Below, in pieces: positions 1 through 64,000 of a stretch of DNA of 64,000 nt; position 1 is the stretch's first letter; each line of letters begins with the position of its first letter. Source of the DNA: Xenorhabdus japonica (GTDB lineage Bacteria; Pseudomonadota; Gammaproteobacteria; Enterobacterales; Enterobacteriaceae). A program made the position numbers and the translations under genes. Below the pieces are notes generated by a model. It made no database searches, was not told where the DNA came from, and saw only the letters and a program-made list of their open reading frames with translations. Location: positions 1-64,000 of the forward strand of contig NZ_FOVO01000006.1 in the NCBI RefSeq assembly GCF_900115195.1, written 5' to 3'.

Positions 1-115
1 CCTGTTATTCGTACAAGTAACAGGCACTAAAAAAGGGGATATGGGCTCAACTTGACACGTTGAAAAAATGACCTCCCCCCTTTTGCGACACCCTCAAAAA
101 TAGCGCGGCTCAGGT
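1..115. other. Intergenic left edge with a small hairpin
   Basis: No gene is seen here. Positions 1-24 form an inverted repeat (CCTGTTA at 1-7, TAACAGG at 18-24) with a 10-base loop. It lacks a clear T-run inside the window, so whether it is a terminator cannot be decided. Confidence 0.35.
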
Positions 116-1102
116 TTACAATGCCAATACCGTAACCCACATCGGAGATTTTCCAACCGGATAACGTGCCAGTTGAGTCAATTTTCCGGAATATTTATCA
201 ATATGTGACACTGAAATATGATCCGATTTCTGCCCTGACGCAATCAGGAAATGACCACTGTGATCAATGGCAAAACCACGAGGCTGGGTTTCTGTCGGAT
301 AATGTCCCGCTAATGTCAGATGATAGCCATCTTCTGAAATACGGAAATGGCTGATAAGGCTCTCTGAACGTTCACTGGTATAAAGATGTCGACCATCAGG
401 TGTAATGTGAATATCTGCCGACCAACGAACGTTGGAAAAATCTGTTGGCAACGAATCGATTGATTGCACAATACGGTATTTTTCCCATTTACGCAGAACG
501 TCAACCGCTGAATCCAATTCATTAAGGCAGTAGGTCGCTTGCTTTTTCGGATGAAATGCCATATGGCGTGGGCCTGCATCCGCTGCTGTGGTAATTTTAT
601 CTGCTCGGTTTTCTGTCAGATAACCCTGTTCGTCCAAATTGAAAATACGAATATGATCTTCTTTCAGGCATGGAACCAGTAATTGTCGATTTTCACGATC
701 AATATTGGCAGAGTGTGGCGCTTGCAGGCCTTCTACAATTTGGCACGCTGCTTTGACGATTCCAGTTTCATCAATAGGATGGACACTTAAGTTATTGAAG
801 CTGTAAGAAGCAGAAAATAAAAAACGTCCTGTTCTGTCAGTGGATATATGGGTCGGACTACCCGGCAATGGTGCAATGGCCTGCTGTCTAAGGCGTCCAT
901 CTTCCTCAATCGCATAAGTCACGATACTGAATTGAGGACGAATTCCTACATATAAATGTTTGCCATCAGGATTAACGACCATTGGCTGTACTTCACCTGG
1001 CACGTTCACGGTCTGGAGAAGCGAAAGTTCTCCTGCCACATTAAGCGACCATACGTGAATTTGTCGGCTGCTTGGGCTGGCTGTATAAACCACCTGTTTC
1101 AT
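116..1102 (-). CDS. pgl: 6-phosphogluconolactonase
   Basis: This 328-residue protein matches the E. coli Pgl (YbhE) family along its length; the E. coli protein is 331 residues. It starts [12 protein letters not shown] and ends in the conserved GKSPMWV segment. The family folds as a seven-bladed beta-propeller and hydrolyses 6-phosphogluconolactone in the oxidative pentose phosphate pathway in the cytoplasm. Family signatures include SPTHISTD, the ITPDGRHLY blade motif and [11 protein letters not shown]. The start is supported by an AAGGAG Shine-Dalgarno sequence just upstream on the minus strand. It is divergent from ybhA, as in E. coli. Nothing suggests damage. Confidence 0.95.
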
Positions 1103-1251
1103 GTTCTCTCCTTAATGCTTCATTGCCATTTCATTGATCTATAAAGATTCTTGAAAAGTTTTGTCTGCTAAACTGCTCATATGACAGTTTAATTATGTTC
1201 AACTACTGTATATTATTTTGTTTATATCATAGACAACCCAGAGGCCAACTC

Positions 1252-2067
1252 ATGTCATATCGCGTTATCGCGCTGGATCTAGATGGAACACTACTCGATC
1301 CACAAAAACGTATTTTGCCAGAATCACTGGCTGCCCTAAATGAAGCCCGCCAATCAGGTATCAAAGTTCTGATTGTGACTGGACGCCATCATGTCGCCAT
1401 CCATCCTTTCTATCAAGCGCTGCAACTTGATACTCCTGCCATTTGTTGCAATGGAACTTATTCATATGATTATCATGAAAAGAAAGTCTTGGCCTCTAAT
1501 CCACTCTCTATCCAAGAAGCCTCTCAAGCACTTTCCTACCTGCAAGATACGGAAATTCAGCATCTGATGTATGTTGATGATGCCATTTTATATCAATTTC
1601 CTCACACTGTAGCCCGAACCCTTGCATGGTCGGATTCTCTGCCGGAGCACCAACGCCCTAATATCCAGCAAGCAGAAAACTTTCAAGATGCAATCCACAA
1701 TGTGAATTTCATTTGGAAATTCGCTACCAGCTCACCCAATTTAGTAAAACTACGTGAGATTAGTGAACAAATTGAGAAAAATATTGGCCTTGAGTGTGAA
1801 TGGTCATGGTTTGATCAGATAGATATAGCTAAAAAAGGTAATAGCAAAGGTATGCGGTTACAGCAATGGGTGGAGTCGCAAGGTATGAGCATGAAAGATG
1901 TGATTGCTTTTGGTGATAATTATAACGATCTCAGCATGCTGGGAAGCGCTGGACTGGGAGTCGCTATGGGAAATGGCGTCGATGCTGTCAAAGACCGGGC
2001 AGATATTGTCACACGGGATAATACCCAGCCCGGCATTGCTGAAGTCCTTCGAAAATACGTTCTGTAA
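1252..2067 (+). CDS. ybhA: HAD-superfamily Cof-type phosphatase YbhA (pyridoxal phosphatase-like)
   Basis: The protein has 271 residues, against 272 in E. coli YbhA. An upstream in-frame ATG at 1195 exists, but the start at 1252 is preferred: it follows a GAGG site and begins with the family N-terminus MSYRVIALDLDGTLL. HAD motif I is DLDGT, motif II is the VTGR segment, and motif III/IV is FGDNYNDLSML near the C-terminus, with a C2-type cap between. E. coli YbhA dephosphorylates pyridoxal 5'-phosphate and other sugar phosphates in vitro. The exact substrate here is inferred from that orthology. Confidence 0.9.
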   Translation: MSYRVIALDLDGTLLDPQKRILPESLAALNEARQSGIKVLIVTGRHHVAIHPFYQALQLDTPAICCNGTYSYDYHEKKVLASNPLSIQEASQALSYLQDTEIQHLMYVDDAILYQFPHTVARTLAWSDSLPEHQRPNIQQAENFQDAIHNVNFIWKFATSSPNLVKLREISEQIEKNIGLECEWSWFDQIDIAKKGNSKGMRLQQWVESQGMSMKDVIAFGDNYNDLSMLGSAGLGVAMGNGVDAVKDRADIVTRDNTQPGIAEVLRKYVL

Positions 2068-2165
2068 TTACCTTTGGCATTATTGGGAGTGGGTATAAAA
2101 TGGGAGTGAATCAGTCATGAGATGGTCACTGCTGCACTCCCTACATACATAACTCTATATACATC

Positions 2166-2213
2166 ATTTCCTACGTATATACTTTCCTATGAATACAGTT
2201 TCCTGCGTACTCA
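2166..2213. repeat. 16-bp degenerate tandem repeat, three copies, abutting the modC stop
   Basis: Three consecutive 16-base units are visible: ATTTCCTACGTATATA (2166-2181), CTTTCCTATGAATACA (2182-2197) and GTTTCCTGCGTACTCA (2198-2213). Each contains TTTCCT. On the minus strand the first unit begins exactly with the modC stop codon TGA. Similar arrays lie at the kdpD and seqA stop codons. Confidence 0.7.
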
Positions 2214-3275
2214 TAAGTGACGATTTAAGGAAATACTCTTTATCTGCGCATACAGCCATTGTCCTACCCGCAGATTAAGCTCTTCCCGCGCCCAAGGTGT
2301 AATTCTCGCCCATAGGCTATGTTCACTCAGTGCCAATTTAACATCAACCTGACCATTTTCTTCAAAAAATTCAATGATTTTTACTTGTAAAGTATTACGG
2401 ATGCTGCTGTTTTTTGGAGGCTCCAAAACTAAGGAAACGTCTGATGCATCAATGCGGATACGCAAATCAGTTCCCGGAGAGGCATTAGTTTGTGGTAGCC
2501 AAAGAATTTTGTCAGCCACCGCAACTGCGGTCATTTGATAACGCTGATAGTGTTCCATGACCGATACTTTCAGTATGCTGCCAAGACTCTCTTTTTGCAG
2601 CCACGGACGCAGTGCACTGCTTGACCAAACGTCTTCCAAAGTCCCTGTCGCCCTGATTTTTCCATCGTCCATGACAATGACATTATCTGCCAAGCGTAAA
2701 ATTTCATCCAAACTATGGCTCACATACAGGATCGGAATTTTGACATCTTCGGACAATTTTTCGAGATAGGGTAATAACTCGCGCTTACGTGGTAAATCTA
2801 ATGATGCCAATGGCTCATCCATCAGCAAGATTTCAGGTGCAGTCAGTAATGCACGACCAATCGCTACCCGCTGTTTTTCTCCGCCAGATAATGTGATGGG
2901 AAAACGTGACAGTAAATGCTCAATCCCCAATAAGCCAATGATGCTGTCAAACTGCGGTTTCATCTCTGGTGCCATACCGTATTGTAAGTTTCCCTTCACA
3001 CGATAATGCGGGAAAAGGCGTGCATCCTGAAATACATAACCAATCCGGCGCTTTTCTGGCGGCAGAAAGATATTTTGTTCGGTATCCACTAAAGTGGAGC
3101 CATTTAAAACAATGCGACCTTTTTGTGGACGGCTCAATCCCGCAATGGCGTTGATTAATGAGGTCTTTCCTGCTCCCGAAAGCCCAAATATGGCGGTAAT
3201 GCTTTCTGTTGGCAACGTAGTATCAACCTGCATATGCAGCTCACCCAAATGCTGCTCAAAATCCACTTCTAACAT
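2211..3275 (-). CDS. modC: Molybdate ABC transporter ATP-binding protein
   Basis: ModC hydrolyses ATP to power molybdate uptake through ModB. The chosen start ([12 protein letters not shown]) gives 354 residues, against 352 in E. coli; a longer reading frame to 3362 would run deep into modB and is rejected. Visible motifs are Walker [10 protein letters not shown] near residue 35, signature LSGGEKQR, Walker B ILLMDEP and the H-loop VSHSLDE. The C-terminal 80-90 residues are the mop-like molybdate-binding domain typical of ModC. The start codon overlaps the last codons of modB by 7 bases, implying translational coupling in the modABC operon. Confidence 0.96.
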
Positions 3276-3967
3276 GCTGCCCCCAAACGTTTTCTCCCCC
3301 AACGTGTCAGCCATTCGGAAAGCATCAATGAAATCAGCGCTAATGCAATTGCAATTACGCACAGACGGGCTGCGGCTGTTTCCGCACCAGGCGTTTCTAT
3401 CAAGGTATACATGGCAAGGGGAATAGTGCGGGTTTCCCCCGGAATATTCGACACAAAGGTAATGGTTGCCCCAAATTCCCCCAACGATCGGGCGAACGCC
3501 AATACCGCACCAACAATGATGCCGGGTAATGACAGCGGCAGGGTAATGGTGAAAAAGACTTTAAGCGAATTCGCCCCCAAAGTACGAGCGGCCTGTTCCA
3601 AACGCCGATCTATGCTCTCCAGCGACAACCGAATGGCTCTGACCATCAGCGGAAAAGCCACTACAGCCGAAGCTAACGCAGCGCCTATCCAATTAAATAC
3701 AAAACTGACACCAAGCCAGTCATAAAGGAATTCACCAATTACTCCACGACGCCCCATGCTGATGAGCAACAGATATCCCACTACCACCGGTGGTAATACC
3801 AGTGGCAAATGGATAATGCTGTCAAGCAGGGATTTCCCAAAAAACTGGCAACGAGCCAGCATCCATGCCATTAATATCCCGAATGGCAAACTGAATAACA
3901 CAGCAATCCCTGAGATTTTTAAGCTCAGTAAAATTGCCTGCCATTCATATTCACTTAACATCTCCAA
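3269..3967 (-). CDS. modB: Molybdate ABC transporter permease
   Basis: The protein has 232 residues (E. coli ModB 229) and is a hydrophobic inner-membrane permease with about five or six membrane segments. It contains the EAA-type cytoplasmic loop ([16 protein letters not shown]...LPLSLPGII) that docks on ModC, and the conserved [27 protein letters not shown] stretch, given here in parts, characteristic of ModB. It lies 11 bases downstream of modA and overlaps modC by 7 bases. The function is firmly recognised by similarity along the whole length. Confidence 0.96.
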
Positions 3968-3978
3968 AAGATCAGTTC

Positions 3979-4749
3979 CTACAGAGGACTAAAACCGTAG
4001 CGTTTAAAAATTGCAGCGGCTTCAGGGGTTTTAAGATAATCATAAAAATCATGAACAGCCTGTTTTTCATGGCCTTTGATTATTGCAACCGGATATTCCA
4101 CCGGTTTATGGCTTTCCGGTGGGAAAACACCCACAACTTTCACCTTATTGCTGGCAACGGCATCAGAGCCATAAACAATGCCCAGCGGGGCTTCAGCTCG
4201 TTCCACCAGCGCCATACCACTACGCACATTGTTAGTGCGTGCCATTAGTGGGTTGACCGTATCCCATGCATTCAAATATTGCAGCGATTCCTTGGCATAA
4301 ATACCAACTGGCACATGATCAGGATCGCCAACAGCTAAGCGCTCTCCCGTTAGTAAAGATTTCCATTTTGTTTCTCGGTTGATGTCAATTTTGTCTAATT
4401 TGCTCCCTTTGGGAGCTATCAGTACAAGCTGATTACCCAATAAGGTATGACGGGTATTCTCAGCAATTAATTGTTTATCAGTAGCATAATTCATCCACTG
4501 CTGATCGGCAGAAATAAAAATATCCGCAGGTGCTCCCTGCTCTATCTGACGAGCTAGGGTCGAAGATGAAGCGTAAGAAGCAACAATATCTCCCTGTTTT
4601 TCTTTTTTGTACTGTGCCGCAATATCATCAAGTGTGTTAGTTAATGAAGCAGCCGCAAAAACCGTCACTTTATCTGTTGCCCAGACGTTTCCAACAAGCG
4701 CAAAAGAGACCACAGCCCCTGTCAGCAACTGATAAACTTTCTTTTTCAT
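3979..4749 (-). CDS. modA: Periplasmic molybdate-binding protein
   Basis: ModA captures molybdate in the periplasm and delivers it to ModBC. The start at 4749 gives 256 residues with a classical signal peptide (MKKKVYQLLTGAVVSFALVG, cleavage near NVWA), and an AGGTGAG ribosome-binding site precedes it. An upstream in-frame start would place 30 extra residues before the signal peptide and is rejected. Oxyanion-binding signatures include FAAASLTNTLDDIA, SSSTLARQIEQGAPADIFISA (in two pieces) and GDPDHVPVGIYAKE. It is the first gene of modABC; a ModE-type palindrome sits about 30 bases upstream. Confidence 0.96.
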   Translation of the reverse strand: MKKKVYQLLTGAVVSFALVGNVWATDKVTVFAAASLTNTLDDIAAQYKKEKQGDIVASYASSSTLARQIEQGAPADIFISADQQWMNYATDKQLIAENTRHTLLGNQLVLIAPKGSKLDKIDINRETKWKSLLTGERLAVGDPDHVPVGIYAKESLQYLNAWDTVNPLMARTNNVRSGMALVERAEAPLGIVYGSDAVASNKVKVVGVFPPESHKPVEYPVAIIKGHEKQAVHDFYDYLKTPEAAAIFKRYGFSPL

Positions 4750-4780
4750 TTGACACTCACCTAAGATAACCAATATGGTG

Positions 4781-4804
4781 CGTTGCATATAACAAAATAC
4801 AACG
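4781..4804. promoter_or_regulatory. Candidate ModE operator upstream of modA
   Basis: A near-palindrome with arms CGTTGCATAT (4781-4790) and ATACAACG (4797-4804) lies 32-55 bases before modA. It resembles the CGTTATAT-type inverted repeat bound by ModE-molybdate in E. coli. The assignment is by eye against the remembered consensus. The regulator itself is broken in this window (see the modE pseudogene). Confidence 0.6.
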
Positions 4805-4993
4805 TTAAATGAAAATGCTATTCCAAGATTAATCGGCAAGTTGTGAGCCAGTTTTAGCTTTTTATATTAATTAAATGAAAAAACAAACCCTGTTGTTTCA
4901 AACGGGGTTTGTCAGCGGGCTGAATCCAGGATATACAGGCCTATGAAGAAGAAACCAGATAGAGATAGAAATAGAGATAAAATTAGACCAAAA

Positions 4994-5134
4994 CTACCGT
5001 TCAATACCTTTTGTTTCTCTTTTGGAAATAATATTAAACAATCCTCCAAGCCCGTAAATCAACGCCAAAATAGCAGCCATTACGACGGGAACCATAATCA
5101 GTGAAAATCCCATACTTTTAAGCAATTCAAACAT
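4994..5134 (-). CDS. acrZ: Multidrug efflux pump accessory peptide AcrZ
   Basis: This is a 46-residue membrane peptide. Its N-terminal [20 protein letters not shown] and the following [14 protein letters not shown] segment align directly with E. coli AcrZ (YbhT, 49 residues). AcrZ binds AcrB in the inner membrane and modulates substrate specificity of the AcrAB-TolC pump. One transmembrane helix spans about residues 9-32. A GAGG-like site lies just upstream. The position between modA and modE is the same as in E. coli. Confidence 0.93.
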
Positions 5135-5308
5135 GCTAACCTCATTCCTGAATGACTAACAAATTAACTGTGTCATAACTGATTCTGATATACACAGACG
5201 CTAATCTAGCTATTCTAGACAATAAAAAAGTAACAGTAACCGACGAAACGTGCGATTCTTAGGGTTCTGTTGTGAAAACTCTCAAATATTTGCCTGAAAT
5301 GAATCACT

Positions 5309-5578
5309 ATGCAAGCCCAAATATTATTAACACTGAAATTGCAACAACGCCTGTTGCAACTTTATGATCTGCTGTAAAAAATTCAACAAAAAGCGTTTGA
5401 TGCCCTGAAAGAAGATTCTCTACCCTTGGACAGCTTACTCGCCGCTATATCTCGCTTTTCGTTACAAACCAGTGCCCGAAATCAATTCTTCGGTACGATC
5501 ATTAAACGTAACCACGAGAATATTCAACAATATGGTATCCCGCTAAAACTATGCTCAATCGATTTCAAAAATTATTAA
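5309..5578 (+). pseudogene. modE: modE remnant (molybdate-responsive repressor), internally deleted and stopped
   Basis: The frame reads MQAQILLTLKLQQRL, which is the start of ModE, and then jumps directly to LQLYDLL, a TAA stop at 5375-5377, and KIQQKAFDAL...LAAISRFSLQTSARNQFFGTI, which in E. coli ModE lies about 75 residues further on. Most of the winged helix-turn-helix DNA-binding domain is therefore gone, and the C-terminal molybdate-binding domain is cut to about 20 residues before the frame ends at 5578. Intact ModE has about 262 residues. Traces of a degenerate tail may continue to about 5661. The gene lies directly before modF, as in E. coli, and cannot make a functional repressor. 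Confidence 0.88.
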
Positions 5579-5675
5579 CCCTCAATGAATAACAGACAGC
5601 TACGCATTGACATTGAACATTATTCCGCTTATTTCTGATGATCCTTTAGTTGATGTTGCTTAAAAAGGAAGAAGA

Positions 5676-7160
5676 ATGTCTGAATTGCAAATAACGCAAG
5701 GTAGTTTCCGTTTAAGTGACACCCGTACCCTACGGCTACCGTCACTAAAAATTATTTCTGAGGAAAATTGGGCTTTTGTTGGCGCAAATGGTAGTGGAAA
5801 ATCTTCGTTAGCCCGTGCTCTGTCCGATGAGTTAATTCAACTGGTAGGTGAACGTCATTGTTCGTTTCATACACCAATACGTCTATCATTCGAACAATTG
5901 CAAAAACTGATTGATGAAGAATGGCAACGCAACAATACAGATTTACTCAGTGAAGGAGAAGAGGATACCGGACGCACGGCTGCGGATATCATTCAACTTC
6001 ATCATAAAGACAATGAATTGTGCCTTGAATTAAGCGAGTATTTTGGTATTAAGGATTTGCTCTCGCGACGATTCAAGTACCTCTCAACGGGGGAAGTTCG
6101 TAAGGTTCTGCTGTGTCAGGCATTGATGGTAAATCCTGACCTGCTTATTCTTGATGAACCTTTTGATGGACTGGATGCTTATGCACGAGATCAACTTGCC
6201 CAGTTATTGAATTCTCTGGCTACAAAAGGCATTACTTTAGTTTTGGTGTTGACCCGATTCCATGAAATTCCTGATTTTGTCGAACAAATTGGTGTACTGG
6301 CGGATTGCCACCTGACGTTGAGCGGGAAAAAAGAGCGTATTTTGGCAGAATCTCTCGTGGCACAGTTAGCACACAGTGAGGAACTGAAAAATATTCACCT
6401 TCCCGAAACAGATGAATTACAGGCTGATGAACAACGCCCGACTAATCAGCCATTGGTGTCAATGCATAATGTTATTGTTCAATACAATGACAAACCCATT
6501 TTGCATGGCTTAAGCTGGCAAGTGAATCCCAGTGAACACTGGCAGGTCATCGGTGAAAATGGTGCTGGAAAATCGACACTTCTTAGTCTGATTACAGGCG
6601 ATCATCCCCAAGGTTACAGCAATGAATTAATATTATTTGGCCGTCAACGAGGAAGCGGGGAAACGATTTGGGACATTAAACGCCACATTGGTTATGTCAG
6701 TAACAATGTTCATCTTGAGTATCGTGCCAGTACCAGCGTTCGAAATGTCATTCTTTCAGGTTTCTTCGATTCAATAGGACTTTATCAGGCTGTTTCAGAT
6801 CGTCAGCAACAGTTAGCTGATAATTGGCTGGACTTATTGGGATTATCTGCTTCAACAGCAATTAGCCCTTTTCATAGTTTGTCATGGGGACAACAGCGGC
6901 TTGTTTTAATTGCCCGCGCTCTAGTGAAACATCCCGCATTATTGATTCTGGATGAACCTTTGCAGGGGCTTGATCCCTTAAACCGCCAGTTAGTTCTGCG
7001 CTTTATTGATATCATGATTTCCAGCGGTGATACGCAGCTCCTGTTTGTTTCCCATCATCAGGAAGATGCGCCAAAGTGTATTACTCATCGTCTGCGATTT
7101 ATACCTGATGGTGATATTTATCGATATAAAACCGAGAGTGTTTCCCTAGAATCGCTGTAA
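5676..7160 (+). CDS. modF: Tandem ABC ATPase ModF
   Basis: The protein has 494 residues (E. coli ModF 490), with two ABC ATPase domains in one chain. Domain 1 has Walker A GANGSGKSS near residue 37, signature LSTGEVRK and Walker B LLILDEP. Domain 2 has Walker A GENGAGKST near residue 295, signature LSWGQQRL and Walker B LLILDEP. ModF accompanies ModE in enterics and is linked to molybdenum handling, although its exact role is not established (formerly called PhrA). An AAGGAAGAAG ribosome-binding site precedes the ATG. It remains intact although modE, immediately upstream, is destroyed. Confidence 0.94.
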   Translation: MSELQITQGSFRLSDTRTLRLPSLKIISEENWAFVGANGSGKSSLARALSDELIQLVGERHCSFHTPIRLSFEQLQKLIDEEWQRNNTDLLSEGEEDTGRTAADIIQLHHKDNELCLELSEYFGIKDLLSRRFKYLSTGEVRKVLLCQALMVNPDLLILDEPFDGLDAYARDQLAQLLNSLATKGITLVLVLTRFHEIPDFVEQIGVLADCHLTLSGKKERILAESLVAQLAHSEELKNIHLPETDELQADEQRPTNQPLVSMHNVIVQYNDKPILHGLSWQVNPSEHWQVIGENGAGKSTLLSLITGDHPQGYSNELILFGRQRGSGETIWDIKRHIGYVSNNVHLEYRASTSVRNVILSGFFDSIGLYQAVSDRQQQLADNWLDLLGLSASTAISPFHSLSWGQQRLVLIARALVKHPALLILDEPLQGLDPLNRQLVLRFIDIMISSGDTQLLFVSHHQEDAPKCITHRLRFIPDGDIYRYKTESVSLESL

Positions 7161-7371
7161 TCTTCTTTTCTACTTCTGCACGTTACTGTGGTTCCTCTCT
7201 TGATAGAGGGGAATCCAGTGTTATCGCTCTTTCCAATCATTCTTTCTAAAATCAAGTAATATTTTTTTGATATTTTTTGTTATTATTTTTGAATTTTTTA
7301 ACCATTACTATAAAATCACCGCCTATTTTTAGACTATTTCATTGGTTTTTTCAAAGATAACAGGGAATTAT

Positions 7372-8229
7372 ATGGCTTGGGCATTACTTGCCGCTTCATT
7401 GGCTCTTTTAGATCGTTGCCAGAAAATTGCTTTTTTCATCGCACTCTTCGCTATCATTGCGGGGATCAGCACTAACGTACTTACCTATCCCGCTATCATC
7501 ACGCTGACAGTGATGACTCTATTAGGTGTGGCACACATTTATTGTAAAAAAAATAGCGGCTGTAAAAAAAACAGCAAAAAATATTTTGCCATCAGAATTA
7601 TTATCGAGTTGTTATTGCTTACTGGCGGTATTTTGCTATTTATGCATTACATTCCAGGATTTCATAATCTCAAATATCTGGACAAAGTACAGACTGGCTC
7701 GCTCAGCGCACCTTTTTCAATGTATTTCAACTTTGATAAGGCATTACTGCCATTTGTCCTAATATTCTGTATGCCTACTCTGTTCACCCGAAAACCTTTG
7801 GTTGAGGCACCTCCTCATGGATGGGCACTGTTGATCGTAGCCATCCCGGCATTATTAGGGCTTGCAACAGCATTAGACGGATTATCGGTTGAACTTCATT
7901 TACCTAGTTGGTTCCCTGCTTTTGTCATCGCTAATATTTTCTTTGTCTCTTTGGCTGAAGAAGCGCTGTTTCGTGGCTATATTCAGCAAAAGTTAAGTCA
8001 ATGGATGAACCCTTACTTAGCTCTTGTCATTACCTCTCTGATTTTTGGCGGAGCCCATTTTGCTGGTGGTGGTTTACTGATGATTTTCGCCACTCTGGCA
8101 GGGTTAATTTATGGTGTGACATGGATGTGGAGCGGTCGTTTATGGGTGGCTGTTGCTTTCCATTTTTCCCTCAATCTGATACACCTGCTGTTTTTCACCT
8201 ACCCAATAAAATCAGTAGTCATACATTAA
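7372..8229 (+). CDS. CPBP family intramembrane metalloprotease
   Basis: This is a 285-residue polytopic membrane protein. The three CPBP (Abi/Rce1-like) motifs are present: EEALFRGYIQ near residue 196, FGGAHFAGG near residue 225, and a late HFSLNLI. These supply the glutamate pair, arginine and histidines of the proposed membrane-embedded protease site. The ATG at 7372 follows an AGGGA site; a TTG ten codons earlier is less likely. Substrates are not predictable. A short lysine/cysteine-rich duplication (CKKNSGCKKNSKK) follows the first membrane segments. The gene occupies the place where E. coli has the gal operon between modF and gpmA. Confidence 0.8.
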   Translation: MAWALLAASLALLDRCQKIAFFIALFAIIAGISTNVLTYPAIITLTVMTLLGVAHIYCKKNSGCKKNSKKYFAIRIIIELLLLTGGILLFMHYIPGFHNLKYLDKVQTGSLSAPFSMYFNFDKALLPFVLIFCMPTLFTRKPLVEAPPHGWALLIVAIPALLGLATALDGLSVELHLPSWFPAFVIANIFFVSLAEEALFRGYIQQKLSQWMNPYLALVITSLIFGGAHFAGGGLLMIFATLAGLIYGVTWMWSGRLWVAVAFHFSLNLIHLLFFTYPIKSVVIH

Positions 8230-8380
8230 ACTGAATTCTATTTGATCTGAATTGTCACACTCTATTACCGGGATACAGTTCAGATCAAACACCGCCTTTC
8301 ATTCCTTTCTCCTCATCAAATATGTGATCGCCGTAATTATCAGCAAACATGATTTAAAACAGAAGATACGAGACTATTGT

Positions 8381-8410
8381 TTGCCGTTTTGGTCTATCGC
8401 GCCATATAAT
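8381..8410 (+). promoter_or_regulatory. Probable sigma-70 promoter of gpmA
   Basis: TTGCCG (8381-8386) and a perfect TATAAT (8405-8410) are separated by 18 bases, 54 bases before the gpmA start. Confidence 0.6.
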
Positions 8411-8464
8411 GCCCGCAGCGATCTTTTCATTTCGTATTAAAAAGTACTGATAGGAGTTTAAGCT

Positions 8465-9217
8465 ATGGCTGTAACTAAACTGGTTCTTGTAAGGCACGGA
8501 GAAAGTGAGTGGAACAAAGAGAACCGTTTTACTGGCTGGACTGATGTTGAATTGTCAGACAAAGGCCGCTCTGAAGCACAACAAGCTGGTCAACTGCTGA
8601 AAGAAGAAGGCTTCACTTTTGATTTCGCCTACACTTCCGTTTTAAAACGTGCCATTCACACTTTGTGGAATATTCTGGACCAGGTCGATCAGCAATGGCT
8701 GTCTGTTGAAAAAAGCTGGAAATTGAATGAACGTCACTACGGTGCATTGCAAGGTCTGGACAAAGCAGAAACCGCAGCTAAGTACGGTGATGATCAAGTT
8801 AAATTGTGGCGCCGTGGCTTCGCGATTACTCCTCCTGATTTGACCCAAGATGATGAACGTTACCCAGGCCACGATCCTCGTTACGCAAATCTTAAACCTG
8901 AAGAACTCCCAGTAACTGAAAGCCTTGCAACCACTATTGAGCGTGTTGTCCCTTATTGGGAAGAAGTTATCAAGCCACGCGTAGAAAAAGGTGAAAAAGT
9001 TATCATCGCTGCTCATGGTAACTCCCTGCGTGCACTGGTGAAGTATCTGGATAATATGAGCGAAGAAGCAATTCTTGAGCTGAATATTCCAACTGCTGTA
9101 CCACTGGTTTACGAGTTTGATGAGAACATGAAACCTATCAAACACTATTATTTGGGCAACGCTGATGAAATCGCAGCAAAAGCGGCAGCAGTTGCAAATC
9201 AGGGTAAAGCGAAGTAA
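8465..9217 (+). CDS. gpmA: 2,3-bisphosphoglycerate-dependent phosphoglycerate mutase
   Basis: The protein has 250 residues, identical in length to E. coli GpmA. It interconverts 3- and 2-phosphoglycerate in glycolysis and gluconeogenesis. The catalytic histidine lies in the LVRHGES motif at residue 11. [10 protein letters not shown] carries the Glu-89 region, and [10 protein letters not shown] carries His-184. A GATAGGAGTTTAAGCT leader gives a strong AGGAG site before ATG. It converges on aroG across a shared terminator. Confidence 0.98.
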
Positions 9218-9245
9218 TTCTCAAGGATCACGCAAAAGAAATGTT

Positions 9246-9274
9246 AAAAGCCGGATTGATTTCCGGCTTTTTTA
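9246..9274. terminator. Bidirectional terminator between gpmA and aroG
   Basis: AAAAGCCGGA and TCCGGCTTTT flank a short loop and are followed by T residues on both strands. It sits between two convergent genes. Confidence 0.8.
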
Positions 9275-9292
9275 TGATGTTATTACAATAAA

Positions 9293-10345
9293 TTAGCTTC
9301 TGCGGCTCTTGATAGCCTGAGATAATTGACGCAGTAAGGTTTCTGTATCTTCCCAACCAATACAAGCATCTGTCACACTCTGACCATAAACCAAAGGCTT
9401 ATTACTCTCCAGATTTTGATTTCCTTCAACTAAGTGGCTTTCAACCATAACACCAATGATCGCATTTTCGCCGCCTGCAATCTGACCACAGACATCCACA
9501 CCTACATCCATTTGTCGTTTAAACTGCTTTGCACTATTTGCATGGCTAAAGTCAATCATCACGCGAGGAGCTAAACCAGCTTTCTCTAACCCTTCTTTAA
9601 CCTCACTGACATGCTTGGCGCTGTAATTAGGCTCTTTGCCACCACGCAGAATAATATGGCAATCGTGGTTACCTGTCGTATTAACAATCGCAGAGTGACC
9701 CCATTTCGTGACAGACAAGAAACAATGTGATGAGCTGGCTGAATTGATAGCATCAATGGCGACTTTAATTGTTCCATCCGTGCCATTTTTGAATCCAACC
9801 GGACAAGACAGCCCAGATGCCAATTCGCGATGAACCTGAGATTCTGTTGTACGTGCTCCTATCGCACCCCAGCTCATGAGATCTGCTAAATATTGGGGGC
9901 TAATCATATCAAGGAACTCGCCAGCCGCAGGCAACCCCATATTATTAATATCAAGCAATAGATTACGGGCAGTACATAATCCATCGTTGATATCAAAACT
10001 GCAATCCATGTTTGGATCGTTGATCAGTCCTTTCCAGCCTATAGTTGTGCGGGGCTTTTCAAAGTAAACCCGCATAATGATTTCCAAATCATCTTTCAGT
10101 TCTTCACGTAATTGATTCAAGCGCCTTGCATATTCTAATGCCGCTTGTGGATCATGAATTGAACATGGACCAATCACTACTAATAGACGATCATCTTCAC
10201 CAATTAAAATATTATGAATAGATTCACGTGCCTTGCGAACTGTAATAGCACTATCTTCTGTCGCAGGAAATTTTTCGAGTAGCGCTACTGGTGGTAGTAA
10301 TTCCGTTATTTTTCTTATTCTTATATCGTCATTCTGGTAATTCAT
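9293..10345 (-). CDS. aroG: 3-deoxy-7-phosphoheptulonate (DAHP) synthase, phenylalanine-sensitive type
   Basis: AroG condenses phosphoenolpyruvate and erythrose 4-phosphate, the first committed step of the shikimate pathway. The start at 10345 (MNYQNDDIRIRKI) gives 350 residues, the same as E. coli AroG; five extra upstream codons to 10360 are not needed. Family motifs are LLVVIGPCSIHDP, GARTTESQVHRELASG, FKNGTDGTIKVA and VMVESHLVEGNQ. The N-terminus resembles AroG more than AroF or AroH. A weak TGTAAA half-site upstream (about 10420) could belong to a TyrR box, but this is not convincing. Confidence 0.96.
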   Translation of the reverse strand: MNYQNDDIRIRKITELLPPVALLEKFPATEDSAITVRKARESIHNILIGEDDRLLVVIGPCSIHDPQAALEYARRLNQLREELKDDLEIIMRVYFEKPRTTIGWKGLINDPNMDCSFDINDGLCTARNLLLDINNMGLPAAGEFLDMISPQYLADLMSWGAIGARTTESQVHRELASGLSCPVGFKNGTDGTIKVAIDAINSASSSHCFLSVTKWGHSAIVNTTGNHDCHIILRGGKEPNYSAKHVSEVKEGLEKAGLAPRVMIDFSHANSAKQFKRQMDVGVDVCGQIAGGENAIIGVMVESHLVEGNQNLESNKPLVYGQSVTDACIGWEDTETLLRQLSQAIKSRRS

Positions 10346-10609
10346 TATCCTTTCACCCAATGTATTTACAGTTATTTGAAATAATTTTGTGATTTCAATC
10401 TAACTGTTAGGCGTTGTGCTGTAAATAATCTTTGTGAGTAAAAATAGGGTACTTTTTTGATATAAAAAATCATCGAACGTAAAAATGATGTTAATTCAAA
10501 TAAATAGACTGATAAGAAGAAAATACTTTGCAGCAAAGATGCCAAATAACAGGCCATAGATTAATCCTATGGCCGATGATCAGTGTTAATTTATATTTTA
10601 TTTTGCTTG

Positions 10610-11311
10610 TTATCCGTTATGTTTAGCTGCCTTGATCCACAGGTGAGCACCATTTAGTGCGATACCTGTCAAAATAATATATTGCAGCGACATCGCCAGA
10701 ACACCTTGATAATAATAAATCACTACACTGATAACATTGATGATGACCCAAATCAGCCAGTTTTCTACATGCTTACGAGTCATCAGAATCATAGCTACTA
10801 TGGATAATACCGTCATTACTGAATCCCAGAATGGGAAAGCATCTGGCTGTAGCTCAGGCATAGTGATATTAGACCCCATTCCCTGTAGAGCAAGCACCAC
10901 TATTTTTGCCATATAACCAAATACTTGATCGATATTGAATGTCATGATCAATATGGCAAAAATTGAAATCGCGGCAACAGTAGCCATCTGTTTAGGATTA
11001 AGCCAACGAATTTTAAGCTCTACTTGTTTTTGCTCATTCACTCGGCTCCATGCATACCAACCATAGATATTGGCCGCGAAGAAAAAGACTTGCAAAATGA
11101 GGCTGGCGTAGAGTTGAATTTGGAAGAAGATGACGGCAAACAGTGAAACATTAATTAGCCCAAATAGGTAATTAATGATTTTCTCCTGACTGGCGAGCCA
11201 AATACATAATAACCCTGCTATCGTACTAATCGCTTCAATATATGAAAGGTCATAACCGTCTGTTCCTAATGGTATATGTACTAATATGTTATTGATATTG
11301 AAAAAATCCAT
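10610..11311 (-). CDS. pnuC: Nicotinamide riboside transporter
   Basis: The protein has 233 residues (E. coli PnuC 239) and about seven transmembrane segments. It begins MDFFNINNILVHIPLG and contains the conserved ANIYGWYAWSR and ELQPDAFPFWDS segments. PnuC imports nicotinamide riboside for NAD salvage. In E. coli it is the second gene of the nadA-pnuC operon. Here nadA is absent: the upstream neighbour on this strand is the tRNA-Lys cluster. Loss of nadA from this locus would make salvage more important if no copy exists elsewhere. Confidence 0.95.
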   Translation of the reverse strand: MDFFNINNILVHIPLGTDGYDLSYIEAISTIAGLLCIWLASQEKIINYLFGLINVSLFAVIFFQIQLYASLILQVFFFAANIYGWYAWSRVNEQKQVELKIRWLNPKQMATVAAISIFAILIMTFNIDQVFGYMAKIVVLALQGMGSNITMPELQPDAFPFWDSVMTVLSIVAMILMTRKHVENWLIWVIINVISVVIYYYQGVLAMSLQYIILTGIALNGAHLWIKAAKHNG

Positions 11312-11433
11312 GCTTTCTTATCCTTACCATAAATAATGTTTAGTATATCTATATAACAAACGTGAAATTACGAGACAAATAGGTTATTTTGCTCTTTTTG
11401 GTTTTACATACTAAACACGATAGCGAATTTAAA

Positions 11434-11459
11434 TAAAAAAGTCTTTAAGTATTTTAAAG
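11434..11459 (-). terminator. Terminator downstream of the tRNA-Lys cluster
   Basis: CTTTAA (11443-11448) pairs with TTAAAG (11454-11459). On the minus strand the stem is followed by a TTTTTT run, placing it just past the last (broken) tRNA copy. Confidence 0.6.
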
Positions 11460-11485
11460 GTCTTAGGCCGATGCTGGCGCATCGT

Positions 11486-11561
11486 TGTCTCGCTTCGCTC
11501 GACTCGAACCTGCGACCTATTGATTAAAATTCAACTACTCTACCGACTGAGCTAACGACCC
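11486..11561 (-). pseudogene. tRNA-Lys pseudogene with replaced 3' end
   Basis: From 11561 down to about 11503 this copy follows the two intact tRNA-Lys genes: 5' acceptor strand, D-arm, anticodon TTT and the start of the T-arm. Beyond the T-loop the sequence is unrelated. The 3' T-stem, 3' acceptor strand and CCA are missing and are replaced by two small hairpin-forming segments (for example CGATGC/GCATCG at 11469-11484). Base changes in the anticodon arm are also seen. A functional tRNA cannot form. Confidence 0.8.
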
Positions 11562-11592
11562 ATCTAAGGAGTGCATGAATTGAGAATTTAAA

Positions 11593-11668
11593 TGGTGGGT
11601 CGTGCAGGATTCGAACCTGCGACCAATTGATTAAAAGTCAACTGCTCTACCGACTGAGCTAACGACCC
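11593..11668 (-). tRNA. tRNA-Lys (TTT)
   Basis: This is a 76-base cloverleaf on the minus strand. The acceptor GGGTCGT pairs with ACGACCC, followed by A and an encoded CCA. It has D-arm TAGCTCAG, anticodon loop CTTTTAA and T-arm GCAGGTTCGAATCCTGC. It is virtually identical to the copy at 11700-11775, and the two begin 107 bases apart with a conserved spacer, indicating tandem duplication. E. coli has a larger Lys/Val tRNA cluster at the same place. Confidence 0.97.
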
Positions 11669-11699
11669 ATCTAAGGAGTGCATGAATTGAGGATTTAAA

Positions 11700-11775
11700 T
11701 GGTGGGTCGTGCAGGATTCGAACCTGCGACCAATTGATTAAAAGTCAACTGCTCTACCGACTGAGCTAACGACCC
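11700..11775 (-). tRNA. tRNA-Lys (TTT)
   Basis: This is the first transcribed copy of the cluster, with the same 76-base structure and encoded CCA as the neighbouring copy. The anticodon is TTT, which decodes AAA and AAG. Confidence 0.97.
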
Positions 11776-11891
11776 ATCTAAATCTGTTTGGCAGTTATCC
11801 TTGCCAACGGCGGCATATATTACTGATTTCTCAGTAGGGCGCAACATTTATTTTAGAAAAATTGTTTGAATGTCTATTAATCAGACAATTA

Positions 11892-11923
11892 CCCCAAAAA
11901 GACCGATATTTGATCTTTTGGGG
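11892..11923 (-). terminator. Hairpin downstream of cpoB
   Basis: CCCCAAAA (11892-11899) pairs with TTTTGGGG (11916-11923), eight bases past the cpoB stop. The T-run after the stem is poor, so termination may be partial and could let transcription continue into the tRNAs. Confidence 0.5.
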
Positions 11924-11930
11924 ATAATTA

Positions 11931-12707
11931 TTACATCCCAGAAAGCTTTTTCTCAGCCATTTTTGCTGCATTAGTACCAGGATATTGCTTAACCACCTGC
12001 TGATAAACAGCTTTCGCTTTAGCCTTTTGTCCCTTTTCCTGCATGATTACACCAACTTTATACAGGGAGTCACTGCTTTTTTGCGACTTAGGATAATCTT
12101 TCACAACAGTGGCAAAATAATAAGCCGCATCGTCTTTTTTGCCTTTGTTGTAATTCAATTGTCCTAACCAATAATTAGTATTCGATAAGTACTTAGACTT
12201 AGGATAGATTTTGACAAAATTTTGAAATGCCACAATCGCTTTATCATATTCTTTGGTATTAATAGCCAAAGAAACGGCAGCATCGTAATCACCCTTTTCA
12301 CTTCCCGTACTCACAGGTGCGGCGGATTGCCTATTATCACCTTGTGCCGAAGGCGCTGCATTACGATTTTCTGAGTCTGAACTTTCCGCACTTGATGGAT
12401 TGGTTATTTTATCTAACTGTAAATAAAGATTTTTTTGACGTTCAATGACCTGATTTAATTGATACTGACTCTCCTGAATTTGACCACGGAGCATATCAAT
12501 ATCACGTTGGGAATCAGAAAGCTGTTGCTGGAGTTGAGTTAATAATTGACTGTGAGCGTCAGAAATACGCTCTAATTGGGAGAGGCGTTCATCGGTGGAG
12601 CCTGAGCCGACATTATTGATTGGCGCTCGGGCAGTAGCGACCCAAGGAGCCGCTACGCCAACCAATAACGACAGACCCAACATATAACGTCTGAAGTTAC
12701 TGTTCAT
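11931..12707 (-). CDS. cpoB: Cell division coordinator CpoB (YbgF)
   Basis: This 258-residue periplasmic protein corresponds to E. coli CpoB (263). It has a signal peptide with SLLVGVAAPWVATARA, then an N-terminal coiled coil (LSQLERISDAHSQLLTQL, about residues 40-100) that trimerises. A low-complexity linker rich in Ser, Asn and Gln follows (about 105-140). The C-terminal half is TPR repeats (YWLGQLNYNKGKKDDAAYYF and YKVGVIMQEKGQKAKAKAVY). CpoB links Tol-Pal constriction with PBP1B-dependent peptidoglycan synthesis. It lies nine bases after pal as the last gene of the tol-pal cluster. Confidence 0.95.
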   Translation of the reverse strand: MNSNFRRYMLGLSLLVGVAAPWVATARAPINNVGSGSTDERLSQLERISDAHSQLLTQLQQQLSDSQRDIDMLRGQIQESQYQLNQVIERQKNLYLQLDKITNPSSAESSDSENRNAAPSAQGDNRQSAAPVSTGSEKGDYDAAVSLAINTKEYDKAIVAFQNFVKIYPKSKYLSNTNYWLGQLNYNKGKKDDAAYYFATVVKDYPKSQKSSDSLYKVGVIMQEKGQKAKAKAVYQQVVKQYPGTNAAKMAEKKLSGM

Positions 12708-12716
12708 GCATTACTC

Positions 12717-13223
12717 TTAGTATACGATTACAGCGCGACGGTTTTTAGAGTACGCTGCTTCGTCATGGCCAAGTACAGCCGGTTTTTCTTTACCGTAAGA
12801 AACGATAGCGAGCTGATCAGCAGAAACGCCTTTGCCTTGCAGATACATTTTCACTGCGTTTGCACGGCGCTCACCCAGAGCGATATTGTACTCTGGAGTA
12901 CCACGCTCATCTGCGTGACCTTCGATAGTAACTTTAACAGATGGGTTAGTGCGCAGGAATGCAGCGTGGGCATCCAGCATCTGAGCAAATTCGCTGTTGA
13001 TATCATACTTATCGAAACCGAAGTATACGATGCTTTTGTTCTGCAGCTCTTGCATCTGCTGACGTGCTAATTCTTCAGCAGACAGACCTGTTGATTTAGA
13101 AGAATTATCAACAGTGCCTACACTAGACTGATCATTGTTGCCATTTTTGTTAGTAGTACACGCTGCTACGGCCATGATTGGTAAAGCTAACATCAGCCCT
13201 TTTAGCACTTTGTTCAGTTGCAT
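12717..13223 (-). CDS. pal: Peptidoglycan-associated lipoprotein
   Basis: Pal has 168 residues when started at [12 protein letters not shown], as in E. coli; the frame upstream to 13250 is not needed. The lipobox MAVAAC places the acylated cysteine at residue 22. A Ser/Asn-rich linker is followed by the OmpA-like peptidoglycan-binding domain with [28 protein letters not shown] and [18 protein letters not shown]. Pal anchors the outer membrane to the wall and partners TolB. The C-terminal half is nearly identical to E. coli. Confidence 0.97.
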
Positions 13224-13265
13224 CTCTTTGATCCTTTTATAGTTTGCCATACATATTATTATGCA

Positions 13266-14585
13266 TCACAGATACGGCGACCAGGCAGGAGATTTTACCT
13301 GTCCATTGGTAGCCGGAAGACGCGCTTTGAAACGCCCATCAGTCGAAACTAGCTGCAATATAGTTCCCCACCCTTGAGTAGAGCTATAAATCACCATAGT
13401 GCCATTAGGTGCGATACTCGGCGTTTCATCCAGAAACGTATCTGTCAAAATTTGGACAGATCCCGTTGCCAGATCTTGTTTAGCGATATGCTGACTGCCA
13501 CTTGCCGAGCTAACCATCACGACAAAACTACCGTCAGGGCTAACATCTGCATCTTGGTTCTGTGATCCTTCCCAAGTTAGGCGTTGTGGAGCACCGCCAT
13601 TAATATCAATTTTGTACAACTGCGGACGACCGCCCTGATCTGAGGTATAGACCAATGTCTGGTTATCCGGCATCCAGCTTGGCTCAGTATTATTACTGCG
13701 GCCATCAGTGACCTGACGGATTTGGCCAGAAGCTAAATCCATCACATAAAGATTTAAACTACCTGTTTTAGATAATGCAAAGGCAAGTTTAGTCCCATCC
13801 GGGGAAAATGCAGGTGCTCCGTTATGACGAGGGAATGAAGCTACCTGACGTACAGCACTTGTTGCCAAAGTTTGAATAATCAACGCAGAGCGACCACCTT
13901 CAAACGTAACATAGGCAAGTTTGGAAGCATCTGGAGACCATGCTGGTGACATCAGTGGTTCCGGTGAACGGTGTATCCGAGTTTGGTTATAGCCATCATA
14001 ATCAGAAACATACAGCTCATATGGAAATTTACCCTCATTGCTGTTTTTGACGACATAAGCTAGACGGGTACGAAATGCACCTTTAATACCTGTCAGTTTT
14101 TCAAATACCTGATCACTGACTGTGTGTGCTGCAAAGCGTAACCATTTTTTATCGATTGTGAACTGATTTTGTTCCAACACAGTTCCCGGTGCACCAGCAA
14201 CATCAACAAGCTGATAAGAAACAAGAAATTTACCATCCGCACTTGGCTGAATATGTCCGACAACCACTGAGTCGATTCCAAGAGCAGACCAAGCAGCAGG
14301 CGTTACTTCTGAGGCAATCGCCGGTTGTTGCGGCATACGATTTGGATCAATCGGATTAAATTTCCCACTGTTTCTTAAATCCGCAGCAATAATTGAACTA
14401 ATATTTTCAGGGGCGTCTCCTGCACCAGACCATTTAAATGGGACAATCCCAATAGGACGAGCAGAATCAACACCTTGTGTAATTTCAATACGGACTTCTG
14501 CATGAGCAAACACAGCCCACATCATCAGAAAGCTCAATATTATTCTAAACTTCTGTTTAAACATTTGTTCAAAAGTTTGCTTCAT
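13266..14585 (-). CDS. tolB: Tol-Pal system beta-propeller protein TolB
   Basis: This periplasmic protein of 439 residues has a signal peptide ending near MWAVFAHA. Mature domain 1 (about 25-165) precedes a six-bladed WD40-like propeller. Blade repeats such as [33 protein letters not shown] and [15 protein letters not shown] are clear. TolB binds Pal and receives signals from TolA. Two adjacent ATGs occur at 14588 and 14585; the second gives better spacing from the GGGAG site. The 170-base gap to tolA leaves room for a separate promoter. Confidence 0.96.
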
Positions 14586-14754
14586 CATTTCTCCCTTATC
14601 GCGATCTTTTATATGCCCGCAATAATCCGCCGGATTCTAACAAACGCCAACAAACAAAACTAGATACCTAAATAAAATCTAATAATTTTGTTTGTACATA
14701 TAAATAATTCGAAGATTTACCTAACAAATAACACGTTCACACTAAATATTTACT

Positions 14755-15843
14755 TTACTGTGGCTTAAAGTCTAGAGTGAAACTCTTGAAATGTTCATAA
14801 ATCTCGTTACTTGGTGGACGTGGCATTTTCTTTGCCTGATTAGCCGCTGCAAGCGCTGCTCTACACAAAGCTGGATCACCAGCCCCTGCTTTGATATCAA
14901 TCAGCAATCCATCTGGTGCCAGTTTTATATTTAAATCACAAGTACGTCCGATATACAGAGCTGGATCACGAAAATTATGTTGGATCGCAGCCTGAATTTG
15001 TCCCTTGTAATTACTAATATCGGAATCAGAAGGACCGCTTTTCTTAGCCCCACCTTTTCCTGCCGCAGCTGCGCCGCCCAGCTTAGGTGTATTGGAGGTC
15101 AATCCACCTAATAAATCATCAACTGCTTGAGCCTGTTTCGCTGCTTCTGCTTTCGCCTTAGCTTCTGCTTTCGCCTTAGCCTCTTCTTCTGCTTTCGCTT
15201 TAGCTTCCGCCTCAGCCTTTGCTTTAGCTTCTGCTTTAGCTTTTGCCTCAGCCGCTGCTTTACGTTTTGCAGCCTCTTCCGCTTCTTTCTTTGCCTGAGC
15301 TTCTGCTTTCTGTCGAGCTTCCGCCTGTTCTTTTAAGATCCTGTCTTTTTCTGCCAGTGCTTTTGCTGCCGCTTCTTCCGCCTGTTTTTGCTCTTCACGG
15401 GCTTTAGCAGCAGCGGCATCAGCCTGCTTTTGCTCTTCAAACGCTTTAGCAGCGGCTGCCTCGGACTGTTTTTTCTGCGCTTCAGCCGACTGCTGTGCTT
15501 TAATTCGCTCTTCTTCAGCTATTTTCAAACGTTCCTGTTCTTCCGCCTGCTTTGCACGCAATTCAGCAGCCTGCTGTTCAGCCTTTTTCTTCCGCTGTTG
15601 TTCCGCTAACTTTGCATTGGCCTGTTGCTGTTGCTGCTGATTATATTGTTGAACTACAGCATTCGGATCAACCATCACAGCATCAATGACAGTACCGTCT
15701 TTTCCACCACCACCCATTTCCATTTTTTGCACCAAAGAACCCCAAATCAGAAAACCGATCAGGATAATGTGCAATATTACAGAAATGATAATGGCGCGAT
15801 TCAGCCTATTGTTTTGTTCGCTTGTCTTTCCCACGCTCGACAT
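14755..15843 (-). CDS. tolA: Cell envelope integrity protein TolA
   Basis: TolA has 362 residues. Domain I is one membrane helix (RAIIISVILHIILIGFLIWG) carrying the Ser/His face that contacts TolQR. Domain II, about residues 70-250, is a long Ala/Lys/Glu helical region with many KAEAEAKAKAE-type repeats. Domain III, about 270-362, is globular with LNIKLAPDGLL and AALAAANQAKKMPRPP. It bridges the inner membrane to Pal and TolB and is energised by the proton motive force. It is shorter than E. coli TolA (421), mainly in the repetitive helical domain. Confidence 0.96.
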   Translation of the reverse strand: MSSVGKTSEQNNRLNRAIIISVILHIILIGFLIWGSLVQKMEMGGGGKDGTVIDAVMVDPNAVVQQYNQQQQQQANAKLAEQQRKKKAEQQAAELRAKQAEEQERLKIAEEERIKAQQSAEAQKKQSEAAAAKAFEEQKQADAAAAKAREEQKQAEEAAAKALAEKDRILKEQAEARQKAEAQAKKEAEEAAKRKAAAEAKAKAEAKAKAEAEAKAKAEEEAKAKAEAKAKAEAAKQAQAVDDLLGGLTSNTPKLGGAAAAGKGGAKKSGPSDSDISNYKGQIQAAIQHNFRDPALYIGRTCDLNIKLAPDGLLIDIKAGAGDPALCRAALAAANQAKKMPRPPSNEIYEHFKSFTLDFKPQ

Positions 15844-15869
15844 CCAGAAACTTTAAGTGACAGCCGCTA

Positions 15870-16301
15870 TCAGGCTCCGATAGGTTGAGTCATTAAACCC
15901 ACCGATTTTACACCCGCCTGGCGAAGCATATTCAACGCTTTGATAATTTCATCATAAGGAACTTCCTTAGAACCACCAATCAGGAAAATTGTTTTCGGAT
16001 TAGCTTTAATCAAAGTTTGAGCTTCTGCAACAATTTGCTGTTCAGGTAACAATTCCAAACGCTCCTGGTTAACAACCATGTTGTATTGCCCTACCCCAGA
16101 AACTTCCACAATGACCGATGGATTCTCAGTGCTGGAAACTGTTTTTGAATCCACCGCTTCAGGTAAATCGACTTCTACGCTTTGCGTGATAATCGGTGCT
16201 GTTGCCATGAAAATAAGCAGCAATACCAGCAACACGTCCAGCAAGGGGACGATATTGATCTCGGATTTTAGCTCACGTCTGCGACTACGAGTGCGCGCCA
16301 T
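15870..16301 (-). CDS. tolR: Proton channel component TolR
   Basis: The protein has 143 residues, like E. coli TolR (142). An N-terminal basic stretch RTRSRRRELKSEINIVPLLD is followed by one membrane helix that includes the proton-path aspartate in the PLLDVLLVLL motif. The periplasmic domain contains VIVEVSGVGQYN and PYDEIIKALNMLRQAGVKSV. TolR forms the motor with TolQ. It lies between tolQ (25-base gap) and tolA. Confidence 0.97.
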   Translation of the reverse strand: MARTRSRRRELKSEINIVPLLDVLLVLLLIFMATAPIITQSVEVDLPEAVDSKTVSSTENPSVIVEVSGVGQYNMVVNQERLELLPEQQIVAEAQTLIKANPKTIFLIGGSKEVPYDEIIKALNMLRQAGVKSVGLMTQPIGA

Positions 16302-16325
16302 TCGCTGATTTCCCCTTACGATTTA

Positions 16326-17015
16326 TTACGACTTATTGGTATTGGAAGCAAAAGCCTGACGGTGCAGAATAGCCAAGAATTCTTCCATAAAATTATCGTA
16401 CATTTGTTCTAGTTTGTTAACACGTTGGTTCAGGCGGTTATAAGCCATCACCGCAGGAATTGCTGCAAACAGACCGATAGCTGTTGCAATCAGGGCTTCA
16501 GCAATACCTGGGGCAACCATTTGCAGAGTCGCCTGTTTAACGGCTCCCAAAGCAATAAAGGCATGCATGATCCCCCACACCGTACCAAACAAACCAATAT
16601 AAGGACTGATAGAACCCACTGTCCCCAAAAACGGGATATGATTTTCCAATGTTTCCAGTTCACGATTGAGTGAAATACGCATCGCACGGGAAGCACCTGT
16701 GATAACAGCTTCTGGTGCATGGTTATTTGCCTGGTGTAAACGAGCAAATTCTTTAAACCCGGAATGGAATATCTGCTCAGTACCACTTAACGAATCACGG
16801 CGCGACTGACTTTCTTTATAAAGACGAGATAATTCAATACCAGACCAAAACTTATCTTCAAATGCTTCTGCCTCACGGCTCGCAGCATTAAGGAGCTTTG
16901 TTCGTTGGATAATGATTGCCCAAGAAACGACAGAGAAGCCAATCAAAATCAACATGATCAGCTGCACTAAGAAACCTGCCTTAAGGAATAAATCAAGGAT
17001 GTTCATGTCAGTCAC
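16326..17015 (-). CDS. tolQ: Proton channel component TolQ
   Basis: This is a 229-residue inner-membrane protein of the MotA/ExbB/TolQ family with three membrane helices. It starts [16 protein letters not shown] and contains the conserved [20 protein letters not shown] and [20 protein letters not shown]. With TolR it converts the proton gradient into movement of TolA. Its start overlaps the last codon of ybgC by four bases, showing translational coupling. Confidence 0.97.
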
Positions 17016-17416
17016 TGCTTAAACTCCGCGACAATAGACTTTGGAAGCGCAATAGGCTTCATTTGAGATGAATTCACACAGACAACCAAGCATTCTGCGC
17101 TGCTGATAGTTACGCCATTGCAATCAACTATTCGTTGAATAAATGTCAGAGAAGCGCCCCGGATATTTGTAACTTCGCTTTCAACAACCAGCTGATCGTC
17201 CAACTTTGCTGGTTTCCGATAGTCAATCGTCATACGACTAACAACAAAACCAACTTGTTCATCTAACATATACTGCTGGTGAAAGCCTTTTTCACGCAAC
17301 ATCTCTGTACGAGCTCTTTCGTAAAAGAACAAATATCGAGCGTGATAAACCACACCACTAGCATCTGTGTCTTCATAGTAAACACGGATAGGCCAACGGA
17401 ATAACATATTACTCAT
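17012..17416 (-). CDS. ybgC: Acyl-CoA thioesterase YbgC
   Basis: The protein has 134 residues, the same as E. coli YbgC, and a hot-dog fold. The catalytic aspartate lies in the family motif [16 protein letters not shown] near residue 18. It hydrolyses short-chain acyl-CoA thioesters, and E. coli YbgC binds acyl carrier protein and phospholipid enzymes. It is the first gene of ybgC-tolQRAB-pal-cpoB and overlaps tolQ. Confidence 0.95.
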
Positions 17417-17486
17417 ATAATCCTAATTAGGCGAATTGACGTTGTCACTATACTTAAGACAATAGCGCTTTGGAATGACTTGTTAG

Positions 17487-17520
17487 TAAAAAAATTTTAT
17501 CGGCTGTCAGCCGATAAAAT
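17487..17520 (-). terminator. Strong terminator after cydABX-ybgE
   Basis: A perfect 13-base stem (ATTTTATCGGCTG with its complement, 17494-17520) is followed by TTTTTTT on the minus strand. It separates the cyd operon from ybgC. Confidence 0.9.
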
Positions 17521-17530
17521 CGTAATTAGT

Positions 17531-17818
17531 TTACTTAAAGAAATGATATAAACCAAAAAGAAGAATGAAAAATGCAGGTAATGGATGAAAAAACAAACGC
17601 CAGATAATACGTTTAGGATGAAAACCGACACCAAAAGTGACACCAGAACAAACTGCCCAAATCAATAAGATACCCTGCCATATTTGTAGGGAACTGGTAT
17701 TCGCAGCAAAACGCGCAGGGTCCCAAAACATACATGCAGCAAGCGTTAAAGCCATGATGAGGATAAGAGCCCTCAATAGGCTCTTATCCATAAGCTGGTA
17801 GCATTTATCAACCAACAT
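17531..17818 (-). CDS. ybgE: Cyd operon protein YbgE
   Basis: This 95-residue membrane protein of the YbgE family (E. coli 97) has three predicted helices and the conserved ACMFWDPARFAA segment. Its function is unknown. It sits at the end of the cytochrome bd operon in many enterics. Its ATG overlaps the cydX stop in a TAATG arrangement, so it is probably translated by re-initiation. Confidence 0.9.
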   Translation of the reverse strand: MLVDKCYQLMDKSLLRALILIMALTLAACMFWDPARFAANTSSLQIWQGILLIWAVCSGVTFGVGFHPKRIIWRLFFHPLPAFFILLFGLYHFFK

Positions 17819-17934
17819 TATTTTTTGTCACTCTCAGACGCTTTTCGTGATTCATTATGCTCAAGTGCCAAAGCAGCAATGACAGCGAAGCTACAAGCCA
17901 AGAGCGTTCCGAGAATCCAAGCAAAATACCACAT
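17818..17934 (-). CDS. cydX: Cytochrome bd oxidase small subunit CydX
   Basis: This 38-residue peptide begins MWYFAWILGTLLACSF, nearly identical to E. coli CydX (37 residues). Its single transmembrane helix stabilises the CydAB haems. It lies 11 bases after cydB and overlaps ybgE by one base. Confidence 0.95.
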   Translation of the reverse strand: MWYFAWILGTLLACSFAVIAALALEHNESRKASESDKK

Positions 17935-17945
17935 GCCTATGCTCC

Positions 17946-19085
17946 TTAGTACAGTGAGTGTTTGTTGTTTTCAATATAGTTCTTATCCAAACGCCCGAAT
18001 GTTTTGTAATAACACCAAATGGTGTAAGACAACACAATAGGAATGAAGATAAGTGCAACAACGAACATAATTTGCAACGTCCACTGGCTGGATGTTGCAT
18101 CCCACATGGTCAGACTGACATTCGGATCAAGACTTGATGGCATCACAAACGGGAACATAGCAATACCTGAAGTCAGAATAATGCAAGTTACTGTCAATGA
18201 TGAGAACAGAAATGCCCAACCACCTTTATCCATCCAAGTAGCCAGCATAGTCAGCAGAGGGAGAAGTACTCCCAGCACAGGTATAGACCACAGAATCGGA
18301 TAATTATTGAAGTTGGTCAACCATGCACCTGCCTGCTGAACCACTTCCTTATGCAACGGATTAGATGCTGCATTAACATCCAACCCTCCCGTTACAACAT
18401 AGCCATCAATGCCATAAATCAGCCATATACCTGCCAACAGAAATGCAACTGCCGTTATCGCTGCACAAACATGAGTCGCGGTACGGGAGCGAAGGTGCAA
18501 TTCACCGATTGTACGCATCTGCAAGTAAGTTGCACCTTGCGTCACAATCATCATCAAACTAATCACACCAGCCAGTAATCCATAAGGATTCAGCAGCCCA
18601 AAGAACGAACCTTCATAGGAGACGCGCATGTCAGAATTCACAGCCAGCGGTACGCCTTGCAGTAAATTACCGAATGCAACCCCGATAACCAATGCAGGTA
18701 CAAAGCTACCGATAACCAGTCCCCAATCCCACATATTTCGCCATTTACTGCTTTCTAGTTTTGAACGGTAATCAAAACCAACCGGACGGAAAAATAATGC
18801 AGCCAAGACTAGAATCATTGCCACATAAAAGCCAGAGAAAGCAGCAGCATATACCATTGGCCATGCTGCAAACAAAGCACCACCAGCGGTAATTAACCAA
18901 ACTTGGTTACCATCCCAGTGCGGGGCAATTGAGTTAATCATGATGCGGCGTTCGGTATCATTTTTACCAATGATTTTCAGCAGGATACCTACTCCCATAT
19001 CGAAACCATCAGTCACTGTGAAACCGATAAATAACACACCGATCAGCAGCCACCATATAAATCGTAATACATCATAATCAAGCAT
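17946..19085 (-). CDS. cydB: Cytochrome bd-I ubiquinol oxidase subunit II
   Basis: This 379-residue polytopic protein has the same length as E. coli CydB. It starts MLDYDVLRFIWWLLIGVLFI and contains the family segment DGFDMGVGILL near residue 25. With CydA and CydX it forms the high-affinity terminal oxidase used under low oxygen. It lies 14 bases after cydA in the operon. Confidence 0.97.
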   Translation of the reverse strand: MLDYDVLRFIWWLLIGVLFIGFTVTDGFDMGVGILLKIIGKNDTERRIMINSIAPHWDGNQVWLITAGGALFAAWPMVYAAAFSGFYVAMILVLAALFFRPVGFDYRSKLESSKWRNMWDWGLVIGSFVPALVIGVAFGNLLQGVPLAVNSDMRVSYEGSFFGLLNPYGLLAGVISLMMIVTQGATYLQMRTIGELHLRSRTATHVCAAITAVAFLLAGIWLIYGIDGYVVTGGLDVNAASNPLHKEVVQQAGAWLTNFNNYPILWSIPVLGVLLPLLTMLATWMDKGGWAFLFSSLTVTCIILTSGIAMFPFVMPSSLDPNVSLTMWDATSSQWTLQIMFVVALIFIPIVLSYTIWCYYKTFGRLDKNYIENNKHSLY

Positions 19086-19099
19086 AAGTGGACTCCTGC

Positions 19100-20671
19100 T
19101 TACCCAATATTATTCGCTGAAGAAGTTGTTTTCTGTTCAAAATGGTAACGTCCGGTCTTGAGGCTACTTGGGCCAAGACGGGCAAATTTGAACATCAAGA
19201 ACATCTCTACGATCAAGAATAAAGTGTACAGACCACAAATCAGCACCATTGAGAAAATCAGATCGCCTACACTACGTGTTGAAGCCGCAACAGCAGTTGG
19301 CAACACCTCACCAATCGCCCACGGCTGACGACCATATTCCGCGACAAACCAACCTGCCTCAACGGCAATCCACGGCAATGGAATACTGAACAATGCAGCA
19401 CGCAGAAGCCATTTATGCTGACCGATACGGTTTCGGAGCACGCTCAGGAACGACAACCCGATAATCAACAGCATAATAAAGCCTGCTGCCACCATGATAC
19501 GGAATGCAAAATAGAGCGGAGCTACGCGTGGAATAGAATCTTTCGCTGCGGCTTTAATTTGCTCTTCTGTTGCATCAGTTACACTTTGGGTATAACGCTG
19601 CACAAGCATGCCATAGCCAAGATCTTTCTTACTTTCGTTGAATGCACTACGAACATTTGGGTCAATATTGCCCGAACGCAGTTCTTCCAGTAATTCATAA
19701 GCCTTGATACCGTTACGGATACGTTGTTCATGCTGGCTCATCAAGTCACGCAGACCAACGACAGGCGTATCTGTGGAGCGGGTAGCAATCAGACCTAAAA
19801 TATAAGGAATTTGGATGGAATATTTATTTTCCATTTTGTCCTGATCAGGAATACCAATCAGCGTGAATGAGGCTGGAGGCGGCTGAGTTTCCCACTCTGC
19901 TTCAATTGCTGCTAATTTAGTTTTTTGCACGTCCCCCATTTCATATCCAGATTCATCACCCAGAACAATGACAGACAATATCGCAGCCATACCAAAACTC
20001 GCTGCAACAGCAAAAGAACGTTTGGCAAATGCTAAATCGCGCCCTTTAAGCAGATAGTAAGAACTGATGCCCAATACAAAAATGGCACCTGTCACATAAC
20101 CGGCAGCGACGGTGTGAACAAATTTGACCTGAGCAACGGGGTTAAGTACCAGTTCGCTGAAGCTCACCATTTCCATTCGCATGGTTTCAAAGTTAAAATC
20201 AGACGCAATCGGGTTTTGCATCCAACCATTCGCAATCAGAATCCACAATGCAGAGAAGTTAGAGCCTAATGCAACCAGCCAAGTTGCCGCCAAGTGTTGT
20301 TTCTTACTCAGTCGATCCCAGCCAAAGAAAAACAGACCAACAAATGTGGACTCGAGGAAGAATGCCATCAGACCTTCGATGGCCAGAGGCGCACCGAAAA
20401 TATCACCAACATAATGTGAGAAATATGACCAGTTGGTTCCGAATTGGAACTCCATAGTCAAGCCCGTTGCGACACCCAGAGCAAAGTTAATACCAAATAA
20501 CTTACCCCAGAATTTTGTCATATCTTTATAGATTTGTTTGCCAGAAAGGACATATACCGTTTCCATGATCGCAAGCAAAAACGCCATACCTAGCGTTAAT
20601 GGTACAAACAAAAAATGGTACATGGCAGTTAAGGCAAACTGTAATCGTGACAGTTCGACAATATCAAACAT
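19100..20671 (-). CDS. cydA: Cytochrome bd-I ubiquinol oxidase subunit I
   Basis: The start at 20671 ([20 protein letters not shown]) gives 523 residues, against 522 in E. coli. The haem b595 ligand His-19 lies in TAMYHFLF. The haem b558 ligands fall in the [10 protein letters not shown] region (near His-186) and in the later methionine of FRIMVAAGF. The Q-loop and the signature [12 protein letters not shown] are present. A longer frame to 20701 adds ten non-conserved residues and is rejected. About 650 bases of non-coding DNA precede it and probably carry oxygen-responsive promoters. Confidence 0.97.
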
Positions 20672-20701
20672 CTTGACTCCTTGCTCCCAGCAGGAAGACA
20701 C

Positions 20702-21266
20702 CGATTTGCGGCAACCCGACTTCGTAAAACGAAAGTCTCATAACTACCAGCAATAAATGCCTCAAACATAATTAATAAATTATTAACAAAATGGAAAATT
20801 CATAGCTACCACAATAATATTACGCCTATATTCACATACAATAAATAGATTTTACGTGACTCAGCTTAGAATTCCTGAATATAAGTCAACAAAGCCATAA
20901 ACTCTCAGGCTAATATCTATATATACTGGCTCAATTCAATCAAGTTTAGCGAATAAAATCTAGAGTAATAAATTGATTTTAGTCACTTTTTCCTTGTTTT
21001 GTTAAGCTTTACATCTATTATTTCATTATGGTTTACCGAGTGTTAATAAATTGTTATTTTCAATAGATCTTAATTTATTTTTTGCTGTAAAAAGCATTAA
21101 AAAAATTAACCTTTCATTTTCATTCTTTAAAAAATATATTTTTTTCAATATCTCAGATTTAATTAATCAGATAAATAGATTTTTCTAGAATCCAGTTAAA
21201 TTAAATTGAAAAGTAACGCATCATTATAAATGAACTAACCTACTGTTAATATTATAAATAAAAAAT
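20702..21266. other. Long AT-rich cyd upstream region without a gene
   Basis: No credible open reading frame is present. The stretch is very AT-rich and holds at least one ArcA-like direct repeat (listed separately) and another degenerate one near 20769-20784. E. coli cydA also has a long multi-promoter leader. Confidence 0.5.
21041..21056. promoter_or_regulatory. Candidate ArcA binding repeat upstream of cydA
   Basis: TGTTA at 21041 and TGTTA at 21052 are direct repeats spaced 11 bases start to start, the arrangement described for ArcA sites. ArcA activates cydAB in E. coli when oxygen is low. Identified by eye only. Confidence 0.45.
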
Positions 21267-21294
21267 AAAAGGCCACCCTAAGGCAGCCTTTTTC
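21267..21294 (-). terminator. Terminator after sucD
   Basis: AAAAGGC and GCCTTTT arms surround a GC-rich loop, with a T-rich tail on the minus strand. It ends the sdh-suc operon about 30 bases past sucD. Confidence 0.75.
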
Positions 21295-21321
21295 TATAAA
21301 AATAGTTTATTTTTGTGCTTC

Positions 21322-22191
21322 TTATGCCAATAACGCTTTTACAGCATAGCCAATGTCGGCAAGACTACGAACAGTCTTCACACCCGCAGCTTCCAGTGCA
21401 GCAAATTTTTCATCTGCTGTACCTTTACCACCCGCAATAATCGCTCCAGCATGACCCATACGCTTACCTTTAGGTGCAGTCACACCTGCAATATAAGCAA
21501 CAACAGGTTTAGTCACATGTTCTTTGATATAAGCAGCAGCTTCTTCTTCGGCTGTACCACCAATTTCACCAATCATGACAATTGCTTCTGTCTGTGGATC
21601 TTCTTGGAACAGTTTCAGAATATCGATGAAGTTTGAGCCTGGAATCGGGTCGCCACCGATACCAACACAGGTAGATTGCCCTAATCCAGCATCAGTGGTC
21701 TGTTTAACGGCTTCATAAGTCAATGTACCTGAACGAGAGACAATGCCCACTTTACCCGATTTGTGAATATGACCAGGCATGATACCAATCTTACATTCAT
21801 CAGGTGTAATGACTCCCGGACAGTTAGGACCAATCATACGGACACCCGCTTGATCCAGTTTTACCTTAACTGTCAGCATATCGAGTGTCGGGATACCTTC
21901 TGTTATAGTGATGATCAGTTTAATGCCTGCCTCAATCGCTTCCAAAATGGAATCTTTACAGAATGGTGCCGGAACATAGATAACAGAAGCAGTTGCGCCA
22001 GTTGCTTCAACCGCTTCACGTACGGTATTGAATACAGGTAGCCCCAAATGTTCAGTACCACCTTTACCCGGTGTTACGCCACCAACCATTTGAGTACCGT
22101 AAGCAATTGCCTGTTCGGAGTGAAAAGTACCTTGGCTGCCAGTAAAACCCTGACAAATCACTTTGGTGTTTTTATCGATTAAAATAGACAT
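21322..22191 (-). CDS. sucD: Succinate-CoA ligase, alpha subunit
   Basis: The protein has 289 residues, equal to E. coli SucD. It has an N-terminal CoA-binding Rossmann domain ([27 protein letters not shown]) and the phosphohistidine in [17 protein letters not shown] near residue 246. With SucC it converts succinyl-CoA to succinate with nucleotide triphosphate formation. It overlaps the sucC stop by one base. Confidence 0.98.
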
Positions 22192-23357
22192 TATTTATTC
22201 CCCACTGCTGCTACTGCCTGTTTAGCTGCGTCTGTCAAACTGGTAGCTGCAATGATGTTCAAACCACTGTCTGCCAGTTTTTTAGCGCCCAGTTCAGCAT
22301 TGTTGCCTTCCAGACGAACGACTACTGGTACGTTAACTCCAACTTCTTCCACCGCACCAATAATGCCGTCAGCAATCAAGTCACAGCGGACGATACCACC
22401 AAAGATATTGACCAAAACAGCTTTGACATTTTCATCTGACAAGATGATTTTAAATGCTTCAGTAACACGCTCTTTTGTTGCACCACCACCAACATCAAGG
22501 AAGTTTGCCGGTGCACCACCGTGCAGTTTAACAATGTCCATAGTTCCCATTGCCAGACCTGCACCATTCACCATACAACCAATATTGCCATCCAGTGCAA
22601 CATAGTTCAGTTCCCATTGTGCAGCCTGAGCTTCACGTGGATCTTCCTGTGAAGGATCGTGCATTTCACGCATTTCGGCCTGACGGAACATCGCATTACC
22701 ATCAGCGCCCAATTTTCCATCCAAACAAACCAGATCACCTTGAGTTGTGATCACCAGAGGGTTGATTTCGACCATTGCCAAATCACGCTCTAAGAACAAT
22801 TTTGCCAATCCTAAGAAAATCTTGGTGAATTGACCAACTTGCTTACCAGTCAAACCGAGTTTGAACGCCAATTCACGGCCTTGATACGGCATAGGGCCAG
22901 ACAGTGGGTCGATAATTGCTTTATGAATCAGCTCGGGCGTTTCTTCCGCCACTTTTTCTATTTCGACGCCACCTTCAGTAGAGGCCATGAACACTACACG
23001 ACGTGTACCGCGGTCAACAACAGCACCGAGATACAGCTCCTTGGCAATATCGGTTGCTCCTTCTACCAAAATCTGATGAACAGGTTGCCCCTGTGCATCT
23101 GTCTGGTAAGTGACCAGTCGTTTACCCAGCCATTGTTCAGCAAAAGCACGGATATCTTCCTTGCTGTTGACGACTTTCACGCCACCAGCCTTACCGCGAC
23201 CACCTGCATGAACCTGACATTTAACGACCCAAGGGCCTGAACCAATCTTGGATGCTGCTTCTTCTGCTTCGCGCGGAGTGGTACAAGCATAGCCAGCTGG
23301 TGCTGGTAAACCATACCGTGCAAAAAGTTGTTTTGCCTGATACTCGTGTAAATTCAT
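22191..23357 (-). CDS. sucC: Succinate-CoA ligase, beta subunit
   Basis: This 388-residue ATP-grasp protein has the same length as E. coli SucC. It starts [20 protein letters not shown] and contains [14 protein letters not shown], the metal site region EINPLVIT and the [18 protein letters not shown] segment. It binds nucleotide and pairs with SucD. A 160-base gap with two GC-rich hairpins separates it from sucB. Confidence 0.98.
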
Positions 23358-23423
23358 GATGTTCTATCCATAATTTGATCTAAGAAAGGTAAATTACCTT
23401 CTATTTTGTTGCTCTGGATATGA

Positions 23424-23506
23424 CCAGCCCAAAGGGCTGGCCTGCATATACATTTTTACATCAACATCGTACTACTTCAGACTTGGCGGAGTTAACACCC
23501 TCCGCC
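23424..23506. other. Two hairpins in the sucB-sucC gap
   Basis: CCAGCCC (23424-23430) pairs with GGGCTGG (23434-23440) around an AAA loop. GGCGGAG (23485-23491) pairs with CTCCGCC (23500-23506). Neither has a T-run, so they are more likely processing, stability or attenuation structures than full terminators. Confidence 0.6.
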
Positions 23507-23516
23507 GATAGTGATG

Positions 23517-24728
23517 CTATACATCCAGCAACAAACGTGTTGGATCTTCCAGCATTTCTTTGATGGTCACCAGAAAGCCGACTGACTCACGGCCGTCAAT
23601 CAGACGGTGGTCATAGGACAACGCCAGATACATCATAGGAAGGATCTCAACCTGACCATTGACTGCCATTGGACGATCTTTAATGGCATGCATACCAAGG
23701 ATCGCGCTTTGTGGTGGGTTAATGATCGGGGTGGACATCAGGGAACCGAAAACACCGCCGTTAGTAATCGTGAAATTACCGCCAGTAAGTTCTTCAACGG
23801 TCAGTTTACCGTCGCGGCCTTTAATCGCCAGCTCTTTGATATTTTTCTCAATGTCAGCCATGCTCAATGCATCTGCATCACGCAATACAGGTGTAACCAG
23901 ACCACGTGGTGTAGATACAGCAATACTGATATCAAAATAGTTGTGGTAAACCACATCAGTGCCGTCAATAGAAGCGTTCACTTCTGGGTAGCGTTTCAAT
24001 GCCTCAACAACTGCTTTCACATAGAAAGACATGAAGCCCAGACGCATACCATGACGTTTCTCAAATACATCGCCATACTGCTTGCGCAATTCCTGAATTG
24101 GCTTCATGTTGACTTCATTGAAAGTCGTCAACATCGCAGTATTATTTTTCGCTTCAAGCAAACGTTCTGCAACCCGTTTGCGCAGACGGGTCATTGGGAC
24201 GCGTTTTTCACTACGATGTGGCAATAAGGATGACTGTTCAGCAGACGCAACAGGTTTACCACTCTCTTTTTTATTCGCAGCGATATATTTTTCTACATCT
24301 TCACGAACAATGCGGCCACCAACACCACTGCCTTTAATTGCAGCAGGATCTAAATCATGTTCTGCAATCAGACGACGAACGGCTGGGCTTAATGCATCGT
24401 TGCTTTCTTCTTCCAAAGACGCAGTCTGACGTTGTGCTGGCGTTGCTTCTGTTTTTTCTTTTACGTCAGCAGGAATGCCAGTGCTGTTACCCAGACGAAT
24501 ACGGCCCAGCAGTTGCCTGGACAGTACAGTTGCGCCCTCTTCTTCCAAAATAGCTTCCAAGACGCCCGCTTCACTTGCTGGCACTTCCAGAACAACTTTA
24601 TCGGTTTCAATTTCAACCAGCACTTCATCACGCTCTATGGTGTCACCTGGTTTTTTATGCCATGTGGCAACAGTGGCATCTGCAACAGATTCAGGAAGGT
24701 CTGGAACCAGAATTTCTACGCTACTCAT
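23517..24728 (-). CDS. sucB: 2-oxoglutarate dehydrogenase E2, dihydrolipoyl succinyltransferase
   Basis: The protein has 403 residues (E. coli 405). The N-terminal lipoyl domain carries the lipoylated lysine in [11 protein letters not shown] near residue 44. A flexible linker and the E1/E3-binding domain ([20 protein letters not shown]) follow, then the catalytic domain with the active-site His/Asp in [11 protein letters not shown]. It forms the core of the 2-oxoglutarate dehydrogenase complex and lies 13 bases after sucA. Confidence 0.98.
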
Positions 24729-24741
24729 TTTCTATCCTTAT

Positions 24742-27549
24742 TTATTCAACGTTCAGTGCGTCATTAACCAGTGCTTGCTGTTGCTGCTGGTGAACAGACG
24801 TATATCCCACAGCCGGGGAAGCAGATGCTGGACGACCTGCATAACGTAAAGAAGCCCCAAATGGGATCGCTTCACGGAAATTATGTTGACTACAATACCA
24901 AGCCCCTTGGTTCAATGGCTCTTCCTGACACCAGACAAAGTCATGAACATGCGCATACTGCTCAACCTGAGCTTGCAAATGCTGACGTGGGAATGGATAC
25001 AGCTGTTCAATACGCACGATAGCGACATCGGTTTGTCCATTCTTACGACGCTGTTCCAGCAGATCGTAATAAACTTTACCGGAACACAGTACAACGCGCT
25101 TAACACCTTTTGGATCCAAAGCGTCAATCTCACCAATCACTGGCTCGAATTTTCCGTTCGCCAATTCATCCAGATTAGATACTGCCAATGGATGACGCAG
25201 CAATGACTTAGGAGACATAACGATGAGTGGACGGCGCATACCACGCAGAGCCTGACGACGCAGCATGTGATAAACCTGAGCCGGAGTCGATGGCACGCAA
25301 ACCTGCATGTTTTGTTCAGCACACAGTTGTAGATAACGCTCCAGACGTGCCGATGAGTGCTCAGGGCCTTGCCCTTCATAACCATGTGGCAACAGCATAA
25401 CCAGGCCACACATACGGCCCCATTTCTGTTCGCCAGAGCTGATGAATTGGTCAATTACCACCTGAGCCACGTTGGCGAAGTCACCAAATTGCGCTTCCCA
25501 AATCGTCAGGGCACGAGGTTCAGTTGTTGCATAACCGTATTCAAATGCCAGTACAGCTTCTTCTGAAAGTACAGAATCCCATACATTGAATACGCCTTGA
25601 CTATTGTGAATATTTGCCAAAGGTACGTAAACAGAAGCGTTGGTTTGGTTATGAATAACCGCATGACGATGGAAGAAAGTACCACGACCTGCATCTTCAC
25701 CAGAAAGGCGCACAGGAATGCCTTCGTCAACCAGAGTCGCGTAAGCCAGTGTTTCCGCACCACCCCAGTCAAGCAATTTATTGCCATTAGCCATTTCTGC
25801 ACGGTCGCCATAGATTTTCGCAACACGTGAGTGCATTTCTACTTCGGCAGGAATAGTACTGATGCGTTTGCCCAGATCTTGCAGACGTTTCATATCCACT
25901 TGATGCGGATACTCTTCATCCCATTCGTGATTCAGGTAAGGTTCCCATGTGAATGAATGCAACCCCATTGGACGCCATTCATCAACAACACACTCACCGT
26001 GATCCAATGCGTCACGATACAGATTTACCATCTCAGTAACATCATTGGCAGCTAGCAAGCTTTCTGCTATCAGTTTATCTGCATAGATTTTACGTGCAGT
26101 TGGTTGTTTCTTGATTTGCTGGTACATCAGAGGCTGGGTTGCACTTGGTTCATCAGCTTCGTTATGACCATGGCGACGGTAACAAACCAGATCAATCATT
26201 ACATCACGTTTAAAGGTATTACGGAAGTCAAGCGCCAGCCGAGTAACAAATGCGACAGCTTCCGGATCATCCGCGTTAACGTGGAAAATCGGTGCCTGAA
26301 CCATTTTCACAATATCAGTACAATATTGTGTTGAACGAGAATCTTTCGGGTTAGATGTGGTGAAACCAATCTGGTTGTTAACTACGATACGAACAGTACC
26401 ACCGACTTCATAACCGCGAGCCTGAGACATATTCAGCGTTTCCTGAACAATCCCTTGCCCTGTTACTGCAGCATCACCGTGGATGGTGACAGGCAGAACC
26501 ATGTTACTGCGACCTTCATCAAGGCGATCACGGCGAGCACGTACAGAACCGATAACAACAGGGCTGACAATCTCAAGGTGAGACGGGTTAAAGGCCAATG
26601 CCAAATGCACCAAACCACCTTCGGTCTCAAAATCAGAAGAAAAACCTTGATGGTATTTTACGTCACCCGTCCCCAGATGCTCTTTATGTTTACCTGCAAA
26701 TTCGTCAAACAGATCAACAGGTTTTTTACCCAAGAGATTGACCAGAACGTTGAGGCGGCCACGGTGAGCCATACCCAACACAACTTCGCGGGTATCTTGT
26801 TTACCTGCGTGACGGATCAATTCTTTTAACATAAGGATAAGTGCGTCGCCACCTTCGAGGGAGAAACGTTTCGCCCCCGGGAACTTAGCACCTAAATAGC
26901 GTTCCAAGCCTTCTGCGGATGTTAATTCTTTCAGGAAACGACGCTTTTCTTCTGCATTAAATTGTGAACCAACTGTCACAGACTCCAGACGTTGCTGAAT
27001 CCAACGTTTTTCTTCTGTATTGGTGATATGCATATATTCCGCACCAATTGAACCGCAATAAATGCTTTTCAGTGCGTCATATAGATCCGCCAATTTCATT
27101 GTCTCTTTACCAACGGCAAAAGAGCCCACATTAAACGTTTCTTCAAAATCCGCTTTTGTTAAATTATGGAAAGCAGGATCGAGATCGGGTACAGGTTCCT
27201 GTTTCCATAATCCCAATGGATCAAGGTTTGCATCTTGGTGTCCGCGGAAGCGGAATGCATTGATGAGCTGCAAAACTTTGACTTGTTTTGCATCCATTGC
27301 TGGATCGCTGACTGAAGTGTGGTAACGCGTAGTATCTTTTGCCAGACGACGGAAGTAATCGCGTGTCTGTGAGTGAAGTTGTTCCCCGCTAAGTCCTGCT
27401 TCCGGTAATTGTTGGAAAATTTCTCTCCAACTTGCATCAACGGAATTAGGATCAGTTATATAGTCTTCATAGATTTGCTCTATGTAAGACTGGTTTGCAC
27501 CAGCCAGAAAGCTTGAGTCCAGCCAGTCCTTCATTGCGCCGTTCTGCAT
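24742..27549 (-). CDS. sucA: 2-oxoglutarate dehydrogenase E1
   Basis: This 935-residue thiamine diphosphate enzyme (E. coli 933) decarboxylates 2-oxoglutarate and succinylates the SucB lipoyl arm. The N-terminal segment WLDSSFLAGANQSYIEQIYE, EVVLGMAHRGRLNVLVN, the GDAAVTGQG ThDP region, CYRRHGHNEADEPS and SGEDAGRGTFFHRHAV are clear. One oddity is FGDFANVAQVVIDQF: E. coli has Gly where Val stands, at 25468-25470, in an otherwise highly conserved stretch. An unusually long hairpin lies in the 335-base gap before the gene. Confidence 0.97.
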   Translation of the reverse strand: MQNGAMKDWLDSSFLAGANQSYIEQIYEDYITDPNSVDASWREIFQQLPEAGLSGEQLHSQTRDYFRRLAKDTTRYHTSVSDPAMDAKQVKVLQLINAFRFRGHQDANLDPLGLWKQEPVPDLDPAFHNLTKADFEETFNVGSFAVGKETMKLADLYDALKSIYCGSIGAEYMHITNTEEKRWIQQRLESVTVGSQFNAEEKRRFLKELTSAEGLERYLGAKFPGAKRFSLEGGDALILMLKELIRHAGKQDTREVVLGMAHRGRLNVLVNLLGKKPVDLFDEFAGKHKEHLGTGDVKYHQGFSSDFETEGGLVHLALAFNPSHLEIVSPVVIGSVRARRDRLDEGRSNMVLPVTIHGDAAVTGQGIVQETLNMSQARGYEVGGTVRIVVNNQIGFTTSNPKDSRSTQYCTDIVKMVQAPIFHVNADDPEAVAFVTRLALDFRNTFKRDVMIDLVCYRRHGHNEADEPSATQPLMYQQIKKQPTARKIYADKLIAESLLAANDVTEMVNLYRDALDHGECVVDEWRPMGLHSFTWEPYLNHEWDEEYPHQVDMKRLQDLGKRISTIPAEVEMHSRVAKIYGDRAEMANGNKLLDWGGAETLAYATLVDEGIPVRLSGEDAGRGTFFHRHAVIHNQTNASVYVPLANIHNSQGVFNVWDSVLSEEAVLAFEYGYATTEPRALTIWEAQFGDFANVAQVVIDQFISSGEQKWGRMCGLVMLLPHGYEGQGPEHSSARLERYLQLCAEQNMQVCVPSTPAQVYHMLRRQALRGMRRPLIVMSPKSLLRHPLAVSNLDELANGKFEPVIGEIDALDPKGVKRVVLCSGKVYYDLLEQRRKNGQTDVAIVRIEQLYPFPRQHLQAQVEQYAHVHDFVWCQEEPLNQGAWYCSQHNFREAIPFGASLRYAGRPASASPAVGYTSVHQQQQQALVNDALNVE

Positions 27550-27679
27550 TGTGATCCCTTAAGCTTTAAAAGCTTTAGTTTTCGCCGTGGTTAACAAATA
27601 CCGCTTAATTAGCGGTGTTGATAAAAGGTTCATTTGGACGTGCTTAATGCATGTTCTTTTTTGGGTTTTCCTACCCTTC

Positions 27680-27722
27680 AAGGAACCTTTAAAAACTGCA
27701 TATTAGTTTTTAAAGGTTCCTT
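27680..27722. other. 18-bp perfect inverted repeat between sdhB and sucA
   Basis: AAGGAACCTTTAAAAACT (27680-27697) and its exact complement (27705-27722) flank a seven-base loop. There is no T-run after it in the direction of sdh-suc transcription. It may modulate or process the long mRNA, or be a small repeat element. Confidence 0.7.
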
Positions 27723-27780
27723 TATTTGGAAACATGTCGTGTCTTTAGCAGTAGGAAATTTATCATTTTTCATTCTTTAT

Positions 27781-27823
27781 GCCCTCCACCGATTTGATAT
27801 TTATTTCAAAATTGTGGAGGGGC
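27781..27823. other. Second hairpin in the sdhB-sucA gap
   Basis: GCCCTCCAC (27781-27789) pairs with GTGGAGGGGC (27814-27823) with one bulged G. It lies 60 bases downstream of sdhB on the minus strand. Confidence 0.55.
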
Positions 27824-27884
27824 AACATTATATGCATTATTTACACACTATTTATGTGTTATTTATGCACGAAATCTCACTTTA

Positions 27885-28601
27885 TTATGCGCTATGTTTC
27901 AACAACATAGACTTAATATGACCAATCGCTTTTGTCGGATTCAGCCCTTTAGGACATACATTGACGCAATTCATGATCCCATGACAACGGAAAACACTGA
28001 ATGCATCATTAAGATTATCCAATCGTGAAGTTATTTCAGTATCACGGCTGTCAATCAGGAAACGGTATGCTGCCAGAAGACCGGCTGGACCAATAAACTT
28101 ATCCGGATTCCACCAGAATGATGGGCAGGACGTTGAACAACAGGCACATAAGATACATTCATACAATCCATCCAGTTTTTCTCGCTGTTCCGGTGATTGC
28201 AGGTGCTCACGCGCGGGTGGGTTTTTATTGTCATTAATCAGATAAGGACGAATTTTCTCATATTGCGCGTAAAACTGCCCCATATCGACAACCAGATCAC
28301 GAATCACTGGCAGCCCAGGCAATGGACGAATAACAATTTTCTTATTGCCACGACGCAACGCAGAAACTGGCATAACGCATGCTAATCCGTTTTTACCATT
28401 CATATTCACGCCATCAGAGCCACAAACCCCCTCACGACAAGAACGGCGGAATGCCAGAGTTGGATCTTGCTCTTTTAGCTGGATAAGAGCATCCAACAAC
28501 ATCATGTCGCGCCCTTCCTGTGCTTCCAGTGTGTAGTCCTGCATACGGGGTGCGTCATCTACATCTGGATTATAACGATAAATTGAAAATTCAAGTTTCA
28601 T
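27885..28601 (-). CDS. sdhB: Succinate dehydrogenase iron-sulfur subunit
   Basis: The protein has 238 residues, the same length as E. coli SdhB. Cysteine clusters are intact: SCREGVCGSDGVNMNGKNG with the following Cys for the 2Fe-2S centre, and CILCACCSTSCPSF plus CHGIMNCVNVCPKGLNP for the 4Fe-4S and 3Fe-4S centres. It passes electrons from SdhA FAD to quinone at SdhCD. It is the last gene of sdhCDAB. Confidence 0.98.
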   Translation of the reverse strand: MKLEFSIYRYNPDVDDAPRMQDYTLEAQEGRDMMLLDALIQLKEQDPTLAFRRSCREGVCGSDGVNMNGKNGLACVMPVSALRRGNKKIVIRPLPGLPVIRDLVVDMGQFYAQYEKIRPYLINDNKNPPAREHLQSPEQREKLDGLYECILCACCSTSCPSFWWNPDKFIGPAGLLAAYRFLIDSRDTEITSRLDNLNDAFSVFRCHGIMNCVNVCPKGLNPTKAIGHIKSMLLKHSA

Positions 28602-28638
28602 AATCTATTTCTCCGCAACTGGAATATCAGCAACTCAA

Positions 28639-30405
28639 TTAGTAAGAACGCACTTTCGGCGGGAAAGCTTCACGCAGCGTTGGCTGCATATTCACTTCAC
28701 GGCGAGTCATACTCTCAGTTTGCGGTAAATACAGGCTATGGCACAGCCAATTAGCATCATCACGTTCTGGATAATCAAAGCGGCTGTGAGCGCCACGACT
28801 TTCTGTACGGAAATTCGCAGAAACTGCTGTCGAATAGGCCGTTTCCATCAGATTATCCAACTCCAGGCATTCGATGCGCTGGGTATTGAATTCTGATGAA
28901 GTATCATCCAGACGAGCATTTTTCAGACGTTCGCGGATCACTTTCAGCTCTTCCAATCCTTTTGCCATCGCATCACCTTCACGGAATACCGAGAAATTAT
29001 GCTGCATACAAGATTGCAGGGCTTTGCGGATTTCAACCGGATCTTCACCTGAACGGGTACTATTCCAACGGTTCAGACGTTGAAGTGCTGCATCGATATC
29101 AGATTCGCTGGCATCACGGCTAGTACCCTGTTCCATCAAGCACTCTTTCAAATGCAGGCCTGCGGAACGACCAAATACCACCAGATCAAGCAGTGAGTTA
29201 CCACCCAGACGGTTTGCGCCGTGAACAGATACACAAGCAATTTCACCCACAGCAAACAGACCAGGAATCACTACATCTTCACCTTTTTCATTTAATGTCA
29301 ATGCCTGACCGGTGATCTTAGTTGGAATTCCCCCCATCATATAGTGACAGGTCGGGATAACAGGAATCGGCTCTTTCACAGGATCTGCGTGAGCGAAAGT
29401 ACGGGATAATTCAAGAATACCCGGGAGACGAGATTCCAATACATCTTTGCCCAGATGATCCAGTTTCAATTTGACGTGAGGACCCCACGGGCCTTCACAG
29501 CCACGACCTTCACGGATCTCAATCATCATAGAACGTGCGACCACATCACGGCCAGCAAGGTCTTTGGCATTTGGAGCATAACGCTCCATAAAGCGCTCAC
29601 CATCTTTATTCAACAAGTAACCACCTTCACCACGGCAACCTTCTGTGACCAAAACACCTGCTCCGGCAATCCCGGTTGGGTGGAATTGCCACATTTCCAT
29701 ATCCTGAACAGGAACACCTGCACGCAATGCCATGCCCACACCATCACCAGTATTGATATGCGCATTAGTTGTGGATTGGAAGATTCGGCCAGCACCACCG
29801 GTTGCCAGAATAGTTGCTTTAGCTTTGAAATAAACGACTTCACCAGTTTCAATGCAAATAGCGGTACAACCAACAATCGCGCCATCCTGATTCTTAACCA
29901 GATCTAACGAATACCACTCAGAGAAGATAGTCGTGTGGTTTTTCAAATTCTGTTGATACAGAGTATGCAATAGAGCGTGACCAGTTCGGTCAGCAGCGGC
30001 AGCAGTACGAGCGGCCTGCTCACCACCAAAATTTTTGGACTGCCCACCAAATGGACGTTGATAAATGCGGCCATTATCCAGACGAGAGAATGGCAAACCC
30101 ATGTGCTCCAATTCTAAAATTGCTTCTGGGCCAGTCTTACACATATATTCGATGGCATCTTGGTCACCGATATAATCGGAGCCTTTCACCGTATCATACA
30201 TGTGCCATTCCCAGTTATCTTCATGGGTATTACCCAGCGCAACAGTGATTCCACCCTGCGCTGAAACAGTATGGGAACGAGTCGGGAACACCTTGGAAAT
30301 CAAGGCACAGGATAAACCCATTTGTGAAATTTGCAGTGCAGCACGCATACCTGCGCCACCAGCACCAATAACAACAGCGTCAAACTCTCTTACTGGCAGT
30401 TTCAT
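28639..30405 (-). CDS. sdhA: Succinate dehydrogenase flavoprotein subunit
   Basis: The protein has 588 residues, as in E. coli SdhA. It carries the FAD dinucleotide fold [16 protein letters not shown], the covalent-FAD histidine in [11 protein letters not shown] near residue 45, the active-site segment [20 protein letters not shown] (given to 20 residues) and the capping domain ending RSYX-free with PPKVRSY. It oxidises succinate to fumarate at the inner face of the inner membrane. It directly abuts sdhD. Confidence 0.98.
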
Positions 30406-30753
30406 TTATGCACCCCACACAACACATGTTCCGTAAATCAAATAAGTTAACAACGCTACAATAATCACCAGTTGCAGAACCAAACGCAGTGCAAGCGGTT
30501 TGACATAATCTGTCAATACCTGCCACATGCCAATCCATGCATGAACCAGGATGGAAAGCAGAGTCAACACAGTGAATACTTTAGTGAGGGATGAAGAGAA
30601 GAAACCACGCCAGACTTCATAGGTAATATCCGACGTTGTTGCGACGAAACCAACGAGGTAAAGGACATACAAGACAATAATAATTGCGGATGCACGCAGT
30701 AGCAGCCAGTCCTGAATACCCGTACGACCCAATGCGGATGCGTTGCTTACCAT
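30406..30753 (-). CDS. sdhD: Succinate dehydrogenase membrane anchor subunit
   Basis: The protein has 115 residues with three transmembrane helices, the same length as E. coli SdhD. It begins [20 protein letters not shown]. The haem b ligand His-71 falls in [20 protein letters not shown]. It overlaps the sdhC stop by seven bases. Confidence 0.97.
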
Positions 30754-31136
30754 AATAATACCCCAGCCAGAATAGACAGAATAACCGCGATTACTATTGC
30801 TACTTTGGCAGATGCACTACCGGTAGCGAGGTTTTCTTCCAAGAAACCAAAATCCATCAACACATGGCGTATGCCCCCACAGATATGGTAAGCCAGCGCC
30901 GTCAATATCCCCCACAGGATAAATTTGGCGAAAAAGCCAGTCATGATTTCAGATGCTTGTAGAAAGCCCTCCTGCGAAGACAGTGACATACCCAATAACC
31001 ACAGCAAAATACCGACTGCGATAAAGGTGATGACGCCTGAGATACGGTGCAAGATCGATGCTATTGCGGAGACGGGTTGGTTAATCGTCCGCAGATCAAG
31101 GTTGACAGGTCTTTGTTTTTTCACAATTTTGCCCAC
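30747..31136 (-). CDS. sdhC: Succinate dehydrogenase cytochrome b556 subunit
   Basis: The protein has 129 residues with three transmembrane helices, the same length as E. coli SdhC. Its GTG start gives [15 protein letters not shown], colinear with E. coli [15 protein letters not shown]. The quinone-site residues lie in [13 protein letters not shown], and the haem ligand His-84 lies in [12 protein letters not shown]. It is the first gene of the sdh-suc operon, divergent from gltA across 620 bases. Confidence 0.96.
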
Positions 31137-31757
31137 AAAGCTTTTTTTTATTTTCCATCCTCCGGTCCTGGGCGGGAATCAGACAGCGCTAAGAGGATAC
31201 AAAGACACAACATAATTAACTCAATAATCCTTACTGTTCATCAAAAGTTGTGATTTGGTTACGCTGGGTGCTCCTACATCAGGGTAATCCGGAGACCTCA
31301 CGGAAGTATAAGTACTTCACATTGTTATTACAATTCCCACACAATATGATTGTTAACATTTAGCTTGAACAGTGAGAAAGATCACGCTTCAAACATTTAT
31401 CATAAAAACTATTATGTTGTTTGACAAAGATTAAACATTTATCTTACATATATGTCGTTATATATTATTTGGCGTCATCGTATGACGAAGAATTAATCTT
31501 CACGAAAAATAAAAGTTATGTGGGAGTATCATACAAGCACAAAATGTTAACATTTTATGTAAATAATACTTCAAACATAATTCCCAAAAACTTTTTAACA
31601 ACCTGAAAACCATTGTCATCCGTAATGAGATTTCAGCGTTAAATGTGATACCTGCCTGATTTTAAATTCTCTCCGGTAGCACAATGCTTTCGGCACAGTA
31701 TAAATTGCGCCTATCTGGTTGTTAGGGGTTATAAAAATAAGCGCTAAGGAGATGTAA
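31137..31757. other. Divergent sdhC-gltA control region
   Basis: No gene is supported; a 61-codon frame inside has no ribosome-binding site and no recognisable content. The stretch is AT-rich and carries the CRP-like site listed separately, plus TGTTAACATT motifs near 31350 and 31543 that could belong to ArcA-type repeats. A strong AAGGAG site sits before gltA. Confidence 0.55.
31372..31385. promoter_or_regulatory. Candidate CRP (cAMP receptor protein) site
   Basis: GTGA (31372-31375) and TCAC (31382-31385) are separated by six bases, a perfect match to the CRP core. It lies 236 bases before the sdhC start. CRP activates sdh transcription in E. coli. Confidence 0.55.
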
Positions 31758-33041
31758 ATGGCTGATAAAAAGGCTACGTTGAACATAAATGGTTCAGCTG
31801 CTATCGAACTAGACGTACTAACGCCGACTCTAGGTTATGAAGTGATTGACGTTCGTACCCTCGGCTCAAAAGGCTTCTATACCTACGATCCTGGCTTTAC
31901 TTCCACTTCTTCCTGTGAGTCAAAAATCACCTATATTGATGGCAATGAAGGCATTTTGCTACACCGTGGTTTTCCCATCGATCAGCTTGCAACGGAATCA
32001 ACCTATCTGGAAGTCTGTTACATTCTGCTATACAGCGAACCACCAACACCCGAAGAATACGAAAAATTCAAAACAACGGTGACTCGCCACACTATGATCC
32101 ATGAACAGATCACTCGTCTGTTCCACGGTTTCCGCCGTGATTCTCATCCAATGGCTGTACTTTGTGGTGTTACGGGCGCATTGGCTGCCTTCTATCATGA
32201 TGCTCTGGATGTCCATAACCCCCGCCACCGTGAAATCACTGCTTATCGCCTGCTGTCCAAAATGCCGACTGTTGCGGCAATGTGTTACAAATATTCTCTT
32301 GGTCAGCCTTTTGTTTATCCACGCAACGATCTGTCTTATGCAGCCAACTTCCTGCACATGATGTTCTCAACACCGTGTGAAGAATACAAGGTTAATCCAG
32401 TATTAGAACGCGCCATGGATCGCATTTTTATTCTGCATGCGGATCATGAACAAAATGCTTCAACATCAACGGTACGCACTGCGGGCTCTTCTGGTGCCAA
32501 TCCATTCGCCTGTATTGCTGCGGGTATTGCATCTCTGTGGGGGCCAGCACATGGTGGAGCAAATGAAGCCTGTCTGCGAATGCTGGAAGAGATCCAAACT
32601 GTTGACCACATACCTGAATTCATCGCTCGCGCCAAAGACAAAAATGATTCTTTCCGCCTGATGGGCTTTGGTCACCGCGTTTACAAAAACTACGATCCGC
32701 GCGCAACAGTGATGCGTGAAACCTGCCATGAAGTTCTGAATGAACTTGGCCTGAATGACAGTCTGCTGGAAGTGGCGATGGAATTAGAACGCATTGCCCT
32801 GAACGACCCATACTTCATTGAGAAAAAACTGTATCCAAACGTCGATTTCTATTCTGGTATTATCCTGAAAGCCATGGGTATTCCATCGTCCATGTTCACC
32901 GTGATTTTCGCCATTGCCCGTACTATTGGCTGGATTGCGCACTGGAATGAAATGCACGATGAAGGCTTGAAGATCGCACGTCCGCGTCAGCTTTACACTG
33001 GCCACAATAAACGTGACTTTAAGAGCCAGTTAAAAAAATAA
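31758..33041 (+). CDS. gltA: Citrate synthase (type II, hexameric)
   Basis: The protein has 427 residues, the same length as E. coli GltA. It condenses oxaloacetate and acetyl-CoA at TCA entry. Catalytic regions are [30 protein letters not shown] and the C-terminal [15 protein letters not shown] that contains the catalytic Asp. The N-terminal NADH-sensing domain typical of Gram-negative enzymes is present. An AAGGAG site precedes ATG, and a strong terminator follows. Confidence 0.98.
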
Positions 33042-33087
33042 TTTAGTCACTCCAATCACACTATTCATATTTTGAATATGTGTATTT

Positions 33088-33139
33088 CTACACCTCTCAT
33101 ATCAGTTTTACCCTGATATCAGGGGTGTAGTTTTTTTTA
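33088..33139 (+). terminator. Terminator after gltA
   Basis: A long stem (CTACACC...ATATCAG with CTGATAT...GGTGTAG) is followed by TTTTTTTT, 47 bases past the gltA stop. Confidence 0.88.
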
Positions 33140-33255
33140 TAGCTCGATATCAACTATTTGTTTAAAAACAGTTTTAATAACGAAAAGAATATACGAGTAG
33201 TAGGAATTCAAGCGATAGCGGTGTATTTACCTTGATGGAGTACGCACAAATGCCT

Positions 33256-33936
33256 TTATCTCTCTGAACCCATCATATATTCCCTCGGTGGCCTCCCCAT
33301 AGCTTTGCGGAAAAACGTCACAAACGCACTATCATTGGCAAAACCGAGTTCCTGTGCAACATAGGACAAGGTTTTGTCCTGTGCCAGTAACTCTATTGCC
33401 TTTACCAATCGCCATTGCTGCCGCCATTGTTGGTAATTCATTCCTGTTTCACGTTGAAATATCCGAGTAATCGTTTTCTCGCTGGCACCAATATAAGTCG
33501 CTAGTACGTTCAACGATGGTGGAATTGCTCAAATGACAAACGCGCTAAACGCCGATCAGATGGCAACCGTAATAAAGTCGGTTCCCTACGCGCCTCACGG
33601 ATTTCATCAAAAAAGACTGCCAACAAATTTTTTCCTTTTCCCTGATACCAATCAGAGTCGAAAGAAGATATAGCTACCTACCGAACTACGCATTTCTGCC
33701 CGATGCTGTGTTTTCGGAGGTATCCATGCCACTCTGGTTGGCGGCAGAATAGAAATCTGATTAGCCAATGTGATCTTGATACAGCCCCGTTGGGTAAATA
33801 GCAATTGCCCCATATTATGCTGATGAAAGCCTGAGTCGTGTTGTCCCGTCTCTGCTGCGATCCCTACCACCGGCACATTCAAACTATCATTCAAACGATC
33901 AGGATCAAAATGATCACTTTGTTGCAGCCACGCCAT
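33256..33936 (-). pseudogene. AraC-family regulator, frameshifted
   Basis: Three fragments in different frames together make one AraC-type regulator. The N-terminal part (33936-33652) is a cupin-like sensor with FHQHNMGQLLFTQRGCIKI and PPTRVAWIPPKTQHRAE. The middle (about 33651-33514) reads NLLAVFFDEIREARREPTLL. The C-terminal part (33513-33256) has both helix-turn-helix motifs (LATYIGASEKTITRIFQRET and LSYVAQELGFANDSAFVTFF) and ends RPPREYMMGSER. At least two frameshifts are needed to join them. The layout resembles NimR-type regulators beside an MFS efflux gene. It is divergent from the broken MFS gene at 34056. Confidence 0.82.
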
Positions 33937-34055
33937 GTGCCCCCCTAATTCAATGTCCGATTAAATAAATAATCTGTCTTTATTATCATAAAAAGACAGC
34001 AATCAGAATGCTAACCTTTCGAGCCATTACTCACTTATCATCAGAAGAAAAAATC

Positions 34056-35193
34056 ATGCAAACTAAACCATCACTTTGGCTCGCCATTGCCTTGATGATG
34101 TTTCCGCAGATCGTAGAAACTATCTATAGTCCTGCATTAACCAATATTGCTAATGGATTTTTGGTTAGTTCAGAGCAAGCCGCTCAAACATTATCACTCT
34201 ACTTCTTTGCTTTTGCCCTCGGTGTTGTCGTCTGGGGGCGCATGTGTGATGTGATTGGCAGACACCCGACTATCATTGCTGGCCTGTCACTCTATGGCTT
34301 AGTTTCCCTGCTGGTATTGTTAACACAACAATTCTGGTTACTACTCGGCCAGAATGTTGTCTGCTTTCGGCGCAGCAGTTGGCTCTGTCGGTACACAAAC
34401 TATGATGCATGATACTTATCGTGGAGAAGAATTGGCGCGCGTCTTTTCCATCATGGGTATTGCCTTAGCTGCCAGCCCTGCCATTGGTATGCTTAGCGGC
34501 TCAACACTGAACTATTTTGCTGGCTATAAAGCAGTTTTTTCTGGGCTAACCATTTTGGCAATTATCCTGACTGGTTGGTCTATCGCTCGGCTACCAGAAA
34601 CCCAGCCAATTAACGTGACAAAAGTACCTTTATTCAGCACTGCAATCATGATGCTCAAAGATATCTCAATTTGGCGAAATGTATTCTTGATCGCATTTTT
34701 CAATATTTGTTTGTTCAGTTACTACCAATTAGCACCATTCCGTTTTGAACAACTGGGAGTATCACAAGAAACATTTGGTTATACTGGCTTATTAATGACT
34801 TTCGGGGCTGGGCTAGGTTCTTTATTAAACAAATACCTATTAAGACAACAATGGATATCTGCCAAATTAGTCACACTCGCTTCATTGATTAGCCTACTGA
34901 GTGGGAGCGGTGTATACCTACTCGAAAATAGCTGGCTCTTTATTTTTCCAATGTTGGGGATCGTCATCGCTTATGGACTGGCTATTCCAAATATTCTGGC
35001 TTCTGCATTAACCAACTATTCAGAGCAATTAGGCACTGCGGGTGCTTTACTAGGATTGTTTTACTATTTGCTACTGAGCCTTGGTCTAGCATTGGCAGGC
35101 TGGAGTCAAGCATTGGGTTGTGTACTGATTTTTTGTGGGATCGGCATGATTGTTTTGTCCCTTGTTCAAACGTCCCTTTTTAAACAAAGATAA
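34056..35193 (+). pseudogene. Bcr/CflA-like MFS efflux transporter, frameshifted
   Basis: The first frame (34056-34412) gives four to five membrane helices, starting MQTKPSLWLAIALMMFPQIV with the MFS loop GRMCDVIGRHPTI. Around 34350-34375 the reading shifts: the second frame continues LSAFGAAVGSVGTQTMMHDT, the expected next segment of the drug:H+ antiporter family, and runs to 35193. One base (an extra C near GGCCAG) would restore a full protein of about 378 residues. Its divergent regulator is also broken, so the pair has probably lost function. A sequencing error cannot be excluded from sequence alone. Confidence 0.82.
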
Positions 35194-35195
35194 AA

Positions 35196-35234
35196 AGCCC
35201 CCAGCTCCCAAAATGGAAATAAAATCTGGGGGCT
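35196..35234 (-). terminator. Terminator between the MFS pseudogene and ybgI
   Basis: AGCCCCCAG (35196-35204) pairs with CTGGGGGCT (35226-35234), with a T-rich tail on the minus strand just past ybgI. Confidence 0.8.
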
Positions 35235-35241
35235 ATATAGA

Positions 35242-35985
35242 TTAAGCCGGATTAGGAATATCGATGAAAGTCACATCCAACCCATAATTATTCGCCAGCC
35301 ACTCGCCGAGCGCTCTGATACCAAAGCGCTCAGTTGCATGATGCCCCGCAGCAAAAAAATGCAGTCCCATTTCACGGGCAACATGGATAGTCTTTTCTGA
35401 TACTTCTCCCGTCACAAAGGCATCAACACCAAATTCAGCCGCCTGTTCAATAAAACTTTGGCCGCCACCTGTACACCATGCCAGTGTGCGGATTTCTTCT
35501 GGCGCATTATCGCCGCAATACAGAACTTTTCTCTCCAGATTTTTTTCAAGGCGTTCAGTCAATTCTGCGGGCGTAATAGGTTGATCAAAAGCACCATGAG
35601 GAAGAAGAGTATCAATCTCACCTATAACCTTCACACCCATCTGACGTGCCAATTGGGCATTGTTACCCAAAGCAGGATGGGTATCTAACGGGAGATGATA
35701 GCCATACAGGTTGATATCATTGCAGAGTAGTGTTTGCAAACGACGGCGTTTCATGCCGCGGATAACAGGAGATTCATTCTTCCAAAAATATCCATGATGA
35801 ACGATGACAGCATCTGCTTCAAGGCGAACAGCTTCATCTAATAATGCCTGACAAGCTGTCACGCCAGTAATCACCCGCTGAACATGGGAACGACCCTCTA
35901 CCTGTAATCCATTCGGGGCATAGTCTTGAAATTCACGGACTCTCAATTCCGTATTGAGCACATGCTCCAATTCAACATTGTTCAT
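35242..35985 (-). CDS. ybgI: NIF3-family metal-binding protein YbgI
   Basis: Started at MNNVELEHVLNTELRVREFQ, the protein has 247 residues, identical in length to E. coli YbgI; an AAGGGGA site supports this over starts further out. Dinuclear metal ligands are seen in DAVIVHHGYFWK and in the C-terminal AAGHHATERFGIRALGEWL. The family is annotated as GTP cyclohydrolase 1 type 2 homologue/radiation-resistance protein, but the physiological reaction is not settled. Confidence 0.92.
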   Translation of the reverse strand: MNNVELEHVLNTELRVREFQDYAPNGLQVEGRSHVQRVITGVTACQALLDEAVRLEADAVIVHHGYFWKNESPVIRGMKRRRLQTLLCNDINLYGYHLPLDTHPALGNNAQLARQMGVKVIGEIDTLLPHGAFDQPITPAELTERLEKNLERKVLYCGDNAPEEIRTLAWCTGGGQSFIEQAAEFGVDAFVTGEVSEKTIHVAREMGLHFFAAGHHATERFGIRALGEWLANNYGLDVTFIDIPNPA

Positions 35986-36160
35986 CACATTCCCCTTGTT
36001 ACTTAGCCTTTTATTCACCATAAAATACATACCTGCCATGAATTAAGTCAATTCACTCGCCAAATTGCCTATACCCGTCATCTTCCAAGCTAGGCTCGAA
36101 ATAGATTGGATATAAAGATCTTGGGTTATAAATGTACGCCTTAATTACATACAAAACAAA

Positions 36161-36190
36161 ACACCTCGCCAACATAAATCGGCAAGGTGT
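36161..36190 (-). terminator. Probable terminator downstream of ybfA
   Basis: ACACCTCGCC pairs with GGCAAGGTGT (one G-T pair), followed by a TTTTGTTTTGT tail on the minus strand. It lies 140 bases past ybfA. Confidence 0.6.
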
Positions 36191-36200
36191 CAAAACGATA

Positions 36201-36256
36201 TTCAAGGTGCTGTATTCAAGATGCTATATTCAAAGCGCTATATTCAAAATACTCGC
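36201..36256. repeat. 14-bp degenerate tandem repeat, four copies
   Basis: Units TTCAAGGTGCTGTA, TTCAAGATGCTATA, TTCAAAGCGCTATA and TTCAAAATACTCGC run without gaps. They lie in the ybfA 3' region and are similar in style to the arrays at the modC, kdpD and seqA stop codons. Confidence 0.75.
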
Positions 36257-36327
36257 TCAAGCAGAAAAAACCAAGAATGGAAACCTGAGAGACGGGAAAG
36301 GTTATTAGGCTACGTCATAATGCTGTT

Positions 36328-36537
36328 CTAGCGATTTCGAGTACCTGAAGCTATTTCTAAACATTCCAGCCACACTGGCTTATCACTGGTTTTTATCCAT
36401 ACTTTATGCAGATAGCTATAAAAACGGGCCCGATCTCGACGAAACAGCATGACAGGAAGCGCAATGACGCCCAATGATACAGCGCCAATACGCCGTAAGA
36501 GAATCTGGTGCAAAGAGTATTCACGATATATAGACAT
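36328..36537 (-). CDS. ybfA: DUF2517 membrane protein YbfA
   Basis: This 69-residue protein is recognised by [20 protein letters not shown], which matches E. coli YbfA (68 residues). One membrane helix lies near residues 17-32 ([15 protein letters not shown]). A GAGGAGG site precedes the ATG at 36537, so the longer frame to 36576 is rejected. It is divergent from kdpF, as in E. coli. The function is unknown. Confidence 0.88.
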
Positions 36538-36780
36538 TGATATCCTCCTCATGGGCATAACCTGTAAGATGCACAAAATTTTATCTGATAAAGTGAAAAT
36601 TTACCACTCATCCGACCACTTTTTTAGTGGTATAAATCACCTTTTTTTTTAGTTGCGTAATTTAATTACAAAATAATTCTTAAACAGAAACAAAACCAAC
36701 AATTTTAAAACAAAAAATTAACTATGAATTGTTTGCTACACTTGCCTTAATGATACTTTATCGATGAATTCCGCAGGTTA

Positions 36781-36796
36781 TTTATACTTTTTTACA
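36781..36796 (+). promoter_or_regulatory. Candidate KdpE binding site before kdpF
   Basis: TTTATACTTTTTTACA lies 91 bases before kdpF. The E. coli kdpFABC operator for KdpE, as remembered, is TTTATACTTTTTTTACA, one T longer. The match is very close although the cognate regulator gene is deleted here. A possible -10 (TATGCT) follows near 36839. Confidence 0.65.
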
Positions 36797-36886
36797 CTTT
36801 TAGGAACTCTTTTAACAGCTTCTTTGTATGGTCATTCCTATGCTGTAACCGACTATTTCTTAAAGAAATAAGCAAGGAGATAAACC

Positions 36887-36976
36887 ATGAATATATACCT
36901 AATCCTTGGCATTTTTCTGGTGACGCTATTACTGGGCTATCTAATTTATGCGTTGATGAATGCGGAGGATTTCTAA
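36887..36976 (+). CDS. kdpF: K+-transporting ATPase small subunit KdpF
   Basis: This is a 29-residue single-helix peptide containing LLLGYLIYALMNAEDF, against VLLVFLLLGYLVYALINAEAF-type E. coli KdpF of equal length. It stabilises the KdpABC complex. An AAGGAG site precedes it, and its stop is directly followed by the kdpA ATG. Confidence 0.95.
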   Translation: MNIYLILGIFLVTLLLGYLIYALMNAEDF

Positions 36977-38677
36977 ATGGCAGCATCAGCTTTTTTACTG
37001 ATTACCAGCTTCTTACTCATACTGGTTCTATTGAGCAAGCCTCTTGGCAATCTGATCGCCAGACTCGTCGAAGGAGAATTGCCTCGCTGGCTGACAAAAA
37101 CAGAAATCATTCTATGGCGTTGTTGTGGCCTGCAAAAACCCGGCCACGATGTCAAAGAAATGAACTGGTGGCAGTATGCACTTACGATCTTCATATTCAA
37201 TATAGCGGGGCTATTGCTCCTGTTTACCCTGCTGATCAGCCAAAGTCACTTGCCATTGAATCCACAACATTTTGCTGGTATGAAATGGGATCTGGCACTG
37301 AATACCGCAATCAGTTTTATTACTAATACTAATTGGCAGGCTTATAGCGGAGAAAATACCCTCAGTTACCTGAGCCAAATGGCCGGATTGACTGTTCAGA
37401 ATTTTCTGTCTGCGGCAACTGGCATTTCTGTGGCTTTTGCCTTGATGCGGGCGTTTTATCGCCAAAGCACGAAAACCGTGGGAAATGCGTGGATTGACAT
37501 CACACGTATTACTTTATATCTTTTACTTCCGCTTGCGATCATCCTTGCCTTGTTCTTTGTCAGTCAAGGTGTTATCCAAAATTTCTCTTCCTATGTACTC
37601 ACCCACTCGCTTGAAGGACAACAGCAATTAATTCCTATGGGGCCAGTTGCTTCTCAAGAGGCCATAAAACTTCTGGGCACCAATGGCGGAGGATTTTTTG
37701 GGGCAAACTCAGCCCACCCATTTGAAAATCCAACTTCACTCAGTAACTTTGTCCAAGTCCTGGCTATTTTCTTGATCCCCTGTGCATTATGTTTCGCATT
37801 CGGCCTGGTTGTTGGAGACAATCGCCAGGGATATGCTCTGCTCTGGGCAATGAGCATTGTTTTCATTATTGCCGCCAGTATAGTGATGTATGCCGAAACC
37901 GCAGATAACCCTCATCTCATCCAGTCCAATATCAGTAACCACTTTTTTAATATGGAAGGAAAAGAATCCCGCTTTGGTATCCTTGCCTCTTCCCTTTATG
38001 GCGTTGTTACGACAGCCGCTTCCTGTGGTGCCGTAAATGCAATGCATGATTCTTTTACTCCGCTAGGCGGCATGATACCGCTCTGGTTGATGCAAATTGG
38101 TGAAGTCATATTCGGTGGGGCTGGTTCTGGTCTTTATGGCATATTGTTGTTCGTCCTGCTTGCCGTATTTATTGCAGGTTTGATGATTGGCCGGGCACCA
38201 GAATACTTAGGTAAAAAAATTGATATCCATGATATGAAAATGGTCGCACTGGCGATTTTAGTTACCCCTTCGCTTGTTTTATTGGGAACTTCTCTGGCTA
38301 TTTCAATCGACGCAGGTCGCAACGCTATTGCAAATCCCGGCGCCCACGGCTTCACTGAAGTACTTTATGCTTTCTCATCCGCAGCCAATAACAACGGGAG
38401 TGCCTTTGCCGGACTAGATGCCAACAGTGTCTTTTATAACCTGCTGTTGGGGGTAACCATGTTTCTTGGGCGTTTTGGCATCATTCTGCCTGTTCTGGCC
38501 ATCGCTGGTTCCATGGTTAACAAAAAACGCCAGCCTATTAGCAATGGCAGCTTACCGACCCACGGTTCCCTCTTTATTGGATTATTAATTCTGGTCATTT
38601 TACTGATCGGTGCTCTCACGTTTATTCCTGCCCTAGCTCTTGGCCCTATCGCAGAACACCTACAACTTTGGCCATGA
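36977..38677 (+). CDS. kdpA: K+-transporting ATPase subunit KdpA
   Basis: This 566-residue polytopic protein (E. coli 557) has about ten membrane helices. It selects K+; selectivity-filter regions are [48 protein letters not shown] and [14 protein letters not shown]. The four pore repeats look complete. It is the second gene of the operon, with no gap after kdpF. Confidence 0.97.
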
Positions 38678-38708
38678 GAGTTGAGGTAAAAAGAGTGCGA
38701 GGTAAGAT

Positions 38709-40775
38709 ATGAAAAATAAACCACAAGTATTATTTGAACCGACTTTGATTCTCCAGGCACTTATCGACTCGTTAAAAAAATGCCATCCGGCTCAACAATG
38801 GCGAAATCCGGTCATGTTCGTTGTTTATGTCGGAAGTTGCCTGACCACCGCATTATGGATTGGCATATTAATAGGGCAATTAACGGGCAATATGCTATTT
38901 ACCGGAGCCATTGTGCTCTGGTTATGGATTACCGTACTGTTTGCCAACTTCGCAGAAGCACTGGCGGAAGGACGTAGTAAAGCCCAAGCATCCAGCCTGA
39001 AAAATATAAAAAAAACCAGTTGGGCGATCAAACTAGCATCATCCAGCCGTGAAGCCGTAAAAGAAAAAGTCACTTCTGACACTTTGCGTAAAGGGGACAT
39101 CGTGCTGGTGGAGGCAGGAGAAACCATTCCTTGTGATGGTGAAATCCTTGAAGGAGGGGCTTCCGTTGATGAAAGCGCCATTACAGGAGAGTCTGCACCA
39201 GTTATCCGCGAATCAGGGGGTGATTTTTCCTCTGTCACTGGAGGTACGCGAGTTTTATCAGATTGGCTAATCGTCGAATGTACAGTCAATCCGGGCGAAA
39301 CCTTTTTAGACAGAATGATTTCAATGGTTGAAGGGGCTAAGCGACGTAAAACACCAAATGAAATAGCCCTCACCATTTTACTTACTGCACTAACCATTAT
39401 TTTCTTGCTGGTCTGTGTAAGCCTTCTGCCTTTTTCCTTGTTCAGCGTCCAAGCCAATCAATCTGGCGCGCCCATTACACTCACTGTATTGATTGCCTTA
39501 TTGGTTTGCCTGATCCCCACCACCATTGGCGGATTATTGTCAGCCATTGGTGTTGCCGGTATGAGCCGCATGTTGGGAGCCAATATCATCGTCACCAGCG
39601 GACGCGCTATTGAAGCCGCTGGAGATGTGGATGTCCTGCTACTCGATAAAACTGGCACTATCACACTCGGAAACCGTCAGGCATCTCAATTTTTACCTGC
39701 TCCGGGCGTAACAGAGCGACAGTTAGCTGATGCTGCCCAACTCTCTTCTTTTGCAGATGAAACACCGGAAGGGCGCAGCATCGTAATCTTGGCAAAACAA
39801 CGTTTCAATATGCGTGAGCGAGATCTTCGAGAATTAAAAGCCACATTCGTTCCTTTCTCTGCCATGACACGCATGAGCGGAGTCAATATTGATAATCGCA
39901 TGATCCGCAAAGGCGCTGTCGATGCTATTCGTCGCTATATTGAAGCCAACCACAGTCATTTCCCTGATGAGATTGATCATTTGGTACAGCAAGTCGCATA
40001 TAAAGGAGGAACACCATTGGTTGTTGCTGAAAATCAGCAGGTCTTGGGGGTCGTCGCCTTAAAAGATATTGTGAAAGGCGGGATTAAAGAACGCTTCACT
40101 GAAATGCGCAAAATGGGAATCAAGACCGTCATGATTACAGGTGATAATCACCTTACTGCTGCAGCCATTGCAGCCGAAGCGGGCGTTGATGATTTTCTGG
40201 CAGAAGCCACTCCCGAAGCGAAACTCGCCCTGATCCGCCAATATCAGTCTGAAGGGCGTCTGGTTGCCATGACTGGCGATGGTACAAACGATGCACCAGC
40301 GCTGGCACAAGCAGATGTTGCCGTTGCTATGAATTCAGGTACACAGGCAGCAAAAGAAGCAGGCAATATGGTTGACTTGGATTCCAACCCTACCAAGTTG
40401 ATTGAAGTTGTACATATTGGCAAACAGATGCTAATGACCCGCGGTGCTTTGACAACATTCAGTATTGCCAATGATATTGCTAAATATTTCGCCATCATTC
40501 CCGCCGCTTTTTCGGTTACGTATCCACAACTTAATGCATTGAACATCATGCACCTTCATTCTTCGGAATCTGCGGTACTGTCTGCTGTTATTTTCAATGC
40601 GATAATCATAATCTTTCTACTGCCATTGGCACTGAAAGGCGTCAGCTACCGCCCAATGAACGCATTGTCACTCTTGCGCCGAAACCTATGGATATATGGT
40701 CTTGGCGGTTTGCTTATACCTTTTATCGGCATTAAGCTCATTGATATATTGCTCACTGCCTTAATTTTTAACTGA
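38709..40775 (+). CDS. kdpB: K+-transporting ATPase subunit KdpB
   Basis: This P-type ATPase has 688 residues (E. coli 682). The phosphorylated aspartate lies in [12 protein letters not shown] near residue 312. The actuator motif is [10 protein letters not shown], and the hinge is [17 protein letters not shown]. It energises K+ uptake through KdpA. All P-type motifs are intact, so the pump should be active if expressed. Confidence 0.97.
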
Positions 40776-40831
40776 CGATCTTTAATTAATCTGCATTTAA
40801 ATAATCAGGCCTTCAAATAAGGTGATGAAAA

Positions 40832-41413
40832 ATGATCTGGTTACGTTCTTCCATTATTCTGCTGACATTTCTTAGCGTAATCACTGGCATAGCCTATCCA
40901 TTATTGGTGACAGGAATATCAGGATTTTTATTTCCTCATCAAGCTAAAGGATCGCTAATAGAGCAGAATGGCAAACTCGTTGGCTCTGAATTAATTGGTC
41001 AAAATTTTACTAAACCCATCTATTTTCATGGCCGCCCTTCCATGACGACCGAGAAACCGTATAACACTCTGTCATCAGGGGGTAGTAATCTCGCTATGAC
41101 CAATCCTGAACTGAAAAACAAAATAGACCAAAACATTATCCGGGTAAGTTTATTCAATCATCCGCAAAAATATCCGATCCCCGTTGATTTAATCATGGCA
41201 TCCGGTAGCGGACTCGATCCCCATATATCCCCAGAAGCCGCTGAATTTCAGGCATCACGTGTAGCGGTAGCCCGTAACATATCACCCGAAGTCATTCATA
41301 AACTCATTGAGCAGCATATTCAACATCCCCTGCTGGAATATATGGGAAGGCCTATAGTCAATGTACTGGAGCTGAACCTAGCATTGGATAACCTAGACCC
41401 ACAAGGCAAATAA
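40832..41413 (+). CDS. kdpC: K+-transporting ATPase subunit KdpC
   Basis: The protein has 193 residues (E. coli 190), with one N-terminal membrane helix (SSIILLTFLSVITGIAYPLL) and a periplasmic domain containing GQNFTKPIYFHGRPS, SGSGLDPHISPEAAEFQ and PLLEYMGRPIVNVLELNLAL. It assists assembly and K+ binding of the pump. It lies 56 bases after kdpB and three bases before kdpD. Confidence 0.96.
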   Translation: MIWLRSSIILLTFLSVITGIAYPLLVTGISGFLFPHQAKGSLIEQNGKLVGSELIGQNFTKPIYFHGRPSMTTEKPYNTLSSGGSNLAMTNPELKNKIDQNIIRVSLFNHPQKYPIPVDLIMASGSGLDPHISPEAAEFQASRVAVARNISPEVIHKLIEQHIQHPLLEYMGRPIVNVLELNLALDNLDPQGK

Positions 41414-41416
41414 TAT

Positions 41417-44131
41417 ATGGTGCAAAACGAGCCAAAACGCCCCGATCCTGATGACTTACTGATACTGGCAAACGAAAAACCACGTGGCAAACTAAAAATA
41501 TTTTTCGGTGCTTGTGCGGGTGTCGGTAAAACTTACGCCATGCTGCAAGAAGCTCAACGGTTGCTGGCACAAGGGTTAGATGTCATTGTCGGCATTGTTG
41601 AAACCCATGATCGACAAGAAACCGCAGCCCTACTTAAAGGGTTGCCCCAATTACCACCAAAATATTTCCACTACCATCAGCGCAGGATAGCAGCATTTGA
41701 TATTGATGCAGCCCTTGCCCGCCATCCGGCCATTATTTTGATGGACGAACTGGCATTCAGTAACCCTAAAGACTGCCGCCATCCGAAACGCTGGCAAGAT
41801 ATAGAAGAATTATTGGAAGCCGGCATTGATGTACTGACTACCATCAATGTGCAGCATTTGGAAAGTTTGAATGATGTTGTCGGTGGTATTACCGGTATTC
41901 GTGTTCAGGAAACCATTCCCGACCATATATTTGATCAGGCCGATGATGTTGTTCTGGTTGATCTGCCTCCTGATGATCTGCGTCAGCGGCTCAATGATGG
42001 CAAGGTTTATATTTCAAGTCAGGCTGAGCGTGCCATTGAACATTTTTTTCGCAAAGGAAATCTGATTGCCCTGCGTGAATTGGCACTACGTTGCACGGCA
42101 GATCGCGTAGATGAGCAAATGCGCGCTTTTCGTGATACCAGAGGAAAAGAATCCGTATGGCATACGCGAGAAAATTTGTTGCTATGTATTGGCTATAGCG
42201 CAGGTAATGAAAAACTGATTCGGAAAGCCGCTCGCTTGGCAGCAAAACTCAATTGCATCTGGCATGCTGTTTATGTTGAAACTCCCAAATTACACCAACT
42301 GCCAGAAAGCAAACGACGTACTATCTTACAAGCCTTGAAACTGGCCCAAGATTTGGGAGCTGAAACCGCAACACTCTCCGATTCCCATGAAGAAAACGCA
42401 ATCCTGCACTACGCCAGAGAGCATAATCTGGGGAAAATCCTTATTGGCCGCTATTACGATTCCCATTCAACTCTCTTTGGCTTTAAATGGCGCAGTGACT
42501 TTTCAGAACGACTGGGAAAACTCGGCCCTGATTTAGATCTGATTATTGTTGCGTTGGAAGATAAAAAACGCGGGGACAAAGAACCAAAAGATAACCGAAC
42601 ATTCTATGACAAATGGCGAGTCCCGACTCAGGGCTTTTTGATGGCAATTGTACTCTGTGCCCTCATTACTCTTTTTTCCCGGACGTTCTTGTTGACTCTT
42701 GATAAAGCCAACTTAGTGACACTCTACATGCTCGGCGTTGTCATCATCGCCCTGTTTTATGGTCGTTGGCCATCCGTCTTTGCCGCTTTCATCAATGTCA
42801 TCAGTTTCGACATTTTCTTTGTCCAGCCACACTGGTCATTGGCAGTCAAGGATATGCAATATTTGCTCACACTGACTGTAATGCTGATTGTCGGGGCTGT
42901 TGTCGGAAACCTCACCGCAGGCATACGCTATCAGGCCAGAATAGCCCGTTATCGCGAACAGCGAACACGACATCTATATGAAATAACTCGCGAATTGAGC
43001 AAGGCCCTGAACGAAGAAGACATAGCCCGTATCAGCTATCATTTTCTATCCAATAGTTTTCAGGCAAAAACGGGGTTACTGCTGCCAGATAGCGGCCATC
43101 ATTTATATCAAGTGAAATCCAGCAATGGTGGTCAAATGCAAATTGACGAAGCGATTGCCAAATGGTGTTTTGATAAAAAACAACCGGCTGGGGCAGGCAC
43201 TGACACATTACCGGGAGTATCTTACCAACTATTGCCGATCGCCACACCTTCGCAGGTCTTTGCCGTTCTTGCCATTGAATCCCCTAACCTGCGCCAATTA
43301 TTGATACCGGAACAACAAAGGTTATTACAAATTTTCACAGGACTCATCGCCAACGCACTGGAGCGATTACACCTTGCACGCAGCACAGAATCCGCCAAAC
43401 TGGAAACTGAGCGGGAGCAATTGCGTAATTCATTGTTGGCAGCGTTATCCCACGATTTACGTACTCCGTTAACCGTACTATTCAGGCAATCAGAAATACT
43501 GATGTTGGATCTATCCGCCGAAAATTCGCCGCATATACAAAAAGTTAACCAAATTCGCCAGCAAATCCTCAGCACTTCACGACTGGTCAATAACCTGCTT
43601 GATATGGCACGGCTCCAATCAGGTGGCATTCAGCTCAATCTTGAATGGTATTCACTGGACGAAATTGTCGGCAATGCCTTGCGTTCTCTGGAATATACCC
43701 TCAATCGTTGCACAGTAGAGCTTTCCTTGCCCAACAATTTATTACTACACTGTGATGCCGTTTTACTGGAACGTGTTTTTTTCAATCTGCTGGAAAACGC
43801 TATTAAATACACCAATGAACAGACTCCCTTGGGCATACAAGCCACAATAGAGAAGAAAACCCATCAAAAACAGGTGCATATTGAAGTCTGGGATGCGGGA
43901 ACAGGAATTCCATCAGGGCAAGAAAAACTTATTTTTAATAAATTCTCCCGCGTCAACAAAGAATCAGCTATATCTGGTGTCGGGCTAGAATTGGCGATCT
44001 GCCGATCTATTATTGAAATCCACGGCGGAAAGATATGGGCGGCTAACAATAAAAAAGGTGGAGCTAGTTTTCATTTTATTCTTCCGTTGGAAGATCCACC
44101 CAAAATTGAAAATGCTTTCAAGGATATGTGA
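41417..44131 (+). CDS. kdpD: Sensor histidine kinase KdpD, with altered G2 box
   Basis: The protein has 904 residues (E. coli 894). The N-terminal KdpD domain has Walker-type GACAGVGKTYAML, then a universal-stress-protein-like domain, four membrane helices (about residues 400-500), a GAF-like region and the kinase core. The phospho-acceptor His lies in LAALSHDLRTPLTVL, the N box is NLLENAIKYT and G1 is DAGTGIP. The G2 box reads GVGLELAI where E. coli has GVGLGLAI, a Gly-to-Glu change at codon 43988-43990 (residue 858) that may weaken ATP-lid function. Its partner KdpE is reduced to a stub immediately downstream, so the sensor is orphaned here. Confidence 0.93.
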   Translation: MVQNEPKRPDPDDLLILANEKPRGKLKIFFGACAGVGKTYAMLQEAQRLLAQGLDVIVGIVETHDRQETAALLKGLPQLPPKYFHYHQRRIAAFDIDAALARHPAIILMDELAFSNPKDCRHPKRWQDIEELLEAGIDVLTTINVQHLESLNDVVGGITGIRVQETIPDHIFDQADDVVLVDLPPDDLRQRLNDGKVYISSQAERAIEHFFRKGNLIALRELALRCTADRVDEQMRAFRDTRGKESVWHTRENLLLCIGYSAGNEKLIRKAARLAAKLNCIWHAVYVETPKLHQLPESKRRTILQALKLAQDLGAETATLSDSHEENAILHYAREHNLGKILIGRYYDSHSTLFGFKWRSDFSERLGKLGPDLDLIIVALEDKKRGDKEPKDNRTFYDKWRVPTQGFLMAIVLCALITLFSRTFLLTLDKANLVTLYMLGVVIIALFYGRWPSVFAAFINVISFDIFFVQPHWSLAVKDMQYLLTLTVMLIVGAVVGNLTAGIRYQARIARYREQRTRHLYEITRELSKALNEEDIARISYHFLSNSFQAKTGLLLPDSGHHLYQVKSSNGGQMQIDEAIAKWCFDKKQPAGAGTDTLPGVSYQLLPIATPSQVFAVLAIESPNLRQLLIPEQQRLLQIFTGLIANALERLHLARSTESAKLETEREQLRNSLLAALSHDLRTPLTVLFRQSEILMLDLSAENSPHIQKVNQIRQQILSTSRLVNNLLDMARLQSGGIQLNLEWYSLDEIVGNALRSLEYTLNRCTVELSLPNNLLLHCDAVLLERVFFNLLENAIKYTNEQTPLGIQATIEKKTHQKQVHIEVWDAGTGIPSGQEKLIFNKFSRVNKESAISGVGLELAICRSIIEIHGGKIWAANNKKGGASFHFILPLEDPPKIENAFKDM

Positions 44132-44185
44132 GTACCACTAATGTGAGTACCACTAACGTGAATACAGTTAATATCAATACGATCA
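44126..44185. repeat. 15-bp tandem repeat at the kdpD stop / kdpE deletion junction
   Basis: ATGTGAGTACCACTA occurs twice exactly (44126-44140 and 44141-44155). Two degenerate units follow: ACGTGAATACAGTTA and ATATCAATACGATCA. The kdpD TGA stop (44129-44131) lies inside the first unit. The last unit runs into the kdpE remnant. Confidence 0.8.
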
Positions 44186-44267
44186 AAAACCAGAAACCGA
44201 CCCCGCTTGTCCTAAGCATTTACTGACAGAAACAGGAATCGGTTATCGATTTATGTCTGACGAGTGA
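44172..44267 (+). pseudogene. kdpE: kdpE 3' remnant (response regulator)
   Basis: In one frame this stretch reads DQKPETDPACPKHLLTETGI followed by GYRFMSDE and a stop at 44265-44267. E. coli KdpE ends QKLEQDPARPRHFITETGI-GYRFML, so this is the last 25-30 codons of kdpE. The receiver domain and nearly all of the winged-helix domain (about 200 codons) are missing, and a 15-bp repeat array occupies the junction with kdpD. In E. coli kdpE overlaps the kdpD stop. Confidence 0.82.
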
Positions 44268-44313
44268 ATAACGTATTCAGGCTCAAGAGGATCAAACAAT
44301 TTGCCTGATTACG

Positions 44314-47262
44314 TTATTTCCTGCGAACAGGCAAACCTGTTCCACGAATCCCTTCTTGTGGCAAAACCAATACGGCTGCCGACCATGCAGGCATTATTAC
44401 CTCGCCATTTTCTGTTATTCTCACCCCCGCAGCCAAAGATGCCTTATCCAATTCACGTTGAATATCATTTAATTTCAACCCGTTGATATTAAGATCTTTG
44501 ACAGTCACAGACCAAGGTGCGGCATTAATAGCAACTACCAAGCCATCAAACCGCCAATCACGATCACTCTGGGTCATATTGCCATCATCAATCGTCATTA
44601 TCAGTAAACCCATTTGCTGGTGGGGGCCAACATTAACAAAATCGACACGTTGCCTGATAGCAGCACCATCACCAAGAGTCATCAATGGTGAAAATTGACG
44701 TAACCGCAATAGCTCCTGATAAAACGCCATCATCTGTAATAATTCATTTTGACTTGGTTTTTTCACCTGATTCTTCACACGATAAATCAATGGATAATTC
44801 TTGCCATCATTACTGTATTCGGGTAGCCCTACATCATAATTATTGTCTTTATAGCTATAACTAACACGATTAAACCAATCACCAGCGTCATAGGAATCGC
44901 GGGTAAAGGATTTTGAACGCAATAATTCTGAACCCTGTTGATCGAAAGCCAAACCTTGTCCAAGAAATACCGTAGCAAGAGAGATCGCCTGCATACGAAC
45001 CCTCGTCATCAGACTCGCTTCATAGGCAGCTTTATAGTTGATAATGTCCCACAATGTTTGATTATCGTGCTTGGATACATAATTCAGCACTTCAATCGGA
45101 TCTAACGCATAACCCGCAGCAGTCCCCTTGTAATCAATTTCGCTGCCTGTTTTCACTGCCCCATCTTTATCGATCATGACAAAATCAGCCAAATTGCCAA
45201 CCATGCCAATACGTACCAAATCCCATAAATGACGAACGTTATCCGCATCTAATCTGGAAATTTCATTAGGCAATATTTCAGCACCATTGCCTACTCCCTG
45301 ATTACTGCGAATACTATCGGCTACATCAAATGGCCCGCCGCCACGTACCGCATCCCGTAGCCTGTCAGAGAACGTACCAATGCCTGTCCCCTTAAGATTG
45401 AGCTGAGAAGCGGTTTCGAATCGATCATCCTGCCCAGAATTCCACCCCTCTCCGAAAAAGTAGATCGATGGATTAATAGCTCGCACTTTTTCTAGTGCCG
45501 ATAGAATTTGTACTTTGGGGTGGTAAGCCATTAAATCAAATCGAAACGCATCTATCTTATAATCTTTAACCCACGTCACCAGCGAATCTTCGATCAATTT
45601 GGCAAACATGCGACGTTCCGGCGCAGTGTCAGAACAACAAGTATTATTTTCAACCTTGCCTGTTATTTCATCCAAACGGTGGTAATACCAAGGCACTATC
45701 TTATCCAACACCGACGTTCTGGCTGTCGGGCCTGCCGTATTAGTATGGTTATAGGCAACATCCATGATCACATTCATGCCCAAGTGTTGCTTGATAGCCT
45801 GTACCATGGCACGAAATTCTTTTATGCGGCCGGAACCTTCCGGATTAGTGGCGTAAGAACCTTCCGGCACTGAATAGTGAAATGGATCGTAACCCCAGTT
45901 ATAGGAATCAGTTTTTGCCACTAGCGTATTTAGTTCTTGCACCTGCGGATTATTGATATTGTCATCACGCAGCAATTCCTGCAAAACCTCCCGCACGGTC
46001 AATGAACTATGACAATAATCGGCAAAACGACTGTTTTTAACCATTGGATTGATTTGACACAGACGACTAAAAGGGTGTTCAAGGTCAGCCACCTGCTGGC
46101 TAAATTCATTAACAGAAGCAATATCAAATACAGGCAGCAACTCCATATGAGTCATTCCAGCCTGACTCAACGCCTTAAGATGCTTGAACATATCACTGTT
46201 ATTATCAGTCAGTGCCAGATACTTACCACGCCAGGCTTCTGGTATCGTACTGTCTGCAACGGAAAGATCACGGATATGCGCTTCATAGATAGTCATACGT
46301 GCAATATCCGTCGGTGTATTTTGTGAGTGCGGCACCAACAGATTATTCCAGTTTAGTGGCTTCAGGGATTCATCATCCAGATTGACGACCTGACTGTATT
46401 CCGAATTAGTAGACAGGCTGTAAGAATAAGGATCAGTAGCCTCATAGTGTTCCACATTGCGAGATTGCGGGTGGTAAACCTGTAAATCATAGCGGTAATA
46501 AGTGCCAATCAACTCCTTACCACCTTGCCATGACCAAGAACCACTCGCTGCGTCACGTTGCATTGTGTGATTGGCGATAGCCTGTTTATTTTGATCATAA
46601 ATAACCAAACCGACATTTTGTGCCGTGGGTGCCCACAACCTGAAAATCACGCCCTTATTATTTATCCGCGCCCCATATTCCAATTTATCGGCAGCATCAG
46701 AGAAACGATCATCCAGCACACCAGCCGTTTGTACTTGGGTTGCCGATAGAAATATGCCTTGCTCGTTGGCCGACAAAACTACCAAATCCCCGGTCAGCAG
46801 TCGATCAATATCCACATTCTCAGGTAAACGAAAAGCCGCCCACTTCGCCAGATGAGGGAATTTTTTTGCTGTTTCCTGACTTAAAATCGTCGGTGTGAGC
46901 GTCAAATAGCTATCAGTAAAATAACCTTGGTCATTGACCTCCACCTTATTATTTTGGTTGTAATATAGGCGAACAATAAATTTACCTTCATCACCTGACC
47001 ACGTTTTATTGTCTGACAATAATAACGTCTGTCTATCAACCCAGTGAGCAGAAGCTTGAGAAATTACGGATTCAAAATCAGCAATTCCTGTACGGTGGAG
47101 ATAGATGTGTTGACTATCTGATAACTGATCCAAGCTATGTACCATCACTTTCTCCTGATTTTTCAACAAGTCAGTTTTATTTGGAATGCAATGTGCCAGT
47201 AATGAAATCAATAACCCGCAACCTAAAATAAGGTAAATCTTTCTCCAAAAGTCAGATTTCAT
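44314..47262 (-). CDS. pulA: Pullulanase-type alpha-1,6-glucosidase (GH13)
   Basis: This 982-residue protein cleaves alpha-1,6 branches of pullulan, starch or glycogen dextrins. Its start is the ATG at 47262; an upstream TTG adds two codons. A hydrophobic N-terminal segment (YLILGCGLLISLLAHC, residues 10-25) serves as signal or anchor. An N-terminal beta-rich region and the pullulanase N2/CBM48-like module (INNKGVIFRLWAPTAQNVGL) precede the GH13 barrel. The barrel holds nucleophile Asp in DAFRFDLM (about 572), acid/base Glu in FFGEGWNSG (about 604) and the third acid in SKHDNQTLWD (about 731). The cysteine context is not a good lipobox (His before Cys), unlike lipidated Klebsiella PulA. It converges on the kdpE stub. 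Confidence 0.9.
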   Translation of the reverse strand: MKSDFWRKIYLILGCGLLISLLAHCIPNKTDLLKNQEKVMVHSLDQLSDSQHIYLHRTGIADFESVISQASAHWVDRQTLLLSDNKTWSGDEGKFIVRLYYNQNNKVEVNDQGYFTDSYLTLTPTILSQETAKKFPHLAKWAAFRLPENVDIDRLLTGDLVVLSANEQGIFLSATQVQTAGVLDDRFSDAADKLEYGARINNKGVIFRLWAPTAQNVGLVIYDQNKQAIANHTMQRDAASGSWSWQGGKELIGTYYRYDLQVYHPQSRNVEHYEATDPYSYSLSTNSEYSQVVNLDDESLKPLNWNNLLVPHSQNTPTDIARMTIYEAHIRDLSVADSTIPEAWRGKYLALTDNNSDMFKHLKALSQAGMTHMELLPVFDIASVNEFSQQVADLEHPFSRLCQINPMVKNSRFADYCHSSLTVREVLQELLRDDNINNPQVQELNTLVAKTDSYNWGYDPFHYSVPEGSYATNPEGSGRIKEFRAMVQAIKQHLGMNVIMDVAYNHTNTAGPTARTSVLDKIVPWYYHRLDEITGKVENNTCCSDTAPERRMFAKLIEDSLVTWVKDYKIDAFRFDLMAYHPKVQILSALEKVRAINPSIYFFGEGWNSGQDDRFETASQLNLKGTGIGTFSDRLRDAVRGGGPFDVADSIRSNQGVGNGAEILPNEISRLDADNVRHLWDLVRIGMVGNLADFVMIDKDGAVKTGSEIDYKGTAAGYALDPIEVLNYVSKHDNQTLWDIINYKAAYEASLMTRVRMQAISLATVFLGQGLAFDQQGSELLRSKSFTRDSYDAGDWFNRVSYSYKDNNYDVGLPEYSNDGKNYPLIYRVKNQVKKPSQNELLQMMAFYQELLRLRQFSPLMTLGDGAAIRQRVDFVNVGPHQQMGLLIMTIDDGNMTQSDRDWRFDGLVVAINAAPWSVTVKDLNINGLKLNDIQRELDKASLAAGVRITENGEVIMPAWSAAVLVLPQEGIRGTGLPVRRK

Positions 47263-47437
47263 AGTCAAACCCTTTTAATGAAAGATAACAGTAATCCTTT
47301 AACTTTTAATAAAAATAAAAACAGTGATTAAATAGGGGAATAAGCACTCTTACCTCATCCTTTTATTAATAAAAATGGGGATGAGAATAAAGGATGAATT
47401 ATTTTTTGATGTATATCCAATAGATTTGCGGCGGCAA

Positions 47438-47472
47438 CAAAAAAGCCGTAGCAATTGCTACGACTTTTTTTC
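47438..47472. terminator. Terminator after pgm
   Basis: The palindrome CGTAGCAATTGCTACG is flanked by AAAAAAGC and ACTTTTTTT, giving T-runs on both strands. It lies 23 bases past pgm and before the pulA promoter region. Confidence 0.85.
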
Positions 47473-47494
47473 CATTCAGAAACAGGGGGTTCAA

Positions 47495-49135
47495 TCAACC
47501 AGCAGCAAATACCTGATTAACGATTTCCTGTGCTTCTTGCTCAATTTTTTCCCGATGTTCCGCACCGAGGAAACTTTCGCAATAGATTTTATAGGCCTCT
47601 TCCGTGCCAGAAGGGCGGGCAGCAAACCAGCCATTATCACTCATTACTTTCAGGCCACCAATGGAAGCGCCATTACCCGATGCGGTTGTCAGGCGAGCGG
47701 TAATCGGATCGCCTGCCAATACATCGGCCTTGACCATTTCTGGTGACAGCTTAGACAACAATGCTTTTTGCTGATGAGTAGCCGGAGCCTGAATGCGACT
47801 ATAGCTTGGTGTACCAAATCTGGCAGCCAGTTTGTCGTAACGTTGCTGTGGATTCTCACCGGTAATTGCGGTCATTTCAGCAGCTAACAAACAAAGGATG
47901 ATGCCATCTTTATCGGTTGACCACGGAGTGCCATCAAAACGCAGGAAAGATGCACCAGCACTTTCTTCTCCACCAAAGCCCAACTCGCCTTTATATAATC
48001 CATCCACAAACCATTTAAAACCGACGGGAACTTCTACTAATTCACGTCCCAAATCAGCGACAACCCGATCAATCATGGCGCTGGAAACCAGTGTTTTACC
48101 CACGGCGATATTTTCAGGCCATTGAGGACGGTGGCGGAATAAGTAATCCACAGCCGTTGCCAAATAATGGTTAGGATTCATCAAACCCGTTGGTGTAATA
48201 ATCCCGTGACGGTCATAATCGGGATCATTGGCAAAGGCCAAATCAAATTTACCACGCAGCTCCAACAATCCTGCCATTGCCCAACGAGATGAACAATCCA
48301 TGCGGATCACACCGTCATGATCCAGTGTCATAAAACGGAATGTCTGATCGATCTTATCATTAACCAGTGTCAGATCGAGATCGTAATATTCCCCAATCCG
48401 TTGCCAGTAAGCAATCCCGGAACCACCCAGCGGATCGATACCAATTTTCAAACCGGCTTTCTGGATCGCTGCCATATCCACCACTTCACCCAGCGCAGTA
48501 ACATAAGGATCAATCAAATCTTGAGGATGCAGGCATTCACTTTTTAATGCCAATTCATAAGGCTGTCGCTTGATCCCGTTGAGATCGTTCGCCAGTAATT
48601 CATTGGCGCGCTGTTCAATAATTGCAGTCAGATCGGTATCGGCAGGCCCGCCGTTGGGGGGATTATATTTAATGCCGCCATCTTCTGGTGGATTGTGGGA
48701 GGGCGTGATCACTATCCCATCTGCTAGATTTTTCCCCTGACGGTTGTAGCATAAGATGGCATGAGAAATAGCAGGAGTCGGTGTGAATCCATTATTTTCC
48801 TGCACAATCACATCCATGCCGTTCGCCGTTAATACCTCCAATACAGAGATAAATGCTGCTTCTGAAAGCGCATGGGTATCTTTACCCACATAGCATGGCC
48901 CAGTAATCCCATGTTGCGAACGAACTTCGACAATAGCCTGAGAAATAGCCAAAATATGCGATTCGTTGAAACTATTGCGTCCAGAACTGCCACGATGACC
49001 AGAAGTGCCGAATTTGACTTTATGTGCTGGATTTTCAGGATGTGGTTGTAAGGTGTAATACTGTGAAGTGAGTTGGGCAACATTAATTAAATCATGCTGC
49101 TGGGCGAGTTGCCCTGCTCTTGAATGAATTACCAC
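47495..49135 (-). CDS. pgm: Phosphoglucomutase (alpha-D-glucose phosphate-specific)
   Basis: Pgm interconverts glucose 1- and 6-phosphate. No ATG fits the family N-terminus. A GTG at 49135, preceded by AGGAG, gives [19 protein letters not shown], colinear with E. coli MAIHNRAGQ, and exactly 546 residues. The phosphoserine loop is [17 protein letters not shown], the metal loop [11 protein letters not shown], the sugar loop [14 protein letters not shown] and the phosphate-binding loop [10 protein letters not shown]. It lies downstream of seqA on the same strand, as in E. coli. Confidence 0.95.
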
Positions 49136-49222
49136 TTTAGTATTTCTCCTGGGAGACTGCACTGGTGATAAGCCAGTACAGTATAAATAAGTCAAACGAT
49201 TAGATTAGTAGGGTAACTCGCT

Positions 49223-49273
49223 GAATTTCGCTAACTTAAGAAGTTCACTAAATTAAGAATCTCATTAAATTAG
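49223..49273. repeat. 17-bp degenerate tandem repeat, three copies, at the seqA stop
   Basis: Units are GAATTTCGCTAACTTAA, GAAGTTCACTAAATTAA and GAATCTCATTAAATTAG. The seqA stop (49270-49272) lies in the last unit, so on the minus strand the array starts at the stop codon and extends downstream. Confidence 0.7.
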
Positions 49274-49803
49274 ATAGTGCCACACACTTTCTCAACCAAA
49301 TTTGCCGGAAACTTCATATCCTGCATAACATGTTCAATCATGCTGCGTTTACGGTCAGTATTAGTATTGGTGATTACCCAAAAAGGCGTACCGGGGATAT
49401 GACGAGGCTTAGTTTGCTTGCCGCTGGCTAATAAAGTGTGCTCATCACCCGCGAAATAGGTGCGGGTACGCCCGTGCATCGCTTCCGTTGTTTTGGAAAA
49501 ACTCTCACTGTTCAGGCTATACAGTGTAGACAGGATCAGCATAAAGCGCTCAACAGATTTTTTCTTTTCAGCGTACTCATCAGAAAGCAATAATTCACGA
49601 ATAACGCGGACAGCATCACGGGAACGGGCAACCGGGACTTTAACAACAGGTGCAGGATCGTTGGCAGACTCTGTAATTTGTACTGGCTGCCCGACGTCCA
49701 ATTTCAATATGCGCCGTAAAATATCAGATGCACTTTCACCGATATGCAGAGTTTGGCTTGCAATAAAGCGGTAAAGGTCTTCATCAACTTCTATCGTTTT
49801 CAT
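49270..49803 (-). CDS. seqA: Replication initiation negative regulator SeqA
   Basis: The protein has 177 residues (E. coli 181). It binds hemimethylated GATC sites and sequesters oriC. The N-terminal oligomerisation domain (MKTIEVDEDLYRFIASQT...HIGESASDILRRIL) is followed by a variable linker (about 40-60) and the DNA-binding domain with HGRTRTYFAGDE, GTPFWVITNTNTDRKRSMIE and the C-terminal VEKVCGTI. It is upstream of pgm, as in E. coli. Confidence 0.97.
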   Translation of the reverse strand: MKTIEVDEDLYRFIASQTLHIGESASDILRRILKLDVGQPVQITESANDPAPVVKVPVARSRDAVRVIRELLLSDEYAEKKKSVERFMLILSTLYSLNSESFSKTTEAMHGRTRTYFAGDEHTLLASGKQTKPRHIPGTPFWVITNTNTDRKRSMIEHVMQDMKFPANLVEKVCGTI

Positions 49804-49907
49804 TTCTATCCAGTACTGTTCTTAATGAAAAATTATCTTGGGATTATAAGATATAATACCAAAAAACAAAACAATTAAACTTTCAATAACTTAAAGTGAT
49901 TCTTTTT

Positions 49908-49926
49908 AAAATTGATAATCATTAGA
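49908..49926. promoter_or_regulatory. Weak Fur-like box between seqA and ybfF
   Basis: The 19-base stretch contains GATAATCATTA and matches the remembered Fur consensus at about 14 of 19 positions. It lies between the divergent genes. Low confidence; AT-rich sequence makes chance matches likely. Confidence 0.3.
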
Positions 49927-50072
49927 AAAGCGACTTCCCTTTAAAATAAATCAATCAGTTACAACTATTTTATCTCATTTCCGTCCCATTGAGTTTGTCA
50001 CTGTTCACGTGTCATGATATTAAACATCTCAATATTAAACATTATATAAATGGTATTAAATTCAGGCAAATC

Positions 50073-50852
50073 ATGAAATCAAATAGTCAATTAAATTATC
50101 ATTTTCACACGCCGGAAAATCCACAATCTTCAACACCTATTGTCCTGATTCATGGGCTTTTTGGAGATTTAAACAATCTGGGAGTATTGGGACGTGATTT
50201 ACAACAACATTATCCGGTGATTCAAATTGATGTACGTAACCACGGTATTTCACCACCTATGGAAAACATGGATTACCGTGATATGGCGCAGGATGTCCTG
50301 ACGCTCCTTGATGAGCTAAATGTACCCAACGCCACTATTATCGGGCATTCCATGGGAGGCAAAATCGCCATGACCATGACAGCCATTGCGCCAGAACGCA
50401 TCGAAAAAATCGTGGTGATTGATATGGCTCCCGTTGCTTATCCCGTTCGCCGCCATGACAGCATTTTTGCAGCATTGAATAAGGTTACAGCAGCCGGTGT
50501 ACAAACCCGACAAGCTGCGACAGATGTTATGTACCAAGATATTTCGGAAGAAGGTGTTATTCAATTTTTACTGAAATCGTTCCGTCAAGGGGAATGGAAA
50601 TTCAACCTACCCGTTTTGCAAAGTGAATACGAAAAAATTATCGGTTGGGAAACTATTCCTGCATGGTATAAACCTGCCCTGTTTATTCGTGGAGGAAATT
50701 CAGATTATATTACTGAAGAATACCGAGAAGACATTATCCGCCAATTCCCACAAGCAACAGCCTGGGTTGTAGCAGGTTGCGGACATTGGGTTCACGCAGA
50801 AAAACCTGAAGCTGTACTCAGGGCAATTCGTCGCTTTTTAGAAAAAGAATAA
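50073..50852 (+). CDS. ybfF: Alpha/beta-hydrolase esterase YbfF
   Basis: The protein has 259 residues and is similar throughout to E. coli YbfF (254), an acyl-CoA/palmitoyl-CoA esterase. The nucleophile Ser lies in IIGHSMGGKIAM, the oxyanion region in LIHGLFGDLNNLGVL and the catalytic His in GCGHWVHAEKPEAVLRAIRR. The ATG at 50073 gives the family N-terminus; 28 upstream codons are not conserved. It is the last gene of the conserved backbone: in E. coli ybfE-fldA-fur comes next, but here accessory genes follow. Confidence 0.93.
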   Translation: MKSNSQLNYHFHTPENPQSSTPIVLIHGLFGDLNNLGVLGRDLQQHYPVIQIDVRNHGISPPMENMDYRDMAQDVLTLLDELNVPNATIIGHSMGGKIAMTMTAIAPERIEKIVVIDMAPVAYPVRRHDSIFAALNKVTAAGVQTRQAATDVMYQDISEEGVIQFLLKSFRQGEWKFNLPVLQSEYEKIIGWETIPAWYKPALFIRGGNSDYITEEYREDIIRQFPQATAWVVAGCGHWVHAEKPEAVLRAIRRFLEKE

Positions 50853-50857
50853 TTCTG

Positions 50858-50886
50858 TTATCAACCCACATTTAGTGGGTTGATAA
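50858..50886 (+). terminator. Hairpin after ybfF
   Basis: TTATCAACCCAC pairs perfectly with GTGGGTTGATAA around a five-base loop, six bases past the stop. The T-run is poor. Confidence 0.6.
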
Positions 50887-51122
50887 AAACAGGACATACT
50901 CAATATTATTATCAAGAAATTAATTCTTCTTAAAAATAATCCCGTCTTTATTTCTTATACTTAACCAAAAAGCAGGATCAATATAAAAATAATTATATCT
51001 AATTCATTAATTACATCCTAATATATGTAAAGAAAATATAATCAGAAAACATTACACCAATACTAAATAATATATCCCATCGACAAATAAAATGTTTTAA
51101 CTTTAATTAAGGACAAAAAATA

Positions 51123-51857
51123 ATGAACGATAATATTTTATATAATCCTATTGCACACCTTTATGAGAGCTTTTCAGACTCAGCTCCTCATATCGAAGTG
51201 GAAATTAGAACAATCCTCAATCTAGCCGGTGATATACAAGGAAAATCAGTGTTAGATTTGGCATGTGGATATGGTCTTTTTAGTCGGAAATTCAAAAATC
51301 TTGGTGCTTCAAAAGTTGTTGGTGTCGATATATCAGACAAAATGATAGAAATTGCCAGAAATAAATCACAGCAATACAACGATGATATAGAGTTTCATAT
51401 AAGAAATGTCTGTGAAATGGAATCATTTGGGAAATTTGATCTAATAGTCGCGGCCTGGTTATTTTGCCATGCGGAATCACTTGAAGATCTTACGACAATG
51501 TTTCGTGTAGTTGCAGATCACCTTAAACCTTCCGGTAAACTCGTAGCTTATACCTTTGAACCTGATTATCGATTAGCAAAAGGGAACTATGAAAATTATA
51601 AAATAAAGGTTCTGAGTGAAGAACCAGTAAAAGATACAACCCTCTTAAAGGCTGAATTTATTACTACTCCTCCCACTCCTTTTACGATGTATCGTTGGAG
51701 CCGTGAACAATATGCAGATGCAATCAATAAAGCAGGTTTACAATTTGAATGGCATAAACCAATGTTGTTAGAGAGTGATATTAAAAGCCATCCTCCAGGT
51801 TTTTGGGATGATTATCAACGCAACTGTCTTGATACAGCTCTTGTTTGTCACTTCTAA
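51123..51857 (+). CDS. Class I SAM-dependent methyltransferase
   Basis: This 244-residue Rossmann-fold methyltransferase has motif I VLDLACGYGLFSRKF near residue 44, the acidic residue after beta-2 in VVGVDISDKMIEIA, and a motif like DLIVAAWLFCHAES. An AAGGA site precedes the ATG. The substrate is unknown; the C-terminal half resembles small-molecule methyltransferases rather than rRNA enzymes. The surrounding DNA is AT-rich and lies beyond the conserved backbone, consistent with acquisition by transfer. It may belong with the carrier-hydrolase gene at 53143 in a biosynthetic context, but this is inference. Confidence 0.82.
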   Translation: MNDNILYNPIAHLYESFSDSAPHIEVEIRTILNLAGDIQGKSVLDLACGYGLFSRKFKNLGASKVVGVDISDKMIEIARNKSQQYNDDIEFHIRNVCEMESFGKFDLIVAAWLFCHAESLEDLTTMFRVVADHLKPSGKLVAYTFEPDYRLAKGNYENYKIKVLSEEPVKDTTLLKAEFITTPPTPFTMYRWSREQYADAINKAGLQFEWHKPMLLESDIKSHPPGFWDDYQRNCLDTALVCHF

Positions 51858-51860
51858 CAA

Positions 51861-51892
51861 AAATAATCCCCCATAATTCAGGGGGATTATTT
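51861..51892. terminator. Bidirectional terminator between convergent genes
   Basis: A perfect 12-base stem (AAATAATCCCCC with GGGGGATTATTT) lies between the methyltransferase and the first small paralogue. T/A tracts flank both ends. Confidence 0.85.
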
Positions 51893-51903
51893 CATTAAAT
51901 ATT

Positions 51904-52215
51904 TTATTCTCCGATTAATCCTACACTGTCTATATAAATTGTACCTTCATGTACATGTATTACTAACTTCACTTGTTTGTTATTTACCAATGCTAATTCT
52001 AAGGCCGTCAACATCTGGTTACCAGGACTTGAATTTATCCCATAGGTTAACAGTGCATTCTCAAGTCGTTTATTACCATAATCATCACTTATTTCAACAG
52101 TTACATTACTGGAAACAGGAGATGCTATATGAAGATTAGAAACATATCCAGCGACTGTAGATTGGTTTTGTTGTATTTCAGTATCATTATTAGAATTCGG
52201 TTTATTTTCTTGCAT
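51904..52215 (-). CDS. Small protein of unknown function, paralogue A
   Basis: This 103-residue protein is not recognised. The ATG at 52215 follows AGTGAG; a GTG four codons upstream is also possible. A polar N-terminus (about 25 residues rich in Asn and Gln) precedes STVAGYVSNLHIASPV, a beta-strand pair VTVEISDDYG, a helix MLTALELALVNNK and two strands VKLVIHV and IYIDSVGLIGE. There is no signal peptide or membrane helix. It is clearly homologous to the next gene: TVxGYVSxLxI, VTV and LTxLELAxxxxKxVxx are shared. The strand-helix-strand-strand end recalls the OB-fold of toxin B subunits, but only by pattern. Confidence 0.65.
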   Translation of the reverse strand: MQENKPNSNNDTEIQQNQSTVAGYVSNLHIASPVSSNVTVEISDDYGNKRLENALLTYGINSSPGNQMLTALELALVNNKQVKLVIHVHEGTIYIDSVGLIGE

Positions 52216-52312
52216 AATTAATCTCACTTAATATCATGTTTTATTAATAATATTAAAATCATTTAAATCACATAAAATAAAGCTGTGAAAACAATAAAAT
52301 ATTGTTCTATTA

Positions 52313-52597
52313 TTACTTATATATAGCTACAGATTTTATAGCCTTGTCTTCCCCAAACACCCTCACTTTTTTCTTATAGATAACGGCTAATTCTAAAACC
52401 GTTAGTAGTTGCTCACCAAGACTTTCAGTTAGATTATAATACAAATGAGCATCATGAATTGCTGACCTATCACCTATTACAGTAACAGATATATTATTTA
52501 CACCATATGGGATATCTAAAAAACTAACATAACCCTCTACTGTAAATGAATCATATTGTGTCCCAACATCATTAGAACTCTCTGTGTTTTTATGCAT
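52313..52597 (-). CDS. Small protein of unknown function, paralogue B
   Basis: This 94-residue protein starts at 52597 after a GAGG site. The segments FTVEGYVSFLDIPYG, ISVTVIGDRSAIHDA, LGEQLLTVLELAVIYKKKVR and IKSVAIYK align with paralogue A at matching spacing, so the pair arose by tandem duplication and has diverged. It has no signal peptide. It lies 97 bases upstream of paralogue A on the same strand; they may be co-transcribed. The function is unknown. Confidence 0.65.
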   Translation of the reverse strand: MHKNTESSNDVGTQYDSFTVEGYVSFLDIPYGVNNISVTVIGDRSAIHDAHLYYNLTESLGEQLLTVLELAVIYKKKVRVFGEDKAIKSVAIYK

Positions 52598-53142
52598 ACT
52601 AAACCTCGCTCAACATCACATATATTAACGGAATAAAACGGGATTTATCATTAATAAAATGATAGCAGCATTAATATATAGAAAAACCATTCGGACAACA
52701 TGAAATTACCGCCTCAATATTCATTATATAATAATATAAATTACCGCCCTTCATTTGTTCTTATATTTATATTTTACATACACTTTAATTATGTTATTTG
52801 AATATTAAATATCATTAACTTTAAACGAAATTAATAACATATTATTAATATATTTTGGTAATATAAATTATTCTGATTTTTTAATTAGTTACTGATGTAA
52901 TGTATCATTCAAAACTAGCTCATATATCCTTGTAGTTAACATTAAAACTTACTGAGATCATTTTATGTTTCAACAGATATCGGTATCTAATCGAGATTAG
53001 CTGCTATCTCCGCCATCTTATTGATAACAAAAGTGATAGTTGCCACTAGTTATCTTACTATCAAAAATAGTTTGTACTAAACTTCTAGTAACTAATAAAG
53101 GCTTCCCAATTCAAAAGCAATATCAATAATAGGAGACTAAAT
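52598..53142. other. AT-rich divergent intergenic region
   Basis: Nothing coding is seen in these 545 bases between paralogue B and the carrier-hydrolase gene. The very high AT content is typical of transferred islands. Promoters in both directions are expected but none stands out. Confidence 0.4.
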
Positions 53143-54303
53143 ATGACTATGTCATCACTACAAAGTCAAAATCACAAATTAAATAACACTGAAAATGAGG
53201 TATTGAAGATATGTAAAGAAGTTTTACTCGTAGAATCGATGGATACTAAAGATGACTTCTTTAGTCTTGGTGCTGATTCTATTTCCTTAGTTGAAATACA
53301 AATTTTTATTGAGCAAAACTTAGGAAAGAAAATAGATTGGAGTGACGTACTCAGATTCAGAAATGTTGAATCTCTTGCGGCTTTTATTGACTCAACTCAC
53401 CGCCTTCCACCTCAAGACAAGAGAAAGATTGAATGGCGCGGAGTAAAATATGCTTTCCGTGTCATTGGTGATATTAATACTGATACTACAGCCCTGGGAG
53501 CAAAAACCGCAGTACCAAAGCTGATTATAGCTGGCGGTTTTCAAGATATGTATTCTTTACCACATCTTGAATATCTCCTTAAAGATGATGGTCCTCTAAT
53601 CATGGTTGACTTACCCGGAACTGGGTCTGCGGACAATATACCAGACAATGAGAGTTTTGAATTTCTTGCCGAATGTGCCAGACATGTTCTAGATGTACTT
53701 TCTTTACAAACGATAAATCTTATTGGTATTTCTTACGGTGGCTCCACTGCTTTGGAATTTGCTTATCGATGGCCTGAAAGAATCAATAAAGCGGTGTTAA
53801 TTGGCGTTGCATTAACTCAGCCACCTCATATTCAAGACAGATTAAATACTGCGTTACAATTACTCAGTGAAGGAAAATATGATGAATCCATTGAGAAAAT
53901 TATTTCAAGCATTCTTTGCCTTGAACCTGGTACTGACATATTAGGAAAAGATACTACATATAGACTGCTAAAAACGACACTACAGGAATCAACCCAACAA
54001 CAAGGAGAACGATATGAGAGTCTCCAAACGCGCCTTTTGAACCAAAAGAAATACGAGAGAGCTGACAACTTCAACAAACCCATGTTATTTACAACGGGTG
54101 AATACGATATCATTACACCACCTGAAAATGTCAAATATTGCGCTTCTATTTTTCCAAACTCAACATTCACCACCATCAAAAAATCGGATCATCTCGTTAT
54201 GGTAGAGCGCCCAGATGTGCTGGCTGATCTGCTTATTCGTTTTTTCAATGGGAAGGATTTTACTAATACTAATTACTTGAATGAAATTGAATTAGTTAAC
54301 TAA
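53143..54303 (+). CDS. Carrier protein - alpha/beta hydrolase fusion
   Basis: This is a 386-residue two-domain protein. Residues about 14-85 are a phosphopantetheine carrier (ACP/PCP) domain with the attachment serine in DDFFSLGADSISLVEI. Residues about 110-370 are an alpha/beta hydrolase: nucleophile Ser in LIGISYGGSTALEFA, acid in TTGEYDIITPPENV and His in KKSDHLVMVERPDVLA. The order is like a stand-alone termination unit, a carrier plus a thioesterase-like hydrolase. There are no condensation, ketosynthase or adenylation domains nearby in the window. The start is supported by AGGAG seven bases upstream. The substrate is unknown; candidates include releasing or transferring an acyl chain. 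Confidence 0.82.
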   Translation: MTMSSLQSQNHKLNNTENEVLKICKEVLLVESMDTKDDFFSLGADSISLVEIQIFIEQNLGKKIDWSDVLRFRNVESLAAFIDSTHRLPPQDKRKIEWRGVKYAFRVIGDINTDTTALGAKTAVPKLIIAGGFQDMYSLPHLEYLLKDDGPLIMVDLPGTGSADNIPDNESFEFLAECARHVLDVLSLQTINLIGISYGGSTALEFAYRWPERINKAVLIGVALTQPPHIQDRLNTALQLLSEGKYDESIEKIISSILCLEPGTDILGKDTTYRLLKTTLQESTQQQGERYESLQTRLLNQKKYERADNFNKPMLFTTGEYDIITPPENVKYCASIFPNSTFTTIKKSDHLVMVERPDVLADLLIRFFNGKDFTNTNYLNEIELVN

Positions 54304-54454
54304 CACTTCAGTAAAAATCCATCTATAAACAATAAATTAGTTTAATACACTCTGTTACATTAAAATTAATCGGGTGATATGTTGAATTTTTCCATATGTT
54401 ACCCGGTATTCGGCTAGACAAACAACAACACCTTGAATGCATCAACTAAATCCC

Positions 54455-54572
54455 TTACCCTTTAATAGAGTAGTTCATTATCTCCACCACATTATCAAGT
54501 AGTTTTGGCGTACATGCTGATATCAGACTGCCACCAAACATCACTTTTTCCCGATCGCCATATATAATGGTT
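54455..54572 (-). pseudogene. Possible short coding remnant
   Basis: The minus-strand frame reads IIYGDREKVMFGGSLI, then SACTPKLLDNVVEIMNY and SIKG to a stop at 54455. The composition looks protein-like, but there is no ribosome-binding site, and the upstream part runs into the toxin terminator. I do not recognise the family. It may be the tail of a gene displaced during insertion of the toxin region, or chance. Confidence 0.25.
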
Positions 54573-54605
54573 AAAAAAATGGCCCACCATAGTGAGCCAT
54601 TTTTC
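54573..54605 (-). terminator. Terminator of the MARTX gene
   Basis: AAAATGGC(C)CAC and GTG(A)GCCATTTT form a stem followed by TTTTTTT on the minus strand, 38 bases past the toxin stop. Confidence 0.85.
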
Positions 54606-54642
54606 ATTAATAAAAAGATCTAATTAAAAACCCTTCCAGCTA

Positions 54643-57600
54643 TCAACCCAGTTTGGATTTCCCATTCGTTGTATCCGACCAGGCGGTTACAATGGCTGAT
54701 TTCTTTTGGCTATCAAGCGAATCAATAAAGCCACTGTCTCCCATATTAGGCGCGAATCCACTCATGGCCTGTACCAAAGAGTCTACTGCATTGGCAGAGA
54801 GTGCCGTATACTCACGCTCGCCTTGCGTATCTTTATCTCCCCTTTGGGTGATGATATCCGCACGATTACCATTGAAGTAATTATTGAAGGTTACTGTTCC
54901 CATAGCTTCAAACTGCCCCTGTGCAGAGCTGTCTTTGACATTGCGGTGAGTCAACAGCACCAAATCGTAACCGCTGCGTTGGAACCACAGGTTTTTCCAG
55001 TTGATGTCGTTGAAAATAATTTTGTCACCTTGCTTGATATCTTCAACCACGTTGTCGATGACATCACCGCTGACCACAAAGCTATTCACACCCGTGCCGC
55101 CCTTGAAGCTGTTTTGATATCCACCCAGTACCAGCAGATCATCACCATCACCGCCGTTAATCTGGCTGAATTTCGATACCACATCAGCAATCAGATGGTC
55201 GTCACCTGTGCCACCATTGATTACAGCGTGATAACCCATCAGTTTGATGGAATTGTTGCCCGCATTGCCATCGATCCGGTTATAGTTGCCGAATACTGTA
55301 GCAAAATCGTTGCCTTTTCCTAAATCAACCTGATTGTTATTGCCGATGGTCACAACGTAATCCTGATCTTCTCCGGCATCAATGCGATTGAAGTTACCGG
55401 AAGCCACGATATAGTCACGTCCCTTACCGCCGTCGATCACCCCGCCTTCACTAAAGGCAAAGACCTGATCATCACCGTCTCCCATGTAAGCGTAGTTAAT
55501 GCGTCCGGCCAATACACCAACATCGTTGCCTGCACCGCCAAACATCATGTTTTCACGTCCCATCATAACGCCTACATCCTTACCTTCACCGCCTGTGAAG
55601 ATATTCGAGGTTCCTACAGAGTAGAAGACGTCATCACCACGGCCACCCCAGAAGTTGTTGTTATCTCCCAGATAAGCGCCGAGATCTTTACCATCACCAC
55701 CCCAGTTAAAGTTGTAGTTACCGAGGGAGATATTGATATCACCATCACCTTGCAGATGACCGCTGTTACGCAGGAAATCGAAGGTTTTATCCTGCATGTT
55801 CAACAAATCAGCCGTCAGGTTCTTTTTCAGATTAGTGACCAGCGATTTCATCTCGGCCTGCTTATCCTGATTGAACAGCGTTGCAAACAGGTTTGGCAGG
55901 TTCAGGGAAGTCAACCCAACGGGACGATCTGCCTGTGCATCTGCTGCTTCCGGTGCTGGCTTACCTTCTTGTGCGGGTTCACCCTCTTTAGTAATGGTTA
56001 CATGCTCTTCTTGTTCTTGCTTTTCATCAGGTGCTTTTGCTTTCAGACCATGACTTTCAGCAAAAGATTTCACACCATCTTTCCCCATATTCAAGCCGGC
56101 TTTCAAACCATCGAGCAATTTCTCCGGATCAGCGAAAGCTTTCAGTTGATCACCACTGAATTCACCAATGATTTCCAGCATGTCACGCAGAATGGCAACG
56201 CCATCAACAGATTGACCTGAGCGGGAAACAATACCGCCTTGCGGGGTATAATCCACGCCAAAGATATCCGCCAGAGTAGTATCTGCACCAACATCGGCAA
56301 GGTTACCCAACAGTTTATTTTTGATCTGACGTGGCAGATCCGTCGGACTAAAGGTAAACGTGGTTTTTGCCATGCCCGTTGAGGTATATTCCTGCGTCAT
56401 CAAACCAAACAACGAGCCCAAATTGGTATCCAGAATCGACTGGATATTGTCACCGAACATAACGTTCCAGTTACCTGCCGTTACCTGAATATCAGCACCC
56501 TGCCCACCAACGGCAAAGTTGAAGGCCAGTTTTTCATTCTCTTGACGGAATTTATCTGCCCGACTGATTTTACCCATTTCAGGAGTATTGCCATTTCCAC
56601 CCAACCACTGGTTATATCGCTTGTTCAGTGTAGTTTCGAGATCACTTTTCAGGCCACGGCTGCTACGTTCATTTTGAGAATCGAGATCAGTCAGGGTCTT
56701 ATAGTCCACACTACTGGTCAAATCGAGACCGGACAGATCACTGACATATTTCTTCGCACTTTCCAATGTCCACTGCTGGTCTTGTGTCGTCAGCCAATCT
56801 GGTGAGTTAAACGATCCTGCAATGTTTTGCAATACGCCAGAAATACGGGCTGCGCCATCAAATGGGTTAACCAGAGGTGGGGTTGGAATGGATTTATCCA
56901 ACATGACGAGCAGATCGTTACTACGTCCCATGTTAAAACTGATGTTACGGTTGCCTACAAACAGTTGCGCCCCTTCCAACGCCTGATAACCCGCAATATC
57001 AACACTGTGTTTGCTGTTACCATCGCCAATGTGAACCATCACATTGTTATCACCAAAGGCCATGGACTTAAAGCCGCCTGTACCGACCTTGATACCTACA
57101 TTGGTCGTTCCCCAGTTAATGACCGTAAACTCACCATTACCAGCTTGTACCTGAATATTGCCGGAATAACTCAATTGGTTATTTGATGACTCCGCTGGAA
57201 TTGCAGGTTTATTGTCATCTTTTGCATGGTCAGGTTTTTCATGATTAGCTTTTGGTGCATGGAATGTTTCTGTATTGTCCGCAATAGCGCCTTGCGCTTT
57301 TGCATCAACACCAGTCTGACCTACGCGGGACAAGCTGATGTCATTTTCAGAAATACCGCGACGGATTCGATCCGTGTGGCTTTCTACTTCACCTTTATCA
57401 TTCCACCCTAATACGATCTTGTTATCCGTGAGCTTGTGAACCCACTGTTCCCGCGCATCTTTCGTATATTTGCGGCCAATGCTGTCTACCGCAACTTCAC
57501 TACTGCGCGCCGATACTGTGGTATGGATACCCTGCTTATCCAGTGCCGAAATAAAGCTGTGGGCAAAACCATTTCGGTTGTCATCGCCTATCAAAGAACA

Positions 57601-60600
57601 ACCCACGAGGCTGATATGGTCTGGTGTGCCGGCCTGTTGGAAATCAGTACGGAACTGTTTCAGTTTCAGGGCCAGTTCATCTGCACTGTAACCGCTCATG
57701 CGCGTATGATTCTGCGCGGACTCTTCACGTCCATGCCCAACAATCTGCCAGCGTAATTTGCCGGACTGCGATTTATCAGACTGTAATTTATCGGACAATA
57801 TAGCCGGATCGCCATATACCACGCGATATTGACCGTTGGCATCAAGCTGAACAATCACGCTGGAATCAGGGTGCTTGCTCGCCAGATTTGCGGCGGCTTT
57901 AGCAACAACCGGGTCATTTTCCGTCTGGATAATGATCTGACCGCTAAAGCGGCTGTCGCTATTTTCAGGCTGTGGTTTGACATCAACATTGACCCAAGAG
58001 TCAACATCCTGGTTATTCACGTGAATACGGCTTTCCGGCGAGTTATCACCTAATGGTTTTTTCTCACCATTAGGTGCCTCAATCTCAGTCGGTTTCTTGA
58101 TTGGGGTATCATCAAATACCGGCAATTCTAACATGTCTCGCATGGTGATTTTATCAGCCGCTCTTGGACGATAAGTTGCCAAAACCTCACCATCAATGAC
58201 TGCTACACGCTCGAAAACGCTCTCCCCTGCTGCATTCTTCGGCAACCTGTAGCTTTGTGCCATATTTAGATCGGATTCACCGAAGAAACGGGTCACGTAA
58301 GCACCAAACTTCTCCGCTGACGAGAATTCAACAATTCCCACATTTGGATCATAGAAACCATAAGCGCGACTCTCACCACTGCCTTTCGCCCACGCCGCCA
58401 TTGCATGGTCTGGTCCATCCAGTTCAAGCAACACGGGTTTACCTTCTGTATTGCCAGCGGCAATTCTCTGGATAACGCCATCTACTGTCAGTGCATTCGC
58501 ATCTTCCAGTTTCTCTTTCCACACTTTGATAAATGTGTCTGCCATCGGGTTCTTGGCATGGAGTGCAGCTAAAGAGCCCAACAGCTTATCTGCGTTGGCG
58601 CGCTCAGTTGCAGAATACAGATCTGGATTGCTGAATACGGCTGCCGCGGAATACATTTTTTCCAGCAATTGACGGGCAATACCATCCTGACCATCATTTT
58701 CAAGTTGTTTTGCTACCAGAACCAGTTTCGACAATGGATCACAACGTCCACCAAAACCATCATTTGACAGATTCAACAATAACAACTGTGGTGCCAGTTG
58801 TTCGCTTGCCTTAGTATCAGCAATGCCCGTTGAAGCAATATCTCGGAACAAGCGATTGTATTTCTCAGCTTTTGGCTGGAAGATGACTTTTAAGGCGCGG
58901 CTTTCAATTTCCCAGGCCAAAGCCCCTTTTTGTTCTGGACTCCAGTTACCTTTAACCAGCAAATCTACCAATTGCTTGATATTCATGTTTGGACGGAAGC
59001 CATCCACCACCTGCCCTGCATGACCCTGCTTGTAGCCCGCCAAAAAATCCTCCGTTGTGCGAATATCTTTCGGTTTCTTACCTGGGCTGGATGGCTGTGG
59101 TTTCAGTGCTTCGTCGTAGCGTTTCAGGTCGCTCTTGATGCCTTTGAGTACTTCTGATTCATCAGACTGAGGTTTCATATCAAACGAATCAGTCGCACTC
59201 TGCCCTGCATTTGGTTGTTTGGTAATATTCTCCGCTGACGCTTTGAGTGTGAATTTACCATTTTCCGAATTAGCAACGACTTTATCGATATTCGACTGCA
59301 CAAGGTTAGCCGCCTGCCTGAAATTGTTACTTTCAACCTCAACCAGAACTTTCTCACCTTTCTTCGTTGTCACTTCTAACGTCACGGCATCGTTACCATA
59401 ATCAACCACTCGTCCCGTGACATTTGAACCCAGCTTAAAGGCCTTACCCTGCTCTTTCAGTGCACGCAATACGTACTGTTGTTCACCTGCACGCGCCTTT
59501 TGCCAGACTCCGTCATAACGAGTAATGGCACTGTCTTCAAACGTATTGTAGTTAACATAGAAACTTTGATTTGCCTCCATGCTGGCTTCATATTTATAGC
59601 CAAGCTTGGATTGATAACCCGTTATCATTCCCTTATGGAAAGAGTCCATAAAGTGTTCGAAGTCTTTATAGTTATCAAATGACTTGATACCAAAGTTAGG
59701 ATCATAGAATGACCAAACAGTTTGATTTTCCTCTTTATGCACAACAACAGCCATTGCATGATCTTCAGACATAAAGGACATATATGTCGTCTTATCCACA
59801 TTACGCAGCTGCTCCATAACAGACTCATAGCCAGCAATATCATTGCTCAAAGAACGATCGATTCTATCTCCCGTCAGACCATTGGCTTTCAGCTTGCCAC
59901 CATAAGCTTTATTGGCTTTATCGCGGTCTGAATAGGACATATTTTGAGTTCGGCTATACTGCATTGATAGCAGATCTTGAATTGCCGGGCCGATATGTTG
60001 GCGGTGATACTGATTAAGCAAAGAAGATTCAATTGAATTGATATCACTCTTTTTATTCAAGCTGTTGTCATTGTAGGCTTTAACCGCATCCGTCAACCAC
60101 GACAGATACTCTTTACCCCCACCCAGCCCATGTACCCGCTCTTCCATCAAATAACGGGCGGACAAGGCGAAACAAACACCTTCCAGAAACTCTTTTGACT
60201 CCACGTGATTTCCATTAGTCAGGAGTACATTGCCAATTTCCGGTACCAATTTCTTAAGATTATTTAGCAGAGACTCTCCCTGAGTGAAATGGAATGAGTA
60301 TTTATCCAACTCTTTTCCACCTGATTTCACATCAAACAGGGTATAAACTATTTTTTCCAACAAGCCTGCCTTCACGCTACCATTTTCACGCTTAGGTTCG
60401 GAAAGTGTTGAGACAATCAGATCGGCGTATTGGCTTATCAACCCACTGTCTTCATGGCCATAGAAGGTCTGTTCACCCGATACCTGATAACCTGCCACAA
60501 CCAGCTTGGCACGCAGTTTTTCCCCTTCTTTGCCCAATCCTTCATTATCGGTCAATAGCATGATTGGCGTCTGTTTCGAGATGCCTTGCAGATTTTTCTC

Positions 60601-63600
60601 CAACGAGAACTGACCATTAACAAATTTAGCCAGCCCCGCCGTGATCCCCGCAGGGTTTGGTACTTCATGGGCGGTAATCGCTTTGGTCATGCTTGGCATT
60701 GGCCTGTCAAGCAACAAACCCGAAACTGGCTGTCCGTTGCGCTCTGCATAACGGGCAAGATCCGCCGCTACGGCCCCACCCATGGAATAGCCATGGATAA
60801 TAATATTCTCAGGCTTGATGCCACGGTCATTAACCAAATAGCTGAACATGGTACGGGCATCCTGATAAAGCCCTTTTTCGCTAGGATTACCATCACTGGA
60901 GCCGTAACCCCGCATGTTCACCGCCAACATATCCACACCCTGTTTTTGGTAATGATTTTGGATAATGCTGGTTTGCTCTTCCGCAGATGAACCGGAACCG
61001 TGAATGAAAAGTACAACTTTTTTCGCTGGACTATGTTCACCCTGATCTTTTTGAGCACCACTATGGTAATAACCCGTTAGACGCCCGGCTTCACCCTGTA
61101 GTGTGATCTTATTCGCTGCACCTTTGGCGACAGCCGCATCCAATATTATTTGGGTGTGATTATCAATGTTACGGCGATCTTCTCTGGAGCCATAAAGCTC
61201 ATCGTTCAGGAAACGAGTCACTGGATTGAACGGTTCTCTGTCACGTGGTGGCGTACCATCATTATTAATGGCAACTTTTTCACCACTTCTCACCGTAAAT
61301 TCCGTCAGTACCAGTGATTCTTCCAGACGGACACTCACTTGTGATAACAAATTTTGTAGCGCAGGAACTCGTTTTGAATCTGGATGCCCTTTCAAATAAC
61401 TTTCAACCTGATGAAACAGATCGGTTAATTTTTCCACTGTTTCAAAATCATAATCCTTGCTGTTTTGCAAAGTATTTTGGTAGTTACTGAGGGCATCTAA
61501 CACATTCCGATAGCTGTCACCAAGGATCTTACCTTTAACGTAAGCGGCTTCCCGTAGCTCCCCTACAGACATCAAATCGGTTTTCGGTTTATAGCTCCAG
61601 CTACCGTCGATTTTTTCCGCAATAATACGAGTACGCCCATGATCGTGGGAAACAATACGATCTTTCACCAGATGCAACTCATCAGGCAGTTGGTCGTAAT
61701 TGTGATAGTTGGCGAGAATAAAACGCTCAATAGATTTAATTTGAGCTGAATCTTCTGGGTTTTCCATAATAATAGTTTTGAAACTATCACTGTTACTACC
61801 CGGCCACGGACGAACTTCAAAGCCTTTAGTATCAGATGCACGTACCAGCAAATTGCGTTCTGTACGCAAGCCATAGAATGGCAATGCTTGACTCAGTAGG
61901 TTGTCAATGGCACTGGTTTTAATATCCAGATCAATCAATGTATCCGGCCTATATTTATCGGGATTCAATGCCAGCAATCTTTCCTGCTCTGCAAGACCGA
62001 GTGAATCAAAACGTGCTTTTACAGAAACACCCGCTTCCGTCAATCTGCGTCCAATGGATTCAGGTGACACACCTTGATACTCTTTGGCCGCTTTATCCAG
62101 CAGGCGAATTTCCCCTACCAAGCCTTCACGCTGCAATTGACGCAATACAGGTAATTCAACATTCCAGAAGTAGTTTCCAAGACGCAGACCCCCTTCCGCA
62201 ATGACATACACATCATCACGTGATCCGGTTGCATAGAGGGAACTCCAGAATCCGGTATTGCTGCGTGCAGAAGCGATAATGGCCGATTGCTGGACTTCCT
62301 GTTCCATAATACGAGAATCGAGGGTTTCATAACTCCACTGCATCAGCACTCTGTTCAGAGCAATAGCAAAATCGTTACCTTTTACATCAATATCGTAAAC
62401 TACCTTCTTGCCATCAGTCTGTATTGCATCAAGAATGTTACGGGATCGCTCAAGGCCTTTAGGACCTTTGCCAGACCAAAATGAAACAATACTCTTATCA
62501 CCATGCACAGGTTCGAAGCTATAACCATAGCTTTCCAGTCTTGAGACGAATTCAGCGCGCTTATCCCAGTCGTAATCAATTGTGGCATCAACAAAGAGTC
62601 TTACCAGTGCAGTGAACTGCTCTTTCGGTATACTCGTATCCCTTACCTTTTGAAATAGTTTTTCCAGTGAAGCAAGCTGGTTTTTCGATAGACTAGTATC
62701 CTCTAACTTTGGATCAATGATAAAAGCTACCATTTCCTGTCTGAGGTTATCCGGAATATCTGCATCTACACGCTCAAATTTTGGCACAGGAATATATTTT
62801 TCAGTGGCAAGATCATTATCACTATCCAACCAGCGATAAATATCAGCTACTTTCTGTGCTCTGATGGCAGCGGAAGATTCGGTTTCAGAAGTATTTACCG
62901 ATGCTTGTTGAATATGTTCTTCACCCAGTGCTTTCAGTCCACTAAGATCCAGTCCCGAAATTTTCGGGGTGTTCCTGACCCATTCCGTTACGACATTAGC
63001 GGGCTGACTAACAGGTTGATTGACTGGCGTTTCGGTATGTACAGATGTCGGCGTAGAACTGCCAGACACGTTCTTATTTCTAGTGCGTATCCCCGCATTG
63101 ATCTGCAAACGATTCAATGCCTTTTTGGCATCGCTCAGTTCATCCAGATCTTCATCCAGAGATTGTAATTCTTTACTGAATTTACCATCAGCCTGAACAG
63201 TCGATTCAGGATTGATGTGACTCTTGGATTTTTCTGCTTGTTCAATGTCTTCAGAGTCGTTGGATTTATAAACGTTACCTGACAGACGACCACTACCCGT
63301 TACTCCTGTGCGAGTCGGCTTATAATTGCCATCAAGTTTTGAGTCTTTAGCATTCTTTTGCACTTGCTCGGTCTTATTGTCTGCCGCGGATACTTCATTC
63401 TGACCGTGCTGTTCCGCCTTCTGCGAGGCTGATTTGCCATCGTGTTCTGCCTGTCTAGCCCTTAGCTCACGGTCAAGGGCTTCTTTATCCCTGTTTTTGT
63501 ATTGAATAAACGCTTCTTCAACATCCTGCTCGGCATGTTGATGATTTTGCTCAGCCTTCAATACACCTACTTCTGATTTGGCAACAGCATCTTTGATATC

Positions 63601-64000
63601 ACCCAAACGTCCAGCCGCTGCTTTTTGTGAATTATTTAGCTGGTTTTGCGCAATTTCGCTAGCGTTGTTCAATTCGGTCTGAACACTTCCCAATAATCCA
63701 TCAGCAAACTGATCACGCCATTGCTGACCGGATTCCCCATGATATGTAGCATGGCTGTCCAGTGCTTCCAGACCCTTGGCTTTCGCCATCAGATCATCTG
63801 TCACCTCTTGGGCTTCATCCTTGATCGCATCGCGTTGTTTCTCTCCATTGGCGTTCAGGGCATCCAAATCCGTGGTTTCCAACTGTTTCTGTGTGCCAGA
63901 AACGGCTGCCAGTTGTTTATCTCTTTCCTGCTCTAAACGCTGACGATCAGCTTCCGCTTTTTCCTTATCCTGCAAGGCGTTATGGGCGGCTTTGTCCTTC
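54643..64000 (-). CDS. MARTX (multifunctional autoprocessing RTX) toxin, 5' end beyond the window
   Basis: At least 3,118 codons remain open to the window edge, so the start and the N-terminal repeats lie outside. Residues below are numbered from 63975. A Gln/Glu/Ala coiled-coil-rich tail spans 1-300. An unassigned cysteine-free effector-size segment spans about 340-870 (with VSFWSGKGPKGLERS). An ABH domain spans about 930-1190 with Ser in IHGYSMGGAV (about 1063) and His in FYGHEDS. A papain-like C58 module spans about 1205-1470 (Cys in FLEGVCFALSARY, His in DHAMAVV, Asp in SFYDPNFG). A second, MCF-like module has GGRCDPLSKL (about 1744), DHAMAAW and GFYDPNVG. The inositol-phosphate-activated cysteine protease CPD (C80) spans about 1980-2200 with His in IVGHGR and Cys in LVGCSL. 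Gly/Asp-rich RTX repeats (GGxGxD) and a C-terminal secretion region complete it. Secretion and acylation partners are not in the window. Confidence 0.93.
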   Translation of the reverse strand, partial: KDKAAHNALQDKEKAEADRQRLEQERDKQLAAVSGTQKQLETTDLDALNANGEKQRDAIKDEAQEVTDDLMAKAKGLEALDSHATYHGESGQQWRDQFADGLLGSVQTELNNASEIAQNQLNNSQKAAAGRLGDIKDAVAKSEVGVLKAEQNHQHAEQDVEEAFIQYKNRDKEALDRELRARQAEHDGKSASQKAEQHGQNEVSAADNKTEQVQKNAKDSKLDGNYKPTRTGVTGSGRLSGNVYKSNDSEDIEQAEKSKSHINPESTVQADGKFSKELQSLDEDLDELSDAKKALNRLQINAGIRTRNKNVSGSSTPTSVHTETPVNQPVSQPANVVTEWVRNTPKISGLDLSGLKALGEEHIQQASVNTSETESSAAIRAQKVADIYRWLDSDNDLATEKYIPVPKFERVDADIPDNLRQEMVAFIIDPKLEDTSLSKNQLASLEKLFQKVRDTSIPKEQFTALVRLFVDATIDYDWDKRAEFVSRLESYGYSFEPVHGDKSIVSFWSGKGPKGLERSRNILDAIQTDGKKVVYDIDVKGNDFAIALNRVLMQWSYETLDSRIMEQEVQQSAIIASARSNTGFWSSLYATGSRDDVYVIAEGGLRLGNYFWNVELPVLRQLQREGLVGEIRLLDKAAKEYQGVSPESIGRRLTEAGVSVKARFDSLGLAEQERLLALNPDKYRPDTLIDLDIKTSAIDNLLSQALPFYGLRTERNLLVRASDTKGFEVRPWPGSNSDSFKTIIMENPEDSAQIKSIERFILANYHNYDQLPDELHLVKDRIVSHDHGRTRIIAEKIDGSWSYKPKTDLMSVGELREAAYVKGKILGDSYRNVLDALSNYQNTLQNSKDYDFETVEKLTDLFHQVESYLKGHPDSKRVPALQNLLSQVSVRLEESLVLTEFTVRSGEKVAINNDGTPPRDREPFNPVTRFLNDELYGSREDRRNIDNHTQIILDAAVAKGAANKITLQGEAGRLTGYYHSGAQKDQGEHSPAKKVVLFIHGSGSSAEEQTSIIQNHYQKQGVDMLAVNMRGYGSSDGNPSEKGLYQDARTMFSYLVNDRGIKPENIIIHGYSMGGAVAADLARYAERNGQPVSGLLLDRPMPSMTKAITAHEVPNPAGITAGLAKFVNGQFSLEKNLQGISKQTPIMLLTDNEGLGKEGEKLRAKLVVAGYQVSGEQTFYGHEDSGLISQYADLIVSTLSEPKRENGSVKAGLLEKIVYTLFDVKSGGKELDKYSFHFTQGESLLNNLKKLVPEIGNVLLTNGNHVESKEFLEGVCFALSARYLMEERVHGLGGGKEYLSWLTDAVKAYNDNSLNKKSDINSIESSLLNQYHRQHIGPAIQDLLSMQYSRTQNMSYSDRDKANKAYGGKLKANGLTGDRIDRSLSNDIAGYESVMEQLRNVDKTTYMSFMSEDHAMAVVVHKEENQTVWSFYDPNFGIKSFDNYKDFEHFMDSFHKGMITGYQSKLGYKYEASMEANQSFYVNYNTFEDSAITRYDGVWQKARAGEQQYVLRALKEQGKAFKLGSNVTGRVVDYGNDAVTLEVTTKKGEKVLVEVESNNFRQAANLVQSNIDKVVANSENGKFTLKASAENITKQPNAGQSATDSFDMKPQSDESEVLKGIKSDLKRYDEALKPQPSSPGKKPKDIRTTEDFLAGYKQGHAGQVVDGFRPNMNIKQLVDLLVKGNWSPEQKGALAWEIESRALKVIFQPKAEKYNRLFRDIASTGIADTKASEQLAPQLLLLNLSNDGFGGRCDPLSKLVLVAKQLENDGQDGIARQLLEKMYSAAAVFSNPDLYSATERANADKLLGSLAALHAKNPMADTFIKVWKEKLEDANALTVDGVIQRIAAGNTEGKPVLLELDGPDHAMAAWAKGSGESRAYGFYDPNVGIVEFSSAEKFGAYVTRFFGESDLNMAQSYRLPKNAAGESVFERVAVIDGEVLATYRPRAADKITMRDMLELPVFDDTPIKKPTEIEAPNGEKKPLGDNSPESRIHVNNQDVDSWVNVDVKPQPENSDSRFSGQIIIQTENDPVVAKAAANLASKHPDSSVIVQLDANGQYRVVYGDPAILSDKLQSDKSQSGKLRWQIVGHGREESAQNHTRMSGYSADELALKLKQFRTDFQQAGTPDHISLVGCSLIGDDNRNGFAHSFISALDKQGIHTTVSARSSEVAVDSIGRKYTKDAREQWVHKLTDNKIVLGWNDKGEVESHTDRIRRGISENDISLSRVGQTGVDAKAQGAIADNTETFHAPKANHEKPDHAKDDNKPAIPAESSNNQLSYSGNIQVQAGNGEFTVINWGTTNVGIKVGTGGFKSMAFGDNNVMVHIGDGNSKHSVDIAGYQALEGAQLFVGNRNISFNMGRSNDLLVMLDKSIPTPPLVNPFDGAARISGVLQNIAGSFNSPDWLTTQDQQWTLESAKKYVSDLSGLDLTSSVDYKTLTDLDSQNERSSRGLKSDLETTLNKRYNQWLGGNGNTPEMGKISRADKFRQENEKLAFNFAVGGQGADIQVTAGNWNVMFGDNIQSILDTNLGSLFGLMTQEYTSTGMAKTTFTFSPTDLPRQIKNKLLGNLADVGADTTLADIFGVDYTPQGGIVSRSGQSVDGVAILRDMLEIIGEFSGDQLKAFADPEKLLDGLKAGLNMGKDGVKSFAESHGLKAKAPDEKQEQEEHVTITKEGEPAQEGKPAPEAADAQADRPVGLTSLNLPNLFATLFNQDKQAEMKSLVTNLKKNLTADLLNMQDKTFDFLRNSGHLQGDGDINISLGNYNFNWGGDGKDLGAYLGDNNNFWGGRGDDVFYSVGTSNIFTGGEGKDVGVMMGRENMMFGGAGNDVGVLAGRINYAYMGDGDDQVFAFSEGGVIDGGKGRDYIVASGNFNRIDAGEDQDYVVTIGNNNQVDLGKGNDFATVFGNYNRIDGNAGNNSIKLMGYHAVINGGTGDDHLIADVVSKFSQINGGDGDDLLVLGGYQNSFKGGTGVNSFVVSGDVIDNVVEDIKQGDKIIFNDINWKNLWFQRSGYDLVLLTHRNVKDSSAQGQFEAMGTVTFNNYFNGNRADIITQRGDKDTQGEREYTALSANAVDSLVQAMSGFAPNMGDSGFIDSLDSQKKSAIVTAWSDTTNGKSKLG

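Follow-up and report, generated by a model that had tools for sequence, protein, structure and literature searches.

A known system close to the locus analyzed here is the tandem serine/histidine kinase KdpD of Escherichia coli (Silberberg et al. 2024, PMC11018627). According to the available text of that study, KdpD phosphorylates KdpB Ser162 at high K+, shutting the pump off, a reaction that depends on Walker A but can proceed without the DHpCA module. The biochemistry of this serine-kinase role dates from 2024, and in the same text its importance in nature is argued from domain counts across distant phyla: across 5,495 species, KdpDs without KdpE mostly lack histidine-kinase domains (PMC11018627). 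Such KdpDs, described from Campylobacterota and Archaea and including short KdpD/Usp forms such as that of D. geothermalis, which uses c-di-AMP, keep the serine-kinase domain (PMC11018627). As for transcription, the available account of the E. coli KdpE site gives two AT-rich 6-bp half-sites with a 5-bp spacer (PMC3264566).

The window, a stretch of 64,000 nucleotides from Xenorhabdus japonica (contig NZ_FOVO01000006.1), contains a kdp locus (Table 1) that resembles that of E. coli, as presented in PMC11018627, in operon order, domains, Walker A and B motifs, R190, and KdpB TGES but differs in the lack of KdpE, in altered histidine-kinase motifs and operator, and in a Tyr for W39. KdpA, KdpB, and KdpC of the K+ pump are intact, and kdpF through kdpD are all intact open frames, in line with a preliminary description of this DNA that had called the pump complete. 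Judged by motifs, the N-terminal domain of KdpD is a candidate atypical serine kinase: Walker A (GACAGVGKT, of the form G-X5-GKT), Walker B DE, and R190 are all retained, as is the putative substrate motif TGES in KdpB. The protein also retains HisKA and HATPase_c and so lies outside the serine-kinase-only class by domain content, since histidine-kinase domains are absent or truncated there, yet it may work like members of that class. His673 and the N and G1 boxes are kept; the G2 box reads GLEL, and this change in an ATP-binding box qualifies the open frame of kdpD. In place of the intact KdpE of a functional KdpDE two-component system there is a deletion stub, and no ortholog was found in the genome.

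Table 1. Features of the kdp locus in the window
Feature	Coordinates	Strand	Remarks and basis
KdpE operator remnant TTTATA-CTTT-TTTACA, spacer one T short	36781-36796	+	sequence comparison
kdpF	36887-36976	+	29 aa, intact open frame; read from sequence
kdpA, K+ channel-like subunit	36977-38677	+	intact; Pfam KdpA E=1.5e-237
kdpB, P-type ATPase subunit	38709-40775	+	intact; TGES motif = Ser162 site (E. coli numbering); Pfam search
kdpC	40832-41413	+	intact; Pfam KdpC E=1.5e-70
kdpD	41417-44131	+	904 aa, full-length open frame
KdpD N-terminal domain (atypical serine kinase in E. coli)	41483-42109	+	Pfam KdpD 23-231
KdpD histidine-kinase module	43424-44092	+	HisKA 670-736, HATPase_c 780-892 (Pfam)
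Codon GAA, KdpD G2 box GLGL to GLEL (G848E, E. coli numbering)	43988-43990	+	
kdpE 5' remnant	44128-44190	+	GTG start, four 15-bp units encoding N-terminal tail, ends CAAAAAC
Deletion junction	44184-44190	+	7-bp microhomology CAAAAAC
kdpE 3' remnant	44184-44267	+	last 27 codons + stop; frame differs from 5' remnant

The 3' remnant of kdpE encodes QKPETDPACPKHLLTETGIGYRFMSDE*, a 75% match to E. coli KdpE 201-224, so the extreme C terminus of KdpE had been correctly recognized after kdpD in the preliminary description. That description also held that kdpE was deleted down to its last ~27 codons and that four 15-bp repeat units followed the kdpD stop. The 27 codons at the 3' end stand, but ~20 codons remain at the 5' end as well, making the deletion internal, and the repeats are not intergenic: kdpE starts with a GTG at 44128 that shares bases with the kdpD stop, and the units are 5' codons of kdpE. 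X. yunnanensis (G012) has an intact kdpE at the same place, which starts VSTTNVNTANISTIKNSKILIIEDE and carries three 15-bp units; the window kdpE thus has one extra. Relative to this gene, 619 bp are missing between 7-bp CAAAAAC repeats, and because 619 mod 3 = 1, the frame from the kdpE GTG stops after 32 codons, at 44226. With the whole gene present at this position in X. yunnanensis, a duplicated fragment is ruled out as the origin of the stub. Intact Xenorhabdus KdpDE systems occupy the same locus, with a pulA-type gene downstream as in the window, where that gene rather than a regulator gene follows the stub; they differ from the window in a whole kdpE, a 7-T operator, and unchanged histidine-kinase motifs. 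Elsewhere in the window genome, no second, intact KdpE was found, as the reading of kdpE as lost would have it. An orphan OmpR/KdpE-family regulator, proposed as a possible substitute, did not emerge: the seven OmpR-type DNA-binding domain matches include no KdpE, their best families being PhoB, BaeR, OmpR, CpxR, ArcA, PhoP (just under the cut-off), and TctD.

The KdpE operator, earlier taken to remain before kdpF, is there in its half-sites (TTTATA and TTTACA) but has changed in its spacer, which is 4 bp and not 5 bp; it is an altered putative KdpE site. The 7-T form occurs in 9/9 KdpE-bearing Xenorhabdus genomes, and the operator core is exact in all nine of these versus 4/21 KdpE-less genomes. 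In G007, the promoter region is present but displaced upstream by an insertion, with the operator substituted (900 bp inspected). A home-made sigma70 promoter score did not differ (7.4 versus 6.8; P = 0.77), giving no sign of a constitutive promoter gained after KdpE loss, and a search of window positions 34000-48000 for riboswitches and other known RNAs returned only one chance-level match under the gathering score.

Each of 30 genomes of the insect-killing genus Xenorhabdus yielded kdpABC and kdpD (kdpD partial in G017), while KdpE is present in nine and absent from 21. KdpE-bearing genomes have matches at E <= 6.4e-102, with 68-71% to E. coli KdpE, whereas the best match in KdpE-less genomes is 1.6e-39 or weaker, which is paralogue level. 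Intact KdpDE systems occur in X. yunnanensis, X. vietnamensis, X. hominickii, X. szentirmaii, X. mauleonii, and X. lircayensis; X. griffiniae and X. stockiae are among the KdpE-less species. The presence/absence label requires six changes on the gyrB+rpoB tree and six on the kdpABC tree, and well-supported branches force five changes in each. kdpE has been lost several times over in Xenorhabdus while the pump stays. Re-acquisition of kdpE by X. yunnanensis in place of two losses (G000 and G002) found no support in the flanks, where shared-site counts did not point to imported DNA: kdpD shows 91 for G012+G002, 42 for G012+G000, and 47 for G002+G000, and the stub plus downstream stretch shows 17, 8, and 4, respectively. 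On the kdpABC tree these three genomes are unresolved (55/8), and G012 and G019 diverge by 6-8% in kdpE, less than the 9-13% of kdpD windows, which could reflect constraint or exchange; G000 and G002 may therefore share a single kdpE loss. In a wider tally of 149 family genomes, made by comparing two listings by eye, 79 have a KdpD N-terminal region, and in 76 of these KdpE was matched at E <= 1e-55, although G080, G156, and G189 gave partial matches. The remainder are the Xenorhabdus genomes G000 and G005 and genome G132, whose KdpD is cut near residue 642; neither kdpA nor kdpB was found in its 6.8-kb stretch at a contig end, and G132 was thus left out as support for wider replication.

The two halves of KdpD fare differently across the genus. 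Walker A GKT, Walker B DE, and R190 are retained in 30/30 KdpDs, and TGES in 30/30 KdpBs. Position 39, an adenine contact (with R190) in E. coli, is Tyr in 30/30 Xenorhabdus, KdpE-bearing ones included; as far as the available text of PMC11018627 goes, W39 was mutated only jointly with R190. We treat Tyr39, which departs from the Trp of atypical-serine-kinase KdpDs in the window too, as a probable natural aromatic variant and liken the protein to that class for the other motifs only. Histidine-kinase motifs are altered in 19/21 KdpE-less versus 0/9 KdpE-bearing genomes, with the phosphorylated His lost in three: G002 (H673R), G007, and G025 (H673D or H673Q in the latter two). G017 is the only KdpE-less genome without the CA domain, the other 20/21 having full-length KdpDs. 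In clade II (six genomes, X. stockiae and X. innexi included), the N, G1, and G2 residues are kept in 6/6 and His673 in 5/6, and the kinase may thus be partly functional in this clade. Across five supported independent pairs, a number with which sign tests cannot reach 0.05, the histidine-kinase motifs differed in the expected way in four, against it in none, and not at all in one; the operator gave 4.2, 0, and 0.8.

We compared omega under a codon model between 30 branches lying wholly after KdpE loss and KdpE-bearing branches. Values with and without KdpE were 0.100 and 0.102 for kdpA (P = 0.67), 0.056 and 0.050 for kdpB (P = 0.19), 0.203 and 0.200 for kdpC (P = 0.71), 0.067 and 0.060 for the N-terminal serine-kinase (ASK) domain of KdpD (P = 0.49), and 0.110 and 0.102 for USP (P = 0.54). 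In DHp, by contrast, omega rose from 0.036 to 0.150 (P = 1e-9) and in CA from 0.109 to 0.249 (P = 5e-14), a 2.5-fold relaxation of the histidine-kinase module as a whole (0.085 to 0.216; P = 3e-21). With a free rate scale, P was 3e-21 for this module and 0.48 for ASK; with the kdpABC tree, the module gave P = 8e-20. At positions that do not vary among 12 KdpE-bearing genomes and E. coli, KdpE-less genomes carried changes at rates of 0.4% (ASK), 13.7% (DHp), and 9.9% (CA), compared to ~0.5, ~0.6, and ~1.2% in a leave-one-out control over the nine KdpE-bearing Xenorhabdus. The split is not all-or-none, with TM/GAF and USP slightly affected too: TM/GAF omega is slightly up in KdpE-less branches (P = 0.04), and changed invariant positions reach 2.1% in USP, 4.1% in TM, and 3.0% in GAF versus ~0.7, ~1.3, and ~1.3%. 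In G026 and G027, KdpE is missing but the histidine-kinase module has not decayed (omega 0.090). The module is also far from neutral, as fixing omega at 1 gives a much poorer fit both in clade II and in a ten-genome group (2dlnL 172-367), and a rough estimate puts the nonsense changes expected under neutrality at ~68, against one truncation seen.

Through recurrent kdpE loss, the pump and the serine-kinase motifs stay intact, and omega is unchanged in pump and ASK but raised in the histidine-kinase module. This pattern suggests that the sensor KdpD now works chiefly by braking the pump directly. Judging from these sequences, the pump is probably still in use and KdpD kept as a post-translational brake while the transcriptional arm erodes. 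Xenorhabdus lineages would repeatedly drop kdpE, and hence KdpE-dependent kdpFABC induction, yet continue to use the pump; KdpD would be retained for its other activity, that of an N-terminal Walker-motif serine kinase acting, by analogy with E. coli, on KdpB Ser162. The histidine-kinase module and the KdpE operator would lose their main function and then erode, kdp would be transcribed constitutively or otherwise independently of KdpE, and K+ would presumably regulate through the retained TM/GAF domains. The window genome, with its out-of-frame kdpE deletion, operator 1 bp short, and G848E, would stand at a fairly early stage. A second, KdpE-independent job of KdpD had not been considered in the preliminary description.

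Why the histidine-kinase module persists at all may have a structural answer. It is conceivable, if somewhat doubtful, that the module serves as a catalytically dispensable pseudo-kinase relay passing the TM/GAF K+ signal to the serine kinase, which would refine the brake reading. Its intermediate omega (DHp 0.10-0.24, CA 0.27), well short of neutrality, and its full-length frame in all but one KdpE-less genome are consistent with such a role. Diadenylate cyclase was found in 0/30 genomes, so the c-di-AMP input known from short KdpDs seems closed to these proteins, and TM/GAF would need to go on sensing K+. Against a relay, G017 lives without CA, and phosphorylation of KdpB by E. coli KdpD persists after removal of DHpCA, according to the available text of PMC11018627. 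It is close to an even call whether Xenorhabdus as a whole is midway through turning a tandem serine/histidine kinase into an enzyme with one arm, such that, after each of five to seven independent response-regulator losses, the module is being remade into a catalytically impaired, structurally kept pseudo-kinase gating the serine kinase, with Kdp K+ uptake governed by post-translational braking alone. The same omega well under 1 would fit a histidine kinase rewired to another response regulator, with DHp changes marking a new partner specificity; DHp, the partner-facing part, changes most in clade II (omega 0.243 versus 0.036), where His673 and the ATP-binding motifs largely persist. We consider this unlikely given the His673 losses, the missing CA of G017, altered G1/G2 residues in G000, G005, G014, G015, G018, and G021, the lack of a regulator gene after the window stub, and the ordinary conserved names borne by the seven OmpR-type regulators, the only class surveyed.

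The preliminary description had offered, as one of two alternatives, a silent operon starting to decay; in such a course kdpE would have gone first. The kdpE deletion, altered operator, and changed G2 box in the window, and a mild omega rise across KdpD on its branch, would fit wholesale decay. The operator and the histidine-kinase part of KdpD do erode. The pump genes do not: the unchanged omega of kdpA, kdpB, kdpC, and the serine-kinase domain over the 30 post-loss branches leaves silence and decay unsupported, and the KdpE-less genomes have open reading frames for kdpABC except for a kdpA frameshift in G009, where gyrB is frameshifted too. We regard wholesale decay as very improbable. That the stub is an assembly or sequencing artefact is barely credible; the window genome is a draft of 92 contigs, but kdpE is missing from 20 further genomes, including the one- or two-contig G014, G017, and G029, and a comparable stub, joined at another point, occurs in X. 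anantnagensis (G002).

Compared with the histidine-kinase-less KdpDs of distant phyla in PMC11018627, which share the absence of KdpE and the kept serine-kinase domain, Xenorhabdus shows loss repeated inside one genus, with 20/21 proteins full length where the histidine-kinase domains of the former are truncated or gone, and with no diadenylate cyclase found in 30 genomes, where the short D. geothermalis form uses c-di-AMP. Francisella tularensis SchuS4 likewise has a kdpE pseudogene with kdpD present, but kdpA is also listed as a pseudogene in the available part of PMC6584805, whereas the Xenorhabdus pump is intact and constrained. The Xenorhabdus losses are replicated, some are recent, and sister species still bear KdpE. 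Two halves of one protein part ways, constraint being kept in one and relaxed in the other, which lends evolutionary support to the serine-kinase role. How kdp is expressed and controlled without KdpE, a question left by the available text of PMC11018627, becomes testable in close relatives. For annotation, a full-length kdpD next to kdpFABC should not be taken to indicate a working KdpDE system.

On the window branch itself, omega was 0.175 versus 0.083 for ASK+USP (2dlnL 4.3), 0.190 versus 0.089 for TM/GAF (2dlnL 3.0), and 0.386 versus 0.174 for the histidine-kinase module (2dlnL 5.6), with no elevation in kdpABC (2dlnL 1.2). Since all of KdpD is mildly elevated there, relaxation in X. japonica may be KdpD-wide.

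Downstream of kdpD, the window retains two pieces of a kdpE gene, which stands whole (247 codons) at the same place in Xenorhabdus yunnanensis. Against this reference, 619 bp are absent from the window between two CAAAAAC heptamers, and the reading frame from the kdpE start ends after 32 codons. The preliminary description was right that the pump is complete and that the last 27 kdpE codons and four 15-bp repeats are present. However, it had kdpE cut down to those codons, and ~20 5′ codons remain as well; since the kdpE start overlaps the kdpD stop and these first codons consist of the 15-bp units, comparison with the intact gene assigns the repeats to kdpE itself. Such units (VSTTNV-like) form a variable, species-specific KdpE N-terminal tail, also seen in loci L009, L011, L012, and L024. 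Xenorhabdus anantnagensis (G002) has a comparable stub with a different junction.

Features of the kdp region in the window
Feature	Position	Description
MFS-like transporter (judged by eye)	34008-35193 (+)	apparently split into overlapping frames of 134 and 279 aa, as if by a frameshift
kdpFABCD operon	36887-44131	complete
kdpE start	44128	GTG, overlapping the stop of kdpD
KdpE N-terminal tail	44128-44190	5′ remnant (~20 codons), four 15-bp units
3′ kdpE remnant	44184-44267	last 27 codons, out of frame with the 5′ remnant

Clear KdpE orthologs were found in 9 of 30 Xenorhabdus genomes. In the other 21, including that of the window (G000), the search found no ortholog, and top matches (at most 1.6e-39 in strength) were paralogue-like. 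The seven OmpR-type DNA-binding-domain matches in G000 best fit PhoB, BaeR, OmpR, CpxR, ArcA, PhoP (331.4 bits, below its cut-off of 336), and TctD; the spare kdpE that would have undercut the preliminary description was thus not found in G000. Genomes G013, G028, G017, and G014 would presumably correspond to X. nematophila, X. bovienii, X. doucetiae, and X. poinarii, in which case KdpE is present in both of the classic model genomes.

KdpE presence or absence requires six changes on the gyrB+rpoB tree (bootstrap range, 5 to 6; five forced by starred branches) and as many on the kdpABC tree; counting losses only gives six and seven, respectively. X. yunnanensis and X. anantnagensis are sisters on the gyrB+rpoB tree (100/97), with the kdpABC tree undecided. 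A KdpE-less group of ten genomes has support of only 81/54 on the former tree, and the latter places G014 apart from the other nine. Within the first 170 bases 3′ of kdpD, kdpE remnants were detected in 5 of the 21 KdpE-less genomes (G000, G002, G018, G027, and, weakly, G007). KdpD without KdpE is rare outside Xenorhabdus: among the 77 KdpD-bearing genomes in the rest of the family, 76 gave a KdpE match, which was partial in three (listings compared by eye).

We compared selection between KdpE-bearing and KdpE-less lineages with a codon model (own script; gyrB+rpoB topology; neutral branch lengths from all four genes) over 21 KdpE-bearing branches, 6 with a loss, and 30 entirely post-loss. Domain rate scale was fixed at 1 in the main fits; freeing it left the serine-kinase and histidine-kinase results unchanged, and both held when the tree was built from kdpABC (P = 0.47 and 8e-20, respectively). 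Omega of the histidine-kinase module reached 0.327 on loss branches. A second measure scored positions that do not vary among Escherichia coli and 12 KdpE-bearing genomes, with leave-one-out of the nine KdpE-bearing Xenorhabdus genomes as control; judged against it, the middle KdpD domains are slightly looser in KdpE-less genomes, with no such loosening of the serine-kinase domain. The window's own branch shows an omega rise spread across the whole of KdpD.

Omega by branch class, and mean percentage of invariant positions changed in KdpE-less genomes (control values are averages of counts, approximate)
Region	Omega, KdpE-bearing	Omega, post-loss	P	Changed (%)	Control (%)
kdpA	0.100	0.102			
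kdpB	0.056	0.050			
kdpC	0.203	0.200			
KdpD 1-223 (serine kinase)	0.067	0.060		0.4	about 0.5
KdpD 224-394 (Usp)	0.110	0.102		2.1	about 0.7
KdpD 395-660 (TM and GAF)	0.079	0.098	0.04		
TM				4.1	about 1.3
GAF				3.0	about 1.3
DHp	0.036	0.150	1e-9	13.7	about 0.6
CA	0.109	0.249	5e-14	9.9	about 1.2
Whole histidine-kinase module	0.085	0.216	3e-21		

KdpD Walker A (GKT), Walker B (DE), and R190 and KdpB TGES are intact in all 30 genomes; the adenine-contact residue W39 of E. coli KdpD is replaced by Tyr in Xenorhabdus. At least one of 12 histidine-kinase motif residues is altered in 19 of 21 KdpE-less genomes (11 when R676 is not counted) versus none of nine KdpE-bearing ones. R676L occurs in 15 KdpE-less genomes, His673 is replaced in three (by Arg, Asp, or Gln), G017 has lost the CA domain, and the window's KdpD carries G848E. 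Damage coincided with KdpE absence in four of five supported independent pairs and the opposite in none, a sample size (n = 5) that cannot reach P = 0.05. The operator core TTTATACTTTTTTTA is exact in 9/9 KdpE-bearing versus 4/21 KdpE-less genomes (G005, G018, G026, and G029), also with 900 bp upstream of kdpA searched; an inexact core may still bind. Promoter comparison gave no sign of a new constitutive kdp promoter. In X. koppenhoeferi (G007, L113), ~150 bp are inserted between the conserved promoter region and kdpF and the operator is substituted, yet kdpABC is open.

In E. coli, the pump is halted at high K+ when the N-terminal domain of KdpD phosphorylates Ser162 of KdpB. Walker A is needed for this reaction, whereas His673 and the DHpCA domains are not; KdpDs of KdpE-less species across bacteria mostly lack histidine-kinase domains (PMC11018627). 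The Xenorhabdus data are consistent with an earlier point on this route: KdpE is lost, constraint on the serine kinase and the pump does not change, and erosion affects the operator and the histidine-kinase module. Most likely, kdp would then be expressed independently of KdpE, with the KdpD serine-kinase brake as the means of K+ control. The sequence facts are observed, and from them the activities of all these proteins and the way kdp is transcribed are inferred.

Some results oppose or limit this reading, among them the KdpD-wide omega rise on the window's own branch and the Tyr in place of W39. The histidine-kinase module remains clearly constrained: fixing omega at 1 gives a much poorer fit, and against roughly 68 nonsense changes expected under neutrality, one truncation was observed. 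This makes a structural or residual signaling role likely. In clade II (six KdpE-less genomes), KdpD may have been rewired to another regulator, because nearly all catalytic residues are retained there, R676L excepted; omega of the module is 0.257 in this clade and 0.212 in the ten-genome group. The KdpE-less genomes G026 and G027 show no relaxation or histidine-kinase decay so far (0.090). TrkH is present in 30/30 Xenorhabdus genomes (at least two matches each), and neither Kup (PF02705; E. coli control positive) nor diadenylate cyclase was found in any of the 30. In Francisella tularensis, a kdpE pseudogene is described together with a kdpD that is present (PMC6584805). The portions available of PMC3091717, which merely names kdpE among genes at plastic regions, and PMC2266911, on Photorhabdus, contained no mention of KdpE loss.

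Several other loci showed irregularities. In a 1.6-Mb genome (L199), KdpD ends near residue 642, without DHp, CA, or KdpE, and a transposase-like frame (by eye) adjoins kdpC near the contig end, at the expected place of kdpB. In L200, where the kdpE match is shortened, several frame changes run across kdpA, kdpB, and kdpD, reflecting either whole-operon decay or poor sequence. Because both kdpA and gyrB are frameshifted in the single-contig genome G009 (L116 and L156), sequencing errors rather than decay are suggested. A pulA-type gene, the downstream neighbor of kdp in other Xenorhabdus, was not found in the clade II stretches L116 to L120, where the first known gene downstream of kdpD is pgm. 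In L125, kdpD has an early in-frame TGA but is otherwise full length, and kdpE is open.
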